Source of the DNA: Candidatus Binatota bacterium
GTDB lineage: Bacteria > Desulfobacterota > Binatia > UBA1149
Reading direction: 5' to 3'
DNA: 57,180 nt
Assembly: GCA_012960245.1 (NCBI GenBank)
Contig: DUBO01000052.1
Location: 577-57,756 of the forward strand
The notes under the pieces were generated by a model. It searched no databases. It was not told where the DNA came from and saw only the letters and a program-made list of their open reading frames with translations. Shown piece after piece: positions 1 to 57,180 of this stretch (position 1 is the stretch's first letter; the number at the start of each line of letters is the position of its first letter). Both the position numbers and the translations under genes were made by a program.

Positions 1-539
1 TCGCCGCAGGAGGCAGTCTCGCAACTGGAGAGGCAGGCGTCGCTGTTATCAGCGTTGCCATCGTCGCAGCTCTCTACATCGATCTGGACCAGGCCGTCCC
101 CACAGCGAGCACTGCGACAGCTAGCCAGGCAACTATCGGCGTCGTCAGAATTTCCGTCGTCACACTGCTCAAAGCCAACGTGGATAAATCCGTCTCCGCA
201 GCTCTGCAGCTTGCAATTAGCCAGGCACTTGTCCGAGTTGGAAAGGTTACCGTCGTCGCAGGCCTCACCCTCATCCAACTGGGCGTTACCGCAAAGCGCG
301 TTGGCCGGCACTACGGCGATCGTAGCGCCCAGGCTTTCAAGCATCCCTGCCCTCTGCGCCGACTCTCCTGCCCGGAGTTGCAGCTCACCGTTGGATGGCA
401 TGAGCGCGGCCACAGCCGCCACCACCGCCACCAGCCCCAGGACGAACCCGGACCAGCGCAGTATACCCATCGGCGATTCCGCCGCGGGCTCGCTACCTGT
501 TGAAAGTTGTGAATCCCCGTCTGAAAACTGGTCGTCCAT
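1..539 (-). CDS. Membrane-anchored Cys-rich repeat protein (DUF4215/myxobacterial type), C-terminus cut by window edge
   Basis: Reading leftward from an ATG at 539-537, the frame stays open to the window edge (179 codons seen). It has a polar N-terminus, one hydrophobic segment at about residues 30-50 (rich in G, L, V, A), then a luminal or outside part with at least three tandem repeats of the form CGDG-x(5-9)-E-x-CDDGN-x(4)-D-x-CLxxC. These are the Cys-rich repeats known as DUF4215 or Myxococcus Cys-rich repeats, usually in secreted or surface proteins of deltaproteobacteria. The topology suggests a single-pass anchored protein (N-in). Function is unknown; adhesion or calcium binding by the Asp-rich CDDGN motif is a guess. 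The repeat family is clear, the total length is not. Confidence 0.8.
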   Translation of the reverse strand, partial: MDDQFSDGDSQLSTGSEPAAESPMGILRWSGFVLGLVAVVAAVAALMPSNGELQLRAGESAQRAGMLESLGATIAVVPANALCGNAQLDEGEACDDGNLSNSDKCLANCKLQSCGDGFIHVGFEQCDDGNSDDADSCLASCRSARCGDGLVQIDVESCDDGNADNSDACLSSCETASCG

Positions 540-731
540 AAGACTTCCCCCGGGTCTGCCTGGGCTCGAGCCCAACTACCCGCTGCTGAATGAGCAATGG
601 GCGTGCCAGAAGCCTGCACCCGCAACAACAGCAGCAGCATTGACCGCGGTGCTTCACTCGACCTGCTAAACGAACATTTGTGAACGCCGGGGGCAGGAGC
701 TCGAAAAAGCAGGAAAGTCAGTGGACGAGAA

Positions 732-807
732 TGGCTGGGGAGGAAGGATTCGAACCTTCAGTTGCCTGAACCAGAATCAGGTGCCTTACCAATTTGGCCA
801 CTCCCCA
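732..807 (-). tRNA. tRNA-Gln (anticodon CTG)
   Basis: The minus strand folds as a full cloverleaf. The 7-bp acceptor stem is TGGGGAG/CTCCCCA, the T arm is GAAGG-TTCGAAT-CCTTC, and the anticodon stem is CCTGA/TCAGG with loop TTCTGGT. That loop gives anticodon CTG, decoding CAG (Gln). The discriminator base is G and the CCA end is encoded in the DNA. It begins 16 bases downstream of the infA stop on the same strand, so it is probably processed from the infA transcript. Confidence 0.95.
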
Positions 808-823
808 ACGGCGGCCACCCCGG

Positions 824-1069
824 CTAGCGCCGCTTGCGAGGCGTGCGGGGGGGCGTTTTCTCTCGCCAGATTATCCGACCCCTGGTCAGATCATAGGGCG
901 ACAGCTCCACCTTAACGGCGTCGCCTGGAAGGATACGGATATAGTACTTACGCATCTTACCCGAAATATGGGCGAGCACGGTGTGGCCGTTCTCCAGCTC
1001 CACCTTGAAAAATGCGTTCGGGAGGTTCTCTTTGACCGTCCCGTCTACCTCTATACCGTCTTTACCCAT
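824..1069 (-). CDS. infA: Translation initiation factor IF-1
   Basis: This 81-residue OB-fold protein binds the 30S A site and works with IF-2 and IF-3 during initiation. The IF-1 core is plain: [20 protein letters not shown], then [15 protein letters not shown] and the [11 protein letters not shown] block. Family length is 71-73; here the C-terminus carries about nine extra basic and Pro residues ([11 protein letters not shown]). ATG start at 1069; no strong Shine-Dalgarno is seen. tRNA-Gln follows 16 bases downstream on the same strand, and a divergent metal transporter lies upstream. Confidence 0.96.
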
Positions 1070-1196
1070 ATACGCGTAGCCGCCCCGGGGAACGGCTTAT
1101 CGACATTGAGTACCAACTTTTCGTCAAGGTAACAAGCCTTGCACTATAAGGGGCCACCGGCCGCAGGCCACGTTGGAATCTGCCCCTCGCGCTGAC

Positions 1197-2135
1197 ATGA
1201 TGCCCTTCATGACCTCCGAAAGCCGCTACAGCGACAAGCCCGGGGCGCTTTCCGGGAGGCGTACCGGTACCACCGGGGTGCTCTCGGCAGTGTTGGTGCT
1301 CAACCTGTCGGTCGCGATTGCCAAGCTGCTGACCGGGACGATGACGGCCAGCATCGCCATCCTGGCCGACGGCTACCACTCCCTGTTCGACAGCCTGGCC
1401 ACGGTGGTGGGCATACTGGGCGTAACCGCGGCTTCGCGGCCGCCCGACGCGGACCACCACTACGGGCATCGCCGCTACGAGGTAGTGGCGGCATTGGTAA
1501 TCGCTGGCTTCCTGGTGCTGGCGGCCTGGGAAGTGCTGGGCGCGGCGCTGGACAGGTCACACGGTGGATCTGTCCCAACGGCGAGCCCACTGGCGTTTGC
1601 CGTCATGATATCGACCCTGCTCGTCAACATCGCCGTAACCCGCTGGGAACACTCTGCCGGCGAGCGGCTCAACAGCCGGGTGCTCAAGGCCGACGCGGCC
1701 CACACGCGCTCGGACGTATACGCATCGCTGGCGGTAATAGGATCGCTGGCCGCCGTACGCCTGGGCTACCCGGGCCTCGACATCCTGGTAGCAACTGGCA
1801 TCGGTGCCCTGATAGCGCGCACGGCTTACATCATCATGCGCGACGCGCTGGCCGTACTGTCGGACGCGGCTCCCATACCCAGCGAGGAAATAGCCGCCCT
1901 GTTCGAGAACAACCGGGCCATGGGCCGCGTGCACGCGGTTCGCTCGCGCAGTAACGGCAGCGACATCTACGTTGACCTGCAGCTCTACCTGCCCGACGAC
2001 ATGAGTGTACTCCGATCGCACCACGTCACCGAGGAAATCGAGGACAAGATAAAACAGAGCTACCCCGCGGTGACAGACGTGGTCGTCCACGTCGAACCGG
2101 CCAGCCTCGACCCGACCACGCGCCGACATCGCTGA
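1197..2135 (+). CDS. Cation diffusion facilitator (CDF) family metal efflux transporter
   Basis: Inner-membrane divalent-cation/proton antiporter (Zn, Fe, Co, Mn or Cd). The core of about six hydrophobic segments starts near residue 22 and is followed by a cytoplasmic domain of about 90 residues that ends in the usual VVHVEPA strand. The metal site of TM2 is visible as ADGYHSLFDS and the matching TM5 site as DAAHTRSDVY, both with His/Asp spaced by four. A His-rich YGHRRYE loop follows TM2-3. I start at the ATG-ATG at 1197; a TTG at 1173 would add eight residues. Neither has a clear ribosome site. It is divergent from infA. Metal specificity cannot be read from sequence. Confidence 0.9.
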   Translation: MMPFMTSESRYSDKPGALSGRRTGTTGVLSAVLVLNLSVAIAKLLTGTMTASIAILADGYHSLFDSLATVVGILGVTAASRPPDADHHYGHRRYEVVAALVIAGFLVLAAWEVLGAALDRSHGGSVPTASPLAFAVMISTLLVNIAVTRWEHSAGERLNSRVLKADAAHTRSDVYASLAVIGSLAAVRLGYPGLDILVATGIGALIARTAYIIMRDALAVLSDAAPIPSEEIAALFENNRAMGRVHAVRSRSNGSDIYVDLQLYLPDDMSVLRSHHVTEEIEDKIKQSYPAVTDVVVHVEPASLDPTTRRHR

Positions 2136-2301
2136 GGCGGGTCTACGTCTTCGCCCGGGTCTACGCTCTCCCCCGGATCTACGTTTTCGCGCAGCACTGC
2201 ACGCTTACGTCCGGCTCTTGCATCCCTGAATCTCTAGCCCCCCTGTTTACAGGCCCTTTTTACTGCTTTTCGTTGGGCAAGCATTTTGCTTCAGCCCGGG
2301 C

Positions 2302-2484
2302 ATGGCTTCGACTCACAAGACCGTACGCAAGACGACCCTGCTCGACCTCCTCGTCACGATCGAGGACGAAAGCCACGGTCACTGCACCGAGGGAACCCTG
2401 GTGTCGACGGCTCTCAAGCTTATCAACTCGGGCAAGGTCAAGCTTTCGGGAACCTTTGCCAACGCCAGCCTCCCCCTGAAATAA
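2302..2484 (+). CDS. Small conserved-looking protein of unknown function (60 aa)
   Basis: A short acidic/hydrophobic protein: TLLDLLVTIEDE near the start, then a TLVSTALKLINSGKVKLSGT block. It resembles, from memory, small deltaproteobacterial proteins of the form LLDLV...VVATVxxLVNSGxVRLxGxF whose role is unknown. It would fold as two helices and a short strand pair. It has no signal peptide or Cys. It stands between the metal transporter and the crotonase in the same direction with about 90-170 base gaps. The Shine-Dalgarno is weak. I call it real on codon pattern and family resemblance, with moderate certainty. Confidence 0.55.
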   Translation: MASTHKTVRKTTLLDLLVTIEDESHGHCTEGTLVSTALKLINSGKVKLSGTFANASLPLK

Positions 2485-2577
2485 CTCCCCCTGGGCCAGG
2501 CCCTACCCCGCTTCTACGGCTGGACTTTTCAGCCCTGACTTCCACAAAAACCCTGGCAGCGCTATACCGTTGTCACC

Positions 2578-3354
2578 GTGAACAGCACCGAAGAACTGAA
2601 GAGCTCGATAGACGGTGCCGTTGGCTGGCTCAAAATTGACCGCCCGCGGAGCCGCGGAGCCATGACCCGAGACATGTGGCAGGCGTTTCCCGCTTTGCTG
2701 CAGGACCTGGCCTCGCACGAAGAAGTCCGGGTAATCGTGGTGACGGGCACAGAGGGTAACTTTGTTGCCGGGGCTGACATAACCGAGTTCCGCGCCCTGC
2801 GTTCAGACCCCGAAGAAGCACGGCGCTACGACGAGGGAAGCCGCGACACGCTCGCGGCGCTCGAGAAGCTCTCGGTCCCCACTATCGCCATGCTGGGCGG
2901 GCCCTGCATCGGGGGTGGCTGCCTGTTGGCCTTCGGCTGTGATCTCAGGATAGCCGCGCAGGACGTGCCCATGGGCATCCCGGCCGGCCGCCTCGGCCTG
3001 GCCTACCCGCACCACGCCCTCGAACGGCTGCTGGCCCTGCTCGGAGAGGCTACGACGCTGGATCTGCTGCTCACCGGCCGCTTCGTGCAAGGCGAAGAAG
3101 CGCTGCGCATGGGAATGCTGCACCGCTGTGTAAGCTCGGACCAGCTCGAAGAAACCACCAGGAAAATCGCTGCCCAGGTAGCATCAAATGCTCCCCTCGC
3201 GCTGGCTTACTCAAAACAGGCCTCGCGCAGAGTCGGCCGCATATCTCCCGACGAGGTCAAGGACCTTGTCTCGCGCTGTTTTCAGAGCGAAGACTACGCC
3301 GAAGGCGTGACCGCCTTCCTCGAAAAACGCCGCCCCCAGTTCAAGGGCCGCTGA
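2578..3354 (+). CDS. Crotonase-fold enoyl-CoA hydratase/isomerase family protein lacking both hydratase glutamates
   Basis: 258-residue crotonase. The first oxyanion-hole segment is FVAGADITEF (about residues 61-70) and the second is GGPCIGGGCLLAFGCD (about residues 103-118). In true enoyl-CoA hydratases the two catalytic acids sit in GGGCEL and in PEILLG; here the first site is Leu (GGGCLLA) and the second is Ala (PAGRLG). It is therefore unlikely to be a classical hydratase, and an isomerase, hydrolase, decarboxylase or inactive paralogue is more likely. The N-terminal substrate loop also departs from the usual RPExxNAL (here RPRSRGAM). GTG start at 2578. No operon partner is close. Confidence 0.87.
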   Translation: MNSTEELKSSIDGAVGWLKIDRPRSRGAMTRDMWQAFPALLQDLASHEEVRVIVVTGTEGNFVAGADITEFRALRSDPEEARRYDEGSRDTLAALEKLSVPTIAMLGGPCIGGGCLLAFGCDLRIAAQDVPMGIPAGRLGLAYPHHALERLLALLGEATTLDLLLTGRFVQGEEALRMGMLHRCVSSDQLEETTRKIAAQVASNAPLALAYSKQASRRVGRISPDEVKDLVSRCFQSEDYAEGVTAFLEKRRPQFKGR

Positions 3355-3522
3355 GGCGGACAATCCTGTACCGCGCGGTTCATTGCCGTGCCCTTTGCCA
3401 TGGCGTGTGCGAGGGTAATTCTCTTGCAATTTCCATAACTTAACTATTTTCAACTGCCTGCCACGACGCTGGCACGAGCCATGCTTTTATCCACCCACAG
3501 TCTTTCGGGAGGAAAAACGAGC

Positions 3523-3702
3523 ATGGCAAAGCGTAACGAAAAAAGTGGTTCAAAGAGGTCTTCTTCGCAGGTGGTTTTCACCGGCAAGCGAGTAAAAGGT
3601 TCCTGGATAATGGAGACCCTGCTGCCCTTCGCCAGGGAGCGCTCGCACAACGACGCTTCGGTGGCCGGCGCCAGCAACGAGCGCGTCCGCACACTTCACT
3701 AG
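3523..3702 (+). CDS. Small basic hypothetical protein (59 aa)
   Basis: The start ATG at 3523 is set by a good Shine-Dalgarno (GGGAGGA at about 3508-3514). The product is Lys/Ser/Arg-rich at the N-terminus (MAKRNEKSGSKRSSS), then VVFTGKRVKGSWIMETLLPFARER. No domain recognised, no signal peptide and no Cys. The 168-base region upstream (3355-3522) holds an AT-richer patch around 3420-3450 that could carry its promoter, but I see no convincing -35/-10 pair. A frame on the other strand is also open but has no ribosome site. Function unknown. Confidence 0.5.
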   Translation: MAKRNEKSGSKRSSSQVVFTGKRVKGSWIMETLLPFARERSHNDASVAGASNERVRTLH

Positions 3703-3705
3703 ACC

Positions 3706-3724
3706 GCCGGCCCCGCAGGCCGGC
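3706..3724. terminator. GC-rich hairpin between convergent genes
   Basis: Perfect 7-bp inverted repeat GCCGGCC-(ccgca)-GGCCGGC just after the stop of the 59-aa gene and ahead of the end of the leftward transglycosylase. It has no T-run, so it is a plausible but not textbook terminator for either direction. Confidence 0.4.
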
Positions 3725-3737
3725 CCGCTACGCGGTA

Positions 3738-3766
3738 GCTGGCTACTTGAAAGGCTGGCTACTTGA
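3738..3766. repeat. Tandem 13-bp repeat across the transglycosylase stop codon
   Basis: GCTGGCTACTTGA occurs at 3738-3750 and again at 3754-3766, a 16-bp period. The second copy contains the transglycosylase stop codon (3759-3761 on the minus strand), so the duplication repeats the end of that gene. A 12-base match (GCTGGCTACTTG) recurs inside the same gene at 4286-4297. Confidence 0.7.
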
Positions 3767-4466
3767 GAGCCAGTCCGGGTGATGCGGGATTAACGCCGAC
3801 GGTAGCCGTGAAAAAATCTATGTATCCCAGCACTCGCCTGATCAGGGTAAGTGTTTCGGGATAAGGGGGCGGCTGGTTTCCATAACGCCGCACCGCCCCG
3901 GGCCCGGCATTCCAAGCCGCGGCCATCAACTCAACCTGTCCATCAAAACGCTGGTTGTAAGTGGCGTTGAGGTAGCAGGCCAACAACACGTTCAAACCGG
4001 GATGGTAAAGATCGTCGGCCACGAAATCCTTGAACACGTCCTCGTCTACATACAGGTAGTCGTAGTTTTCGCGGGCGAGATGAGCCACGGCCCACCTGGC
4101 CGTGGACGGCATGATCTGCGTCAGTCCCCTTGCACCCTTACGCGAGCGGGCGCGTATGTTGGCGCCCGATTCGGTGAGTATCAAAGCGCGAATGTAGTCG
4201 CCGTTCACGCGCGCGTCGTCGGGGCCGTAAGACAAGGAGCTGAAGTAGCGAATCAGGGGCTCGAGCCGATCCAGCCTGTTGAGCTGCTGGCTACTTGGCC
4301 GTCGCTTCGCCTCCACTGAAACACCCGGGCGTGGTCCCTCCGGGAGCGAAGCCGCACCGGAAAACGAGGGAATGACGAGCAGCGCGCAGGCCAGCGCAGC
4401 CACCGGCAGCGCCGCGCTCTGCGCACCCAACACCTTATACTTGTTCAAACTTCTCACTCGGTACAC
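3759..4466 (-). CDS. Lytic transglycosylase, SLT (goose-lysozyme-like) domain
   Basis: Periplasmic muramidase-type lyase acting on peptidoglycan. A basic N-terminus and hydrophobic stretch (PVAALACALLVIPSFSGAA) form a signal peptide. The SLT domain begins at ALILTESGANIRARS, with the catalytic Glu in TESG, then GARGLTQIMPSTARW. The later AAWNAGPGAVRRYG block is the typical NAGPGAV motif. The start is uncertain: GTG at 4466 gives a compact signal peptide, and the frame is open to an upstream in-frame start at 4562. A GCGCGC-AAAA-GCGCGC palindrome at 4474-4489 lies just upstream of the chosen start. The zinc-ribbon gene 4577-4924 is upstream on the same strand. Confidence 0.88.
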   Translation of the reverse strand: MYRVRSLNKYKVLGAQSAALPVAALACALLVIPSFSGAASLPEGPRPGVSVEAKRRPSSQQLNRLDRLEPLIRYFSSLSYGPDDARVNGDYIRALILTESGANIRARSRKGARGLTQIMPSTARWAVAHLARENYDYLYVDEDVFKDFVADDLYHPGLNVLLACYLNATYNQRFDGQVELMAAAWNAGPGAVRRYGNQPPPYPETLTLIRRVLGYIDFFTATVGVNPASPGLALK

Positions 4467-4576
4467 CAACCGAGCGCGCAAAAGCGCGCAAGGCACTACC
4501 CGGTGCACGAAAAAGAACCAGTGGCTGTCAGTGACTGTTGCCCGAAGAACAGCAAGCGGCAAACGCCGCTTGCTTG

Positions 4577-4924
4577 CTACTTGTCGGGCTCAAAACCAAA
4601 AACGCGGACGCGGGTCCTGCCACCGTGTTCGACTTCGTCGACCAGGTTGCGACCCCTGCACTTCGGGCACGGAAAAAACCTCTTCCCCTCAACCTCATCC
4701 GCCAGAAGGATCATGTTCCCCATGAGAAATCCTTCATCCGTTTCCTCGAAGGCCAGAAGGCCATCACAGGATTCCGACTTACAACGCAAGGGATTTACCT
4801 TGATCTTGCGCCCCGGCCTGGCCGGTACGCCCGCTGCAGGTGCGGAATCCACCCGGCTAATTACCGCAGCGGCAGCGGGCACACAAACCCCCGGGTCGCT
4901 GGATGTTGAACAACCCGAAAACAT
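4577..4924 (-). CDS. Zinc-ribbon-like small protein of unknown function
   Basis: About 115 residues from ATG 4924. The C-terminal 70 residues are the interesting part: a CKSESC pair about 40 residues before a CPKCRGRN pair, consistent with a four-Cys zinc ribbon holding a hydrophobic/acidic segment (GFLMGNMILLADEVEGKRFF). The tail ends in RVRVFGFEPDK. The N-terminal 45 residues are low in complexity (Ala/Pro/Val) and could be a linker, or the real start may be further in. It is divergent from tldD with only about 15 bases between the starts, so a shared promoter region is likely. It is also upstream of the transglycosylase on the same strand. I do not recognise a named family. Confidence 0.55.
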   Translation of the reverse strand: MFSGCSTSSDPGVCVPAAAAVISRVDSAPAAGVPARPGRKIKVNPLRCKSESCDGLLAFEETDEGFLMGNMILLADEVEGKRFFPCPKCRGRNLVDEVEHGGRTRVRVFGFEPDK

Positions 4925-4939
4925 GCCTAGAATAGGCGG

Positions 4940-6343
4940 ATGTCCGCCGCTGGAGTAATCGAGACCCTCAAGCAGGCCGCCGCCTCGGCAGGGGGCTTCG
5001 TTGAGCTCAGATACCACGCCAAGACCTCCCGCGGGGTGGTCGTAGAAAAAGGCAAAGTCGAAAGCAGCAGCTCGCGCTCGGTTGCCGGGCTGGGCGTGCG
5101 CGTGCTTGAGAACGGCGCCTGGGGATTCGCCTCCACCGGAAGTTCAGAACCCGCCGACGTCAAGCGAGCCATCGAGTCGGCGCGGGCCGCCGCGAGCTCG
5201 GGCGCCTCGCTGCGAAGCGAGGCGGTAGCCGACCTGCCCGAGGTCAAACTCGCCACCGGTGACTTCAGCCAACCGGGAGTCGACGAGATCGAGCAACGCT
5301 CGCTCGAGGAAAAAGTCGGCATGGCCCGCAAGCTCGAAGAAACCGTGCGCGGTTCTTCATCGTCGGTCTCGTCTGCTACCTGCGGCTACTCAGAAATCTT
5401 TGAAGAAAAAGCCATCGTCACCACCGACGGAGCCGCTGCGAGTTTTCGCCTGGTGCGACCCGAGCTGCGCCTGCAGGCGGTGGCCGAAAGAAACGGAGAG
5501 ATGTCGACCGGCTTCGAAGCGATTGGCACTACCGGTGGCTGGGAGTGCCTGTTTCGCCACGGCGACGGCGAGTACTTTGCCGGCAAGGCGGCGCGCACCG
5601 CTGTTGACCTGCTGTCGGCCGGGCACCCGCAGGGCGGCCGTGCCTCGGTCATCCTGGCGCCCTCGATAGTGGGGCTGCTGCTGCACGAGGCCATCGGCCA
5701 CACGGTCGAAGCCGACTTCGTACAAGCAGGATCGGTGGCGGCCGGGAAGCTGGGCCAGCGCGTGGCCAGCGACCTGGTCACGCTGTGCGACAGTGGCGCT
5801 TCGGAACTCGAAGACGGCGCCGGCGGCACCATACCCGTGGACGACGAGGGCGTGCTCGCCGGTCGCACGGTCATCATCCGCGACGGCATACTCGAGTCCT
5901 ACCTCCACAACCGCGAGAGCGCGGCTCGCTACGGTGTCGCGCCCACGGGCAACGCCAGGGCCTGGGAATACGCCGACGAGCCGCTCATAAGAATGCGCAA
6001 CACCTACCTCGAGCCGGGGCAGACCAGCCTCGAAGAGATGATCGCGAGCACGAGGCACGGCTACCTCCTCGACGGCCCTCGCAACGGCCAGGCCGACGCC
6101 ACCGGCGAGTTCATGTTCGGCGTGCAGGAAGCGCGCGAGATCAAGGACGGCAAACTCGGGGCGCTGGTCAAGGGAGTCACGGTGACCGGTATCGCCTTCG
6201 ACGTGCTGTCAACGGTGGACAGCGTGTCGGACAGTTTTCGCTGGGACCTCGGGTCGGGCTACTGCGGCAAGGGGCAACCGGCCAAAGTTGACGCAGGCGG
6301 ACCCTACATCAGATGCAAGGCACTGCTCGGGGGCGAGCAGTGA
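4940..6343 (+). CDS. tldD: TldD family metallopeptidase subunit
   Basis: 467 residues. It is the catalytic half of the TldD/TldE cytosolic metalloprotease, known from other bacteria for trimming microcin B17 leader peptide and CcdA antitoxin. The HEAIGH zinc motif is at residues 249-254, followed by EADFVQAG. The N-terminal half carries the usual VVEKGKVESSSSRSVAGLGVRV strands, and the C-terminus has GYCGKGQP, the conserved Cys region. The downstream tldE overlaps its stop by 4 bases (GTGA), so the two are translated together. No obvious peptide substrate gene (short precursor with leader) lies next to it. GTG/ATG choice is not an issue: ATG at 4940 follows the divergent zinc-ribbon gene. Confidence 0.95.
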   Translation: MSAAGVIETLKQAAASAGGFVELRYHAKTSRGVVVEKGKVESSSSRSVAGLGVRVLENGAWGFASTGSSEPADVKRAIESARAAASSGASLRSEAVADLPEVKLATGDFSQPGVDEIEQRSLEEKVGMARKLEETVRGSSSSVSSATCGYSEIFEEKAIVTTDGAAASFRLVRPELRLQAVAERNGEMSTGFEAIGTTGGWECLFRHGDGEYFAGKAARTAVDLLSAGHPQGGRASVILAPSIVGLLLHEAIGHTVEADFVQAGSVAAGKLGQRVASDLVTLCDSGASELEDGAGGTIPVDDEGVLAGRTVIIRDGILESYLHNRESAARYGVAPTGNARAWEYADEPLIRMRNTYLEPGQTSLEEMIASTRHGYLLDGPRNGQADATGEFMFGVQEAREIKDGKLGALVKGVTVTGIAFDVLSTVDSVSDSFRWDLGSGYCGKGQPAKVDAGGPYIRCKALLGGEQ

Positions 6344-7713
6344 GCTCGACAGGGGGGAGTGTTTCGCCCCGGGATCCGCTGGAGATCTGCAAACAACTGG
6401 TCGACATGGCCATTGACGCCGGCGCCGAACAGGCCGAAGCCATGGTCGAAAGCGGCCGCGGGGTAGAAACCAACATCGAGTCGGGCGAAGTGCACACCGT
6501 TCAGTCCCGCGAGGAAACCGTGTTCGGGCTCAGGGTAATAAGCCAGGGCTCGAAGGCCTTCGTCACCGCCAACGACGTATCGGAGAGGAGCCTGGCCGAC
6601 AGCATAAAAGAGGCGCTCGCCCAGGCTTCGGTCATCCCGGCCGACGAGGCCAACGCCTTCGCGCCCACGGGTGACAGCACTACCGTCGAGGGCCTTTACG
6701 ACCCGGCGATCGAAGAAATGACAGTGGCCGACTCCAGCCGCCTCGCCGCTGCTCTGGCCGAGGCCGTCAAGTCGCGCGACCCGCGCGTCACCATCGACTC
6801 GGGGTCGGTGAGCTTTTCGATCGAGCGCAGCGCGCTCGTCAACTCGCTGGGAATCGAGAAAGCAAAATCAGCTACGATGGCCGGCGGATCCCTGTTCGGC
6901 ATGGCCGTGGACGGAGAAGACATTGCCAGCTTTGACTACGACAGCGAGTCGAGCTGCAAGCTGGACGGCTTCGAAGCGGCGTTGCTCAAGACGGCAGATC
7001 GTTTCACCGACAAGTGCCTGGCGGGGCTGGGTGCCGGCGAGGGCCTTAGTTACCGCGGCCCCGTTGTGCTGTCTCCCGAAGCCGTTGCCGAGTTCCTTCT
7101 GTCAAACCTGATGGGGGCGTTGTGCGCCGACACCGTCCGCAAGGGCCGGAGCCCCCTGGCCGACAAGCTCGAGCAGGTCATCGCCTGCGAGGCTTTCAGC
7201 CTGGTCGACGACGCGACCCTCGACTCGATGGTGACCTCGAGTCCCTTTGATCGCGAAGGCGTGGCGACGGCAAAAACCACCATCATCGAGGACGGGCGGC
7301 TGCGCACCTTTCTGTTTAACCAGCACGAAGCGACGCTCACCGGTGGCGACGCCCGCTCGACCGGCCACGCCGCGGGGTCGGCCTCATCCCCTCCGGGTAT
7401 TGGCCCGAGCTACCTCGAGCTGGCCGCCGGTGAAGAAAGCAATCTACTGGCGAGCGACGGCGGCCCCGTCGTACTCGTCAACCGTTTTTCGGGCAGCACC
7501 AACGCGGTGACTGGAGACTTTTCGGGCGTGGTCAAGAACGGCTTCCTGGTCGAAAACGGACAGCGCCGGCCGATACGCGAAACCATGATAGCCGGAAACC
7601 TGTTCGAAGCCCTGCGCGACATAAGCGCTCTCTCGTCCGAGCGCAGATTGGTCGGCAGCTCTGCGCTCGTGCCCTCGGCGAGAATCGAAAACGTATCGGT
7701 GACCGCGGGCTGA
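6340..7713 (+). CDS. tldE: TldE/PmbA family subunit
   Basis: About 457 residues, the non-zinc partner of TldD. It shows the family N-terminus (DMAIDAGAEQAEAMVESGRG, SGEVHTVQSREE, VFGLRVISQG) and the C-terminal NRFSGSTNAVTGDFSGVV block, which is typical of PmbA. It lacks the HExxxH zinc motif, as expected. I start at GTG 6340, which overlaps the tldD stop as GTGA; an in-frame ATG at 6313 would extend 9 residues into tldD. The convergent sulfatase gene ends one base beyond the stop codon of this gene (7713 versus 7715), so there is no room for a separate terminator. Confidence 0.93.
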   Translation: MSSTGGSVSPRDPLEICKQLVDMAIDAGAEQAEAMVESGRGVETNIESGEVHTVQSREETVFGLRVISQGSKAFVTANDVSERSLADSIKEALAQASVIPADEANAFAPTGDSTTVEGLYDPAIEEMTVADSSRLAAALAEAVKSRDPRVTIDSGSVSFSIERSALVNSLGIEKAKSATMAGGSLFGMAVDGEDIASFDYDSESSCKLDGFEAALLKTADRFTDKCLAGLGAGEGLSYRGPVVLSPEAVAEFLLSNLMGALCADTVRKGRSPLADKLEQVIACEAFSLVDDATLDSMVTSSPFDREGVATAKTTIIEDGRLRTFLFNQHEATLTGGDARSTGHAAGSASSPPGIGPSYLELAAGEESNLLASDGGPVVLVNRFSGSTNAVTGDFSGVVKNGFLVENGQRRPIRETMIAGNLFEALRDISALSSERRLVGSSALVPSARIENVSVTAG

Positions 7714-7714
7714 C

Positions 7715-9883
7715 TCAGGGTTTGCGGATGGTCGCTTCGCCAAGCGCGCGCGACTTGAGCAGGCCGGCGTAGCCGCGCTGAGCACTCGGCCCAGCGCCCC
7801 TGGCCACCTGCTTACAGGCAACAGGGTAGCCCATGAGGGCCTCGGTCAACGTGGCCGCCCAGTCGGGGGCCTGCCCGCCGCCAGCCAGCAGGTTGTTGCG
7901 CTCAGCCGGATCAATCGCGAGATCGTAGGCCTCCAACTCCTGCCCACCACCCGTTGCCGGCTGCATGATGAGCTTGTAGCGTCCCTGCTTGACTGCGTAA
8001 GCGGGCGATTTCCAGCGCAGGCCTTTACCGCTCTCGTCCACGCGCAGCCGCCCCCTTGCTTCGCTGAACCGAGGCGACAGTGAAAAAGGCAGGCCGCTGC
8101 CCAGCGAACTGGCTAGCGACACTCCCTGTACACCCGGTGGCGCCTCGATACCCAACAGCTCAACCAGTGTGGGAGCGAGGTCGACCAGGCTCAACGAAGC
8201 GTCGTAGCGCGTGGATTTTTTTATGCCAGGGCCACTCATCATGAGCGGAACCTTCAACGATTCTTCGTAAAGATGGCTGCCCGCGCCCCTCGCACCGTGC
8301 TCGAGAAACTCCTGGCCATGATCGGAGGTGACCACCACCACCACGTTGCCGTCGAGTTTTCTCACCACCGAGTCTACGAAGGCGCCGAGCTGGTCGTCCA
8401 AGTAGCGCAGTTCGCGTTCGTAGCGCACCAGGGCGCCCTCGTCGACGCGGCTGTCGGCAAACAACTTGTCGTCCTTGAACATGCTGCCGTAGCCCCGCGG
8501 CGGAAGGTGCGGTGCATGCAGCCGATAGCTGTGCACGAACATGAAAAAGGGTTCGTCCGAGTGCGCGTTGACCCAGTTGCCCGCGGACTCGAGCGTGCCG
8601 ACCAGGCGGCCCTCGGTGTCGGCCAGGTCGTAGCCCTCGTCGGCCACGAAACTGTCGAAGCCGGCAGCCAGGGGGCTCGAGATTCCCGCGGCACCACCCT
8701 CGGTAAAAGCCACCGTGCGGTAGCCCCCACGCGACAGCAATGCAGCCAGGGTGTCGACCTGCGGCGACAGCTCTTCGTTGTTGTCGAGCACACCATGCAC
8801 CGACGGGTACAGCCCGGTAAACACGCTCATCCACGCCGATTGCGGAGTGACTGACGGGGTCGACGCGTTGTCAAAGATCGCGCCGTTGCCACCGAACCAC
8901 TCGTCCATGAAAGGCGTAGTGTCGCGCCGCGAACCGCAGCAGCCCATGCTCGTATAGCGAAATGAATCGAGCCCAACGATGACCAGGGAGGGGCGCCTGT
9001 CGCGGCCCTTCCTGGCGACCACCATCGGCGAACTCCAAACCACCGCCGGCACCACTTTAGAACCGCCACCCACAGAGCGCGACTCGAACTCTATGCTGAC
9101 CTGCCTACCGCCAAGCGACGAAACATCTACGTCGATGTCGAACCAGGCCGGCTCCAGTTGACCAGGATCGACCATGGCGCTGAAAAGTTTCACCGTCTGC
9201 AGCGCGGGCCGTCCGTCTTCGAACACCCGCGCGCGAACCGTGATGGACACCGGCGCGAGGCCCTTCCAGTCCTCGGAATCTACGCTGTATCCAAAACGCA
9301 GTTCCGAAGAGCGCGGGATACTTACCGGCAGGCTGCTGATGGTGCGCGCTCCACCGTTGGTGGCCAACTGCGCGTACAAGGCCGCCACCACCGGTCCGGG
9401 TTCACGTTCGGGAACAACAAGTGTGCTGCTCAGGCGGCCGAGCTTGCCCTCACCCGGACTGAATACATGCCTTCGCTTCCAATCGCCTTCTTCGTAGAGG
9501 AGCACCTCGGCGTCGAGCTTTTGTCCCAGCAGGGGGGCCGGCAGTTCGCCGTACACGAAAACGCGCCCACCGGCGGCTACCTGTACCGGGACCATGGACA
9601 GCAACACGCGGTCGCTGCTGGCTATCGCAAGGCGGCGTTCGCCCGCAGCCGAAACCGGCTGCCAGGGGGCAGCCCGGGGGCCGGCTTCCAGGAGGTCCTC
9701 TTGCGAAGCGTCGGGTTCTTCGATGTCGGCTTCCCGCAGGTCTGCAGCCATGTACAGCAGTAGCGGCGGTTGTGCCGCCAGGACCGAGGACGCCGACAAC
9801 AGCGTCACCACCGTCAAGAAGGCGGCCACGGCCATGAGAGAGAACGTGTGCCGGGCTACGGCAACAGGCGTAGAAGAACGCAT
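7715..9883 (-). CDS. Secreted/periplasmic sulfatase-fold (alkaline phosphatase superfamily) protein
   Basis: 722 residues with a signal peptide (VAVARHTFSLMAVAAFLTVV...SSVLA). An N-terminal region of about 290 residues, probably beta-rich, precedes the sulfatase domain that starts at LVIVGLDSFRYTSMG (metal-binding Asp) and runs through TPFMDEW, GLYPSVHGV and VVVTSDHGQEFLEHG (metal-binding Asp/His). In sulfatases the formylglycine Cys or Ser lies in CxPxR before TGLYP. The matching stretch here is ASTPSVTPQSAWMSVFTG with no Cys and no CxPxR, so a Thr or Ser nucleophile (phosphodiesterase or phosphotransferase-like) is more likely. Substrate unknown. ATG at 9883; divergent from hyuA. Confidence 0.85.
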   Translation of the reverse strand: MRSSTPVAVARHTFSLMAVAAFLTVVTLLSASSVLAAQPPLLLYMAADLREADIEEPDASQEDLLEAGPRAAPWQPVSAAGERRLAIASSDRVLLSMVPVQVAAGGRVFVYGELPAPLLGQKLDAEVLLYEEGDWKRRHVFSPGEGKLGRLSSTLVVPEREPGPVVAALYAQLATNGGARTISSLPVSIPRSSELRFGYSVDSEDWKGLAPVSITVRARVFEDGRPALQTVKLFSAMVDPGQLEPAWFDIDVDVSSLGGRQVSIEFESRSVGGGSKVVPAVVWSSPMVVARKGRDRRPSLVIVGLDSFRYTSMGCCGSRRDTTPFMDEWFGGNGAIFDNASTPSVTPQSAWMSVFTGLYPSVHGVLDNNEELSPQVDTLAALLSRGGYRTVAFTEGGAAGISSPLAAGFDSFVADEGYDLADTEGRLVGTLESAGNWVNAHSDEPFFMFVHSYRLHAPHLPPRGYGSMFKDDKLFADSRVDEGALVRYERELRYLDDQLGAFVDSVVRKLDGNVVVVVTSDHGQEFLEHGARGAGSHLYEESLKVPLMMSGPGIKKSTRYDASLSLVDLAPTLVELLGIEAPPGVQGVSLASSLGSGLPFSLSPRFSEARGRLRVDESGKGLRWKSPAYAVKQGRYKLIMQPATGGGQELEAYDLAIDPAERNNLLAGGGQAPDWAATLTEALMGYPVACKQVARGAGPSAQRGYAGLLKSRALGEATIRKP

Positions 9884-10036
9884 CGCCCTTCATTCTTACC
9901 CCACCCGGCTACGCCCGCAAGAGCGCGACCGGGCGGAGTTGTTAAAGCCGGGCGGCAACGGCTATTGACTGCCGCTGACGGCAACTCGTGGGACGGGCAG
10001 CGCCTTGCGCCACGGGCCCGCGGTAGAATCGAACGC

Positions 10037-12031
10037 GTGCAGAGCAATGCTCAAGGCAGACTCGAGGTAGGCGTAGACACCGGTGGGACTTTCACCGACG
10101 TGGTCTACCGCCGTTCGGACGGTAGCAGCGGTTGGTGCAAGCTGTTGTCCACGCCCGACGATCCCGGCCGCGCGGTACTCGACGCCTTGGCGCGCCTGTT
10201 CGACGGAACTCCCCCCGACCGCCTGGGCTACGGCACCACCGTAGCCACCAACGCTATGTTGCAGCGGCAAGGCGCGCGCACCGCACTGGTCACCACCGCG
10301 GGTTTCGAAGACCTGCTCGAAATCGGCAGGCAGGCCCGCCCCGAACTCTACCGGCTGGAGCCGCGACGCGAGCAACCCCTGCTGGCAGGAAACATGAGCT
10401 TCGGCCTGGCCGAACGAAGCGCGGCCGACGGCAAAGCCCTGCTGCGCCCCGACAAGGGAGCTCTCGACCAACTGGCCAGCAAGCTGCGACGAGCGCGGGT
10501 CGAATCGATAGCCGTGTGCCTGCTGCACTCCCACGTCAACCCGGCCCACGAAAAAGCCGTGGGTGAGGCCCTGCGCCAACTCGGCGTACCGGTGACCCTT
10601 TCGCAACAGCTCTCGCCCGAACCCGGAGAGTACGAGCGCGCCTCGACCGCGGTGGCCAACGCCTTCGTGCGCCCGCGGGTGGAACGGCACCTCGAAGATC
10701 TCGCGCTGAAGTGCGGAACTACCGATTTCCGCGTCATGCAATCCTCGGGTGGCTGCCTGGGCGTAAAGACGGTGAGCCGCGAGCCGGTTCGCAGCATGCT
10801 CTCGGGGCCAGCGGGCGGAGTCGCGGCGGCCTTCGAGGTCATGCGCGCAGTTGACCTTGAGCAAGCCGTGACGCTCGACATGGGGGGCACCTCCACCGAC
10901 GTCACGCTGATCAACGGGTCTATCCCTCTCACCAACACCACCGTTATCGGTGGCATCCCGCTGCGCTGCCCGGCCGTGGACATTCACACGGTGGGCGCCG
11001 GCGGCGGTTCGATAGCGTCGGTCGATGCCGGCGGCGCGCTCAAGGTAGGACCGGCGAGCGCGGGTGCCACGCCCGGCCCCGCCTGTTACGGGCGAGGAAG
11101 CGAACCCACGGTAACCGACGCCAACGCGTTGCTCGGACGACTCGCCGGCGGCGGACTGCTCGGCGGTGAAATGCCTGTCGATCTTGCGCGGGCACGCCGG
11201 GTGATGACCCGACTGGGCAAGCGCATGGGCAGCCTGTCGGCCGAACGTGCCGCCGAGGGCGTGCTCCGGATAGTGGAGGCCAACATGGAGAGGGCAATTC
11301 GCCGCATAACCATAGAGCGTGGCCAGGACCCGCGCGGCGCGACCCTGCTGGGCTTCGGCGGTGCGGCGGGCCTGCACGCCTGCGCGGTGGCCGATTCGCT
11401 GCAGATGGTCAGCGTGCTGCTCCCCTGCAACCCCGGCCTGCTTTCGGCAGGGGGAGTGCTGGAGGGCAGCTTCAGCCGCGACCTGAGGGCCGCGCTGTCA
11501 CTGCAGGACCCCAACATCGGCGAGCTCAGGCAACGCTGCCTCGCGCTCGAAAAACAGGCCTGTGCCGAGCTGCTGCAACAAGGCTGCCGGCCGGGTCAGA
11601 TACGGCTGAGCCGAAGCGTGGGGCTGCGCTACCTCGGCCAATCAAGCGAAATCGAAGTGCCGCTGAAGCCAGGCTTCCGCGCCGCTTTTGACCGCGAGCA
11701 CCACAGGCTGTTTCACCACCACGACGAATCGCGGCCGGTGGAGGCCTGCGCGCTGCACGTAACCGCAACCGAAGCCCGCCGCCGCAGGCGCAGGACCGTG
11801 GCCACGGTTGGCCGTAGCAGGACCCCGACGCCCGCGCATAACGTGAGCGTGTATCTCGATGGCAGAAAACGAAGGCTGCCGTTGTACCGTCGCGACGACC
11901 TCGTGATGGGGGACCGTTTCGTGGGGCCAGCCTTGGTGACCGAGTACAGTTCTACCTCGCTGATTGCTACCGGTTGGACCGCCCGCGTGGACGCCGAGTC
12001 TAACCTGCGGCTGGAGAAAGACGGTGGCTGA
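10037..12031 (+). CDS. hyuA: Hydantoinase/oxoprolinase subunit A (HyuA-type ATP-dependent amidohydrolase)
   Basis: About 664 residues from GTG 10037. The actin-like ATP-binding N-domain opens with LEVGVDTGGTFTDVVYR (phosphate-1 loop), and the second domain begins at TLDMGGTSTDVTLINGS. GGGSIASVD and GPASAGATPGPACYGRG are further family blocks. Together with HyuB it forms enzymes that open cyclic amides (hydantoin, 5-oxoproline) using ATP; related pairs are acetophenone and acetone carboxylases. The substrate cannot be told from sequence. It overlaps hyuB by 8 bases. The frame is open upstream to 9770, but that part lies over the divergent sulfatase start and is not family-like. Confidence 0.9.
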   Translation: MQSNAQGRLEVGVDTGGTFTDVVYRRSDGSSGWCKLLSTPDDPGRAVLDALARLFDGTPPDRLGYGTTVATNAMLQRQGARTALVTTAGFEDLLEIGRQARPELYRLEPRREQPLLAGNMSFGLAERSAADGKALLRPDKGALDQLASKLRRARVESIAVCLLHSHVNPAHEKAVGEALRQLGVPVTLSQQLSPEPGEYERASTAVANAFVRPRVERHLEDLALKCGTTDFRVMQSSGGCLGVKTVSREPVRSMLSGPAGGVAAAFEVMRAVDLEQAVTLDMGGTSTDVTLINGSIPLTNTTVIGGIPLRCPAVDIHTVGAGGGSIASVDAGGALKVGPASAGATPGPACYGRGSEPTVTDANALLGRLAGGGLLGGEMPVDLARARRVMTRLGKRMGSLSAERAAEGVLRIVEANMERAIRRITIERGQDPRGATLLGFGGAAGLHACAVADSLQMVSVLLPCNPGLLSAGGVLEGSFSRDLRAALSLQDPNIGELRQRCLALEKQACAELLQQGCRPGQIRLSRSVGLRYLGQSSEIEVPLKPGFRAAFDREHHRLFHHHDESRPVEACALHVTATEARRRRRRTVATVGRSRTPTPAHNVSVYLDGRKRRLPLYRRDDLVMGDRFVGPALVTEYSSTSLIATGWTARVDAESNLRLEKDGG

Positions 12032-13670
12032 ACGCTTCGATCCAGTCGAGCTCGAGCTCTTCAGCAACCGCCTGGTCGCGGTGGCCGAAGAAATGGGCAC
12101 CGTGCTCTGCCAGGCCGGCTTCTCGCCCAACATCAAGGAGCGTCGCGATTTTTCCTGCGCGATTTTTGACGCGGCTGGCGGCATGGTGTCGCACGCTGCG
12201 CACATACCGGTGCACCTCGGCTCGACACCCTTGTCGGTCAAGGCAGCCATCGAGGCCATGACGGCTGACAGCGGAGACGTTCTCGCCGGCGACATCATGC
12301 TGCTCAACGACCCCTACTCGGGCGGTACCCACCTGCCCGACCTCACCGTGGTGGCACCGGTCTTCCTAGCCGGCCACGACAAGTCGAGCAGGGCCGGGCG
12401 CACTCGCCGACCCTTTGCCTGGCTGGCGGCCCGCGCCCATCACGCCGACGTGGGAGGCCACGCACCCGGTTCGATGGCGCTGTGCACCGACATCCACCAG
12501 GAGGGATTCCGCATGCCGCCGGTTCACCTCTACCGGGGTGGCCGCGTGGTACGCGAAACGATGGAGCTGTTCCTGGCCAACACCCGCGTGCCCGCCGAGA
12601 GGATGGGCGACCTCGACGCCCAGGTCGCGGCCCTGCGCAGCGGCGATCAGCGTCTGTCCGAACTGGCGGCTCGCTTCGGCCCTGGGCGTATCACGCGCGC
12701 CATGAAGGAGCTCCAGGATTACTCGCAGCGCCTGGTCGAAGCCATGATCAAGGAGCTGCCCACCGGCGAGTTTAACGCCCGCGACTCCCTCGATAACGAT
12801 GGTATTGACCCGGAGCCACTGCGACTTTCGGTCACGCTACGGCGGCGGGGCAAACGCCTGGAGATCGACCTGCGAGGCTGCGCCCCTCAATGCCGGGGCC
12901 CGCTCAACGCCAACCTCGCGGTGACCACGTCGGCGGTCTTTTATGTCGTGGCGTGCCTCGCCGGCAGCCGGGTACCGGCAAACCGCGGCATGATGGAGCC
13001 CGTAGACATACTCACGACGCCGGGCACGCTCGTCGACTGCCGCTTTCCGGCAGCCGTGGCCGGAGGCAACGTCGAAACCTCGCAGCGTATAGTAGACCTG
13101 TTGCTGCGGGCCCTGGCCCGAGCACTGCCCGGTCGTGTACCGGCGGCGAGCTCGGGCACGATGAACAACCTGACGCTCGGAGGTTGGGACGTGCACCGTG
13201 ATCGCCACTTTGCCTACTACGAAACGGTGGCGGGTGGAGCCGGCGCCGGACCGTCGGGTCCGGGCTGCCACGCCCTGCACACCCACATGACCAACACGCT
13301 CAACACGCCCGTGGAATTGCTCGAATCCTATTACCCCCTGAGAGTGATCCGCTACGGGCTGCGAAGGCGCTCGGGCGGGGCCGGAAAGCACCGCGGGGGT
13401 GACGGAATAGATCGAGAAATAGAGGTCCTGGTGCCAGCCACACTGACACTGCTGGCCGACCGGCGGCAAGAGGGGCCCTGGGGACTGGCGGGCGGAAAGC
13501 CCGGTCTACCGGGCCGCGATACGGTGAGCAGCTGCGGCCGAACGAAAGCCATCGCCTCGAAAACCGAGCTGCAACTGGCCGCCGGCGACCGAGTTCGCGT
13601 GCAGACCCCCGGCGGCGGTGGCTGGGGGCGGGTGAGACGGAAGGTAGCAGGCAAAAAGAAGCGGGGCTGA
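12024..13670 (+). CDS. hyuB: Hydantoinase/oxoprolinase subunit B (HyuB-type)
   Basis: About 548 residues. The start is GTG 12024, preceded by GGAG at about 12012, and the N-terminus FDPVELELFSNRLVAVAEEM is the usual one for this family. Other blocks: IKERRDFSCAIFD, HIPVHLGS, LLNDPYSGGTHLPDL, ARAHHADVGGHAPGSM and GGAGAGPSGPG. It is the catalytic partner of HyuA. The C-terminus ends in the typical TPGGGGWG turn followed by a basic tail. Genes upstream and downstream do not identify the pathway; the opposite-strand phasin-like gene ends 50 bases beyond. An inverted repeat covers its stop codon. Confidence 0.92.
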   Translation: MAERFDPVELELFSNRLVAVAEEMGTVLCQAGFSPNIKERRDFSCAIFDAAGGMVSHAAHIPVHLGSTPLSVKAAIEAMTADSGDVLAGDIMLLNDPYSGGTHLPDLTVVAPVFLAGHDKSSRAGRTRRPFAWLAARAHHADVGGHAPGSMALCTDIHQEGFRMPPVHLYRGGRVVRETMELFLANTRVPAERMGDLDAQVAALRSGDQRLSELAARFGPGRITRAMKELQDYSQRLVEAMIKELPTGEFNARDSLDNDGIDPEPLRLSVTLRRRGKRLEIDLRGCAPQCRGPLNANLAVTTSAVFYVVACLAGSRVPANRGMMEPVDILTTPGTLVDCRFPAAVAGGNVETSQRIVDLLLRALARALPGRVPAASSGTMNNLTLGGWDVHRDRHFAYYETVAGGAGAGPSGPGCHALHTHMTNTLNTPVELLESYYPLRVIRYGLRRRSGGAGKHRGGDGIDREIEVLVPATLTLLADRRQEGPWGLAGGKPGLPGRDTVSSCGRTKAIASKTELQLAAGDRVRVQTPGGGGWGRVRRKVAGKKKRG

Positions 13671-13706
13671 CCGAATCGGTTTCCCGATCTCGCTCAACCC
13701 CGCTTT
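13659..13706. terminator. Inverted repeat between convergent hyuB and phasin-like genes
   Basis: AAGCGGGG at 13659-13666 pairs with CCCCGCTT at 13698-13705, with T-rich and A-rich flanks on both sides (AAAAAG before, CTTTA after). It spans the hyuB stop and can work for both directions. The loop is long (about 31 bases), so it may act as a weaker bidirectional terminator. Confidence 0.5.
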
Positions 13707-13720
13707 ACGGATTTCCCAGG

Positions 13721-14206
13721 TCAGGCCGCTGCTTTACGGCGTGACCCCTTCTCGAGGGTGTCGATCCTGCGCTCAATGGCGGTGAGCCTGCGCTTGACCG
13801 AATCAACATCGCCGCGCACAGGCAGCTTGAGCCACTTGGCCAGCCGCGTGGCCAGCTTACCGGCTTCCTTCTGGGCGCTGGAAGTCAGCTCGCGGCGACG
13901 GCCGTTGGTCTGCTTGCGCAGCCCGGTGACCCTCTTGTCGAGCTCGGTCCTGGCGTCGGCCAGGCGCTCTTCGATCTGCTCACGCAGTTCGTCGACGCGA
14001 CCGTTGAGGTCCTCGCGAACTTCGCCGATACTGTCAACCATCTTGTCGACCACCTTGTCGACCTGGCCCTGCTGTTGCTCAGGGAGCATGGACACCGCGC
14101 GACGTCCGAAACGCTCCGCGGCCCCTTCGACCTCGCCACGAACCCTGTCCACGGTATTGGTTACGTTACCGAAAAGCGGTGTAGGTTGCTTCTTTGCTTT
14201 TGTCAT
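13721..14206 (-). CDS. Phasin-like coiled-coil protein (PHA granule-associated type)
   Basis: 161 residues, nearly all helical and highly charged (KVVDKMVDSIGEVREDLNGR, ELREQIEERLADARTELDKR), followed by WLKLPVRGDVDSVKRRLTAI and a Lys/Arg/Ala tail. The tail with LxLPxRxDVxxxxxRLxAIExRI is the signature of phasin/PhaF-like proteins that coat polyhydroxyalkanoate granules or bind DNA. No PHA synthase is in the window. A -35/-10 pair lies upstream (14380-14407 on this strand), giving a leader of about 170 bases. Confidence 0.6.
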   Translation of the reverse strand: MTKAKKQPTPLFGNVTNTVDRVRGEVEGAAERFGRRAVSMLPEQQQGQVDKVVDKMVDSIGEVREDLNGRVDELREQIEERLADARTELDKRVTGLRKQTNGRRRELTSSAQKEAGKLATRLAKWLKLPVRGDVDSVKRRLTAIERRIDTLEKGSRRKAAA

Positions 14207-14379
14207 TTTTTATTCCCTCTTGTCGTACCGCGTCATCCGGCCCCATCTTTGCCCCCCCAACAGGGGGAGCGCCAAACGGGAACCCGCCCAAGGAACACAG
14301 GTTTAAGTTTGTACCCAAACCCGTGCCGTATCCATGTGCGGACAGCCTAAAAGCTGGCCGTAACGCTTAGCTGTGCACT

Positions 14380-14407
14380 ACTTTACTCACTGCGTCATAA
14401 AAGTCAA
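14380..14407 (-). promoter_or_regulatory. Sigma70-type promoter for the phasin-like gene
   Basis: On the minus strand TTGACT (14407-14402) is followed after 16 bases by TAAAGT (14385-14380). It faces the phasin-like gene and lies in the 232-base gap behind fmdB-type gene 14439-14795. Inferred from consensus match only. Confidence 0.45.
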
Positions 14408-14438
14408 GGCCGTGGGCCGGGCTTTGACGCAATGCAGC

Positions 14439-14795
14439 TTATTTTGTGGGTTTTTTCGCCGAAGTTTTGCTCGAGCTCTTGCCCGACCCCTTGCTTGAGC
14501 CGCTGGCCGGGCTGCTGTCGGAACCGCTGCTGGACGAAGAGTCAGACGACGAACCGGCCGATGAGCTGGCCGGCGAAGCAGCGCTCTTGTCCTTGGATGA
14601 ATCGTCCCCGGAGCCTTTCTGGTAGCCCTCCGAGTACCAGCCGCCGCCCTTGAGCTGAAACGACGACGACGAAATCAGCCGCTTCACCTTGCGCCGGCAA
14701 CCCTTGGTGGCGCAGCGCGACAGGGGATCGTCGGACATGGACTGGGGGTGTTCAAAAACCCCGCAGACGGGGCACTCGTATTCGTAGATTGGCAC
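14439..14795 (-). CDS. FmdB-family zinc-ribbon regulatory protein with long Ser/Lys tail
   Basis: 118 residues. The N-terminus MPIYEYECPVCGVFEHPQSM is the FmdB/CxxC_CxxC_SSSS signature, with a second Cys pair (RCATKGCRRKVKRLI). The SSSSFQLKGGGWYSEGY block is typical of the family. It is followed by about 60 residues of low-complexity Ser, Asp, Gly and Lys, unusually long. FmdB proteins are small, of uncertain role (first seen near formamidase and methanol genes). ATG start at 14795. Upstream is proC on the same strand with a 51-base gap. Confidence 0.9.
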   Translation of the reverse strand: MPIYEYECPVCGVFEHPQSMSDDPLSRCATKGCRRKVKRLISSSSFQLKGGGWYSEGYQKGSGDDSSKDKSAASPASSSAGSSSDSSSSSGSDSSPASGSSKGSGKSSSKTSAKKPTK

Positions 14796-14846
14796 CTTGG
14801 TTACGCTTCCGTTGTTTTTTGTTTCCCTTGTGGGAACAGAACGAAA

Positions 14847-15695
14847 CTAGGAACGGCGGCCAGTCTTGTCAACGGCGAGTTCCCTCGACCGCCTCGTGGC
14901 TGCCTTCACGGCCGAAGCCACGGTCTGGCTGAAACCCCCGCTGGCAAGAGCGGCAAGGCCGGCCAGCGTGGTGCCGCCCGGCGACGAAACCGCCTTGCGC
15001 AACTCAACGGGCCCCTGCCCGCTCTCAAGCAACATCCTGGCGGCGCCAGCCAGGGTGTGACAGGCGAGGTGCAAAGCGGTTTCCTGGTCGAGCCCGGCCG
15101 CTTTGCCACCGCGGGCCAGCGCCTCGGCAAACAGGTAAACATAGGCTGGGCCACTACCGCTCAAGCCAGTGACCGCGTCCATCAGCTTCTCTTCTTCAAC
15201 CACGAGCACTTCGCCAACGGCTTCGAACATGATCCTGGCCACCGCGAGGTCTTTTCTCCGCGCAGTCGCCCCCGCGCAAAGCACCGACATGCCGCTACCC
15301 AGCAGGCAGGGGGTGTTGGGCATGACCCGAATAGCGCGCACACCGGGCCCCAGGGCCTTCTCCATGCGCGACAGGCGTACACCGGCCGCGATAGAAATAA
15401 CCAGCTTGCCGCGCCCGAGCAACGGCGACAGGCCCGACAGAACCTCTTCCATGACCTGCGGTTTTACCGCCAGCACCACCGTTTGGGCGGCCTCGGCCAG
15501 CTGCGCGAGATCAGCCGTAACCCTGACTCCGAAGCGCCGCTTGAGCACGCGGCGGCGAGCCGCCAGGGGCTCGCAGACGACTATTGACTCTGGAGAAACA
15601 CCGCCGTCATCTCCCGGCTCCAGCAAGCCCTTGAGCAACGCGGCAGCCATGTTGCCACCACCAACGAAACCGACAACCGGCGCCTGCTTGCTCAC
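14847..15695 (-). CDS. proC: Pyrroline-5-carboxylate reductase
   Basis: 282 residues. Last step of proline synthesis: NAD(P)H reduction of pyrroline-5-carboxylate. The Rossmann start GFVGGGNMAAALLKGLL is clear, followed by VVLAVKPQVMEEVL, RVMPNTPCLLGSGM, and the C-terminal TGLSGSGPAYVYLFAEAL and VSSPGGTT motifs of the proC family. It overlaps the stop of yggS by 4 bases (15692-15695) and sits in the maf-yggS-proC unit, a conserved arrangement in many bacteria. Confidence 0.96.
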   Translation of the reverse strand: MSKQAPVVGFVGGGNMAAALLKGLLEPGDDGGVSPESIVVCEPLAARRRVLKRRFGVRVTADLAQLAEAAQTVVLAVKPQVMEEVLSGLSPLLGRGKLVISIAAGVRLSRMEKALGPGVRAIRVMPNTPCLLGSGMSVLCAGATARRKDLAVARIMFEAVGEVLVVEEEKLMDAVTGLSGSGPAYVYLFAEALARGGKAAGLDQETALHLACHTLAGAARMLLESGQGPVELRKAVSSPGGTTLAGLAALASGGFSQTVASAVKAATRRSRELAVDKTGRRS

Positions 15696-16393
15696 GACTC
15701 GCCCCCTTCACGTTGCCCGAACACAGCCCTGCCTATCCTTACCATCGTTGAACCCTCCATGATCGCATCCTCGTAGTCAGCCGACATGCCGGCCGATATC
15801 TCAACCATCGCTGCCCGCGGCAGCTCGAGCCCCCGCAGTCTTTCCTGCAGTAATCGCAGCCGTTCAAACTGTGGGCGAGCCTCCTGCCCCGGGTCGGCCA
15901 CACCGGTAAGGCCTTCGATGCTCAGCCCGGGCATGTCGGCCAACTGCCTCAAGAGCTGCTCGGCCTGGGCCTCTTCTACGCCGGCCCGCCCCTGGTCGCC
16001 GCCAAGTTTGATCTGCATCAACAAGCGGCAAGGCGCGGCCGCTTCTCCCAGTGCGACAACAGCGCGTGACAAGGCCCGGCCGGCCGAAGCCGAGTCGATA
16101 CCGTGCAGCAGGTAAAAAGCGTCGGCTGCCCGCTTGGCCTTGTTCGACTGCAAGCGTCCCACGAGATGCCAGCGAACGTCTTCGAGGCCTGCGATCTGCA
16201 TACGTGGCAGGGCCTTCTGCAGGTAGTTCTCACCTAGGTCGAGCTGCCCCGCCCTGGCCGCCTCCAGCAGGGCTTCGTCGGGCTGGTTCTTGGTGACGAC
16301 CACCAGGCGCGGCGGGCGGGCGGCACGGCCGGCACGGGCAGCCGCCGCGGCCAGACGCTCCCTGACCTCGGCGAGATTATCGGCTACCGCCAC
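15692..16393 (-). CDS. YggS/PLPBP family pyridoxal phosphate homeostasis protein
   Basis: About 233 residues. Binds PLP without known catalytic activity and influences vitamin B6 and amino acid balance. The PLP lysine lies in LVVVTKNQPDEALLEAARAG; LGENYLQKA, WHLVGRLQSNKAK and the C-terminal MSADYEDAIMEGSTMVRIG and FGQR are family motifs. The start GTG 16393 is fixed by a very strong Shine-Dalgarno, AAGGAGG, about 8 bases upstream; longer starts upstream lie inside maf. It overlaps maf by 17 bases and proC by 4 bases. Confidence 0.95.
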   Translation of the reverse strand: MAVADNLAEVRERLAAAAARAGRAARPPRLVVVTKNQPDEALLEAARAGQLDLGENYLQKALPRMQIAGLEDVRWHLVGRLQSNKAKRAADAFYLLHGIDSASAGRALSRAVVALGEAAAPCRLLMQIKLGGDQGRAGVEEAQAEQLLRQLADMPGLSIEGLTGVADPGQEARPQFERLRLLQERLRGLELPRAAMVEISAGMSADYEDAIMEGSTMVRIGRAVFGQREGGES

Positions 16394-17006
16394 CGTCTCC
16401 CCCTCCTTGCTGCAGCGGCCGAACTCCCCGGCGCGCGAGCGGGGCCTCGAGCTGCGCCACGGGCAGGCCGATGACGTTGTCCACACAGCCCGCTACCGCA
16501 GCCACCAGCGAGCGTCCCAGCCCCTGCACCGCGTACCCACCAGCCTTGTCGTCGCTTTCGCCCATTGCTACGTAGCGCTCGGCCTCCAATCTCGAAAACT
16601 CCCTCATGCGCACCACCGAGCGCGTAAACCCGCAGGCGGGGGGCGCCAGGCCCGTACCGCCGCCGGCCGCCAGCAGTGCCCAGCCGGTGTAGACCAAGTG
16701 GTTGCGCCCCGCGAGCATGAGCAGGTAGTCAACCGCCTGGGCGCGGTCGATGGGTTTTCCCATCATCATTTTCTCGACCACCACCGTGGTGTCGGCGCCG
16801 AGGACTACTTCGCCCGCGTGGCGCCGACTCACTACCGCATCGGCCTTCTCCAGGGCCAGGCGGATAGTGGCGTGCAACGCTGACTCGCCCAGGCACTGAA
16901 GTTCTTCGACCCCGGCTACGTCAATATCGAAACTGTAACCCTCTCGATCGAGAATCTCGCGCCGCCTTGGCGAGGCAGACGCCAATACGAGGCGGCCGGT
17001 ATTCAT
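16377..17006 (-). CDS. maf: Maf-like nucleoside triphosphate pyrophosphatase
   Basis: 209 residues. House-cleaning pyrophosphatase acting on non-canonical or UTP/dTTP nucleotides. The N-terminal LVLASASPRRREIL is the Maf signature, with VLGADTTVVVE, GKP, and KAGGYAVQG (the SDKAGGYAIQG motif) all in place. The C-terminus carries an unusual Gly-rich tail (QQGGGDGGGSR). It is divergent from the Slt70-like gene with a 47-base gap. It leads the maf-yggS-proC unit. Confidence 0.95.
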   Translation of the reverse strand: MNTGRLVLASASPRRREILDREGYSFDIDVAGVEELQCLGESALHATIRLALEKADAVVSRRHAGEVVLGADTTVVVEKMMMGKPIDRAQAVDYLLMLAGRNHLVYTGWALLAAGGGTGLAPPACGFTRSVVRMREFSRLEAERYVAMGESDDKAGGYAVQGLGRSLVAAVAGCVDNVIGLPVAQLEAPLARRGVRPLQQGGGDGGGSR

Positions 17007-17053
17007 GGCCTGTATTCTTAAACCCGCTCTGGTAAAGTCAAAAAGGAGACCAC

Positions 17054-19207
17054 GTGCTGATCAGAGCGAGAGCGTTTTCCGTCCTTCTTACAGCCACACT
17101 GCTGGCCCCGGCCGTTACTGCCTGCAGCGCCCTGGCGGCACCCGGAAAGTCCCTGCTCGGCAGATCCGACGCCACCCACGCCGCCCGGCTGGGATCTGCA
17201 GTGACGGCCCTGTCCGCCAGCGGGGCCGACGATCCGGCCCTGGCCCGGCGCACCCTGCTCACCCTGAAAAATGACTTCGCCCTGCTGGAGGACTACGTGC
17301 TCTACTTCCTGGCCCGCAGCCGCCTCGCCGCTCCCGGCTTGAGCGCCGAGGCGGCCGTCGATGAAAAAGCTGCAGCTGCCGGCGAACTCGAGAAGCTGCT
17401 GGCGCTGGCACCCGACTCGCCGGTGGCACCCGCCAGCGCAGCGCTGCTGGTTGGCCTGTCGGAAACAACAAACGCCCGCGTACTCGAGCTGGCCGAAAAG
17501 TACCGCGGCGGAACCACCCTCAATGCCGATTTTGCGGCTATCGCTGTGGCGGCCGCGCGCCGCCTGCAGGCCTCGGACCCCCCGCGTTCGCTCGAGCTGG
17601 CCAACCGCGCCAGGGCAAGAGATCCCGGCGGTCAATCGGGCAGGCCGGCCGCCGAGCTGGCAGCCAATCTGCGAAGCGACAACCCAAAACTGCTGCCGAC
17701 CAGCGCCGAGCAGCTGGTGACCGAGACCCGGCTGCTGGGTGCCGAGGGCAGGCACAGCCAACGCGTGGCGATGCTGGACAAGCTGCTCAAGGACTTTCCG
17801 CGCCACCCATCCCGCACGACTTCGATTCTCGGCCGGGCCCGCTCGACCGCGGCCCTGAAAGATAAGCAGGCGGCTGCCTGGTGGCTATCGCAGAAATCTG
17901 CGAGCGAAAGCGACCCGGGCCGGTCAGCGCGACTGCTGTACGAGTCGGCCGTGTACAGCTGGAACGCGAACCAGTCGACGCTGGCCCTGCAACGTTTCGA
18001 AAAATTTCTGTCGCTGGAGTCGGGGCTGGACGAAGACCACAAGGCCCACTACGCCTCGGGCCGCATCCATGAGTCAGCCCGCCGCTACAACAGTGCGGCC
18101 GCCCACTATCGCTCGGCTGAAAAAAGCAGTGACCAGCACATCCGCAGCGAGTCGGCGTGGAGGGCCGGTTGGGCTTCGTACCGGGCGGGTAACTACCCTG
18201 GCGCGGCGTGGAAGTTCGGTCTCATCGTGCAGGCTACCAAGCCACCCGCCCGTGGATCGGGAGTCAGCAGGCCCTCCAGCTCGAGTGGACGCGAAGGTGC
18301 CCTGTACTGGAAAGCCCGCTCCATTGAACGCGCGGCGGGCAAGACCAGCAGCGAGGCCCTGGACGTGTACCGGCAGCTGCTGGCCGAGTTTCCCGACGGC
18401 TTTTATGCCTGGCTCGTCGAGCAACGGCTGCCGCTCAGGGCGCCCGCGGCCAAGGTCGAGAATCTTCCGCGCTCAACGGCCCCGCTTGACGCGCCTGCAC
18501 GGCGCACGCTGGCGCGGGCGGAAGCGCTGAGAATCGCCGGCCTGGGCCACCACGGGGCCACCGAAACCGCTCGACTGACCAGCGGCCGCAGCAGCGAACA
18601 ACTGCTGGCCCTTTTACCGCAGCTGGCCGCATCGGGTGCCTGGAACAGCAGCCTGCGCGTCTCACTTCAGCTCTATCGCAAGGGCCTGCTCAACGATGCC
18701 CAGCTGTATCCGTTTCTCTACCCCAGGGCCCACGCCGACATAGTGGGGCGCGAGGCCGGTCGCTGGAAGATCCGCCCCTCCCTGGTCTACGCACTGATGA
18801 AACAGGAAAGCGTTTTTGACGCGCACGCCACGTCGCCGGCCGCTGCCTATGGATTGATGCAACTGCTCTTGCCCACGGCCAGGCGGGTGGCCAAAACGAC
18901 GGACCGGGCAGAGCCTTCGCGCGACGACCTCTTCGTGCCCGACGTCAACATCGCGCTGGGCACAGCCTACCTCGCTTCGCTCGCGCGGCGCTTCAACGAT
19001 AACCCAGTCCTCATGCTCGCCGGTTACAACGCGGGCGAGAACGCGGCGCAACGCTGGCTCGACCGGTTGGACGGCCTCGACGAGGACGAGTTCATCGAAA
19101 GAATTTCTTACCGCGAGACCCGTGGCTACGTGAAAAAAGTTCTGCGCAACGCTCGCAATTTTGAGCGCGTGTATGGCTCCAGCGGCGACAGCGCTGCCGG
19201 AAAATAG
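17054..19207 (+). CDS. Soluble lytic transglycosylase, Slt70-like, probable lipoprotein
   Basis: 717 residues. Exo-acting muramidase lyase with a long helical superhelix (TPR-like U domain) and a C-terminal SLT domain starting near residue 560. The SLT core is VYALMKQESVFDAHATSPAA (catalytic Glu in KQES), AYGLMQLLLPTARRVA and LAGYNAGENAAQRWLDR. The N-terminus has a hydrophobic signal and VTAC, a possible lipobox, giving Cys24. The start GTG 17054 follows AAAAGGAG. The mpl gene converges on it 6 bases after its stop. It opens the peptidoglycan-recycling block. Confidence 0.94.
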   Translation: MLIRARAFSVLLTATLLAPAVTACSALAAPGKSLLGRSDATHAARLGSAVTALSASGADDPALARRTLLTLKNDFALLEDYVLYFLARSRLAAPGLSAEAAVDEKAAAAGELEKLLALAPDSPVAPASAALLVGLSETTNARVLELAEKYRGGTTLNADFAAIAVAAARRLQASDPPRSLELANRARARDPGGQSGRPAAELAANLRSDNPKLLPTSAEQLVTETRLLGAEGRHSQRVAMLDKLLKDFPRHPSRTTSILGRARSTAALKDKQAAAWWLSQKSASESDPGRSARLLYESAVYSWNANQSTLALQRFEKFLSLESGLDEDHKAHYASGRIHESARRYNSAAAHYRSAEKSSDQHIRSESAWRAGWASYRAGNYPGAAWKFGLIVQATKPPARGSGVSRPSSSSGREGALYWKARSIERAAGKTSSEALDVYRQLLAEFPDGFYAWLVEQRLPLRAPAAKVENLPRSTAPLDAPARRTLARAEALRIAGLGHHGATETARLTSGRSSEQLLALLPQLAASGAWNSSLRVSLQLYRKGLLNDAQLYPFLYPRAHADIVGREAGRWKIRPSLVYALMKQESVFDAHATSPAAAYGLMQLLLPTARRVAKTTDRAEPSRDDLFVPDVNIALGTAYLASLARRFNDNPVLMLAGYNAGENAAQRWLDRLDGLDEDEFIERISYRETRGYVKKVLRNARNFERVYGSSGDSAAGK

Positions 19208-19213
19208 AACAGC

Positions 19214-20650
19214 TCAGCCGCCGAGAGCAGCCAGCAGGCGGCGCGGAAGATCTCCAAAAGCGCCGTTGGACATACACAGCACCACGTCGCCCGCTTTGAG
19301 CTCGCCCGGCAGGCGGTCGAGTATGGCGTCGGGACCGTCGGCCTGCCAGGCCGGGGTACCAGTACTGTTCAGCTCCTCAACCACCGCCTCGGTGTCGAGT
19401 GCTTCGCCCTCGGCCAGGGTATCGTTCTCCTTGTGGAACACCTCGCTCAGAACGACTCGGTCGGCCAGGGCCAGGGCCTCGGTATAGCGAGCCTGGAAGA
19501 CCGACCGGCGGCTGGTGTTGGAGCGCGGCTCGAACACCGCCCACACCCTGCGCCCGTTATACGCGTCGGCCATGGCAGCCAGGCTGCCGGCAACCGCTGT
19601 GGGGTGATGGGCAAAGTCATCGATCACGTCCACGCCCGCAGCGCTGCCCACCAGCTCCTGCCTCCTGGCGGCACCCCGGTACCCCGCCAGGGCCTCGCCC
19701 ACGGCGGCGTCGGATATACCGAGCTGTCTCGAAAGCACGAACACCGCCAACGCGTTGAGCACATTGATGCTGCCGTGAAGCCGCAGCTGTAAGCGCGGGC
19801 CCAGCTCACCTTCAAGCGACGGGCGGAACGAGCTGCCGGCCGAACCGTGCTCGAGTTCTGTGGGCCTCCACTGGTTGTTGTCGCCGCAACCGTAACTGAT
19901 CAAGCCCGGCCGCGGCGACGAACCAAGCAGGTCGAGCAGGTGGGGATAGTCGCCGCAAACCACCAGCGGGGCGCCTTCGGGCAGCAACTCGACCAGGCGC
20001 ACAAACGAACTCTTGACGTGCTCCACGTCGCGGTAGATGTCGGCGTGGTCGAACTCAACGCTGGTGATTATGCTCGCCGCCGGCTGGTAGTGAACAAACT
20101 TGGGGCCCTTGTCGAAGTAGGCCGAGTCATACTCGTCGCCCTCGATGGCAAACCAGGCGCCCGCCCGGCCCGCCCGCGCCAAGCCTCCGAGGTCGCGCAC
20201 CAGGCCACCCACCAGATAGCCGGGGTCCTCGCCGGCGACCTCGAGCACGCGCGCCAGCATGCCGGTAGTGGTCGTCTTGCCGTGAGTACCGGCCACCACC
20301 AGGCTACGCCGGTCGCGCAGGAAGTAGCGGGCCACCGCCTCGGGGAATGACAGGCGGGGCAGCCCCAGGCGCTCGACCTCGGCGGCCTCGGGGTTGCTGG
20401 CCGACACCGCGTTGCCGATAACTACCACGTCGGGCAGGGGGTCGAGATGGTCGGCCGAAAAACCTTCGAGTATCTCTATGCCGGCGTCGGCCAGCACCTG
20501 TCCCATGGGCGGATAGGAAGCCTTGTCCGAGCCGCTCACAGTGTAGCCCGACTGCTTGAGCATGACGGCCAGCGGCGCCATGCCGACGCCACATACAGCC
20601 ACGAGATGTACGTGTTGTGATTTCCCTGCCACGACCCGTTCAGTCTGCAC
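19214..20650 (-). CDS. mpl: UDP-N-acetylmuramate:tripeptide ligase (Mpl)
   Basis: Mur-ligase that couples recycled L-Ala-D-Glu-mDAP to UDP-MurNAc in peptidoglycan recycling. VAVCGVGMAPLAVMLKQSGY opens the Rossmann part, VIGNAVSASNPE is the Mpl-specific segment, VAGTHGKTTTTGMLARVL is the ATP loop, and DDFAHHPTAV the C-domain entry. The frame is open to ATG 20683, within the neighbouring serine hydrolase; GTG 20650 or GTG 20632 gives a more usual N-terminus. The start is thus uncertain by about 17 residues. It lies just behind the class C beta-lactamase-fold gene on the same strand and overlaps its stop. Confidence 0.94.
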   Translation of the reverse strand: MQTERVVAGKSQHVHLVAVCGVGMAPLAVMLKQSGYTVSGSDKASYPPMGQVLADAGIEILEGFSADHLDPLPDVVVIGNAVSASNPEAAEVERLGLPRLSFPEAVARYFLRDRRSLVVAGTHGKTTTTGMLARVLEVAGEDPGYLVGGLVRDLGGLARAGRAGAWFAIEGDEYDSAYFDKGPKFVHYQPAASIITSVEFDHADIYRDVEHVKSSFVRLVELLPEGAPLVVCGDYPHLLDLLGSSPRPGLISYGCGDNNQWRPTELEHGSAGSSFRPSLEGELGPRLQLRLHGSINVLNALAVFVLSRQLGISDAAVGEALAGYRGAARRQELVGSAAGVDVIDDFAHHPTAVAGSLAAMADAYNGRRVWAVFEPRSNTSRRSVFQARYTEALALADRVVLSEVFHKENDTLAEGEALDTEAVVEELNSTGTPAWQADGPDAILDRLPGELKAGDVVLCMSNGAFGDLPRRLLAALGG

Positions 20651-21833
20651 GCTTGCGTGACCGCTGTCGAGACAGCGAATCAACGCACTCGAACACTGCG
20701 TTGTGCACGGCCGGCCTGAGCGCGGCGATGCCGCGGTTGCCAGTGTGCGGATGAACGCGGTTGCTGAGCAGCACCACGTGCACCCCCCGGTCGCGGTCTA
20801 TCCACAGCGAGCTGCCGGTGTAGCCCAGGTGCCCCAGCGCGCGCGCGCCGACCAAGCTGCCGGCCGTCGAGGCGCCTGGCGTGGGCGTGTCCCAGCCCGG
20901 CAGCCAGGTCGAGCCAGGCACCGACGGTTCGGCGTCGAGCAGGTGGCACAGCAGCCGGCCGTCGAGCAGCGTCGACTTGCCAGCCAGCGCGGCCTCGTGC
21001 TCAGCGGCCAGCAGGTGAATGTCCCGGGCCGAGGCAAACAAGCCCGCGTGCCCGGCCACCCCGCCCATAAGCCAGGCGTTCTCGTCCTGCACCTGTCCCT
21101 GCACCAGCCGCTGCCGCCACCCGCAGATTCCGCAGGGAGCTAACTCGGCGTCGTCCTGACCCCGGACGCCTGAGCCCGGACGACGAAAACCAGCGCCCGT
21201 ACCAATCGGTTGCAGCAGCCTCGATGTGATGAACTCGTCGAGGCCCTCGCCGGTGATCTGCTCTACGATGTCACCCAGCAGTATGAAACCGAGATCGCTG
21301 TAGCGCGACTCGCTGCCGGGTTCGTACACCAGCGGCTGGCGGGCGACCTCGGCCACCAGGCGCCTGCGACGACGCTTGTCGAAGGTGAACGGCTGTGACC
21401 CGGCCGCCGCAAAATCCGGGGCCTTGAAGTACGGCACCCAGTCGGGCAAGCCCGAACTGTGGGTGAGCAGCTGGCCGACGGTGGCCGAAGCACCACCTGC
21501 TCCCGCACCGGCAAAGGGCCCCACGCCGCCAAAGCCTGGAAAAAAATCGGCCACCGACTGGCCCAGCAGCAAGCGCCCCTCTGCCATGAGCAACACAAGC
21601 GAGGCAAACGTCGCCAGGGGCTTGCTGAGAGAGGCCAAGTCAAAACATGTAACGGGTGTAACCACGCTGTCTGCGCCGGGGGTCTCGCCCAGTCCCAGGC
21701 GACCCCAGCCGCGCTGGTAAATTACGTCCTCCCCCCGGCCTACAAGCAGCACCACGCCCGGACTCACGCCCCGGCCCATGGCCTCTTCGACCAGCGACTC
21801 CAACCCGGCCCATACTTGTCCGCCCTTACTCAC
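20640..21833 (-). CDS. Serine hydrolase, beta-lactamase class C / penicillin-binding fold
   Basis: About 397 residues from GTG 21833. The SxxK nucleophile is in DLASLSKPLATF, the YxN-equivalent is YSDLGFILLG, and HLGYTGSS sits where KTG lies in penicillin-binding proteins. These are the three active-site motifs of serine esterases, D-aminopeptidases and class C lactamases. No signal peptide is seen, so cytoplasmic; its position between ldcA and mpl suggests a role in muropeptide handling (amidase or esterase), an inference from context. The frame is open 35 codons further upstream over ldcA; that extension is not family-like. Confidence 0.88.
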   Translation of the reverse strand: MSKGGQVWAGLESLVEEAMGRGVSPGVVLLVGRGEDVIYQRGWGRLGLGETPGADSVVTPVTCFDLASLSKPLATFASLVLLMAEGRLLLGQSVADFFPGFGGVGPFAGAGAGGASATVGQLLTHSSGLPDWVPYFKAPDFAAAGSQPFTFDKRRRRRLVAEVARQPLVYEPGSESRYSDLGFILLGDIVEQITGEGLDEFITSRLLQPIGTGAGFRRPGSGVRGQDDAELAPCGICGWRQRLVQGQVQDENAWLMGGVAGHAGLFASARDIHLLAAEHEAALAGKSTLLDGRLLCHLLDAEPSVPGSTWLPGWDTPTPGASTAGSLVGARALGHLGYTGSSLWIDRDRGVHVVLLSNRVHPHTGNRGIAALRPAVHNAVFECVDSLSRQRSRKRAD

Positions 21834-21856
21834 CTTGTTTAGCTCGTGGAATCGGC

Positions 21857-22780
21857 CTAACCCGACCTCGTGGCCGGGGACAGCACCGGCTCGAGCAGCT
21901 CGAGGCCTGGCGCGTCGGCGTCGAGCCTCACCCTGCATCCGAAAGGTAGAACCCCGTTGTCGCAGCCGTGCCCCGACTGCAGCCCCCAGGCCACCGGGCA
22001 GTCAATGCCAGCCAACGCCTCGAGAACTATGTCCCTGAGAATGTCGGGACCCTGGCCGTCATCGCAATCGGTCATGGGGCCAAGCACCAGGCCGGCTACG
22101 CGATCGAGTTTTCCGGCCTGTCGCAGATGGGTCATCATGCGATCGATGCGGTAGGGTTTCTCAGCGACGTCTTCGAGAAACAGTATGCGTGATTCGGTGT
22201 CTATTTCAGCGGGAGTCCCCAGGGTAGTGACCAGCACCGAAAGGCAGCCCCCGACCAGCAGGCCCTCCGCCACGCCACCGCGCCAGCACTGCTCGGCCTC
22301 GCCGGCAAACCAGCCGTCTTCGCCGAAGAGGAAACGCCTAAACGACTCCCTGGCAGCATCGCCGAGGCGCGGGAGATCGGCCGCAACCATGGGCGCGTGG
22401 TAGCAGGCCACGCCGGCTTCCTGCACCACGCGGTTGAGCAACAACGAAAGGTCGCTGAAACCGGTGAGCATTATGGGATTGGCAGCCACCAGCGCCGTGT
22501 CAAAACGGTCGAGCAGGCGAGCGCAGCCGAAGCCTCCGCGAACCGCCATCACGGCCCGGTAGTCGCTGTTGGAAAAAGCCTCGGTGAGGGCAGCGGCGCG
22601 CCGCTGGTCGGAGTCGGCCATGTAGCGAAGCCGCCCATCGACGTTCAGCGTGACCGGGTCCAGTCCCCAATCACGTAACAGCTGCACACCGGTTGCCAGG
22701 CGGCCGGGATCGCATACCCCGGCCGGGGCCACCAGGGCGACCCTGTCGCCTTCTGCCAGGGGGGCTGGTTTGACCATCAT
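21857..22780 (-). CDS. ldcA: LD-carboxypeptidase (S66 family)
   Basis: 307 residues. Cytosolic enzyme that removes the terminal D-Ala from tetrapeptide during murein recycling. The nucleophile Ser109 lies in LTGFSDLSLLLN, preceded by VRGGFGCARLLD; the acid Glu is in ILFLEDVAEKPYRIDRM and the base His in LQSGHGCDNGVLPFG, so all three triad residues are present. It starts a leftward unit of ldcA, serine hydrolase and mpl, all with the logic of muropeptide reuse, beside the divergent Slt70-like gene further left. Confidence 0.94.
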   Translation of the reverse strand: MMVKPAPLAEGDRVALVAPAGVCDPGRLATGVQLLRDWGLDPVTLNVDGRLRYMADSDQRRAAALTEAFSNSDYRAVMAVRGGFGCARLLDRFDTALVAANPIMLTGFSDLSLLLNRVVQEAGVACYHAPMVAADLPRLGDAARESFRRFLFGEDGWFAGEAEQCWRGGVAEGLLVGGCLSVLVTTLGTPAEIDTESRILFLEDVAEKPYRIDRMMTHLRQAGKLDRVAGLVLGPMTDCDDGQGPDILRDIVLEALAGIDCPVAWGLQSGHGCDNGVLPFGCRVRLDADAPGLELLEPVLSPATRSG

Positions 22781-22909
22781 CTGTTTACCAGCCTACTGCC
22801 CTTGGCAGAGTTTTCAACAGGGCCGACGACAACAATCGCCCAACGATCGTTTATCTCTGGCGGTAACCCCCAGCCCCCGGTATTGTAGCTCCGGGATGAA
22901 GGACGCAGC

Positions 22910-23188
22910 ATGAAAGACCGCAGCAAGCAGTCGATAGAGGATGTCGCCATGCAGGCCGCCCGCAAATTGCTCGACGAGGCCTCGCCAGCCATAAATGGCC
23001 CCCACGGCGTGGTGGCCAAGGCCGTTTCGGCAGCGATCTCGGCCAACTTTGCCGCCGAAGCCTCCATAGAGCTCGAAGCCGAACGAACCTTTGAAAAGCT
23101 GGGCAGCTCGACCTCCGGCATGGACCGCAGCACGCTGCTGCGGGGGCTCAAAGAACGCATCGCCCAGGCCAGGGACTTTGCCCTGTGA
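22910..23188 (+). CDS. Small conserved protein, DUF507-like (first of pair)
   Basis: 92 residues, helical and charged (EDVAMQAARKLLDEASPAIN, KAVSAAISANFAAEAS, FEKLGSSTSGMDRSTLLRGL). Its layout resembles the first half of DUF507 proteins but lacks the EGSxEWDxLYRxY tail, so the link to the next gene is by position and pattern only. It overlaps the next gene by 4 bases (23185-23188), which implies coupling. ATG at 22910. Function unknown; the pair stands just upstream of groES-groEL. Confidence 0.6.
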   Translation: MKDRSKQSIEDVAMQAARKLLDEASPAINGPHGVVAKAVSAAISANFAAEASIELEAERTFEKLGSSTSGMDRSTLLRGLKERIAQARDFAL

Positions 23189-23466
23189 GCGGTGCCGGAC
23201 GGGGAATGTCGGACCAGAGGGTCGAATCTATCGCGACGACCGCCCTAGGGGCCTTGAGAAATACTGCTGGCGTCAGCGTGGCGGACGAAGGCGCGGCGCT
23301 GCGCGTGCTGGCCTCGGTCATCATGGCCGCCTGGGCCCACGATCCCGAGCTCGACCGGGCCGTGAGGCAGCGCATCGAGTCACTCAGCCGACAGGTGCCA
23401 GAAGGTAGCAGCGAGTGGGACCTGCTCTACCGGCAGTACAGCGAAGAACTAGCCAAGCGACGTTAG
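23185..23466 (+). CDS. DUF507 family protein
   Basis: 93 residues. The C-terminal RQVPEGSSEWDLLYRQYSEE is the plain DUF507 signature (RxIPEGSxEWDxLYRxYxEE), a small helical family of deltaproteobacteria and Aquificae of unknown role. The N-terminal half (SIATTALGALRNTAGVSVAD) is also helical. It overlaps the upstream DUF507-like gene by 4 bases. A T-run terminator follows at 23495-23549, separating it from groES. GTG start (TGAGCG overlap) at 23185. Confidence 0.75.
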   Translation: MSGAGRGMSDQRVESIATTALGALRNTAGVSVADEGAALRVLASVIMAAWAHDPELDRAVRQRIESLSRQVPEGSSEWDLLYRQYSEELAKRR

Positions 23467-23494
23467 GAACCCGGTCCTGAGCAACCGGCCCCGG

Positions 23495-23549
23495 AGCCAG
23501 CCTTCCCCGGTAAAAAAGCGCCCTTGAGGGGCTGGCTGGCGGTTTTTTT
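23495..23549 (+). terminator. Intrinsic terminator behind the DUF507 gene
   Basis: AGCCAGCC at 23495-23502 pairs with GGCTGGCT at 23530-23537; CCCC and GGGG inside can extend it. A run of seven T follows at 23543-23549. It isolates the groES promoter that starts 12 bases further. Confidence 0.75.
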
Positions 23550-23560
23550 GCCAAATATCC

Positions 23561-23588
23561 TTGACACGCGGCTGCCCGCCATTAATGT
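23561..23588 (+). promoter_or_regulatory. Sigma70-type promoter for groES-groEL
   Basis: TTGACA (23561-23566) with a 16-base spacer to TAATGT (23583-23588). The 5' leader to groES is about 100 bases. I saw no CIRCE inverted repeat (HrcA site) in this gap, so heat-shock control may use another system. Confidence 0.6.
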
Positions 23589-23695
23589 TCGCAAGGTTTG
23601 GGCAACAAATGGCCCGTCTACTGGGCTACGAAGCGCCCGCGTTACTTTAGTTTTCAGACTCAATACTTGTCAGGCTCAGGAGGCAGACATACATC

Positions 23696-23986
23696 ATGAA
23701 GATTCGTCCATTACAGGATCGCGTACTCGTACAGCGAATCGCCGAGGAAGAACTTTCCGCCGGCGGCATAATCATCCCGGATACAGCAAAGGAAAAGCCC
23801 CAGGAAGGCAAAGTGGTCGCCGTTGGCGGTGGCCGCGTCAACGATGACGGATCCGTGCGCAAGCCCGGCGTCAAAAAGGGTGACAGCATCCTTTTCGGCA
23901 AGTACTCCGGCAACGAGATCGACATAAACGGCATCGAGCACCTGATCATGCGCGAGGACGACATCCTCGGCGTGGTCGAAGGCTGA
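23696..23986 (+). CDS. groES: Co-chaperonin GroES
   Basis: 96 residues, the lid of the GroEL/ES chaperonin. [18 protein letters not shown], then the mobile loop [18 protein letters not shown] and DILGVVEG at the end are all family-standard. AGGAGG at 23678-23683 sets ATG 23696. groEL follows 104 bases downstream in the same transcript. Confidence 0.98.
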
Positions 23987-24063
23987 GCCGCGTATACCAA
24001 CTGAACGCAACCCCGCGGTGGCCCGTAGTGCTACCAAGGAAAAAGAAAAACCCAGTCGGGTAA

Positions 24064-25752
<1,689 letters not shown>

Positions 25753-25780
25753 CCCCCCTGTTTTAAGGGGATAAATCCTT

Positions 25781-25818
25781 GGCCCCCCGTCGTCTTAACG
25801 GTCAGCGGGGGGCCTTTT
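25781..25818 (+). terminator. Intrinsic terminator of groES-groEL
   Basis: Perfect 9-bp stem GGCCCCCCG (25781-25789) / CGGGGGGCC (25806-25814) followed by TTTT. It separates groEL from the rpsP promoter region. Confidence 0.9.
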
Positions 25819-25853
25819 GTTGACTACTGATCTCAGAAAATAGGCCGCAGCCC

Positions 25854-25882
25854 TTGAGAAGAGCCGTGAGGTCTAGTATTAA
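25854..25882 (+). promoter_or_regulatory. Sigma70-type promoter for the rpsP-rplS operon
   Basis: TTGAGA (25854-25859), 17-base spacer, TATTAA (25877-25882). It lies 57 bases upstream of rpsP, right after the groEL terminator. The spacing and match are good. Confidence 0.65.
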
Positions 25883-25939
25883 CTGAGGGAATCTGACCGC
25901 GGGTGACCGTGGCGCACGGGAAACCCAGGAAACATATTA

Positions 25940-26200
25940 ATGGCTGTTACGATTCGATTGACCAGACGCGGGACCAAAAAGCGACCCTTTTACAGAGTCG
26001 TGGCTGCAGACAAGCGAGCTCCACGGGACGGGAAGTACCTTGAAGTTCTGGGTACTTATAACCCGTTGTCAGATCCACCGGAGGTCAAACTTGAAGGGGA
26101 GAAAATCGAGCAATGGGTGAAGAAGGGAGCGATACCGTCACCGACAGTAGCCAAGCTGATGAAGAAAGCGGGCCTGCAGCGGACGAGCTCGACACTGTAG
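25940..26200 (+). CDS. rpsP: 30S ribosomal protein S16
   Basis: 86 residues. MAVTIRLTRRGTKKRPFYRV and VVAADKRAPRDGKYLEVLGT are standard S16 motifs; YNPLSDP and PSPTVAKLMKKAGL complete the family. It opens the conserved ribosome and tRNA-modification operon. The tail overlaps the start of the khpA frame by 88 bases (26113-26200). Confidence 0.98.
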   Translation: MAVTIRLTRRGTKKRPFYRVVAADKRAPRDGKYLEVLGTYNPLSDPPEVKLEGEKIEQWVKKGAIPSPTVAKLMKKAGLQRTSSTL

Positions 26201-26451
26201 TAAAACAGGGCGAGGCTCTCAAGGAGCTCCTGGAGTTCCTGGCTGCCAACCTGGTTACCAAGCCGGAAGCCGTAGAGGTGACCCATTCGGTCAACGATGA
26301 GTCTTCCGTACTTGAGCTTCGTGTAGACAAGGGGGACCTCGGCCGCGTGATAGGCAAGCAGGGGCGCACAGCCAAGTCGTTGCGCACCATTCTCAACGCG
26401 GCCGCCTCGCGCGCAAACTGCCGCGCCGTTCTCGAGATCATCGAGGACTAG
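26113..26451 (+). CDS. khpA: KH-domain RNA-binding protein KhpA with an N-terminal extension read inside rpsP
   Basis: 112 residues. The KH part begins near ALKELLEFLAANLV, with the GxxG loop in GRVIGKQGRTAKSLRTIL; KhpA proteins (about 76-80 residues) bind RNA with KhpB and affect cell division and translation. Here the only start codon in frame is the ATG at 26113, inside rpsP in another frame, giving an acidic extension of about 30 residues (MGEEGSDTVTDSSQADEESG). No ATG, GTG or TTG lies in frame between the rpsP stop and the KH domain. The stop TAG at 26449-26451 is in frame with rimM. Confidence 0.85.
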   Translation: MGEEGSDTVTDSSQADEESGPAADELDTVVKQGEALKELLEFLAANLVTKPEAVEVTHSVNDESSVLELRVDKGDLGRVIGKQGRTAKSLRTILNAAASRANCRAVLEIIED

Positions 26452-26478
26452 GGGCCTGCGGCGCAGGCTCCGGGTCAG

Positions 26479-27027
26479 ATTTCAACCAAACAGCCATTTC
26501 CCGGCGAGTTTCTCGCCGGACGGATTCTGCGCGCGCACGGATTAAAAGGCGCGCTGCTGCTCAAGGCCGACGACTACATCATGGACGCCCTGCTGCCCGG
26601 CACCCGGGTGATACTGAGACGCGATGGAAACGAGCTGCTGTCGGCTGCCATCGATCAGCTCAAGCGCAGACACGATGACGCCCTGCTCAAGCTGGTCGGA
26701 ATAGAAGACCGCAGCGCCGCCGAGCCGCTCGCGCGCAGCGATGCCTGGATACCCGAGGGCTGCCTGCCCGACGCGGAAGACGATGCTTACTACGAAAACG
26801 ACATTCTGGGAGCGACGGTAGAAGACAGCGCCGGCTCGGTGCTGGGCCTGGTTACCGAGGTGATACAGACCGGGGCCAACGACGTATGGAAAGTCGAGGG
26901 TCCCGAAGTCACGGCCCTGATCCCCGTCGTAAAAACAGTAGTCACGAGCGTCGACAGCGAGGCCGGCCGGGTGGTGGTAAACCGGGAAGGCCTCGACTTC
27001 AGCCGCGGGGGAGGAGACAGCGCATGA
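26479..27027 (+). CDS. rimM: Ribosome maturation factor RimM, with a non-standard start
   Basis: About 182 residues if started at ATT 26479. RimM helps mature the 16S 3' domain and binds S19. The N-terminal RimM signature is [20 protein letters not shown], about 16 residues from that start, so the true start must be upstream of 26524. In frame between the khpA TAG (26449-26451) and this motif there is no ATG, GTG or TTG; ATT 26479 and CTG 26527 are the only rare candidates. A later ATG at 26581 would delete the motif. [17 protein letters not shown] and [10 protein letters not shown] confirm the family. Its stop overlaps the trmD start (ATGA). Confidence 0.85.
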
Positions 27028-27758
27028 GTCGCCCCGGGCCCGAGTTTCACGTCATCAGCCTGTTTCCGGAAATGTTTTCGGCGGCCTCGTTGTGCGGCGT
27101 TACCGGCAAGGCCGTCGAACGCGGACTGGTTGGGCTCACCGCGCACCAGCTGCGAGACTTTACCGGCGGCAGCATACACCCGGTCGACGACTCTCCCTAC
27201 GGCGGTGGGCCAGGCATGCTGATGAAACCTGAACCCGTGTTTGCGGCCGTTGAACAGGTGAGCAGCACCGCGCCGCCGGGGGTGAGCGTGCTGCTCACCC
27301 CGCAGGGTCGGCGCTTCGGCCAGGAAGCCGCAGCCAGGCTGGCCGACGAGAAACGCGTGCTCTTGTTCTGTGGGCGCTACGAGGGAGTGGACGAGAGAAT
27401 CCGCCCGCTGTTCGACGAGGAGTTGTCCATCGGCGACTACGTTCTGAGTGGTGGCGAGCTGGCGGCCCTGGTGATCATCGACGCCGTCACGCGCCTGGTA
27501 CCCGGCGCGCTGGGCAGCGACGAATCCACGCGCCACGAATCCTTCAGTGACGGCCGCCTCGAATACCCGCAGTACACGCGCCCCGCTGTTTTCAGGGGAG
27601 AAGCTGTCCCCAACGTTCTGCTGTCAGGCAACCACGCCGAGATAGAACGCTGGCGACAGGAGCAGTCCGGACGACGAACACGGGCACGCCGTCCCGATCT
27701 CCTGGGTGGAGACCGCAGTGGCGACGGTGGCCGTGGCGAAGAGCCCGGGGACGACTGA
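27024..27758 (+). CDS. trmD: tRNA (guanine37-N1)-methyltransferase
   Basis: About 244 residues from ATG 27024, overlapping the rimM stop as [68 protein letters not shown] and the [19 protein letters not shown] block are the TrmD knot motifs. It makes m1G37 in tRNAs and prevents +1 frameshifting. The C-terminus carries an extra Arg/Gly/Asp-rich tail (about 30 residues). Part of the rpsP operon. Confidence 0.96.
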
Positions 27759-27760
27759 CT

Positions 27761-28321
27761 GTGTCCGATCTCTACGTGGCCCTGCTGCACCACCCGGTGT
27801 ACGACCGCAATCACAACGTGGTGACCACTTCGGTTACCAACATCGACGTGCACGACATCGCGCGCAGTTGCCGGACATACCACGCCCACGCGTTTTTCGT
27901 CGTCACACCCGTGGATGCCCTGCGCGGGCTGGTGAGAAAAATTTCGCGCCACTGGCTGGATGGTCCTGGCAGCAGCTACAACGACAATCGCCGGCAGGCC
28001 ATGGAGCTGGTGCGCCTGCAGCGCGACCTTGAGGGCGTGCTCATAGAGATCGAGCGCGAAACCGGTGAGCTGCCTACCCTGGTGGCCACCAGTGCCCGCC
28101 CCATGCCCCGCCAAACGGCGTGGAAACAAGCCGCCCGGCAGCTGGCCGACGACAGCCGTCCCTGGCTGCTCCTGCTGGGTACGGGCTGGGGGATGACCGA
28201 TGAGCTGGTCGAGCGCTGCGAGCTCAGGCTGCCGCCTGTCGACGGCCCCGGCGACTATAATCACCTGTCGGTGCGGGCCGCAGCGGCGGTAATTCTTGAC
28301 CGGCTACGCGGCACAGGGTAG
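27761..28321 (+). CDS. SAM-dependent RNA methyltransferase, TM1570/Methyltrn_RNA_4 type
   Basis: 186 residues. DLYVALLHHPVYDRNHNVVT and TSVTNIDVHDIARSCRTY are the family start; LLLLGTGWGMTDELVERC and NHLSVRAAAAVILDRL the SPOUT-like knot end. These proteins are usually found between trmD and rplS, as here, and are thought to methylate tRNA or rRNA; the exact target is unknown. GTG start 2 bases after the trmD stop. Confidence 0.88.
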   Translation: MSDLYVALLHHPVYDRNHNVVTTSVTNIDVHDIARSCRTYHAHAFFVVTPVDALRGLVRKISRHWLDGPGSSYNDNRRQAMELVRLQRDLEGVLIEIERETGELPTLVATSARPMPRQTAWKQAARQLADDSRPWLLLLGTGWGMTDELVERCELRLPPVDGPGDYNHLSVRAAAAVILDRLRGTG

Positions 28322-28354
28322 AAAGGCGGGTTAGAAAGACCGAGGATTGCGCCA

Positions 28355-28699
28355 ATGAACATCATAGACCAGATAGAAGCAGAGCAACTGCGAGAGCTAC
28401 CGGCGTTTCGCCCGGGCGACACCCTGCGCGTGCACGCGCGCATCGTCGAGGGCGATAAAGAGCGGATCCAGGTGTTCGAAGGCGTCTGCATACGGCGGTC
28501 CCGCGGCGGCAGCGGCGCGTCGTTCACCGTGCGTAAGACCTCCTACGGCGTCGGCGTCGAAAGAACCTTTCCACTTCACTCCCCTCGCATCGACAAGGTG
28601 GAGATCAAGGCACGCGGCGTCGTCCGCCGCAGTCGCCTGTACTACCTGCGTGACCGCACCGGCAAGGCTGCGCGCATACGTTCACGCGACCAGCGCTAA
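28355..28699 (+). CDS. rplS: 50S ribosomal protein L19
   Basis: 114 residues. [60 protein letters not shown] and [18 protein letters not shown] are standard L19. It ends the rpsP-khpA-rimM-trmD-methyltransferase-rplS operon. The oppF gene on the opposite strand ends about 22 bases downstream. Confidence 0.98.
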
Positions 28700-28721
28700 C
28701 GCCATTTTCCAGGAGCTGGCG

Positions 28722-29693
28722 CTATGCCAGCAAGCAGGCCACGCTGCGGTCATCGCCGCGTGGTAGCAGCCGTGGCACTTCCGTCGAGCAACGCGCTTCG
28801 GCAACCGGGCAACGCGGATGAAACGGACAGCCGCCTGGCGGGCTGACCGGACTGGGCACGTCACCCTTGAGCACCACCCGCTGCGTACGCGCTTTGGCGT
28901 CTACGCGGGGCACCGCGGACAACAACGCAGCCGTGTAAGGATGCAGCGGACGCTCGTAGATATCGCGAGCCGGTGCCGTTTCGACCACGCGCCCGAGATA
29001 CATCACGGCCACGCGGTGGCTGAAATGCTCCACGACCCTCAGGTCGTGCGAGATAAACACGAAGGTCAAGCCAAACTCCTGCTGCAGCTCGGCCAGCAGG
29101 TTGAGTATCTGCGCCTGTATCGAAACATCCAGCGCCGACACCGGTTCGTCGGCCACCACCAGCTCGGGCTTCACGGCCAGCGCTCGCGCGATGCAGATGC
29201 GCTGCCGCTGCCCACCACTGAACTCGTGGGGATAGCGATCCCAGGCGTCGGCGCCCAGCCCCACCCTCTCCATCAGCTCCAGCACCTGCGTGCGCAGCTC
29301 GGCACCCGAGGCCAGCCCGTGGAACTCCATACCCTCGGCTATGATACGGCCCACCTTCATGCGCGGGTTGAGCGAAGCGTAGGGGTCCTGGAAGACGACC
29401 TGCATGCGACGCCTGAAAGGCCGCAGTTGCCCGCGCGACAAGCCGGTGAGTTGCTGGCCATCAAACTCCACGGTACCGGCCGTTGGCTCAAGTAACCTCA
29501 ACAACAACCGTCCGAGGGTGGTCTTACCGCAGCCCGACTCGCCAACAATACCCAGGGTCTCGCCGCGCCACACGTCGAGGTCGACGCCGTCCACGGCACG
29601 CAGTTCGGCACGGCCAGCGCCGAACACACCGCCGCCGGTCTTGAACACCCTCACCAGACCTCGGGCCTTGAGCAACGGTTTGACTTCAGCCAT
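28722..29693 (-). CDS. oppF: Oligopeptide ABC transporter ATP-binding protein OppF/DppF
   Basis: About 323 residues from ATG 29693, preceded by GGAGG six bases upstream. Walker [21 protein letters not shown], signature [17 protein letters not shown] and Walker [16 protein letters not shown]. The C-terminal oligopeptide/dipeptide domain has [10 protein letters not shown] with its Cys cluster. Together with OppD it powers the OppBC permease. Last gene of a leftward unit; overlaps oppD by 8 bases. Confidence 0.94.
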
Positions 29694-30675
29694 GCCCGCC
29701 TCCGTTACTCGCCGGGACCGACGTTTCAAAACACGAGACCTCGTGCGCGCCGCCCTCCAGGCGGGGCTCCTCGCGCTCGCAGCGCTCGGTGGCCAGCAAG
29801 CAGCGGGTTCGAAAGTGGCAGCCCGATGGCAGCTCGGTGAGCCTCGGCACCATGCCGGCTATGGGCTGCAGCCGTTCACCGGTGGCCCCCAGCCGCGGCT
29901 GCGAAGCAATCAACCCACGCGTGTAAGGGTGCCGCGGACTGCCCAGCACCGAATCGGCCGGACCCTGCTCAACCACGCGACCGGCGTACATGACCAGGAC
30001 CCTGTCGGCCCTCTCGGCCACAACGCCGAGATCGTGGGTTATCAGCAGCAGTGCCATTCCCAACCTTTGCTGAAGCTCGCTCAGCAGCTCGAGTATCTGC
30101 GCCTGTATAGTCACGTCGAGTGCGGTCGTGGGCTCATCGGCAATGAGCAGGCTCGGGTTACAGGAAAGCGCCATGGCGATCATCACCCGCTGCCGCATGC
30201 CGCCGCTGAGCTGGTGCGGGTAGTCCCTCGCGCGCGACTCGGCTTCGGGAATCTCGACCAGCTCGAGCATGCGTACGGCTTCGCGCTCGGCCTCGCGCTT
30301 GCCCAACCCCCGGTGCAATCGCAGGGCCTCGGCCACCTGGAAGCCTACGTTAAAAACCGGGTTGAGCGAGGTCATGGGCTCCTGGAAGATCATGGCAATT
30401 TCGTTACCACGTATGGCGCGCAGCCGGGGTTCGCTCATGTGCAGCAGGTCGGCGCCTTGAAACAGAACGCTGCCACTCTCTATGCGGCCGGGCGGCTCCG
30501 GTACCAGGCGCAGGATGGACAGGGCGGTGACGCTCTTACCGCAGCCCGACTCCCCTACAACTCCCAGGGTCTCGCCACGATCAATGCTGAAGCTCACGCC
30601 GTCGACGGCCCGCGCCACGCCGTCGGCGGTGTCGAATACCGTCACCAGGTCGCGTAACTCGAGTAATACCGCCAC
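29686..30675 (-). CDS. oppD: Oligopeptide ABC transporter ATP-binding protein OppD/DppD
   Basis: About 329 residues from GTG 30675. Walker [21 protein letters not shown], signature [17 protein letters not shown] and Walker [15 protein letters not shown], then [12 protein letters not shown] in the C-terminal domain. The frame is open far upstream into oppC, but that part is not family sequence. Five bases separate it from the oppC stop (30681). Confidence 0.93.
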
Positions 30676-30680
30676 CTGCC

Positions 30681-31511
30681 TCAGCCCTCCTTGAGCCTCG
30701 GGTCGAGGACATCGCGTAGGCCCTCGCCCAGCAGGTTGTACGCGAGCACCGTCAGCAGGATGGCCACGCCAGGACAGACCGACAGCCACCAGGCCACCTC
30801 TATGGTGTTCTTGCCCTCGGTGAGGATGTTGCCCCAGCTTGGGTCGGGCGGCTGCACGCCTATGCCCAGGAAGCTGAGCGCGCTTTCGGTGAGGATGGCG
30901 CCGGCCACGCCCAGGATGAAGGCCACGAACACCGGCGCCATTGCGTTGGGCAACCCGTGTCTGAGCATGATGCGCAACGACGGCAGGCCCAGGGCCTCGG
31001 CCGCCAGCATGAACTCGCGGCTGCGCAGGGCCATGAACTCGGCCCTCACCAGCCGGCACACCCCCATCCACGAGGTAAGCCCGATGACGACCATGATGTT
31101 CCAGATGCTGGCGTCGAGAAAAGCGATCACCGCTAGTATGAGAAAAAAGGACGGGAAGCAGAGCATCACGTCCACGAAGCGCATGATGACGGCGTCGATC
31201 ATGCCGCCGAAGTAACCGGCCGTAGAACCGAGCAGCACGCCGATCAGGCTGGCGATGCCGACGGCCACGAAGCCCACCATCAGCGAAACCCTCGCGCCGT
31301 AAATCATGCGACTGAGCACGTCGCGGCCTATGCCGTCGGTGCCCAGCAGGTGCGCGAACGACGGCGCTTCGAGTATCGCCTGGGTATTGACGGCACCGGG
31401 GTCGTAGGGCGAAATCACCGGCGCCAGCACCGCCACCGCAAACAGCAAGGCCACCATCACGCCCCCGGCCAGTGTGAGCCGGTTACTCGCTATGCGCGAC
31501 AAGATGCTCAT
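30681..31511 (-). CDS. oppC: Oligopeptide ABC transporter permease OppC/DppC
   Basis: 276 residues with about six membrane segments. The N-terminus [19 protein letters not shown], then [20 protein letters not shown] is the family-defining motif; the EAA loop ([20 protein letters not shown]) that docks the ATPases is intact, and [13 protein letters not shown] follows. It overlaps oppB by 4 bases (31508-31511). Confidence 0.95.
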
Positions 31512-32482
31512 CTTCGCCTCAACCTCGGGTCAGCAATCGCGTAGGAAACATCGGCCAGCAGGTTGCCCAGCAGCGTGAGCACCGCACCGATGACCAGCAC
31601 GCCCATAACCACCGTGTAGTCACGACCCATTACGCTGCTGTAAAAAAGCCTGCCCATTCCGGGGATGGCAAAAATGGTTTCAAAAATCACCGAGCCGCCG
31701 ATGAGGCCCGGCACCGACAGGCCCAGCAGGGTGATGACCGGCAGCATAGCGTTGCGCAGCGCGTGCCGGTAAACCACCACGCGTTCGGAAAGTCCCTTGG
31801 CCCGCGCCGTGGTCACATAGTCCTGGCGAAAAACCTCGAGCATGCTCGAACGCATGTAGCGCGACATGCCCGCAAGGCTGGTGATAGCCGCGATCGACAC
31901 CGGCAACACCAGGTGGCGCGCTCGGTCAAGCACCTTGCCCCACGGCCCCAGCAAGTTGTAGTCCAACGATTGCAGGCCCGACACCGGCAGCCACGCCAGC
32001 TCCACGCCAAACAGCATCATGCACAACAGCGCCAGCCAGAAAGTGGGCATGGCAAAACCCAGGAACACGAACACCGTGGCCGCGCGGTCGCTGCGCGAAT
32101 AAGGATGGGTGGCCGAGTAAACGCCTATAGGAATTGCCGCGGCCATGACCAGGCACAGCGACATCAGGTTGAGCACCAGGGTCACGGGCAGGGCCTCTGC
32201 CACCTTGTCGATGACCGGCCGCGGATCGCGCGACAGCGAATTGCCGAAGTCGCCCACCACCACGCGCTTGAGCCACATCGCGTACTGCACGGGCAGCGGT
32301 TCGTCGAGCCCCCAGTGCTCGGCCAAGCGGTCACGCAGCTCGGGACTCGCGTCGGGATTCATGTCGGTGAGAAGATCCATCGGCGAACCAGGCGCCACGT
32401 GGATAACCATGAAAGAAATGAGCGTGATGCCGAGCAGCAGCGGTACGAGGCCGAGCAGTCGACGGGAGAGGTAGGCGATCAC
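31508..32482 (-). CDS. oppB: Oligopeptide ABC transporter permease OppB/DppB
   Basis: 324 residues, six membrane segments. [20 protein letters not shown] and the [20 protein letters not shown] loop, then [20 protein letters not shown] (EAA loop) and [20 protein letters not shown] are typical. It follows oppA with 6 bases between (32489 to 32482) and overlaps oppC. Confidence 0.95.
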
Positions 32483-32488
32483 GCCGAC

Positions 32489-34180
32489 TCAGCCCCCCGG
32501 ACTCAGCGAGTGTTTTTGCAGGGCCGTGGGTACGTACCAGCGTTCGAAGTTATAGGCGATGCCGGCCGGCGCCGGCTCTATGCCGTAAAAGCGACGGTGG
32601 ACGGCGGGCAGGCTCTCGGCAACGTAGAGAAACGTGTAGGGCTGCTGCTCGACGAGTATTTCCTGGAACCTGTCGTAGGCCTTCTTGCGCTCATGCCTAT
32701 CGAAGCTGCGGCGCGCGCTGTCGAGCAGGTCGTCGACTTCCTGGTCGGCAAACGACACGAAATTAAACTCCTTCTCGGAGGTCTTCGACGAGTGCCAGAT
32801 ATCGTACTGGTCGGGATCCAGGCCCAGCGACCAACCCAGTACCACCGCGTCGAACGCGCGCTTGTCGACAAAGTCGTTGATGAACGCCGACCACTCTATG
32901 ACCCGGACCTCGGCCTTGACGCCTATCTCCTTGAAGCGCCGCTGTATGATAGTGGCGGTCTTCAAGCGCAGGTCGTTGCCCTGGTTGGTGAGAATCTTGA
33001 ACTCGAACTCCTTGCCCTCGCGGTCGAGCACACCGTTATCATCGCTGTCGCTCCAACCGGCCTCGGCCAGAAGTTGCCGCGATCGGGCGGGGTCGAAAGC
33101 GAGGTCCTCGATGCTGTCATTGTGCCAGAAAGTGCCGGGCTTGTACGGCACCCGCGCCGGTGCGCCCAGCCCGAGCAGTACCGCGTCAACGATTTCCTGC
33201 TTGTTTATCGCGTGGCTCAAAGCCCGCCGCACGCGTTGGTCCTTGAACAGATCGTTGCGAAGGTTGTAGCCAAGATAGGTGTAGCTGTTGGCGAGGTACT
33301 TGTAGCGGGCAAAGTTATTCTTGAAGGCGTCGCTTGAGGTCTGGCGGCTGTACTGCAACGGGGTGAGCCCCATCATGTCGAGGCCGCCCGTCTTTAGCTC
33401 AAGAAACTGGGTTTGCTGGTCGGGTATGATGCGGTAGACCACGCGCTCCACGTAAGCGCGACCACGGTAGTAGTCGGGGTTGGCCTGCAGCGAAATATCG
33501 GTGCCGGCGGTCCAGCTCTCCAGCGTGTACCGGCCCAGCCCAACCGGGTGGCGGGCAAAGTCGGTGGCCGAGTTTATGTCGCGCCCCTCGAGCAGGTGGC
33601 GCGGCAAGACCACGAGGTTGTTCCAACTGGCCAGCGCCGGGGCGAAGGGTTTGTCGTAAGTGACCTTGAACGTAAAGTCGTCGATGACCTCAAAGACCGA
33701 AACCTGCCGGTAGTCCTCCGCGTAGGCCGTCAGGGTCGTGGGGTCGGTGATGGTCTTGAAACCATACTCTATGTCGCGGGCCGTAAACGGCTCGCCGTCT
33801 TGCCAGCGCACGTCCTCGCGCAGGTGAAAGAGAATCTCCAACCCGTCTTCGCTCACCTCCCAGCTGCTCGCGAGCCTGGGCTCGAGCTGGTCCTGGTTGC
33901 GGTCGTAAGTGAGCAAGGGGTCGAACACCAGAGATGCCACCGAGTGCGACGAGCTGTCGCCGGCGAGCATGGGAATAAGATTGGAGGCGTCGCCGATGCT
34001 GCCCTCGAGTATGGCGCCACCCGTGGCGGGCGAAAGATCGATGTCAGCCGCCGGGCCAGCGTCGTTGCTGCCGGGACCGGACTTGCAGCCCGCCAGGGCC
34101 AGCAAAGCCACCGCCAGTATCAGACCCTGGACCCTGTGGCCCGACACTGGCCTCGTCTTGTTTATTTGCAGACGCAACAT
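32489..34180 (-). CDS. oppA: Peptide-binding lipoprotein, SBP family 5 (OppA-like)
   Basis: 563 residues. A signal ending in LLALAGCKSG with lipobox LAGC marks a lipoprotein held in the membrane. LASSWEVSEDGLEILFHLRE and VRWQDGEPFTARDIEYGFKT are the family-5 binding-protein motifs; the late VRRALSHAINKQEIVDAVLL block also fits. It should bind peptides in the periplasm and feed OppBC. It overlaps the LolB-like gene at one base (34180). The ligand may be other than peptide (nickel and murein peptide binders share the fold). Confidence 0.93.
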   Translation of the reverse strand: MLRLQINKTRPVSGHRVQGLILAVALLALAGCKSGPGSNDAGPAADIDLSPATGGAILEGSIGDASNLIPMLAGDSSSHSVASLVFDPLLTYDRNQDQLEPRLASSWEVSEDGLEILFHLREDVRWQDGEPFTARDIEYGFKTITDPTTLTAYAEDYRQVSVFEVIDDFTFKVTYDKPFAPALASWNNLVVLPRHLLEGRDINSATDFARHPVGLGRYTLESWTAGTDISLQANPDYYRGRAYVERVVYRIIPDQQTQFLELKTGGLDMMGLTPLQYSRQTSSDAFKNNFARYKYLANSYTYLGYNLRNDLFKDQRVRRALSHAINKQEIVDAVLLGLGAPARVPYKPGTFWHNDSIEDLAFDPARSRQLLAEAGWSDSDDNGVLDREGKEFEFKILTNQGNDLRLKTATIIQRRFKEIGVKAEVRVIEWSAFINDFVDKRAFDAVVLGWSLGLDPDQYDIWHSSKTSEKEFNFVSFADQEVDDLLDSARRSFDRHERKKAYDRFQEILVEQQPYTFLYVAESLPAVHRRFYGIEPAPAGIAYNFERWYVPTALQKHSLSPGG

Positions 34181-34971
34181 CAGACCTCCACTACTTTTAC
34201 CCCCGGGCCGGGCTCAAGCCGAAACAACTCGCCACCCATGTCCAGGTTTCGCCAGATTCTCGAATATACCAGCCGTATCCTACCACCGTCGGAAAGCTCC
34301 AACTGCAACTCGTGCGGCAAGCGCGCGCCGTCGGTTTTCTTCCAATCCTTGAACTGCGCGCGCCACGAAACCTGCCCGCTTGAGCCGTAGCGCCGGGCCT
34401 CCACGACATCACTCGCCCGCGCGCGCAGCGTGGCCGACCAGCGGTCTGTGCCGTCGGAAGCCGACGAGACCGTGCAGCCGTCGTCCGACGACCAGGCCCT
34501 GGCAAGGACATCCCCGGCAGTGGCCGGTGGAAGGCCGCGCAGCAGGTAGATCATGTCGTTAAGCGGCAGGTCGAGATCGGTCATGCTCGCGAGGCTCTCG
34601 CGGCCCGCCGTTCCCAGGTAAAGCACTCCTTCACCACGATCCCAGGCGGCGACGCGGCCGCCCTCCACCGTGACCGACCAGGCCGGGCCGAAGGCCGTCA
34701 TCACGTCAATGCGCAACCGCTCAGCACCGTCCACGCTCACCATCCACGACAGCTTGCGGTTACCCTGCGGCCCGTTGTACTCGAAGCGGGCCTGCCCCCT
34801 GAAGGTGGCCACGGACTGCTCGCGATCAACGAACGCCGCCTGCAGGTCGGCCTGGCTTGTGCAGCGGGCGAGTTCCACGGCGCTATTGCCCAGCGTGGAG
34901 CACGCGCCGACCGTCAAAGCGACGGCAGCAAACATCACCACGCACGGGATCGCCGGCGGCTGCCTCTCCAC
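34180..34971 (-). CDS. Lipoprotein, LolA/LolB-like (DUF4292-type) fold
   Basis: 263 residues. AALTVGACSTLG gives a lipobox (VGAC). After it come strand-rich segments that resemble the half-barrel of LolA/LolB-type lipid carriers: FRGQARFEYNGPQGNRKLSW, LRIDVMTAFGPAWSV, VAAWDRGEGVLYLG and LPHELQLELSDGGRIRLVYS. The family link is by pattern, not by a catalytic motif. It lies between the TPR lipoprotein and oppA with one-base contacts on both sides, so it belongs to that unit. Role not known. Confidence 0.65.
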   Translation of the reverse strand: MERQPPAIPCVVMFAAVALTVGACSTLGNSAVELARCTSQADLQAAFVDREQSVATFRGQARFEYNGPQGNRKLSWMVSVDGAERLRIDVMTAFGPAWSVTVEGGRVAAWDRGEGVLYLGTAGRESLASMTDLDLPLNDMIYLLRGLPPATAGDVLARAWSSDDGCTVSSASDGTDRWSATLRARASDVVEARRYGSSGQVSWRAQFKDWKKTDGARLPHELQLELSDGGRIRLVYSRIWRNLDMGGELFRLEPGPGVKVVEV

Positions 34972-36737
34972 TACAGCTCCGGCGGGGTAGCGGACAGCTG
35001 TTTCTCCAGGTCGCTGAGCTTGCCCTTCACCCGCTCAATCAGGTCGTGATCCTTGCCGCGGGCCTCGCTGTCGCGGTAAGCCCGCCGGGCTTCGGCCATC
35101 CGCCCCACCTTGACGTAAGCGTCGGCGAGGTGCTCACGCACCACCGCGTCGTGGCCTATAAGCTCCATCGCGCGCTCAAGCTCCACCACGGCCGACTCGT
35201 AGTCTCCTTTCTGGTAGTAGACCCAACCCAGGCTGTCGAGGATAGCGCCATCGTTGGGGTAGACCACCAACGCGCGGCGTATCAGGTCCTCGGCCTCGTC
35301 GAGGTTCTCACCGCGGTCGGCAAAAGTGTATCCGAGGTGGTTGAGCGCCATCCCATTTTCAGGGTTGAGCTCGAGTACCTGCCTGAGCAATTGGTTCGCC
35401 TCCTCATCTCGCCCCATTTCATCGTTAACCAGTGCCAGCAGGTAGAGGTAGGAATCGTTTCCGGGGAAGGCGTCCACCAGCATCCGGCCCGCCTTGAGGG
35501 CGCGCTGGAAGTCACGCGAGCCCGAGTAGAGCGTGACCAGGAAGCGTAACGCGTCGACATTGTCGCTGTCCACTTTCACCACCGCGTCGAGCACCTCTAT
35601 GGCGTCGGCAATCCGTTCGGCTGCCACCAGCACATGGGCGAGGTCCATGCTGCCCTGCGCAAAGTGCGCCGAGTCGGTGGGTATGCGCCGCAACTGGCGC
35701 TCTGCCTCCCTGGTGTCACCCTCCTGCAGGTAGGTGTTGGCCAGGTAGTAGCGCACCCTGCCATCGTCGGGCCGGGCGGCCAGCGCCAACTCGAACTCTG
35801 TACGCGCCCTGTCGTAGTCACCCCGCCGCAGGCTTATCAAGCCTATCTTCACCTGCGTGTCGACGGGGTCGACCTCGCGCGGCATCAGGTCCTCGTACTG
35901 CCGCAGGGCTTCGTCCAGTTGTCCCTGGCTTACGTACAACTTGCCGAGCTCCCTGCGCGCGGCCAGCAGGTCAGGGTTGAAGTCGAGCGCACGCTGGTAA
36001 GATTCGATGGCTTGCTCGGTCAGTTCCAGGCGCGTGTAGACGTAGCCCATCTCGAGGTAGACCTGGTCGGACACCGGGCCCAGCTCGGTGGCCCTGCGGT
36101 ACGATACACTCGCGCGCTCGAAGTCGCCCGACAAAGCGTAGGAACGACCGAGATAGGAAATGGCGATGGCCGAGTCGGGATCATAAAAGGTCGCCTTCTC
36201 AAGCACGGCAACGGCCTCTTCGTAGTCGCCGGTACGGTTGTAGAGCGCGCCCAGCTGCACGAGCAGTTCCACGTTGTCGGGATGTTCGACCAGCAGCAGC
36301 ACGTGCTGCTCTATGGCCGCTTCGTAGCGGGCCAATGACACCAGCAGGTCGGCCACCAGGACCTGGTTCTTAAAATCATCGGGGTCGATGTCGGCCAGCA
36401 AGCGCGCCTGGGCAAGGGCCATGTCGAGTTGGCCGGAGCGTATGTAGAGGTGCAGCAGGCGCTCGCGAAGCAAGGGTTCGTCGGGGTCCAGCGAAACCGC
36501 GAGCTGCATCTCGCGGGTGGCGCGCTGGTTGTCGCCTTCATCGGCTGCCACCAGCGAGACCAGGAAATGCCCGCGTGCCTGGTCGGCAGCGCTCATTTCC
36601 ATGTCGGCATAGGTCTGGGGCATGTCCGACAGGCCGCGGCCGTTCAGCCGCGCAGCGCCGGGAGCGCAGCCCTGCACAAACGCCGCCACGAGCAGGCAGG
36701 CGATGCCCGGGCTGGTCATCTTAGAGGGCAGAACCAC
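34971..36737 (-). CDS. TPR-repeat lipoprotein
   Basis: 588 residues. VQGCAPG at the end of a hydrophobic signal gives a lipobox. Then about 13 helical TPR-type repeats (for example AIAISYLGRSYALSGDFERA, LGWVYYQKGDYESAVVELER, RELGKLYVSQGQLDEALRQY) with the A-x-A-x-Y pattern. Such proteins scaffold complexes at the inner face of the outer membrane. It heads the leftward TPR-LolB-like-opp unit. GTG 36737 or ATG 36719 may be the start. Confidence 0.88.
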   Translation of the reverse strand: MVLPSKMTSPGIACLLVAAFVQGCAPGAARLNGRGLSDMPQTYADMEMSAADQARGHFLVSLVAADEGDNQRATREMQLAVSLDPDEPLLRERLLHLYIRSGQLDMALAQARLLADIDPDDFKNQVLVADLLVSLARYEAAIEQHVLLLVEHPDNVELLVQLGALYNRTGDYEEAVAVLEKATFYDPDSAIAISYLGRSYALSGDFERASVSYRRATELGPVSDQVYLEMGYVYTRLELTEQAIESYQRALDFNPDLLAARRELGKLYVSQGQLDEALRQYEDLMPREVDPVDTQVKIGLISLRRGDYDRARTEFELALAARPDDGRVRYYLANTYLQEGDTREAERQLRRIPTDSAHFAQGSMDLAHVLVAAERIADAIEVLDAVVKVDSDNVDALRFLVTLYSGSRDFQRALKAGRMLVDAFPGNDSYLYLLALVNDEMGRDEEANQLLRQVLELNPENGMALNHLGYTFADRGENLDEAEDLIRRALVVYPNDGAILDSLGWVYYQKGDYESAVVELERAMELIGHDAVVREHLADAYVKVGRMAEARRAYRDSEARGKDHDLIERVKGKLSDLEKQLSATPPEL

Positions 36738-36856
36738 GACCCCCCAAGGCTACCACGACCTTTGAGCGTTGAACACAGGTGTCGGGTCAGTGTGCAGGCC
36801 CGTCGCGACTTGCCCGCCGGGCACGCACAGGCTAACCGTGGGGAGAGGCACACGCG

Positions 36857-37648
36857 GTGATCATCAACTGGCTGTTCGTAATTTTTCCTGCCGAGATGCG
36901 CAGGGCCTGGAGACTGGTGCGTCGCGATCTCGCGTTGTGGCTGGGGCTGGCCGCCCTGCTGGCCGTGCTCGCCGCCGCCGGCCCGGTCGACGGCAGCGCC
37001 GGGGGCCTGTCGGCCCTGCTCACCGTTCCGATCGCCCTGCTGATGATGTTCTTGCCGGTAGTGCTGTTTCACGCCGCCCACCTGGGCGTTACCGTGGGCT
37101 GGCGCGAGGTGCTGGCGCTGTTCGCCGAACGCGGGCTGGGCCTGCTGCTCTTCGGTATGCTGGCGGCCCTGCTCTGCGCCGCCGCTGCCACGGTGGCCGT
37201 GGCCGGTGCCATGCTGGCCACCCGCGGCAGCCAGCTGATGCCCGCCGTGTCGGCGGCAGTGGGCATAATTGTGTACCTGTCTCTGTTCGTGCGCTTCTGC
37301 CTGCTGCCCTTCGTGGTCGTACTGCAGCGGCGCGAAGACCTCGGCGCTTTGCTCAGCGGTGTGCGCCCGGCGCTCAAGCGCATGGTGCCGTGGCTGTGGC
37401 CGCTGTTTGCCAGCAGCCAACTCACCGCTGCCTGTCGCTGGCGACTGACGCCCTACGTATTCCTGATCAACCTGGGCCCGGCCGGCGCGCTCGTGGTACC
37501 GCCCGAGATGCAGTTGCCCTTCGTGGTGGTCTGGCAAATGGTGATGCTGGTCATGCAGGGCGTACTCTTCGATTACTTTCTCGCGACCAGCGACGCTGCC
37601 GGTGTAGCAGCCGACAACAGGCCGCTCGTACCCGCGGAAGAAAGCTGA
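36857..37648 (+). CDS. Multi-pass membrane protein of unknown function
   Basis: 263 residues from GTG 36857 (GGGGAG upstream). About six hydrophobic segments: IINWLFVIFPAEM, LWLGLAALLAVLAAAG, VPIALLMMFLPVVLFHAA, LLLFGMLAALLCAAAATVAV, VSAAVGIIVYLSLF and MVMLVMQGVLFDYFLA, with charged loops between. It has no recognised motif. The convergent moaE gene ends 3 bases past its stop. It is not one of the transporter families I know. Confidence 0.6.
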   Translation: MIINWLFVIFPAEMRRAWRLVRRDLALWLGLAALLAVLAAAGPVDGSAGGLSALLTVPIALLMMFLPVVLFHAAHLGVTVGWREVLALFAERGLGLLLFGMLAALLCAAAATVAVAGAMLATRGSQLMPAVSAAVGIIVYLSLFVRFCLLPFVVVLQRREDLGALLSGVRPALKRMVPWLWPLFASSQLTAACRWRLTPYVFLINLGPAGALVVPPEMQLPFVVVWQMVMLVMQGVLFDYFLATSDAAGVAADNRPLVPAEES

Positions 37649-37651
37649 AGC

Positions 37652-38104
37652 TCAGTCGCGGTCGTCAGCGTGGTCGTCGTCGCCGTGATCGCAATCGGCC
37701 AGCGAACCTATCCACACCTCGCCGCCCTCAAAGGTTTCTTTCTTCCATATCGGCGCCACGTGCTTGAGCTGGTCGATGGCGTAGCGACAGGCCTCGAAGG
37801 CCTCGACCCGGTGCGGAGTTGAGACCGCTATTACGACGCTGGCCTCACCTATCTCGACTTTGCCGTTGCGGTGCACCATGGCCACCGCGGATCCCGGCCA
37901 GCGAGAGCGTATGTCATCGGCGATGCCCGTTAGCTGCTCGACCGCCATTTCGGCGTAGACTTCGTACTCCAGACTGATAACACGGCGCCCCCGGTTGCTG
38001 TCCCTGGTGGTGCCCATGAATGTCACCACGGCGCCCGCGCCCGGTCCCCCGACGGCGGCCTCGACGGCCGCCACGTCGATGATCGTGTCGGTTATTTCTA
38101 TCAT
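37652..38104 (-). CDS. moaE: Molybdopterin synthase catalytic subunit MoaE
   Basis: 150 residues. VVTFMGTTRDSNRGRRVISL, LEYEVYAEMAVEQL, MVHRNGKVEIGEASVVIAVS and PIWKKETFEGGEVWIG are standard MoaE, including the Lys of KKE. It forms a heterotetramer with MoaD and inserts sulfur into precursor Z. It overlaps moaD by 4 bases. Confidence 0.96.
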   Translation of the reverse strand: MIEITDTIIDVAAVEAAVGGPGAGAVVTFMGTTRDSNRGRRVISLEYEVYAEMAVEQLTGIADDIRSRWPGSAVAMVHRNGKVEIGEASVVIAVSTPHRVEAFEACRYAIDQLKHVAPIWKKETFEGGEVWIGSLADCDHGDDDHADDRD

Positions 38105-38406
38105 CCTGTTTCCCTGTCGCCGGGTTCCTTGTGGCCAGGCTCCTCGCGGCCACAGCCACCGCTCACCGGCGGAATAATGGCGGCCTCGTCACCGTCAGCC
38201 AACTTGTGCCCGTCGTCCACGTACTCGCGGTTGACCGCAACCCTCAAGCTGGCGACGCCGGCCTCGTTGAGCCCGCGCTTGTGCGACAGTTCAGCCAACA
38301 GCTCTGCCACCGTGCTGTCGGCGGCCAGCTGGAGCTGCTCGTCGTGCAGGCCGAGGCGCTCGCGCACGATTCCGAAGTACAGCACCCGGATATTTATGGC
38401 GCTCAT
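38101..38406 (-). CDS. moaD: Molybdopterin synthase sulfur carrier MoaD with C-terminal extension after Gly-Gly
   Basis: 101 residues. Ubiquitin-like sulfur carrier: INIRVLYFGIVRERLGL at the start, AVNREYVDDGHKLADGDEAA in the middle and IIPPVSGG at residues 77-84. In ordinary MoaD the protein ends at that Gly-Gly, whose carboxylate is adenylated and thiocarboxylated. Here 17 more residues follow (C85 to G101: CGREEPGHKEPGDRETG), so the carboxylate is blocked until the tail is removed. It lies between moaB and moaE, with 4-base and 2-base contacts. Confidence 0.9.
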   Translation of the reverse strand: MSAINIRVLYFGIVRERLGLHDEQLQLAADSTVAELLAELSHKRGLNEAGVASLRVAVNREYVDDGHKLADGDEAAIIPPVSGGCGREEPGHKEPGDRETG

Positions 38407-38408
38407 CG

Positions 38409-38930
38409 TTATTCTGCCGCCGGTCTTACCAGCGCGACCAGGTGCCCCAGCTCGGGCACGAGCAGTTTCTCAGCCGCCAGCCGGCAGGCTGCCGTAGAGC
38501 CGGGCAGAGAGAACAACAGCACGTCGCCCGCCACGCCAGCCACGGCGCGCGAAAGCATCGCCGCGGCGCCTATCTCCTCGTAGCTGAGCGAGCGAAAAAG
38601 CTCGCCGAAACCGTCGAGCCTCTTGTCGAGTAGCGAGTCCACCACCTCAAAGGTGCCGTCCCGCGGGGCCAGGCCGGTGCCACCGGTGAGGATCACTGCA
38701 TCCGCGTCGCCCGCCGCCATCAGCCCCTTGAGCAGGGAACACACGAGATCGGGTTCGTCGGCCACGAGCTCGCGGGAGGCCACCCGGTGGCCCGCCTGCT
38801 CGAGTCGCGCCTGCAGTTCGTCGCCCGACGAATCGTTTTCGGCCGTGCGCGTGTCTGAAACCGTGACGACCACGCAGGCTACCACGCGCTGCCCGTCCTT
38901 TCTGTGCTCGTGAACGCTCAAGCCCCTCAT
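38409..38930 (-). CDS. moaB: Molybdenum cofactor biosynthesis protein B (MoaB/MogA fold)
   Basis: About 173 residues from ATG 38930. VACVVVTVSDTRTAENDSSG starts the fold; VILTGGTGLAPRDGTFEVVD is the MPT-binding loop (TGGTG); LLFSLPGSTAACRLAAEKLL ends it. It should adenylate molybdopterin or its equivalent. An upstream GTG at 38948 is possible. It begins the moaB-moaD-moaE unit, divergent from miaB. Confidence 0.94.
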   Translation of the reverse strand: MRGLSVHEHRKDGQRVVACVVVTVSDTRTAENDSSGDELQARLEQAGHRVASRELVADEPDLVCSLLKGLMAAGDADAVILTGGTGLAPRDGTFEVVDSLLDKRLDGFGELFRSLSYEEIGAAAMLSRAVAGVAGDVLLFSLPGSTAACRLAAEKLLVPELGHLVALVRPAAE

Positions 38931-39058
38931 TGTCCACGGTTGCAGCACAAGACCAAGCGTAACCCCGGGGGCGATCGCGCAGCAACGGCGCGAGACATGA
39001 CGCCTCGCTATACGCCGCCTCGTTTCCCGCGGACCCGGGTGCCCGCTATAAGAAGCAA

Positions 39059-40408
39059 ATGCAGTCGACAGCCGACAAGCAGGACGCCGGTCTCTCGACC
39101 GTAGCCGAGGCCTCGCGGCGACGTGGGTTCTACCTGGAAACCTATGGATGCCAGATGAACCTGGCCGACAGCGAGCTGATACAGGGTGTGCTTGAGAAGG
39201 CCGGCTACCGGCCGGTGGCCGACCCGCTGGACGCAGGTGTCGTGCTGCTCAACACCTGCGCCATACGCGAGCACGCCGAGCAGCGCGTGGCCCAGCGCGT
39301 GCGCGCGCTCATATCGGCCAGCCGCAACTCTCGCGTGCGCATAGGATTGGCGGGCTGCATGGCGCAGCACCACCGCGAAAAACTGCTCGCCGCCATCCCC
39401 GGCCTCGACTTCGTGGTGGGCCCGGACGGCTACCGCGGACTGGGCGAACTTCTCAACGCCGAGGGTAGCTTTGCCCAACTCCGGCTTGACCGTGACGAGA
39501 CCTACGCTGACATAAGCCCCGTGCGTGGCGAGGGCACGCGGGCGTGGCTGACCATCATGCGCGGCTGCAACCGCTTCTGTACCTTCTGCGTGGTGCCATA
39601 CGTGCGCGGTCGCGAACGCAGCCTGCCCGCCCCGGTGCTGCTCAACGAGCTGCGCAGCATCGCCGAGCAGGGCTACAAGGAAGTCGTACTGCTCGGGCAG
39701 ACAGTGAACGCCTACGACCACGACGGGGTCGACTTTGCCGCGCTGCTGAGGATGGCCTCGTCGGTAGACGGTATCGAGCGGGTGCGCTTTACCTCGCCTC
39801 ACCCAGCCGACATGAGCGCGCGCGACATCGAGGCCATGGCCGACTGCGACAAGGTGATGCCGCAACTGCACCTGCCCCTGCAGAGCGGGTCCGACAGCGT
39901 GCTCAAGGCCATGGACAGGGGCCACGACATGGAGCAATACATGCGCCTGGTTGAACAGGTGCGCGCGTCAGTGGACGACGTCGCCCTGTCGACCGACATC
40001 ATCGTGGGATTCCCGGGCGAGAGCGAGAGCGACTTCGAAGCCACCTCGGCGGTGATGGACGAAGTCGGTTTTGACCACGCCTACATGTTCAAGTACTCCC
40101 GACGCGAGCGCACGCGGGCCGAGGACATCGAAGAGACCGTGAGCGAAGAAGAAAAGTCCGCGCGGCTGAGCCGGCTGATCGACGAGCAGCAGGAGCGCGC
40201 GCGGTCCATAAACGAGCGAATGCTGGGGCAGCTGACGCAGGTGCTGGCCGAGTCACCCGCGAAGAAGCAGGCCGGTTGGCTGGCGGGAAAGAACCCCCAG
40301 TACAAGACGGTGGTATTCGACCCGCACGGGGCCGCGGTCGGTGAGCTGGTGAACGTGAAGATAGAAGCGACGGGCCCGCAGACCCTGCGCGGCGAGCGCG
40401 TCGTTTAG
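39059..40408 (+). CDS. miaB: tRNA-2-methylthio-N6-dimethylallyladenosine synthase
   Basis: 449 residues. The MTTase domain has Cys in YGCQMNLADSE, NTCAIREHAEQ and GCMAQHHR (second iron-sulfur cluster); the radical SAM motif is CNRFCTFC in RGCNRFCTFCVVPYVRGRER; a TRAM domain closes the protein. It methylthiolates A37 of tRNAs that carry i6A. The ATG at 39059 is followed by a non-conserved 24-residue stretch. The alpha/beta hydrolase on the other strand ends within its stop codon. Confidence 0.97.
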   Translation: MQSTADKQDAGLSTVAEASRRRGFYLETYGCQMNLADSELIQGVLEKAGYRPVADPLDAGVVLLNTCAIREHAEQRVAQRVRALISASRNSRVRIGLAGCMAQHHREKLLAAIPGLDFVVGPDGYRGLGELLNAEGSFAQLRLDRDETYADISPVRGEGTRAWLTIMRGCNRFCTFCVVPYVRGRERSLPAPVLLNELRSIAEQGYKEVVLLGQTVNAYDHDGVDFAALLRMASSVDGIERVRFTSPHPADMSARDIEAMADCDKVMPQLHLPLQSGSDSVLKAMDRGHDMEQYMRLVEQVRASVDDVALSTDIIVGFPGESESDFEATSAVMDEVGFDHAYMFKYSRRERTRAEDIEETVSEEEKSARLSRLIDEQQERARSINERMLGQLTQVLAESPAKKQAGWLAGKNPQYKTVVFDPHGAAVGELVNVKIEATGPQTLRGERVV

Positions 40409-41154
40409 AGAACTGCCGCTGCGATAAAATCGCCAACGCGCGTGGCAAACCACTGGGGGTCCTCGATGTAGATGCCGTGGCCACGGCCTTCAACGATCTC
40501 CAGTTCACTCCCGGCTATCGTGCGGCTGAGTATCACCGACCCGCCGGCACCCAGGAAATCCTTGTCGCCTACGATTATCAGCGTCGGTATCTCGACCGCA
40601 CGCAGGGCCTCGGTCAACGGCCGGTCGTTGATGCTCGCCATCGCACGCGCCATCTGCCCCAGGCCGGTACCGTCGGGCACGGGGCCAGAGCCCTTCTTCA
40701 TGCCCATGGCCTTCATCGCCGACTCGCCACCCTCGGTGACCGCCTTTTCTGCCGTAGAGCGGTACCAGGCGGCCGTGCGCTCGTTGCACTCGCTGGCCGT
40801 GCCCACCAGCACCAGGCTGTCCACACGCTCGGAAATCTCAACGGCTGACTGCATGGCCACCACGCCGCCGGCCGAGTGGCCCACCAGCGACACAGACGCG
40901 AGGTCGAGCGCGTCGAGAAGGCCCGCCAGGTCGGCCACGAGGTCAGAACGGGTACAGGGTGCAGGGTCGGGCGAAGAATCGCCGTGCGACCTCATGTCGA
41001 AACGAACGGTACGAAAGCGCTGGCTGAGAAGCCCGGCCTGCTCGGCCCACACCGAGCCCGAGGCAGCCAGGCCGTGGACAAAGACCACTGCCGGAGCATC
41101 GGCGGGTCCTTCGATTTCGCAGGAGATCTGCCTGCCGTTGGCCGTTACGAGCAT
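40405..41154 (-). CDS. Alpha/beta hydrolase (serine esterase type)
   Basis: About 249 residues from ATG 41154. VVFVHGLAASGSVW is the oxyanion strand; LVGHSAGGVVAM holds the nucleophile Ser; PTLIIVGDKDFLGAGG carries an acid Asp, and VEGRGHGIYIEDP the catalytic His. No signal peptide, so cytosolic. Substrate not known. Its TAA shares bases with the miaB TAG (TTAG at 40405-40408). Confidence 0.9.
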   Translation of the reverse strand: MLVTANGRQISCEIEGPADAPAVVFVHGLAASGSVWAEQAGLLSQRFRTVRFDMRSHGDSSPDPAPCTRSDLVADLAGLLDALDLASVSLVGHSAGGVVAMQSAVEISERVDSLVLVGTASECNERTAAWYRSTAEKAVTEGGESAMKAMGMKKGSGPVPDGTGLGQMARAMASINDRPLTEALRAVEIPTLIIVGDKDFLGAGGSVILSRTIAGSELEIVEGRGHGIYIEDPQWFATRVGDFIAAAVL

Positions 41155-41226
41155 CTGTTCAGACTGCCAACAGCCCGGCGCGGCCAATACCCTGCGGGCT
41201 CACCCGCGGGCATTCGGAAGCCCGGA

Positions 41227-41769
41227 TCAGAATACCAGGAAAGCGTTCAGGCTGGGTATGAAGGTGGCCTGTGTATCGTCACCGCCGAGATCCACCAGCA
41301 GCGGGACCTTCAGGGTAAGGCCGCTGCTGTCGCCCAGGCGCAACCTCACGCCACCGCCGAGATAGCCTACCTCGGTAGTGCCGTCGCCCAGGCCCGAGCC
41401 CCGGCCGGCACCAGCCGACAGGAACACGCGGGTGCGCGCGTCGGTCTCGCTGTTGGAGTAAAACCTCAAGCCGGCGGTATAGAGTTCGGCGGTACGGTAG
41501 TCCGAAGTCGCGCTGTCCTTCGCCTCGATGCGCGTGGCTGTCAGCTCAAGAGCCAACCTGTCGCTGAGGCCTGCCACCAGGCCGGCACGTCCCAGCCAGC
41601 CCGCGTCCAGGTCTGACCCGTCCTCCAGGCTGGTAAAAAGGCCGACGCCGAGCTCGGCTTCCATGTTGGCGGCCTCGGCGCTCGGCGCCAGGGCGAACAA
41701 GCTCCCAGCGGTCAACAGGGCCACTATTACTCTCGGAAAAAGTACTCTCGAAAAAGATCGCTTCGTCAT
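41227..41769 (-). CDS. Outer-membrane beta-barrel candidate
   Basis: 180 residues from ATG 41769, set by GGGGAGT seven bases upstream. The signal peptide ends at about SAEAA. The rest alternates polar and hydrophobic residues (AELGVGLFTS, GRAGLVAGLSDRLALELTAT, VFLSAGAGRGSGLG, LGGGVRLRLGDSSGLTLKV) and ends in a terminal Phe (FLVF), as OM barrel proteins do. Eight strands would fit. Function unknown. Confidence 0.7.
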   Translation of the reverse strand: MTKRSFSRVLFPRVIVALLTAGSLFALAPSAEAANMEAELGVGLFTSLEDGSDLDAGWLGRAGLVAGLSDRLALELTATRIEAKDSATSDYRTAELYTAGLRFYSNSETDARTRVFLSAGAGRGSGLGDGTTEVGYLGGGVRLRLGDSSGLTLKVPLLVDLGGDDTQATFIPSLNAFLVF

Positions 41770-41893
41770 GCTTACTCCCCTCTGAACGAACAGTCCGAGC
41801 AGGCCCGGACTAGATGCCGTCAACTAATACCGGAAGCCGGTCCAAGGCAAGGCTACAGAACCGACTTCCAGGGCCCTTTGGCGGCGGCTTCCT

Positions 41894-42346
41894 TCAGTCT
41901 AGCTGCAGGTAGCTGCCCTCGGCCTCCGACCAGGCAAATACAGCCTCGGCCCCGGGCTTGCCCTCCTGCACGGGGATCACGACCTGCAGGGCCTCTGGGT
42001 AGGAGGGTTCGCCGAAGGGGGTGGCCTGGGCCACATCTTCCTCGGAAAAATAAGCCTCGTGGTCCGGGTGAGAGTGGTAAAAGGCCACCAGCCGCCAACC
42101 GGGCCCATCGGCTTTTTCCAGCGCCTGGCGCAGCTCGCCAGCGTCCCCCACGTAGGCCGTCCGGGCCGTTCGGGGGTAAGCCACGGGGTCAACACGGTGC
42201 ATTTCGTCCTGCACGTTGCGAATCGGCACCACCTCAAGAGCCCCCTCGGGCGAGGCCAGTACCAGCCCACAGCACTCGTCTGGGTAGCTTCGGGCGGCGT
42301 GATCCTTCATGGCCAGCAGCCCTTCGGGCTCCAACCGGGTCACCAT
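41894..42346 (-). CDS. JAMM/M67 (JAB1/Mec-type) metallopeptidase
   Basis: About 150 residues from ATG 42346 (an in-frame ATG at 42391 is also open). The JAMM zinc site is complete: Glu24 in PDECCGL, then His91 and His93 in YHSHPDHEAYF and Asp104 in SEED, with the HxH-x(10)-D spacing exact. Small bacterial members of this family remove C-terminal tails from ubiquitin-like sulfur carriers (QbsD on QbsE, Mec+ on CysO). There is no adjacent carrier gene here, but a tailed MoaD lies about 4 kb away. Confidence 0.88.
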   Translation of the reverse strand: MVTRLEPEGLLAMKDHAARSYPDECCGLVLASPEGALEVVPIRNVQDEMHRVDPVAYPRTARTAYVGDAGELRQALEKADGPGWRLVAFYHSHPDHEAYFSEEDVAQATPFGEPSYPEALQVVIPVQEGKPGAEAVFAWSEAEGSYLQLD

Positions 42347-42372
42347 CGCGCCCCGTTCCCGAGTTGGCCACG

Positions 42373-42401
42373 TTGACGGATTTGTCGGCATTCCATATAA
42401 C
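42373..42401 (+). promoter_or_regulatory. Sigma70-type promoter for the PEPCK-like gene
   Basis: TTGACG (42373-42378), 17-base spacer, TATAAC (42396-42401). This is a near-consensus promoter with the start codon 33 bases beyond the -10 box. It also argues against a longer start at 42309 for the gene, since that start lies upstream of the promoter. It overlaps the JAMM gene on the other strand. Confidence 0.75.
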
Positions 42402-42434
42402 TTGCGAGTTTACATCTTCCGCAGGGGCACACTA

Positions 42435-44483
42435 ATGACGAGCGACACCAACGCATCCACAAAAATTGAACTCTTTCTCAAGCCCAAGGCTGTCTCATCG
42501 AGAAAGCTGGCGCGCGACGCCGAGGGCCGCCTGCTGCTGGCAGAGGAAAGCGCCATTGACCGCGATCGGACCCGCAACGCCGGCATCACCATAGCCGAAC
42601 TCGGCCGCCGCGTGCGCGTATTCAACTCGGATATGACCAAGCAGATGGCCTCTTACCTCGTGCCCGCCGAGCTCACAGAGTTCTCCGATGGTGCAGCCGA
42701 TCTCTCGGGCGTGACCAAGACGCAGATCGGCCGCCTGCTATGGCTCGACGGCCTCTACATCCGCCACAACCCCGGCCTACGCGAAGTCGGCATCAACGAC
42801 CGCGGCGATGTGATCCTGCGCCTTGACCTCGAGACAGCCGAGGACCCGACCATTGGTCCGCTGATGAGCTCTTACAACACCACCCAGTCAACGCTCTCCT
42901 CGCGCCTGGTTGCGCGCATAGACAAGAAGAGCCACGACCGCGACGTGAAAGAAGCGCGAGCCTGGCTCGAGGCCATGAACGTGCTGACCGGCGGCAAGAC
43001 CCTGCGCGCCCGTTTCTTCAGCGGTGGCGTGCAGGCCGAGCATCGTGGCAACGTGCCGCAGCTCTACCGCACCACGCAGGTAAACTTTTTCCAGCTCAAC
43101 GACCCAGTCAACCTCGAACTCGCCGGGGTACTCGAGCAGCGCTTCGAGGCCATGGATCGCCCGGTGCCCATAGTGCGCACGATCTCCGTGGTAGGCATTC
43201 CGCCCAACGAGCGCGCCTACAAGGAATTCGTCAGCCAGCTCAAGGATAAGGACGAGAACCCCATCAAGCTGGGACTGCCGACGAGGCTGCGAGACTCGCA
43301 GTTCTTCGACACCTCGACCAAATCGATTGCCCCCTCGTGCTTTTTCTACGCCTGCAAGCTCGACGACATAGGTGATTCGGTGGTCATAATTGCCATAAAC
43401 ACTGATTACCACGGCGAAATTAAATCCCGTGGCATTCACTCCGGCACCACCGCGGTGATGTCGGTGGCAGAGGTCATCGGCGCCCACGCGTCAAGCGCAA
43501 TACTGTCGAGCAACGGCAACTGCACGGTGTTCATGGGTGGCGACGGCTCGGGCAAAACCCGAGCAGCCACCTTCTGGGCAGAACGCAACATCGACACCCG
43601 GCGCAACGAGCTCAAGCGTCGCTACACCCTGACCTCGGACGAAACCAAGGCCACCGACACAATGAAGAGCGTGGGCTACCTGGCCCAGGACGACTGGATC
43701 AACCTCGTGCCGGCCGGCCAGAACAAAGACGGCAGCGGCAACTGGGACACCTGGCCAACCGAAAGGTTCTTCTACCTTCGCACGCGTGGCCTGCTGAGCC
43801 GCAACCTGGTGCTGTCTGAAAACGAAGCCGTAATCGAAAACCCCATGGCCGACTACGGCGCCGACGGACACCGAGAAGTGTTGGGCCAGTGCACCCACGA
43901 TTACCCGCACGAGCGTCTCTTCTACGACCCCGACTGGGATATTTTTTACTGCGACCGCGACGTCCATAAGCTCGGCCTCATAATGCTGCTCGAGGACGAC
44001 CCCGACCTCGACTTCGTGATCCGCAGGCTCAGGCCCACCCAGGCTCTCGACTTCATAATGAAAGGCCGCGCGGCGGACGGCAGTTTTCAACCCTTCTATA
44101 ACGACAGCTCCGACGTCTCCTCGCTGCTCATCGGCCAGGGCGTGACCGGCGACCGCCTGCTCGACGCGCTTAAGGCGGCGCGCAGGGGCGACGTGGCGGC
44201 GCTGATGAATGGTGACGAAGCGCTGGGAGCCTTCATCCTCGACAGAATCGAGCGCATGGTACTGCTCTACAAGCACCTGCTCTCCGACGTGCCGGTGTAC
44301 GTTCTCAACGCGGCCGAGGCGGGGCCCGACCTGCTGCAGGACATGGCTTGGTACTGCTCGGAAAACCCTGATTCTCTCAAGCCCGGCCGCGAGAAAACTG
44401 TTGTCCAGGCGGTGAGCCTGATGGAAAAAGAGTTTGGCGTGACCTACGACGACAACGGGCTCTGGAGCCACCTCGGTAAATAA
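42435..44483 (+). CDS. Large PEPCK-like P-loop protein of unknown function
   Basis: About 682 residues from ATG 42435. Central P-loop GGDGSGKTRAATFW follows SSAILSSNGNCTVF, a layout like the kinase loop of ATP-dependent PEP carboxykinase (and related HPr kinases) rather than of ordinary ATPases. Upstream is IHSGTTAVMSVAEVIGA, downstream SVGYLAQDDWINLVPA. The first 330 residues have no motif I know; they include a GVTKTQIGRLLWLDGLYIRH stretch and Arg-rich strands. The PEPCK catalytic residues cannot be assigned with certainty. No membrane segment or signal. It stands alone with its own promoter; the next gene converges from the right (44526). Confidence 0.7.
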   Translation: MTSDTNASTKIELFLKPKAVSSRKLARDAEGRLLLAEESAIDRDRTRNAGITIAELGRRVRVFNSDMTKQMASYLVPAELTEFSDGAADLSGVTKTQIGRLLWLDGLYIRHNPGLREVGINDRGDVILRLDLETAEDPTIGPLMSSYNTTQSTLSSRLVARIDKKSHDRDVKEARAWLEAMNVLTGGKTLRARFFSGGVQAEHRGNVPQLYRTTQVNFFQLNDPVNLELAGVLEQRFEAMDRPVPIVRTISVVGIPPNERAYKEFVSQLKDKDENPIKLGLPTRLRDSQFFDTSTKSIAPSCFFYACKLDDIGDSVVIIAINTDYHGEIKSRGIHSGTTAVMSVAEVIGAHASSAILSSNGNCTVFMGGDGSGKTRAATFWAERNIDTRRNELKRRYTLTSDETKATDTMKSVGYLAQDDWINLVPAGQNKDGSGNWDTWPTERFFYLRTRGLLSRNLVLSENEAVIENPMADYGADGHREVLGQCTHDYPHERLFYDPDWDIFYCDRDVHKLGLIMLLEDDPDLDFVIRRLRPTQALDFIMKGRAADGSFQPFYNDSSDVSSLLIGQGVTGDRLLDALKAARRGDVAALMNGDEALGAFILDRIERMVLLYKHLLSDVPVYVLNAAEAGPDLLQDMAWYCSENPDSLKPGREKTVVQAVSLMEKEFGVTYDDNGLWSHLGK

Positions 44484-44525
44484 TCCGGGGCTACGTCAGT
44501 GCGGCGGGGATCGCGCAGCGAAGTG

Positions 44526-45500
44526 TCAAGCCTCGTGCTCGCTTCCCCTGAGCGCCGGCATGCCGGAATCATCGGCGAGAAACACCAGCCCGCCCACCGC
44601 CGACGAGGCCAGCAGCACGATCAGCCACAACAGCCCCAGCGCTATGCCCAGCTCGGGCGAAACCCCGGCGTGAACAATAAACCACACGTACCCGCCCTCC
44701 CTTATTCCCAAGCCAGCCAAGCTCACCGGCAGGGCTGACAGTATCGTCACCAGTGGGTGGAAGACGAAGTAATAAGCCAGCGGCAGGTTCAGGCCCAGGC
44801 CGGTGCCCAGCATGTAAAGCGTAAGTACCTGCAGGCTGTGAAAGGCCAGCGACACCCATGCCGCCTTCAACAACAGCCCACGGTCGAACCAGAACGGGGC
44901 GAGATCGTCTTCGAGCAAGCGCCGTATTCGATTCGTGTCGCCCAGCAAGCGTCGCGCGATCATGGGAATGAGCCACCAGCCCACCAGCATGGCCAGGCCC
45001 AGGGCCCAGGTGAGCCAGACCAACCACGGCGGCAAACTGAAGCGGCCCCACACGCCGATGGCCACCACCGCCACCACCACCAGCATGGCCAGTCCTGACA
45101 GGCGGTCGAACAACACCGTGTTGAGGGCCACCGCGCGCCGGCCGTCGGTACGGCCAAGATAGAGGGCGCGCACAACGTCACCGCCCAGGGTGCTTGGGCC
45201 GAACAGGTTGAAGAACATGCCGATAAAGTAAAAACGGGTAACGGAGACCAGCCCGGCGTGAAAACCCACGCGTTCTGATATGACGCGCCAGCGCCAGGCA
45301 GTCATTAACTGGCCGGACAGGTAGAGCAGTACCGCTCCGATCACGACCAGCGGGTCGACCTGCAGGAGCGCAGCCACCAGCAAGCTGGGATCACCCACCT
45401 GTCGATAGACCAGGTAGCCAGCCAGCAGCGATACGGCCAACTTGAGCGGTGTTCCCCAGCCCATTTTGCCGCCCATCGTACTGTCCCCGAAAACGCTCAT
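44526..45500 (-). CDS. UPF0104/flippase-like integral membrane protein
   Basis: About 324 residues from ATG 45500 (AGGGGG just upstream). Eight or so membrane segments. The family segments LSGQLMTAWRWRVISERVGF and GMFFNLFGPSTLGGDVVRAL are plain, as is ILSALPVSLAGLGIREGGYV. These resemble the membrane part of lysylphosphatidylglycerol synthase and the dolichol/polyprenol flippase-like proteins near glycosyltransferases. Lipid or polyprenol substrate not known. The rightward selenoprotein gene starts 146 bases upstream on the other strand. Confidence 0.83.
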   Translation of the reverse strand: MSVFGDSTMGGKMGWGTPLKLAVSLLAGYLVYRQVGDPSLLVAALLQVDPLVVIGAVLLYLSGQLMTAWRWRVISERVGFHAGLVSVTRFYFIGMFFNLFGPSTLGGDVVRALYLGRTDGRRAVALNTVLFDRLSGLAMLVVVAVVAIGVWGRFSLPPWLVWLTWALGLAMLVGWWLIPMIARRLLGDTNRIRRLLEDDLAPFWFDRGLLLKAAWVSLAFHSLQVLTLYMLGTGLGLNLPLAYYFVFHPLVTILSALPVSLAGLGIREGGYVWFIVHAGVSPELGIALGLLWLIVLLASSAVGGLVFLADDSGMPALRGSEHEA

Positions 45501-45579
45501 CCCCCTATCTGGATACCAGCCAGCGGCCCTGTCCTCAATACCCCCGCTGATGACCGGGCCTAAATATTTCCTGGACACC

Positions 45580-45608
45580 TTGACAGGCGAGGCCTGCAAC
45601 GGAAGAAT
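45580..45608 (+). promoter_or_regulatory. Candidate promoter for the selenoprotein gene
   Basis: TTGACA (45580-45585), 17-base spacer, AAGAAT (45603-45608), 37 bases ahead of the ATG. The -35 box is perfect, the -10 box is weak. Confidence 0.45.
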
Positions 45609-45645
45609 AACGCGTTACAAAAAGCTCCAAGGAGGATGCACCCCA

Positions 45646-46404
45646 ATGGGATCGAAGGCACGTTACGCCTCAGCCATCGTTGCGATCCTTGCCCTTTACG
45701 TGGCTTCCTGCGTTGACCCGCAGGAAGTTACCGACATAAAGGCCAAGGTCGACGAGGTACAGGCACAACAAAAAGACATGATAGGAAAACTGGCAGGCTT
45801 GGCGGCCGGTCAGAAAACAATACTGGCCAAAGGGCCGGCCGCTGCTGCGCGACCGTCCAAGCCCAAGGACGACCCGAACAAGGTCTACCCGGTAAAGAAG
45901 GGCAACTCGTTCTGGAAAGGCGCCGCGAACCCGACCGTTACGGTGGTCGAGTTCTCGGACTTTCAATGACCATTCTGTGCACAAACCACCAGTTTGGTGG
46001 ATCAGGTAGTCAAGGAATTCCCCAACGACGTACAGTTTGTCTTCAAGAACTACCCCCTGCCGTTTCATAAGCAGGCCATGCCTGCCGCGAAGGCTGCTGT
46101 TGCAGCCGGCAACCAGGGCAAGTTCTGGGAGATGCACGACAAGATCTTCGAAAACTACCGGGCCCTGAGCGCGGAGTTCTTCGTCAAGGCCGCCGGCGAG
46201 ATCGAGGGTTTGGACGTTGAGAAGTTCAAGACTGACATGGACTCGCCCAAGACCCAGGCGCTGATAGTCGAAGAGATGAAAGAGGCGGGCACCGTCGGTG
46301 TACGGGGTACCCCCACTTTCTTCATCAACGGCAAGAAGCCCACGGGCCGTTCCTTTGAACAGTGGAAGACCATCATCAGCGCGGAAATCAAGAAGAAGGG
46401 CTGA
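45646..46404 (+). CDS. Selenocysteine-containing DsbA-like lipoprotein (UxxC thioredoxin fold)
   Basis: 252 residues if the TGA at 45967-45969 is read as selenocysteine (U108). ATG 45646 follows GGAGG. LALYVASC gives a lipobox (C22), then a coiled, Lys/Gln-rich linker. The DsbA-type domain starts at TVTVVEFSDFQ-U-PFC: the reading frame, FSDFQ before and PFCAQT after, places TGA exactly where the first Cys of CPxC stands in homologues. Downstream are QFVFKNYPLPFHKQAMPAAK and the cis-Pro loop GVRGTPTFFING (P223). A hairpin with a SECIS-like layout follows the TGA (45986-46000). It should act as a thiol/selenol oxidoreductase at the periplasmic side. A terminator follows the stop. Confidence 0.87.
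45986..46000 (+). promoter_or_regulatory. SECIS-like hairpin of the selenoprotein mRNA
   Basis: CCACC (45986-45990)-AGUUU-GGUGG (45996-46000). The apical loop starts 21 bases after the UGA and has a G in its second position, both within the ranges described for bacterial SECIS elements. The hairpin lies inside the coding part, as expected in bacteria. Function inferred; not tested. Confidence 0.65.
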
Positions 46405-46440
46405 CCTGGTATCTGCCAGGAAGCCCGCTGCGAAAGTGGC

Positions 46441-46476
46441 AAGGCCGGTTCCCCCACGGGAGCCGGCCTTTTTTTT
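46441..46476 (+). terminator. Intrinsic terminator of the selenoprotein gene
   Basis: AAGGCCGGTTCCC / GGGAGCCGGCCTT (46441-46453 and 46458-46470) around a CCAC loop, followed by eight T in all. A strong, classical terminator 36 bases after the stop. Confidence 0.92.
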
Positions 46477-46544
46477 GACCACGTTTCGCACCACGACCTT
46501 CCGTGCCGGTCGTTGTCCGGATGTCTCTCTTGAGCCCGGGCCTA

Positions 46545-47648
46545 TCAGGCCTGGCCGCTGTCGGCCGTCACGACCACGGGCTCGCCGTCCACCAGCACCC
46601 ACTCGGGTCGGTAATCCTTGGGGCGAGCCCAGAGAAAGAACGCGCCCGTCAGGGTCAGGGCCTCGGCCGCCCAGAAGCCCAGCGCGGCAGATATTATGGC
46701 CTGTGAAGTGCCCATTTTCTCGCCCAGCAGGTAGGTCTGCGCGATTTCACGGATACCTTCGCCAGCTATGGTAAACGGCGATATCACGGTAGCAAAAATC
46801 TGTATCGACGAGGCAAAGGTCACCTCCCAGAAGCTCGCGCCCACGGCGCCCACCGCCAGCGCCGTAAAAAAATACATCGCCGCTGTCGTGAAGTGCACGA
46901 GCCAGCTCTGAATCGCCGCGTTGAGCAACAACATGCGTTTGTCGCTGTATGCCGCCGCGGCTTTGGACACCCGCGTAACGAAATCCGCGATCTTGTCGCG
47001 CGCCGGGATGGGAAAGTTTTCTATCACCCACTGCACCAGGGTGGGCTTGAACAGCATGGTGAAAAATAGCAGGAGCACGGCCGACGCTATAGGCACCGTG
47101 AGCACGGCGACGCGGAAAGCGTTGTCGCCGAAAATCGAAATGCCCAGCGGCATTGCGACGAGAAAGGTAAAGAAAATTCCGAGTACGCCCAGGACTTTTT
47201 CGATCACCGTCGCGGCCGTTACCTCGACAGTGCGATTGCTGAAGCGGGCTGCGTCGTAGAGCTTGTAGCCGTCAAGACCGACGGTGGACGGCAGGAAGGT
47301 GCCCAGGAAACGACCGATGAGAAACGAGCCGAATATATGTTTGAAGGGGAGGGCTATGCCCTGGCCCTTGAGCAGCAGCACCCAGCGATACATGCTGGCA
47401 AGTATGCCTATGAACTTTATGCCGGCGGCAAGCGCCACGAACATCCAGAAGTTGTCCATGTCGATATTAGGTATGAACTCGCGGATTGCGGTGAAGGTCG
47501 TCACGCTGCGACCGTCTTCGGTGGTCACCTGGTGCGAGAGCAGCAGGTAGAAAGCGCCCACCGTTATGACGGCTTTCACTGCCGTGGACAGCCACGACCG
47601 GAGCGTAGGGTTCAAGTTTGACCAAGCCTGTTTCAATTTGTTTATCAT
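46545..47648 (-). CDS. UPF0104/flippase-like integral membrane protein (second copy type)
   Basis: About 367 residues, eight or so membrane segments. GRFLGTFLPSTVGLDGYKLY (the family GxFxxxxxPSxxGGD position, here with VGLDG) and ISPFTIAGEGIREIAQTYL are family motifs. It differs clearly from the 44526-45500 protein, so the two are paralogues of a broad family and not a recent duplication. ATG 47648 is chosen; ATG 47687 is also in frame. The C-terminal YRPEWVLVDGEPVVVTADSG forms a short cytosolic tail. It faces the selenoprotein terminator. Confidence 0.82.
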   Translation of the reverse strand: MINKLKQAWSNLNPTLRSWLSTAVKAVITVGAFYLLLSHQVTTEDGRSVTTFTAIREFIPNIDMDNFWMFVALAAGIKFIGILASMYRWVLLLKGQGIALPFKHIFGSFLIGRFLGTFLPSTVGLDGYKLYDAARFSNRTVEVTAATVIEKVLGVLGIFFTFLVAMPLGISIFGDNAFRVAVLTVPIASAVLLLFFTMLFKPTLVQWVIENFPIPARDKIADFVTRVSKAAAAYSDKRMLLLNAAIQSWLVHFTTAAMYFFTALAVGAVGASFWEVTFASSIQIFATVISPFTIAGEGIREIAQTYLLGEKMGTSQAIISAALGFWAAEALTLTGAFFLWARPKDYRPEWVLVDGEPVVVTADSGQA

Positions 47649-47825
47649 TGTCGCTTTCCCGTGGTCTCCCTGACCGTGACTCGCCATGCAGGCAGCCAGC
47701 CCAGATTATAGAACAGTCGCGCAGCAGCTGCCGTTTTTTTGGGCCGGCGGCTTCCTCCGACCGGCCCCTGGGCTGGTCGCGCGGACTTCAACAGCGTAAG
47801 GATACCTGATAAGCCAGTTGAGGAC

Positions 47826-49073
47826 GTGAGCAGACAATCAAAATCGAACACTTGTGCAAAGTGCGGAGGCAGCCTCTCCTCGAGGCAGTCCTGGTGCGGC
47901 GACTGTGGCACCCCGCGGCGTGATAAGCCCCGTGAAATCAGGGCAAACCCCCTTGCGCTCGCGGTTTTTGGCCTGCTGTTTGCCCTTGGGGGCCTGGGCG
48001 TTTACCGGCTCAACCCGCCCCCTCCCTCCCAGCAGCGGGCGGTATCGGGTGCTCCCGGCGCTACCCGGCCGACGGCTTCATCCCCCGCGCTCGACCTCGC
48101 CCCGGCCGACCACCCGATGGTGGAACTGCCCGAAGAAGTAACACGCGTGCTCGATAGGCTTTCGGAGGCAGCCGAGGCCAGCCCCGACGATCTCGAGTCC
48201 TGGTTGATATTATCCCGCGCGCGCTACCGCGCAGGCCTGATCGATCCGTCTTACGTCGAAAAGGCCCGGCAGGCCCTGGGCCACGTGCTCGAGCTGGACG
48301 CCGACTCGCGCGAAGCCATCCGCATGTACGGCAACCTGGAGTACAACGCCCGGCAGTTCGTACGCGCCGAAGAACTCTTCAATCGTTACCTCCAGATCGA
48401 CCCCGACGACGCGGCCGTGCGCACCGACCTCGGCTCATCGCTGCTCTTCCAGGAACGACGCGAAGAGGCGCGCGACACCTACCGCGAGGTCACCGAGAAA
48501 ACACCGGGCTTCATGCAGGCCTGGTTCAATCTCGGCCTGGTGCAAAACGGCATGGGCGACCGTGAGGGCGCGCTGGCAAGCCTGAAAAAAGCAGGGGCCA
48601 TCGCCAAAGACCCGGAACAGAAACGTCGTGTCGAGACCCTCGTAGCGTCGTTGGAGAGCCTACAGGCAGCCGGGCCCACACCGCGCAGCAGCCGCACGGG
48701 TGGCGGCAGCGCTGCGGCAACGGCCGGCGGTGGTAAAGCCGAGAGCAATGCCTCCAGCGATTTCCAGCGTGGCGCCGACCGACTGCTACTCGACCACCGC
48801 ATAGTGGGCCCGCGGGTAGTCGCCATCAGCTGGAGTTCTGATTCGTTGGCCGAGGTAAAGCTGAATAATTTCCCCATGGACAATATGCCACCGGTGGTAC
48901 GCAATCGTTTCAAGTCGCGCATCAACGAAGCCCTGGCCTCGCTGGCCGAAAAGAGCTCCCTCGACGACGCGATCAACATAGCGCTGGTCGACAGCGAGAG
49001 CGGCCTCACCATGGACAAGCTGGACGGCATTGAGTTGGTTGGCGCCTTCGACCAGCCGGAGGACCTGCCGTGA
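47826..49073 (+). CDS. Zinc-ribbon / transmembrane / TPR protein
   Basis: About 415 residues from GTG 47826. A double zinc-ribbon-like start ([20 protein letters not shown]), a membrane span ([19 protein letters not shown]), a Pro/Ser linker, then TPR repeats (for example [20 protein letters not shown] and [20 protein letters not shown]), and a C-terminal domain of about 120 residues of unknown fold ([20 protein letters not shown]). The downstream cbbQ gene overlaps its stop by 4 bases. An inner-membrane scaffold is the likely role. Confidence 0.78.
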
Positions 49074-49912
49074 GCCCGAACGCCGACAGCATTAGTAACG
49101 GCGACCACGGAGACGCCCCATGGTACCTGCCCATAAACGACGAGGTCGAGATCTTCGAGGCCGCCTTCAAACTTCAGTTGCCCATACTCCTCAAGGGGCC
49201 CACCGGCTGCGGCAAGACCCGCTTCGTAGAGTACATGGCGTGGAAACTCGTCAAGGCCAGCGACGACCGGCCCCTGCCGCTTATCACCGTTGCCTGCAAC
49301 GAGGACTTGACCGGCAGCGACCTTGTAGGCCGCTATCTCATCCGTGGCGACGAGACCGTGTGGATGGACGGCCCGCTCACGCGCGCGGTGCGCAGCGGCT
49401 GCGTGTGCTACCTCGACGAGCTGGTCGAGGCCCGCAAGGACACCATGGTGCTCATCCACCCGCTCACCGACCACCGGCGCATACTGCCCATCGACAAGCG
49501 CGCGGAGATCGCCCAGGCCCATCCCGAGTTCATGCTCGTGGTGTCATACAACCCCGGCTACCAATCGGTGCTCAAGGATCTCAAGCCGTCCACTCGGCAG
49601 CGCTTCGTGACGCTTGAGTTCGGCTACCCGCCGCGAGACCGCGAGGCCGAGATCATCGCCCACGAAAGCGGCGTTGATCTCGAAACGGCCATGGACCTTG
49701 CCCACCTCGGCGAGCGCGTGCGCGAACTCAAGTCGGGTGGACTCGAAGAAGGCGTGAGCACGCGCCTGCTTCTCTACGCCGCCCAGCTGATCAACCACGG
49801 CACCACCCGGCAGCGAGCCTGCGAGGCGACAATGATACGGGCCCTCAGCGACGACCCGGCCACGCAGGGAGCCGTGGCCGAACTCGTGTCGTCTATTTTT
49901 CCGCCCGACTGA
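49070..49912 (+). CDS. cbbQ: CbbQ/NirQ/NorQ/GpvN-type MoxR-like AAA+ ATPase
   Basis: 280 residues. [20 protein letters not shown] (Walker A at about residues 43-50), [40 protein letters not shown] (Walker B) and [20 protein letters not shown] are the CbbQ/NorQ signature motifs. Such ATPases, together with a von Willebrand partner, remodel a target enzyme (RuBisCO in CbbQO, NO reductase in NorQD). No such target gene is seen in this window. The cbbO-like gene starts 5 bases after its stop. Confidence 0.88.
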
Positions 49913-49916
49913 CGCA

Positions 49917-52900
49917 GTGAGCGACGAACGAAAGTGGTTGTCGAGCCGCCACCTGGCCGACGGCAGTGAGGGGGAAGCCGCGCTTGAGATGGTGGCTTCA
50001 CTCCCACCCGCCGACCGTGAAAAACTGTTGGCCACCGGCGACCTGCTGGCACTTCGCTCGGTCACGCTGGCTCACTCTTTCCTGGTCGCGGCTGCCGCGG
50101 TAACCCGCGAGTCGCCCGCGCGCCTGCACGACTGGCTCGCCGGCACCGTCACCCTTCTCGGACAGGACCTCGAGCAGCGCGATGCAGCGTCCGCGTGGTT
50201 CGAGGCGAGCCGTTTTCTCTACCGCGAAGGCTCACCGCTCGAACCCGGGCAGTGGTTGGCCTGCTGCACCCCACTGCTGGAGCGCTCGCGTCGACTGGGC
50301 AGGGACTTTGCCGAGGCAACCGCGCCGGCGCTCGAAAGCGGCACGGTAAACCCCACCGCCCTACTCGCCTGGCGCGACGCCACCCTCGAGCTGCTCGTAG
50401 ACGGCGGTTGGCAAGAGGAAATGGCAGGCCGGGCTCTGGTGGAAACAATGCCCGGCCTGCTGGACGTACTCGCCCCGGGGTCGGTGGGTCACTGGAGTCG
50501 CTGCGTGTCGGCCCGCCTACCCGGCCGCCGCAAGGCTCCCCCCTGGCCACCGCGACTCGCCAGCGATCTCGCCGGCCTCGAAGCCTCGGAGCAGGAGCGC
50601 TGTCTCAAGTTCTGCGCTGACCTGTCCGCCGGTGACCCTCTCGCGGCACGCGAACTGGTAAGCGCATTGCCAGCAGCGCTGAAATCGCTTTCCCCCGACT
50701 GTCGCCGTCCACTGTTCGAAGCCGTCGAAGAGGCACTTAAGTCTGCGCCAGCGGCCGACGGACTGGCCGACGCGCTGCGCCTGCTGTCGGCCACCTTGCA
50801 CGACCTCGACCAGGACGACGCCTTGTTTTTGTTGTCGCGCGCACCCGCGGTAACACGCCTGCTGCCCGCGGCGCTGCCCACCTACCTCAGATCCATGCAC
50901 CGGGCGCTCGACGAGGGCGGGCGCGAGGGTGTCGAGTTGTGGCTCGAGCAAGCGGACGAGCTGGCCGACCGCGGCCAGGCGGCACTGCTCGCCCACCTGG
51001 CCATACACACCAGGACAGCCCACAAGCTGCTCGTCGAGCACAGCGCGAGCATGCAGTTCGAAGAGATAGAAGGTCTCATGCAGCGCTACCTGCGCATGAT
51101 GTCACGCCGACATTTTCAGCTCGTTGCGTCGACCGGCACCTGGCTGAGACCGCCCTTGTCGCCGGGCGATGAAACAAGCCTGCGCCTTCCCGAAAAGGTG
51201 AGCCTGTTCTCGAGCAGCGAAGATAACCTGCTAATGTACAAGCTCACCGTAGCCCACGTGGCTGGCCGCTGGGAGTACGGCAGTTTTGACTTCAACATCG
51301 ATCACTTCAAGGGCCTGGGCTGGTCGCCGCCCACCGTTGCAGGTCGTGAAAACAAGCCGGCCGACGAGTCGACGGGCCTCGCGGCCCTGCTCGAGTCCTA
51401 CCCCAACCCCTTGCTCGCACACGGCCTGTTCGTGTTGCTCGACGGGGCGAGAATAGACGCCTGCCTGCAGCGCGAGTTTCCCGGCCTGGCCATCGACATG
51501 CAACGGTTGGGCGCCCACTACGCCGACAACCCACCGCCGCAGGCGGCCGATCGCCCGGCCGACCTGCTGCTCGAAGCGCTGTTTCATCTCACCGTGGGCG
51601 GGCACAAACGCGAAGACCTGGAGCCGCGGCTGGCCCGCTCGGCCGCGACCCTGGCCGAACCGCTACGGCGACTCCGCCATCCCGAAGCGAGCGTGTATGA
51701 CAGCGCCACGTTGTTTGCCGCCCTCTACCCGCTGCTCGCCCTGGCCGAGTCGAGGGCCGAGGACCCCGACGACCCAGACAACTTCATCGAGCTGGGCGGG
51801 GCGACAATTCTCGACCCCGGCGACATGGGCGAGGACCCGGCAGGCCCCATGCCCGGCGCGGCGGGTGACGACAAGGCCAAGGCCGGCCCCGACGACGGCG
51901 AATCCCTGGACCCGGGCGAGCGTGAGCTGCAACTGTCCGAAGCTGACGGCGACGACGAGGCCCCCGGTACGGCGCTGAGCACTGACGAGATCCGCCGCCT
52001 GCTTGAGCAGGCCGATTCTCTAAAGCTTTCCGAGTCGCACGGCAGCGAGCAACCGGGGCTGGGACTCTACATTACCGACCTGCTGGGCAAGCTCCCCTCG
52101 GATTCGCTGCGCGAACTACGTGCCATGGTGGATCGCGGCGACACGGCCGCCGTGCGTGACTGGCTGCGCGAACAGGTGCACACCGACAGTTATCTCTATG
52201 ACGAGTGGGACTACCAGGTGTCGGACTACCGCCGCCAGTGGTGCAGCCTGCAGGAGACCAGCATCGAGGGCGACGGCGGCCACTACTATCTCGAGGTCAT
52301 CGGCCGCTCAGGCGAGTTGCTCTCGCAGGTGCGGCAGGAATTCAACCGCATGAAACCCGAGCAGTACCGTAAGGTACGCGGCATGGAAGACGGCCACGAC
52401 TTCGACCTCAACGCACTGGTCGACGCCCAGGCCGAGCTCAAGTCGCGCAGGTCGCCCACTGATCGCTTCTATATCTCCCGTCGCCGCGAAGAACGCGACG
52501 TGGCGACCTTGTTCCTGGTCGACATGAGCGCATCTACCGATGAACCCCTGGCCGACAGCGACGACGAGCCACGCCTGGTCATAGACCTCATCAAGGAAAC
52601 CCTGGTGGTGCTTTCCGAGGTGCTCGGCGACATCGGAGACTCCTGGGCCATTTACGGATTTTCGGGTAACGGCCGACACAACGTGGAGTACTACCAGGTA
52701 AAATCTTTTGTCGAGACCATGGGGCCCATGGTGAAGGGTCGCATAGGCGCCATCCAGCCCCGTCGCTCAACACGCATGGGCACCGCGCTGAGGCACTCGG
52801 CCGATAAGCTGGCCCGCGTGAGCGCGCGCTCCCGCCACCTGATACTTCTCAGCGATGGGTTTCCGCAGGACAGCGACTACGGGGAAGACCGGCGCTCAAA

Positions 52901-53102
52901 CACCTACGGCATACGCGACACTGCCATGGCCCTGCAGGAACTGGAGCGCTCGGGCGTGGGTAGCTTCTGCATAACCATAGACCCCTCGGGACATGACTAC
53001 CTGCGCGACATGTGCCCCGGCGCGCGCTACTCGGTCATAGACGACATAAGCTCGCTGCCCGGCGAGCTGCCACGCGTCTACCGCCGCGTTACCCGCGCGT
53101 GA
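49917..53102 (+). CDS. CbbO/NorD-type von Willebrand factor A domain protein, very large
   Basis: 1061 residues. The VWA domain lies at the C-terminus, from about residue 865: LFLVDMSASTDEP (MIDAS DxSxS), STRMGTALRHSADKL (MIDAS Thr region) and LLSDGFPQDSDYG. The middle part is a long helical region with an Asp/Glu-rich segment (about residues 620-690). In CbbO and NorD the same VWA module binds the substrate and the AAA ring. Family members are about 600-800 residues, so this one has a longer N-terminal part. GTG start at 49917. Confidence 0.83.
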   Translation: MSDERKWLSSRHLADGSEGEAALEMVASLPPADREKLLATGDLLALRSVTLAHSFLVAAAAVTRESPARLHDWLAGTVTLLGQDLEQRDAASAWFEASRFLYREGSPLEPGQWLACCTPLLERSRRLGRDFAEATAPALESGTVNPTALLAWRDATLELLVDGGWQEEMAGRALVETMPGLLDVLAPGSVGHWSRCVSARLPGRRKAPPWPPRLASDLAGLEASEQERCLKFCADLSAGDPLAARELVSALPAALKSLSPDCRRPLFEAVEEALKSAPAADGLADALRLLSATLHDLDQDDALFLLSRAPAVTRLLPAALPTYLRSMHRALDEGGREGVELWLEQADELADRGQAALLAHLAIHTRTAHKLLVEHSASMQFEEIEGLMQRYLRMMSRRHFQLVASTGTWLRPPLSPGDETSLRLPEKVSLFSSSEDNLLMYKLTVAHVAGRWEYGSFDFNIDHFKGLGWSPPTVAGRENKPADESTGLAALLESYPNPLLAHGLFVLLDGARIDACLQREFPGLAIDMQRLGAHYADNPPPQAADRPADLLLEALFHLTVGGHKREDLEPRLARSAATLAEPLRRLRHPEASVYDSATLFAALYPLLALAESRAEDPDDPDNFIELGGATILDPGDMGEDPAGPMPGAAGDDKAKAGPDDGESLDPGERELQLSEADGDDEAPGTALSTDEIRRLLEQADSLKLSESHGSEQPGLGLYITDLLGKLPSDSLRELRAMVDRGDTAAVRDWLREQVHTDSYLYDEWDYQVSDYRRQWCSLQETSIEGDGGHYYLEVIGRSGELLSQVRQEFNRMKPEQYRKVRGMEDGHDFDLNALVDAQAELKSRRSPTDRFYISRRREERDVATLFLVDMSASTDEPLADSDDEPRLVIDLIKETLVVLSEVLGDIGDSWAIYGFSGNGRHNVEYYQVKSFVETMGPMVKGRIGAIQPRRSTRMGTALRHSADKLARVSARSRHLILLSDGFPQDSDYGEDRRSNTYGIRDTAMALQELERSGVGSFCITIDPSGHDYLRDMCPGARYSVIDDISSLPGELPRVYRRVTRA

Positions 53103-53107
53103 GCGCC

Positions 53108-53824
53108 TCAGCGACTCTTGCCCACGCCCAGGCGCGGGCAAAACCTGGCCACCGGACACTCGCTGCATTTTGGCGAAATCGGTCGACACAGTGTCTGGCC
53201 GAAAGCGACCAGGAGGTCGTTGTACTCATGCCAATACCGCCGGGGTAGTTTTGCCCGCAGCGCCATCTCGGTCTGCTCGGGCGTGCGCGTTGACACGTAG
53301 CCCCAGATATTCGAGATGCGGTGCACGTGGGTGTCCACGCACATGGCCGGCTTGCCGTAACCCGAGGTCAGAACCAGGTTGGCCGTCTTGCGGCCCACCC
53401 CCTTGAAGGTGAGCAACGTGTCGATGTCGTCGGGCACGCGGCCGCCGTGATCCTCGACTATCCGTCGGCACATCTCTACCAATTGAGGGGCCTTGGTCTT
53501 GTAGAATCCAACCGGGTAGATCGCCTCGCGCACCACCGCCGGGTCGGCCCGCGCGAGACTTTCTATGTCGGGAGCCAACGCGAACAGCCGCCGGCTGGCC
53601 TCCGACGTGACGCCGTCCTGGGTGCGCAGGCTCAGGATGCAGGAGGTCAGCACGCGGTAAGGGTCGCGCGTGGTCTCGGCTATAAGCGTGACCACCGGGG
53701 CGTTCCAACCCACGTAGGCGTCGCGCAAACGCTTGAGGACGTGGGGCATGCGCCGTGAGGTCAGCGGCTCGATAGTCTCCCCTGTAGTTGCTGCAGCGGT
53801 CACCTGGGACGAATAAGTTCGCAT
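53108..53824 (-). CDS. nth: Endonuclease III (DNA glycosylase/AP lyase)
   Basis: About 238 residues from ATG 53824; ATG 53749 (MPHVLKRLRDAYVGW) is an alternative nearer the usual length of 211. Helix-hairpin-helix LLTFKGVGRKTANLVL holds the catalytic Lys, CVDTHVHRISNIWGY the catalytic Asp, and the C-terminus has the [4Fe-4S] set CRPISPKCSECPVARFC (C-x6-C-x2-C-x5-C). Removes oxidised pyrimidines. Divergent from the secreted hydrolase. Confidence 0.95.
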   Translation of the reverse strand: MRTYSSQVTAAATTGETIEPLTSRRMPHVLKRLRDAYVGWNAPVVTLIAETTRDPYRVLTSCILSLRTQDGVTSEASRRLFALAPDIESLARADPAVVREAIYPVGFYKTKAPQLVEMCRRIVEDHGGRVPDDIDTLLTFKGVGRKTANLVLTSGYGKPAMCVDTHVHRISNIWGYVSTRTPEQTEMALRAKLPRRYWHEYNDLLVAFGQTLCRPISPKCSECPVARFCPRLGVGKSR

Positions 53825-53871
53825 ACCCACGATTGCAAGCCCCCACAAGGGGGGGTCTCGCGTTAAATCAC

Positions 53872-53901
53872 TGGACAAAACACCCTCACCCTTTCTATAG
53901 T
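53872..53901 (+). promoter_or_regulatory. Sigma70-type promoter for the secreted hydrolase
   Basis: TGGACA (53872-53877), 18-base spacer, TATAGT (53896-53901), 46 bases ahead of the ATG. In the 122-base gap between nth and the hydrolase gene. Confidence 0.55.
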
Positions 53902-53946
53902 CTGCAGTGGCCCTGCCCTCGCAGGTAACCCGGGAGACTGTACCGC

Positions 53947-55647
53947 ATGAAGACCGTCCGCCCCAAGAACGTCGCAGCCATTCTGGGCCTTTTTATTTTT
54001 GTTGCCCTGGCCACAGCGCCCGCCGCCTTTGCGGGCCCGGACTCTGAGACCAAGTGCAAGATGAACAAGCTCAAGCAGGCCGGTAAGGCCGGCCTGTGCA
54101 GGCTCAAGGCCGAGGCCAAGGCCGAGATCAAAGGCACCACCGCCGACGTGTCCAAGTGTGCGAGCAAGCTGGCCGCAGCTTTTGCCAAGGTCGAAGCCAA
54201 GGAGCAGTGCCGCGCGGGTGGCACCGTGGCCGCGGTGGAGCCCAGGCTCGAGTTGGTCGCTTCGCAGGTTACACTCGAGTTGGTCGGAAACGGCGACTCG
54301 ACCAAGACCGCCTCTAAGTGCCGTGCGGCCAAGCTCAAGGCTTCCGGTAAACAGCTGGCTTGCGTTCTCAAGGCCCAGTCCAAGGCTGAAGCCAAGGGTG
54401 CCGCGACCGATTTTACCAAGTGTGACTCCAAGTTTGCGGCCGGTTTCCAGAAAGCCGAAACCAAGGCCGGCGGCCAGTGCCCTTCGACAGGAGACACCGC
54501 CGCCGTGTCGTCTCACATTGACGACGCCTACATCGAGATCGAAGCCGACCTGGCCGACCTCGGCGTAGAAGACTTCGCTGAGCTGCGTGAATACGGCGTG
54601 GGCAACAAGTCGCTCACGCTGGTCGACAGCAGCAGGACGGTGCCCGCTAACGGCACTTTTCCCGGTGCCGCCGAACGCAGCCTGGAAGTAGAGATCTGGT
54701 ACCCGTCCACAATCTCGCCGGTGTTTGGACAGTTTGTGAACGCGCCCCTGCAGGCCTCCGGTGTTCCGTGGCCGGTGGTGGTGCGCGCGCACGGTTTCGG
54801 TGGAGTCAACAGTGATTCGGCCAACCTCACCCGCCACCTCGCCAGTCGAGGCTACATAGTAATAGCCCCCAACTTTCCGCTGTCGTGGTTGTTTGCCCCC
54901 GGTGGTTCGACGCTTCTCGACCTGGCGAACCAGGCACTGGACCTTTCCTTCATGCTCGACAGCCTCGAGGCCATGAACGCCGACCCTAATGATTTCTTCT
55001 ACGGGGCGATAGACACCAGCCGCGTAGGTGCCACCGGTCACTCGCTGGGCGGAGCCACCGTGCTGCTGTCAGGCTACCACGTGGATCTCTTAGACCCGCG
55101 CATAGACGCCGTGGTGGCGCTCGCTCCCTTTGCCTGCGCGTTTACCGAGACCTTTTACGACGGCGGCAGCGCACCGCTGATGATACTGGGCGGTGACGAG
55201 GACCTCATCACCCCCTACAACAGCAACCAGGCCGTGCCCTACAGCTTGGCCGATCCGTCAAAATTCCTGGTTACCCTCGACGGCGGCACCCACATGAGCT
55301 TCGCCGACAGGCTCACCTTCGCCCCAGAAGAAAACGGCGACGAGGCAATCTGCACCGGCGTGTTTCTCCAACCCGGTGACCCGAGACCCCTGCCGTCCAG
55401 TGGCGGCTTCGACCCAAGCTTTCTCGGCGGTGCCGCCGCCGGGATAGACACCGCGGGGTCGGCCTGCGAGCCTATCTGCCCCCTGCCCCCGCCCACGCAC
55501 ATGCTCTTTGCCCGCCAGCACGAACTCACGCGCGCGGCGACGCTGGCGTTCTTTGAGATGCAGATCCACGGTGGGGTTTCAGCCGCTCGCCTGGTGCGCA
55601 CCGGCCTTGGCAGCGCCGCGGACGTCACGGTGCTTACGGCCGAGTAG
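53947..55647 (+). CDS. Secreted alpha/beta hydrolase with two N-terminal Cys/Lys-rich repeat domains
   Basis: 566 residues. A signal peptide (FIFVALATAPAAFA) is followed by two copies of an Ala/Lys/Cys-rich domain: KCKMNKLKQAGKAGLCRLKA and KCRAAKLKASGKQLACVLKA lead, and KCASKLAAAFAKVEAKEQC and KCDSKFAAGFQKAETKAGGQC close, each with four Cys at matching places. Then comes an alpha/beta hydrolase: PVVVRAHGFGGV (oxyanion), ATGHSLGGATVLLSGYH (nucleophile Ser), ILGGDEDLITPYN (acid) and LDGGTHMSFAD (His). It resembles PAF-acetylhydrolase/chlorophyllase-type lipases. GGGAG precedes the ATG. Confidence 0.85.
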   Translation: MKTVRPKNVAAILGLFIFVALATAPAAFAGPDSETKCKMNKLKQAGKAGLCRLKAEAKAEIKGTTADVSKCASKLAAAFAKVEAKEQCRAGGTVAAVEPRLELVASQVTLELVGNGDSTKTASKCRAAKLKASGKQLACVLKAQSKAEAKGAATDFTKCDSKFAAGFQKAETKAGGQCPSTGDTAAVSSHIDDAYIEIEADLADLGVEDFAELREYGVGNKSLTLVDSSRTVPANGTFPGAAERSLEVEIWYPSTISPVFGQFVNAPLQASGVPWPVVVRAHGFGGVNSDSANLTRHLASRGYIVIAPNFPLSWLFAPGGSTLLDLANQALDLSFMLDSLEAMNADPNDFFYGAIDTSRVGATGHSLGGATVLLSGYHVDLLDPRIDAVVALAPFACAFTETFYDGGSAPLMILGGDEDLITPYNSNQAVPYSLADPSKFLVTLDGGTHMSFADRLTFAPEENGDEAICTGVFLQPGDPRPLPSSGGFDPSFLGGAAAGIDTAGSACEPICPLPPPTHMLFARQHELTRAATLAFFEMQIHGGVSAARLVRTGLGSAADVTVLTAE

Positions 55648-55728
55648 TGCAGAGGCTTCCGGCTCGAACGCGTGCACTTTGACTCAGTCTTGCGCGCGTG
55701 GGATTCGTCGCGACGGGAGTAACCTGCC

Positions 55729-56532
55729 TTGTCCAACGAAGCCATCAGCTACCAGAACATCAGCTACCAGGTCTCCGAGGGCGTCGCCCGACTGACGCTT
55801 GACCGCCCCGAAGCGATGAACTCGCTCGACCTGCCTACCTGCCGCGAACTGTCAGACGTAGCCATACGCATAGACGAAGACCCCGCCGCGAGGTGTGTGC
55901 TTATAAGCGGCACGGGCAAGGCCTTCTGCGCTGGCGGAGACGTGGCCGCCTTTGCGTCTGCAGGCGACGGAGCCCCTGCCCTGCTCAAGGAAATGACCGG
56001 CTTCATGCACTCGGCATGGTCGCGATTGCTGCGGGGTAACGCCCCGGTGGTTACCGCGGTCAACGGCGTGGCAGCCGGTGCCGGCCTGGCCCTGGCCGCC
56101 TTGTCCGACCTCGTCGTGGCCGCGCGCTCGGCACGCTTCACCATGGCCTACACAGGCATCGGCCTGACACCGGATGGCAGCTCCACCTACTTCTTGAGCC
56201 GCCTGGTCGGCCTGCGACGTGCCCAGGAGCTGGTGCTTACCAATCGCGTGTTGTCGGCCGACGAAGCGCTCGACTGGGGATTGGTCACACGCGTGGTCGA
56301 CGACGAAGAACTCGCGCAGGAAGCCGACAAGCTCGCTGCAAAACTCGCTGCCGGACCCACCCTGGCCTACGGCCGTAGCAGGGCGCTGCTGCTGTCAGGA
56401 CTGCAGGAATCCCTCGAGACACAGATGGAGCTCGAGGCGAGGGCCATCGCCGACTCGGGCCGCACGGCTGACTTTCGCGCGGGCCTGGACGGCTTCGTCA
56501 ACAAAAAACGGCCAATCTTCACAGGAAACTGA
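55729..56532 (+). CDS. Crotonase-fold enoyl-CoA hydratase/isomerase family (PaaG-like)
   Basis: 267 residues from TTG 55729. [15 protein letters not shown] and [18 protein letters not shown] form the two oxyanion-hole segments. The glutamate usual in hydratases is Leu here (AGAGLALA), but [20 protein letters not shown] carries an Asp in the position used by PaaG/epoxy-CoA isomerases. An isomerase role is therefore more likely than a simple hydratase. The haloalkane dehalogenase starts 2 bases after its stop, so the two are probably co-transcribed. The start has an exact ISYQNISYQ repeat. Confidence 0.88.
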
Positions 56533-56534
56533 GA

Positions 56535-57180
56535 TTGGCTGATTGGAAGCAACGCAAGGCCTTCACCGACATCAACGGCCTGGCCATGGCCCACGTGGAG
56601 CAGGGCGAGGGAGACCCCATAGTGCTGCTGCACGGCAACCCGACGTCTTCTTACCTCTGGCGTGACGTCATGCCCCCCCTCGAGGGACTCGGCCGCTTGA
56701 TAGCACCCGACCTCGTAGGCATGGGCGACTCCGACAAGCTGCCCGAAAGCGGACCCGGCCACTACACCTTCGTGGAGCACCGCGAATACCTCGATGCATT
56801 GCTCGAGACCCTGGGCGTGACCGAGAACGTGACGCTGGTGGGCCACGACTGGGGCTCGGCCCTGGGTTTTGACTGGGCCCGCCGCCACCCCGAAGCGGTG
56901 AAGGGCATCGCCTACATGGAAGCCATAGTAATGCCTCTCACCTGGGACGAGTGGCCCGACGCGGCCCGTGGCGTCTTCCAGGGCTTCCGCTCGGAAGCGG
57001 GCGAAGACATGGTGCTCGAACAAAACGTCTTCGTTGAGCAAGTGCTGCCCGGCTCCATATTGCGCGACCTCAGCGACGATGAAATGGCCGAGTACCGTCG
57101 ACCTTTTGCGAAGGCGGGTGAAAGCCGGCGGCCCACGCTGACCTGGCCACGACAGATTCCGCTGGCGGGCGAACCCGCCG
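56535..57180 (+). CDS. Haloalkane dehalogenase (cut by the window edge)
   Basis: At least 215 residues from TTG 56535, which follows AGGA at a good distance. [14 protein letters not shown] holds the halide-binding Asn35, [15 protein letters not shown] the nucleophile Asp105 next to Trp106 (the second halide residue), and YMEAIVMP the catalytic Glu129. These match the DhaA/LinB-type family; the catalytic His lies beyond the window. Such enzymes open carbon-halogen bonds of small alkanes. The gene follows the PaaG-like crotonase with a 2-base gap. Confidence 0.88.

Follow-up and report, generated by a model that had tools for sequence, protein, structure and literature searches.

A probable selenoprotein gene for a DsbA-like, predicted lipid-anchored protein in Candidatus Binatota, with Sec and Cys forms among its relatives

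DsbA-like selenoproteins with a UxxC motif were reported in 2005 from the Sargasso Sea survey (PMC1088965), where a figure legend shows a SECIS element just downstream for one of them, and DsbA-like and DsbG-like selenoproteins were tabulated in 2006 (PMC1794560). The table of a 2026 review (PMC13188914) lists 'DsbA-like form 1, PF01323' and, under NF041057, 'DsbG-like protein, UxxC'. NF041057 is the NCBIfam model of the Rcas_1661 family thioredoxin-like (seleno)lipoprotein, going by its name a lipoprotein family with Sec in some members. The word 'lipoprotein' is absent from PMC13188914 and PMC1794560, and open-access literature searches met no paper on the lipid-anchored subfamily described here. 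The present protein shares with the DsbA-like selenoproteins a DsbA-like domain with UxxC (PMC1088965, PMC13188914) and is unlike them in its predicted lipid anchor and helical linker and in the alternation of Sec and Cys within one clade. The initial annotation of the gene held a Sec form of a lipidated DsbA to be unusual; this view went too far, since UxxC selenoproteins of both the DsbA-like and the DsbG-like type are on record, as is a model named '(seleno)lipoprotein'. Judged by its sequence, the gene is a well-supported new member of this catalogued kind, for which Sec is almost certain, and a predicted lipid-anchored clade is added to the list of DsbA-like selenoproteins.

The window (the whole stretch of DNA analysed, 57,180 nucleotides) holds on its forward strand, at 45646-46404, a frame of 252 residues with a single internal TGA at 45967-45969, which is residue 108. 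The TGA stands in the context FSDFQ-TGA-PFC and replaces the first Cys of CPFC, base for base as the initial annotation had read it; the second Cys, Cys111, is encoded at 45976-45978. The 435 open bases claimed past the TGA are exact for a count that starts at 45970 and includes the stop codon, itself a TGA (46402-46404). If the internal TGA were annotated as a stop, the gene would be cut short just ahead of its active site. The features of the locus are as follows.

45580..45608, + strand: sigma-70-like promoter match (TTGACA, 17 nt, AAGAAT; 10 of 12 consensus positions)
45629..45635, + strand: ribosome-binding site AAGGAGG, 10 bases ahead of the ATG, read directly
45646..46404, + strand: predicted selenoprotein gene, TGA as Sec at residue 108; Pfam matches, dN below dS 3' of the TGA
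45646..45711, + strand: predicted lipoprotein signal peptide with the lipobox-like VAS-C22, from the sequence (Cys22 at 45709-45711)
45718..45828, + strand: linker of residues 25-61, helical and probably a coiled coil; modelled as a single long helix with modest confidence
45901..46380, + strand: DsbA-like thioredoxin-fold domain, residues 86-245 (PF13462; model pLDDT mostly >90)
45967..45969, + strand: predicted Sec108 TGA codon, first position of UPFC, aligned with Cys of homologues
45984..46002, + strand: predicted SECIS hairpin; core stem 45986-45990/45996-46000, loop AGTTT 45991-45995, outer columns 45984/46002
46441..46476, + strand: terminator-like 13-pair stem followed by a T run, from a terminator scan

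The promoter match was the one found in the consensus scan against a shuffled mean of 0.2, and shows resemblance without implying function. A strong terminator had also been claimed; the 13-pair stem with its T run is there, but the scan gave 2 terminator-like sites against a shuffled mean of 1.5, so that it is the length of the stem that supports the claim.

The protein belongs to the DsbA/Thioredoxin_4 superfamily by its Pfam scores, its UxxC motif and the thioredoxin fold of its model. It matches Thioredoxin_4 (PF13462) with 97.4 bits (E 1.4e-27, gathering score 23.2) and DSBA (PF01323) with 74.4 bits (E 1.3e-20, gathering score 25.6). The nearest NCBIfam model is NF041057, matched end to end (residues 12-246 against positions 2-246 of 247) and, at E <= 0.001, by all 27 members of the protein alignment, 3 of which also match an alanine-zipper lipoprotein model. 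The score of 98.2 bits nevertheless falls short of the curated cut-off of 190, which places the protein outside that family as drawn, and its clade is probably a sister group of NF041057. The AlphaFold2 model, built from 27 rows, has a mean pLDDT of 83.8, with a confident DsbA-like domain, a long helix of modest confidence at residues 25-61 and a link of low confidence at 62-71. High-ranking matches in the PDB fold search were 3gyk, BdbD of Bacillus subtilis (3eu3), DsbA of Corynebacterium diphtheriae (4pwo) and ScsC proteins. BdbD and C. diphtheriae DsbA, both Cys proteins, share the fold of the catalytic domain and are distant in sequence, with 24% and 28% identity in the fold search. We take VRGTPT at residues 219-224 to be the cis-Pro loop, by family. 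The leader LYVAS-C22 is hydrophobic and ends in a lipobox-like Cys, as bacterial lipoproteins have it, and by eye a short hydrophobic leader ending in Cys is present at all 30 of the homologous loci inspected. The lipidated DsbA-like protein with a coiled linker that was initially proposed accordingly finds its lipobox-like Cys22 and its long helix, while lipidation and a periplasmic location are inferred.

Some match to this protein was found in 139 of 145 related genomes. A TGA stands at the same codon, with the downstream frame intact, in at least 18 homologues from at least 17 of these genomes. In 173 aligned stretches over the site, from 110 loci, the codon is TGC in 106, TGT in 40, TGA in 26 and AGC in 1, the lone AGC being a weak match in L062 (L numbers denote loci and G numbers genomes). 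The Cys expected at residue 108 in homologues is therefore there in 146 of the 173 stretches, and the TGA both aligns with Cys and is kept across other genomes. The 26 TGA rows comprise 17 of this clade and 9 from 7 more distant loci. Downstream of the TGA, dN was below dS in all 7 near pairs, the closest of which have few changes. The count of at least 18 stands apart from at least 5 weaker one-TGA matches (G015, G021, G047, G060 and G090; residues about 83-235 only). Across 198 genomes of the phylum, 43 had a match at E <= 1e-45; among the 54 matches listed, 12 had one TGA, 3 of them clade members already counted and the remaining 9 outside that count. For the comparisons below, the aligned Sec set consists of 17 of the 18 copies, the second copy of G012 (L135) having entered the tree only, and the aligned Cys set consists of 17 rows of at least 45% identity from 30 fetched loci, further Cys matches being left out. 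Among the named relatives, the best 80 of 551 confirmed matches include many Myxococcota and other former Deltaproteobacteria, plus Nitrospirota and others, in a scan that under-samples Sec forms because one of its two peptide patterns requires Cys.

The hairpin CCACC-AGTTT-GGTGG lies at 45986-46000, and the distances first given for it are exact: the stem begins 16 bases after the TGA, the loop 21 bases after it, and G is second in the loop. As a single sequence it is weak evidence: the segment 45982-46009 folds at -8.2 kcal/mol with 6 of 200 shuffles as stable, but the full 54-base segment is no more stable than its shuffles (z -0.15), and none of 10 Rfam matches over 45646-46500 reached the gathering score of its family. 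The comparison of homologues is more telling. Across the 17 Sec copies, 89.1% of the cells of the seven-pair stem are paired, where shuffles average 80.9% (0/500 as high), and 9 cells are double-changed, where shuffles average 2.5 (0/500), whereas in the 17 Cys homologues the same columns are 53.8% paired against 53.2% in shuffles. The double changes are G-C/A-U at columns 18/36 and C-G/G-C at columns 21/33, each in four Sec sequences, and U-A/G-C at columns 19/35 in one; this outer pair 19/35 is unpaired in 10 of the 17 Sec copies. Two of five covariation measures in these copies, the number of double-changed pairs and the number of pair types, were not above shuffles. RNAalifold drew six pairs in the Sec set and none at those columns in the Cys set. 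Over the hairpin the 17 Sec copies hardly vary in their codons, which encode (A/T)(S/G)LV, and the Cys copies vary freely, so that the hairpin appears to exact a price in protein sequence.

The legend to Fig. 2 of PMC13188914 gives as limits of bacterial SECIS elements an apical loop of 3-9 nt, an upper stem of 4-16 bp, a G at one of the first two positions of the loop (mostly N1-G-[G/U]-N-N2, where N1 can pair with N2), 16-37 nt from the UGA to the apical loop, and an MFE <= -7.5 kcal/mol. The hairpin has a loop of 3 (or 5) nt on a stem of 6 (or 5) bp, the loop A-G-U-U-U with an A-U pair and with G26 and T27 invariant in 17/17, a distance of 21 nt, or 22 with the triloop, and the -8.2 kcal/mol given above for 45982-46009. 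The SECIS-type hairpin proposed in the initial annotation thus agrees with all four limits in that legend and covaries in Sec homologues. A SECIS model made from the Sec copies scored the site in its own genome at 71.5 bits and the next best at 21.8, although the first value is partly circular because the model was built from these sequences, this gene included. From these alignments, the hairpin after the TGA is a family-specific SECIS.

The source genome is a draft of 2.82 Mb in 60 contigs, 96.1% complete. All four genes that the Sec reading called for elsewhere in the genome were found, and with them selB and selC, either of which, if missing, would have told against that reading; none of the three observations named in the initial annotation as refuting it was encountered. 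The genes selA (531.6 bits), selB (355.8 bits, as a frame) and selD (350.4 bits) lie in a row on contig C50, and tRNA-Sec (selC), with the anticodon TCA, lies on contig C23 (69.2 bits). Of 14 control genomes, 1 passed the cut-off for selA, 2 for selB, 2 for selD and 5 for tRNA-Sec; the last cut-off is therefore lax, and it is the anticodon that counts. At GGUASK the selD gene has an in-frame TGA of its own; its read-through translation scores above the SelD cut-off. A PrdB-like frame of the same genome (L156:1352-1711; G000:C25, minus strand) has an in-frame TGA at PIUPFC; this 120-residue piece scores 75.4 bits to TIGR04483, where the cut-off is 300, and was found as a weak match (E 1.9) to the SECIS model of the present family. 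Weaker matches to that model (L153, L154 and L155) were taken as chance, the TGA being by eye antisense or out of register to a gene-like frame. A search of the genome for formate dehydrogenase gave none over the cut-off and 10 listed matches without an internal stop. The genome thus appears to hold at least three candidate selenoproteins, two from old known families. The selA-selB-selD row, the tRNA-Sec with TCA and the PrdB-like UPFC frame together indicate that the organism decodes UGA as Sec.

Two other readings of the TGA were weighed. It could be a true stop, the gene for the DsbA-like lipoprotein having decayed, or it could stand for a TGC or TGT misread in sequencing or assembly. Either a nonsense mutation or a wrong base would leave a lone TGA of this sort in a thioredoxin-fold frame, and the genome is a draft in 60 contigs. 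Neither a pseudogene nor a base error, however, goes with a TGA at this codon position in 18 or more copies from at least 17 genomes, with a frame and a protein constraint kept downstream of it, with compensatory hairpin changes confined to the TGA copies, or with a complete Sec machinery; we reject both, the comparison of homologues having in effect refuted them, and leave this reading practically no weight. The UGA could also be decoded by some route other than Sec, through leaky readthrough with another residue or a reassigned codon. UGA followed by C is a leaky stop context, and CAA is the codon before the TGA (45964-45966) in 16 of 17 Sec copies, while among the 17 Cys copies 2 have CAA (Fisher 2e-6) and 15 have CAG. 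This preference is not significant when relatedness is allowed for (5 independent pairs on the starred branches of the tree described below, median sign-test p 0.25), and the 9 distant Sec rows have CAA in 5, CAG in 3 and GAA in 1. Reassignment of the code was rejected: the gene ends in TGA, so UGA is not generally reassigned. The site is moreover Cys in the Cys homologues, and both the Sec system and the SECIS hairpin are present, which makes decoding by another route very improbable. Since the TGA is kept, the SECIS covaries in Sec copies and the Sec machinery is present, we conclude that the UGA is read as Sec; a genuine selenoprotein gene, in which the UGA at 45967 is selected as a sense codon, followed by a SECIS and served by a full Sec-decoding set, is the explanation that we consider highly probable.

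If the UGA is so read, SelB with Sec-tRNA-Sec would bind the hairpin and insert Sec at residue 108, following established knowledge. The leader would be cut before Cys22, Cys22 would be lipidated, and the DsbA-like domain would be held off the membrane in the periplasm by the helical linker. Less certainly, the pair Sec108-Pro-Phe-Cys111 would exchange disulfides with exported proteins; Sec would both make the attack and act as the leaving group, and re-oxidation would most likely come from a membrane partner of the VKOR type. The protein may instead reduce or isomerise disulfides, with a DsbD-type protein as its source of electrons. Lipid anchoring, the periplasmic site, attack by Sec108 and resolution by Cys111 are all assigned from the family.

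Of the periplasmic, lipid-anchored selenol oxidoreductase that had been predicted, the Sec call and the lipobox-like Cys22 stood, while the choice between oxidase and reductase/isomerase rests on analogy. The genome has two VKOR-domain loci and a locus for a DsbD-type membrane domain, and the high structural matches include BdbD and DsbA, which are oxidases, as well as the ScsC proteins, whose helical stalks offer an analogy for the linker. A selenol is a good nucleophile. The nearest Sec family is filed as DsbG-like in the table of PMC13188914. We would lean, with less certainty than for Sec itself, towards the oxidase direction and a VKOR partnership, and give somewhat less than an even chance to a protein that has Sec as proposed and is mainly a reductase or isomerase of the DsbG/ScsC kind, fed by a DsbD-type protein and not re-oxidised by VKOR: the DsbD-type domain, the ScsC matches, the DsbG-like filing and the nucleophilic selenol speak for it, and the two VKOR loci and the BdbD and DsbA matches against it. 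Pfam found no redox-partner family in the nine neighbours scanned, and with neither a VKOR nor a DsbD partner gene among them the neighbourhood favours neither direction.

The neighbourhood consists of LPG-synthase-TM proteins on both sides, TPR, CbbQ-like AAA and VWA proteins; it is partly recurrent among 20 stretches compared and points to no substrate. A 724-residue frame adjoining the gene (42309-44483) has relatives in 8 of 21 stretches compared, the window included, and only a sub-threshold PEPCK match. Neither a PHROGs scan nor a viral-contig scan, in which 18 stretches matched a pattern and 0 were confirmed, gave a phage link.

As to co-occurrence with Sec machinery, the selA gene exceeded the cut-off in 16 of 17 Sec genomes and in 6 of 13 genomes with Cys forms only, the latter being the genomes of the fetched loci of this clade (Fisher p 0.009, relatedness ignored), and a tRNA-Sec of at least 65 bits in 16 of 17 against 4 of 13. 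The 65-bit limit was set after the scores had been viewed, because matches near 50 bits look like other tRNAs; Rfam's cut-off would add at least G019 (50.8 bits). Two Sec genomes miss a component: in G044 selA was not found and tRNA-Sec is strong, and in G031 selA is present with no tRNA-Sec near the cut-off, perhaps as gaps in drafts.

A tree of 144 rows (27 Sec, 117 Cys), made with the Sec codon and hairpin columns masked, needs 16 Sec/Cys label changes, at least 5 of them forced by starred branches (0/500 shuffles as low). It is a quick, unrooted tree with 61 of 141 inner branches open and rows under 44% (near) or 40% (far) identity left out; as the root was not inferred, gains and losses of Sec look alike on it. 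Four genomes (G004, G006, G007 and G008) have a Cys copy immediately after a Sec copy, and in G004 and G007 the two neighbours are sisters in the tree (support 91 each). In G077, where the search for selA gave nothing, a Cys homologue (L044:1705-1758) has retained the loop GGTTT and 4 of 5 core pairs. None of the other 16 Cys rows has a Sec-type loop, but two of them pair 5/5, so that pairing alone proves nothing for L044, which we treat as a candidate SECIS fossil. According to the 2026 review, Sec-to-Cys changes are rare in prokaryotes (PMC13188914). That the clade records repeated two-way exchange of Sec and Cys, including a Sec-to-Cys reversion at L044 with a decaying SECIS, that the neighbouring pairs in the four genomes are perhaps selenium-replete and selenium-poor versions, and that CAA, as opposed to CAG, before the UGA may be part of the recoding signal, is a tentative and rather doubtful proposal. 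The clade offers a clean, covarying SECIS set, for which in four genomes the adjacent Cys copy serves as a control, and the paired copies in relatives make it a convenient setting in which to study when a secreted bacterial redox enzyme acquires Sec or gives it up.

Several other loci have more than one DsbA-like domain or an N-terminal extension. L096:5509-7119, from the Myxococcales MAG Baikal-deep-G131, is one frame with two DsbA-like domains and a TGA in UPFC in each (6052 and 6682), each TGA being followed by the same 8-pair hairpin (-14.2 kcal/mol); it may be a fusion with two Sec residues and two SECIS elements. L095:1933-3306 is likewise a frame of two DsbA-like domains, with two in-frame TGAs in UPFC/UPYC (2194 and 2872). 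Three DsbA-like domains each, mostly about 640 bases apart, were seen in L053, L055, L056, L060 and L061, from Myxococcota or unclassified MAGs, whose rows in the Sec/Cys tree are Cys. At L084, L086, L089, L109 and L121, from Desulfobacterales, Nitrospirae, Desulfuromonas, Desulfofustis and a Deltaproteobacteria MAG, a DsbA-like domain with TGA in UPYC follows an N-terminal extension that by eye resembles repeats of the beta-propeller type.
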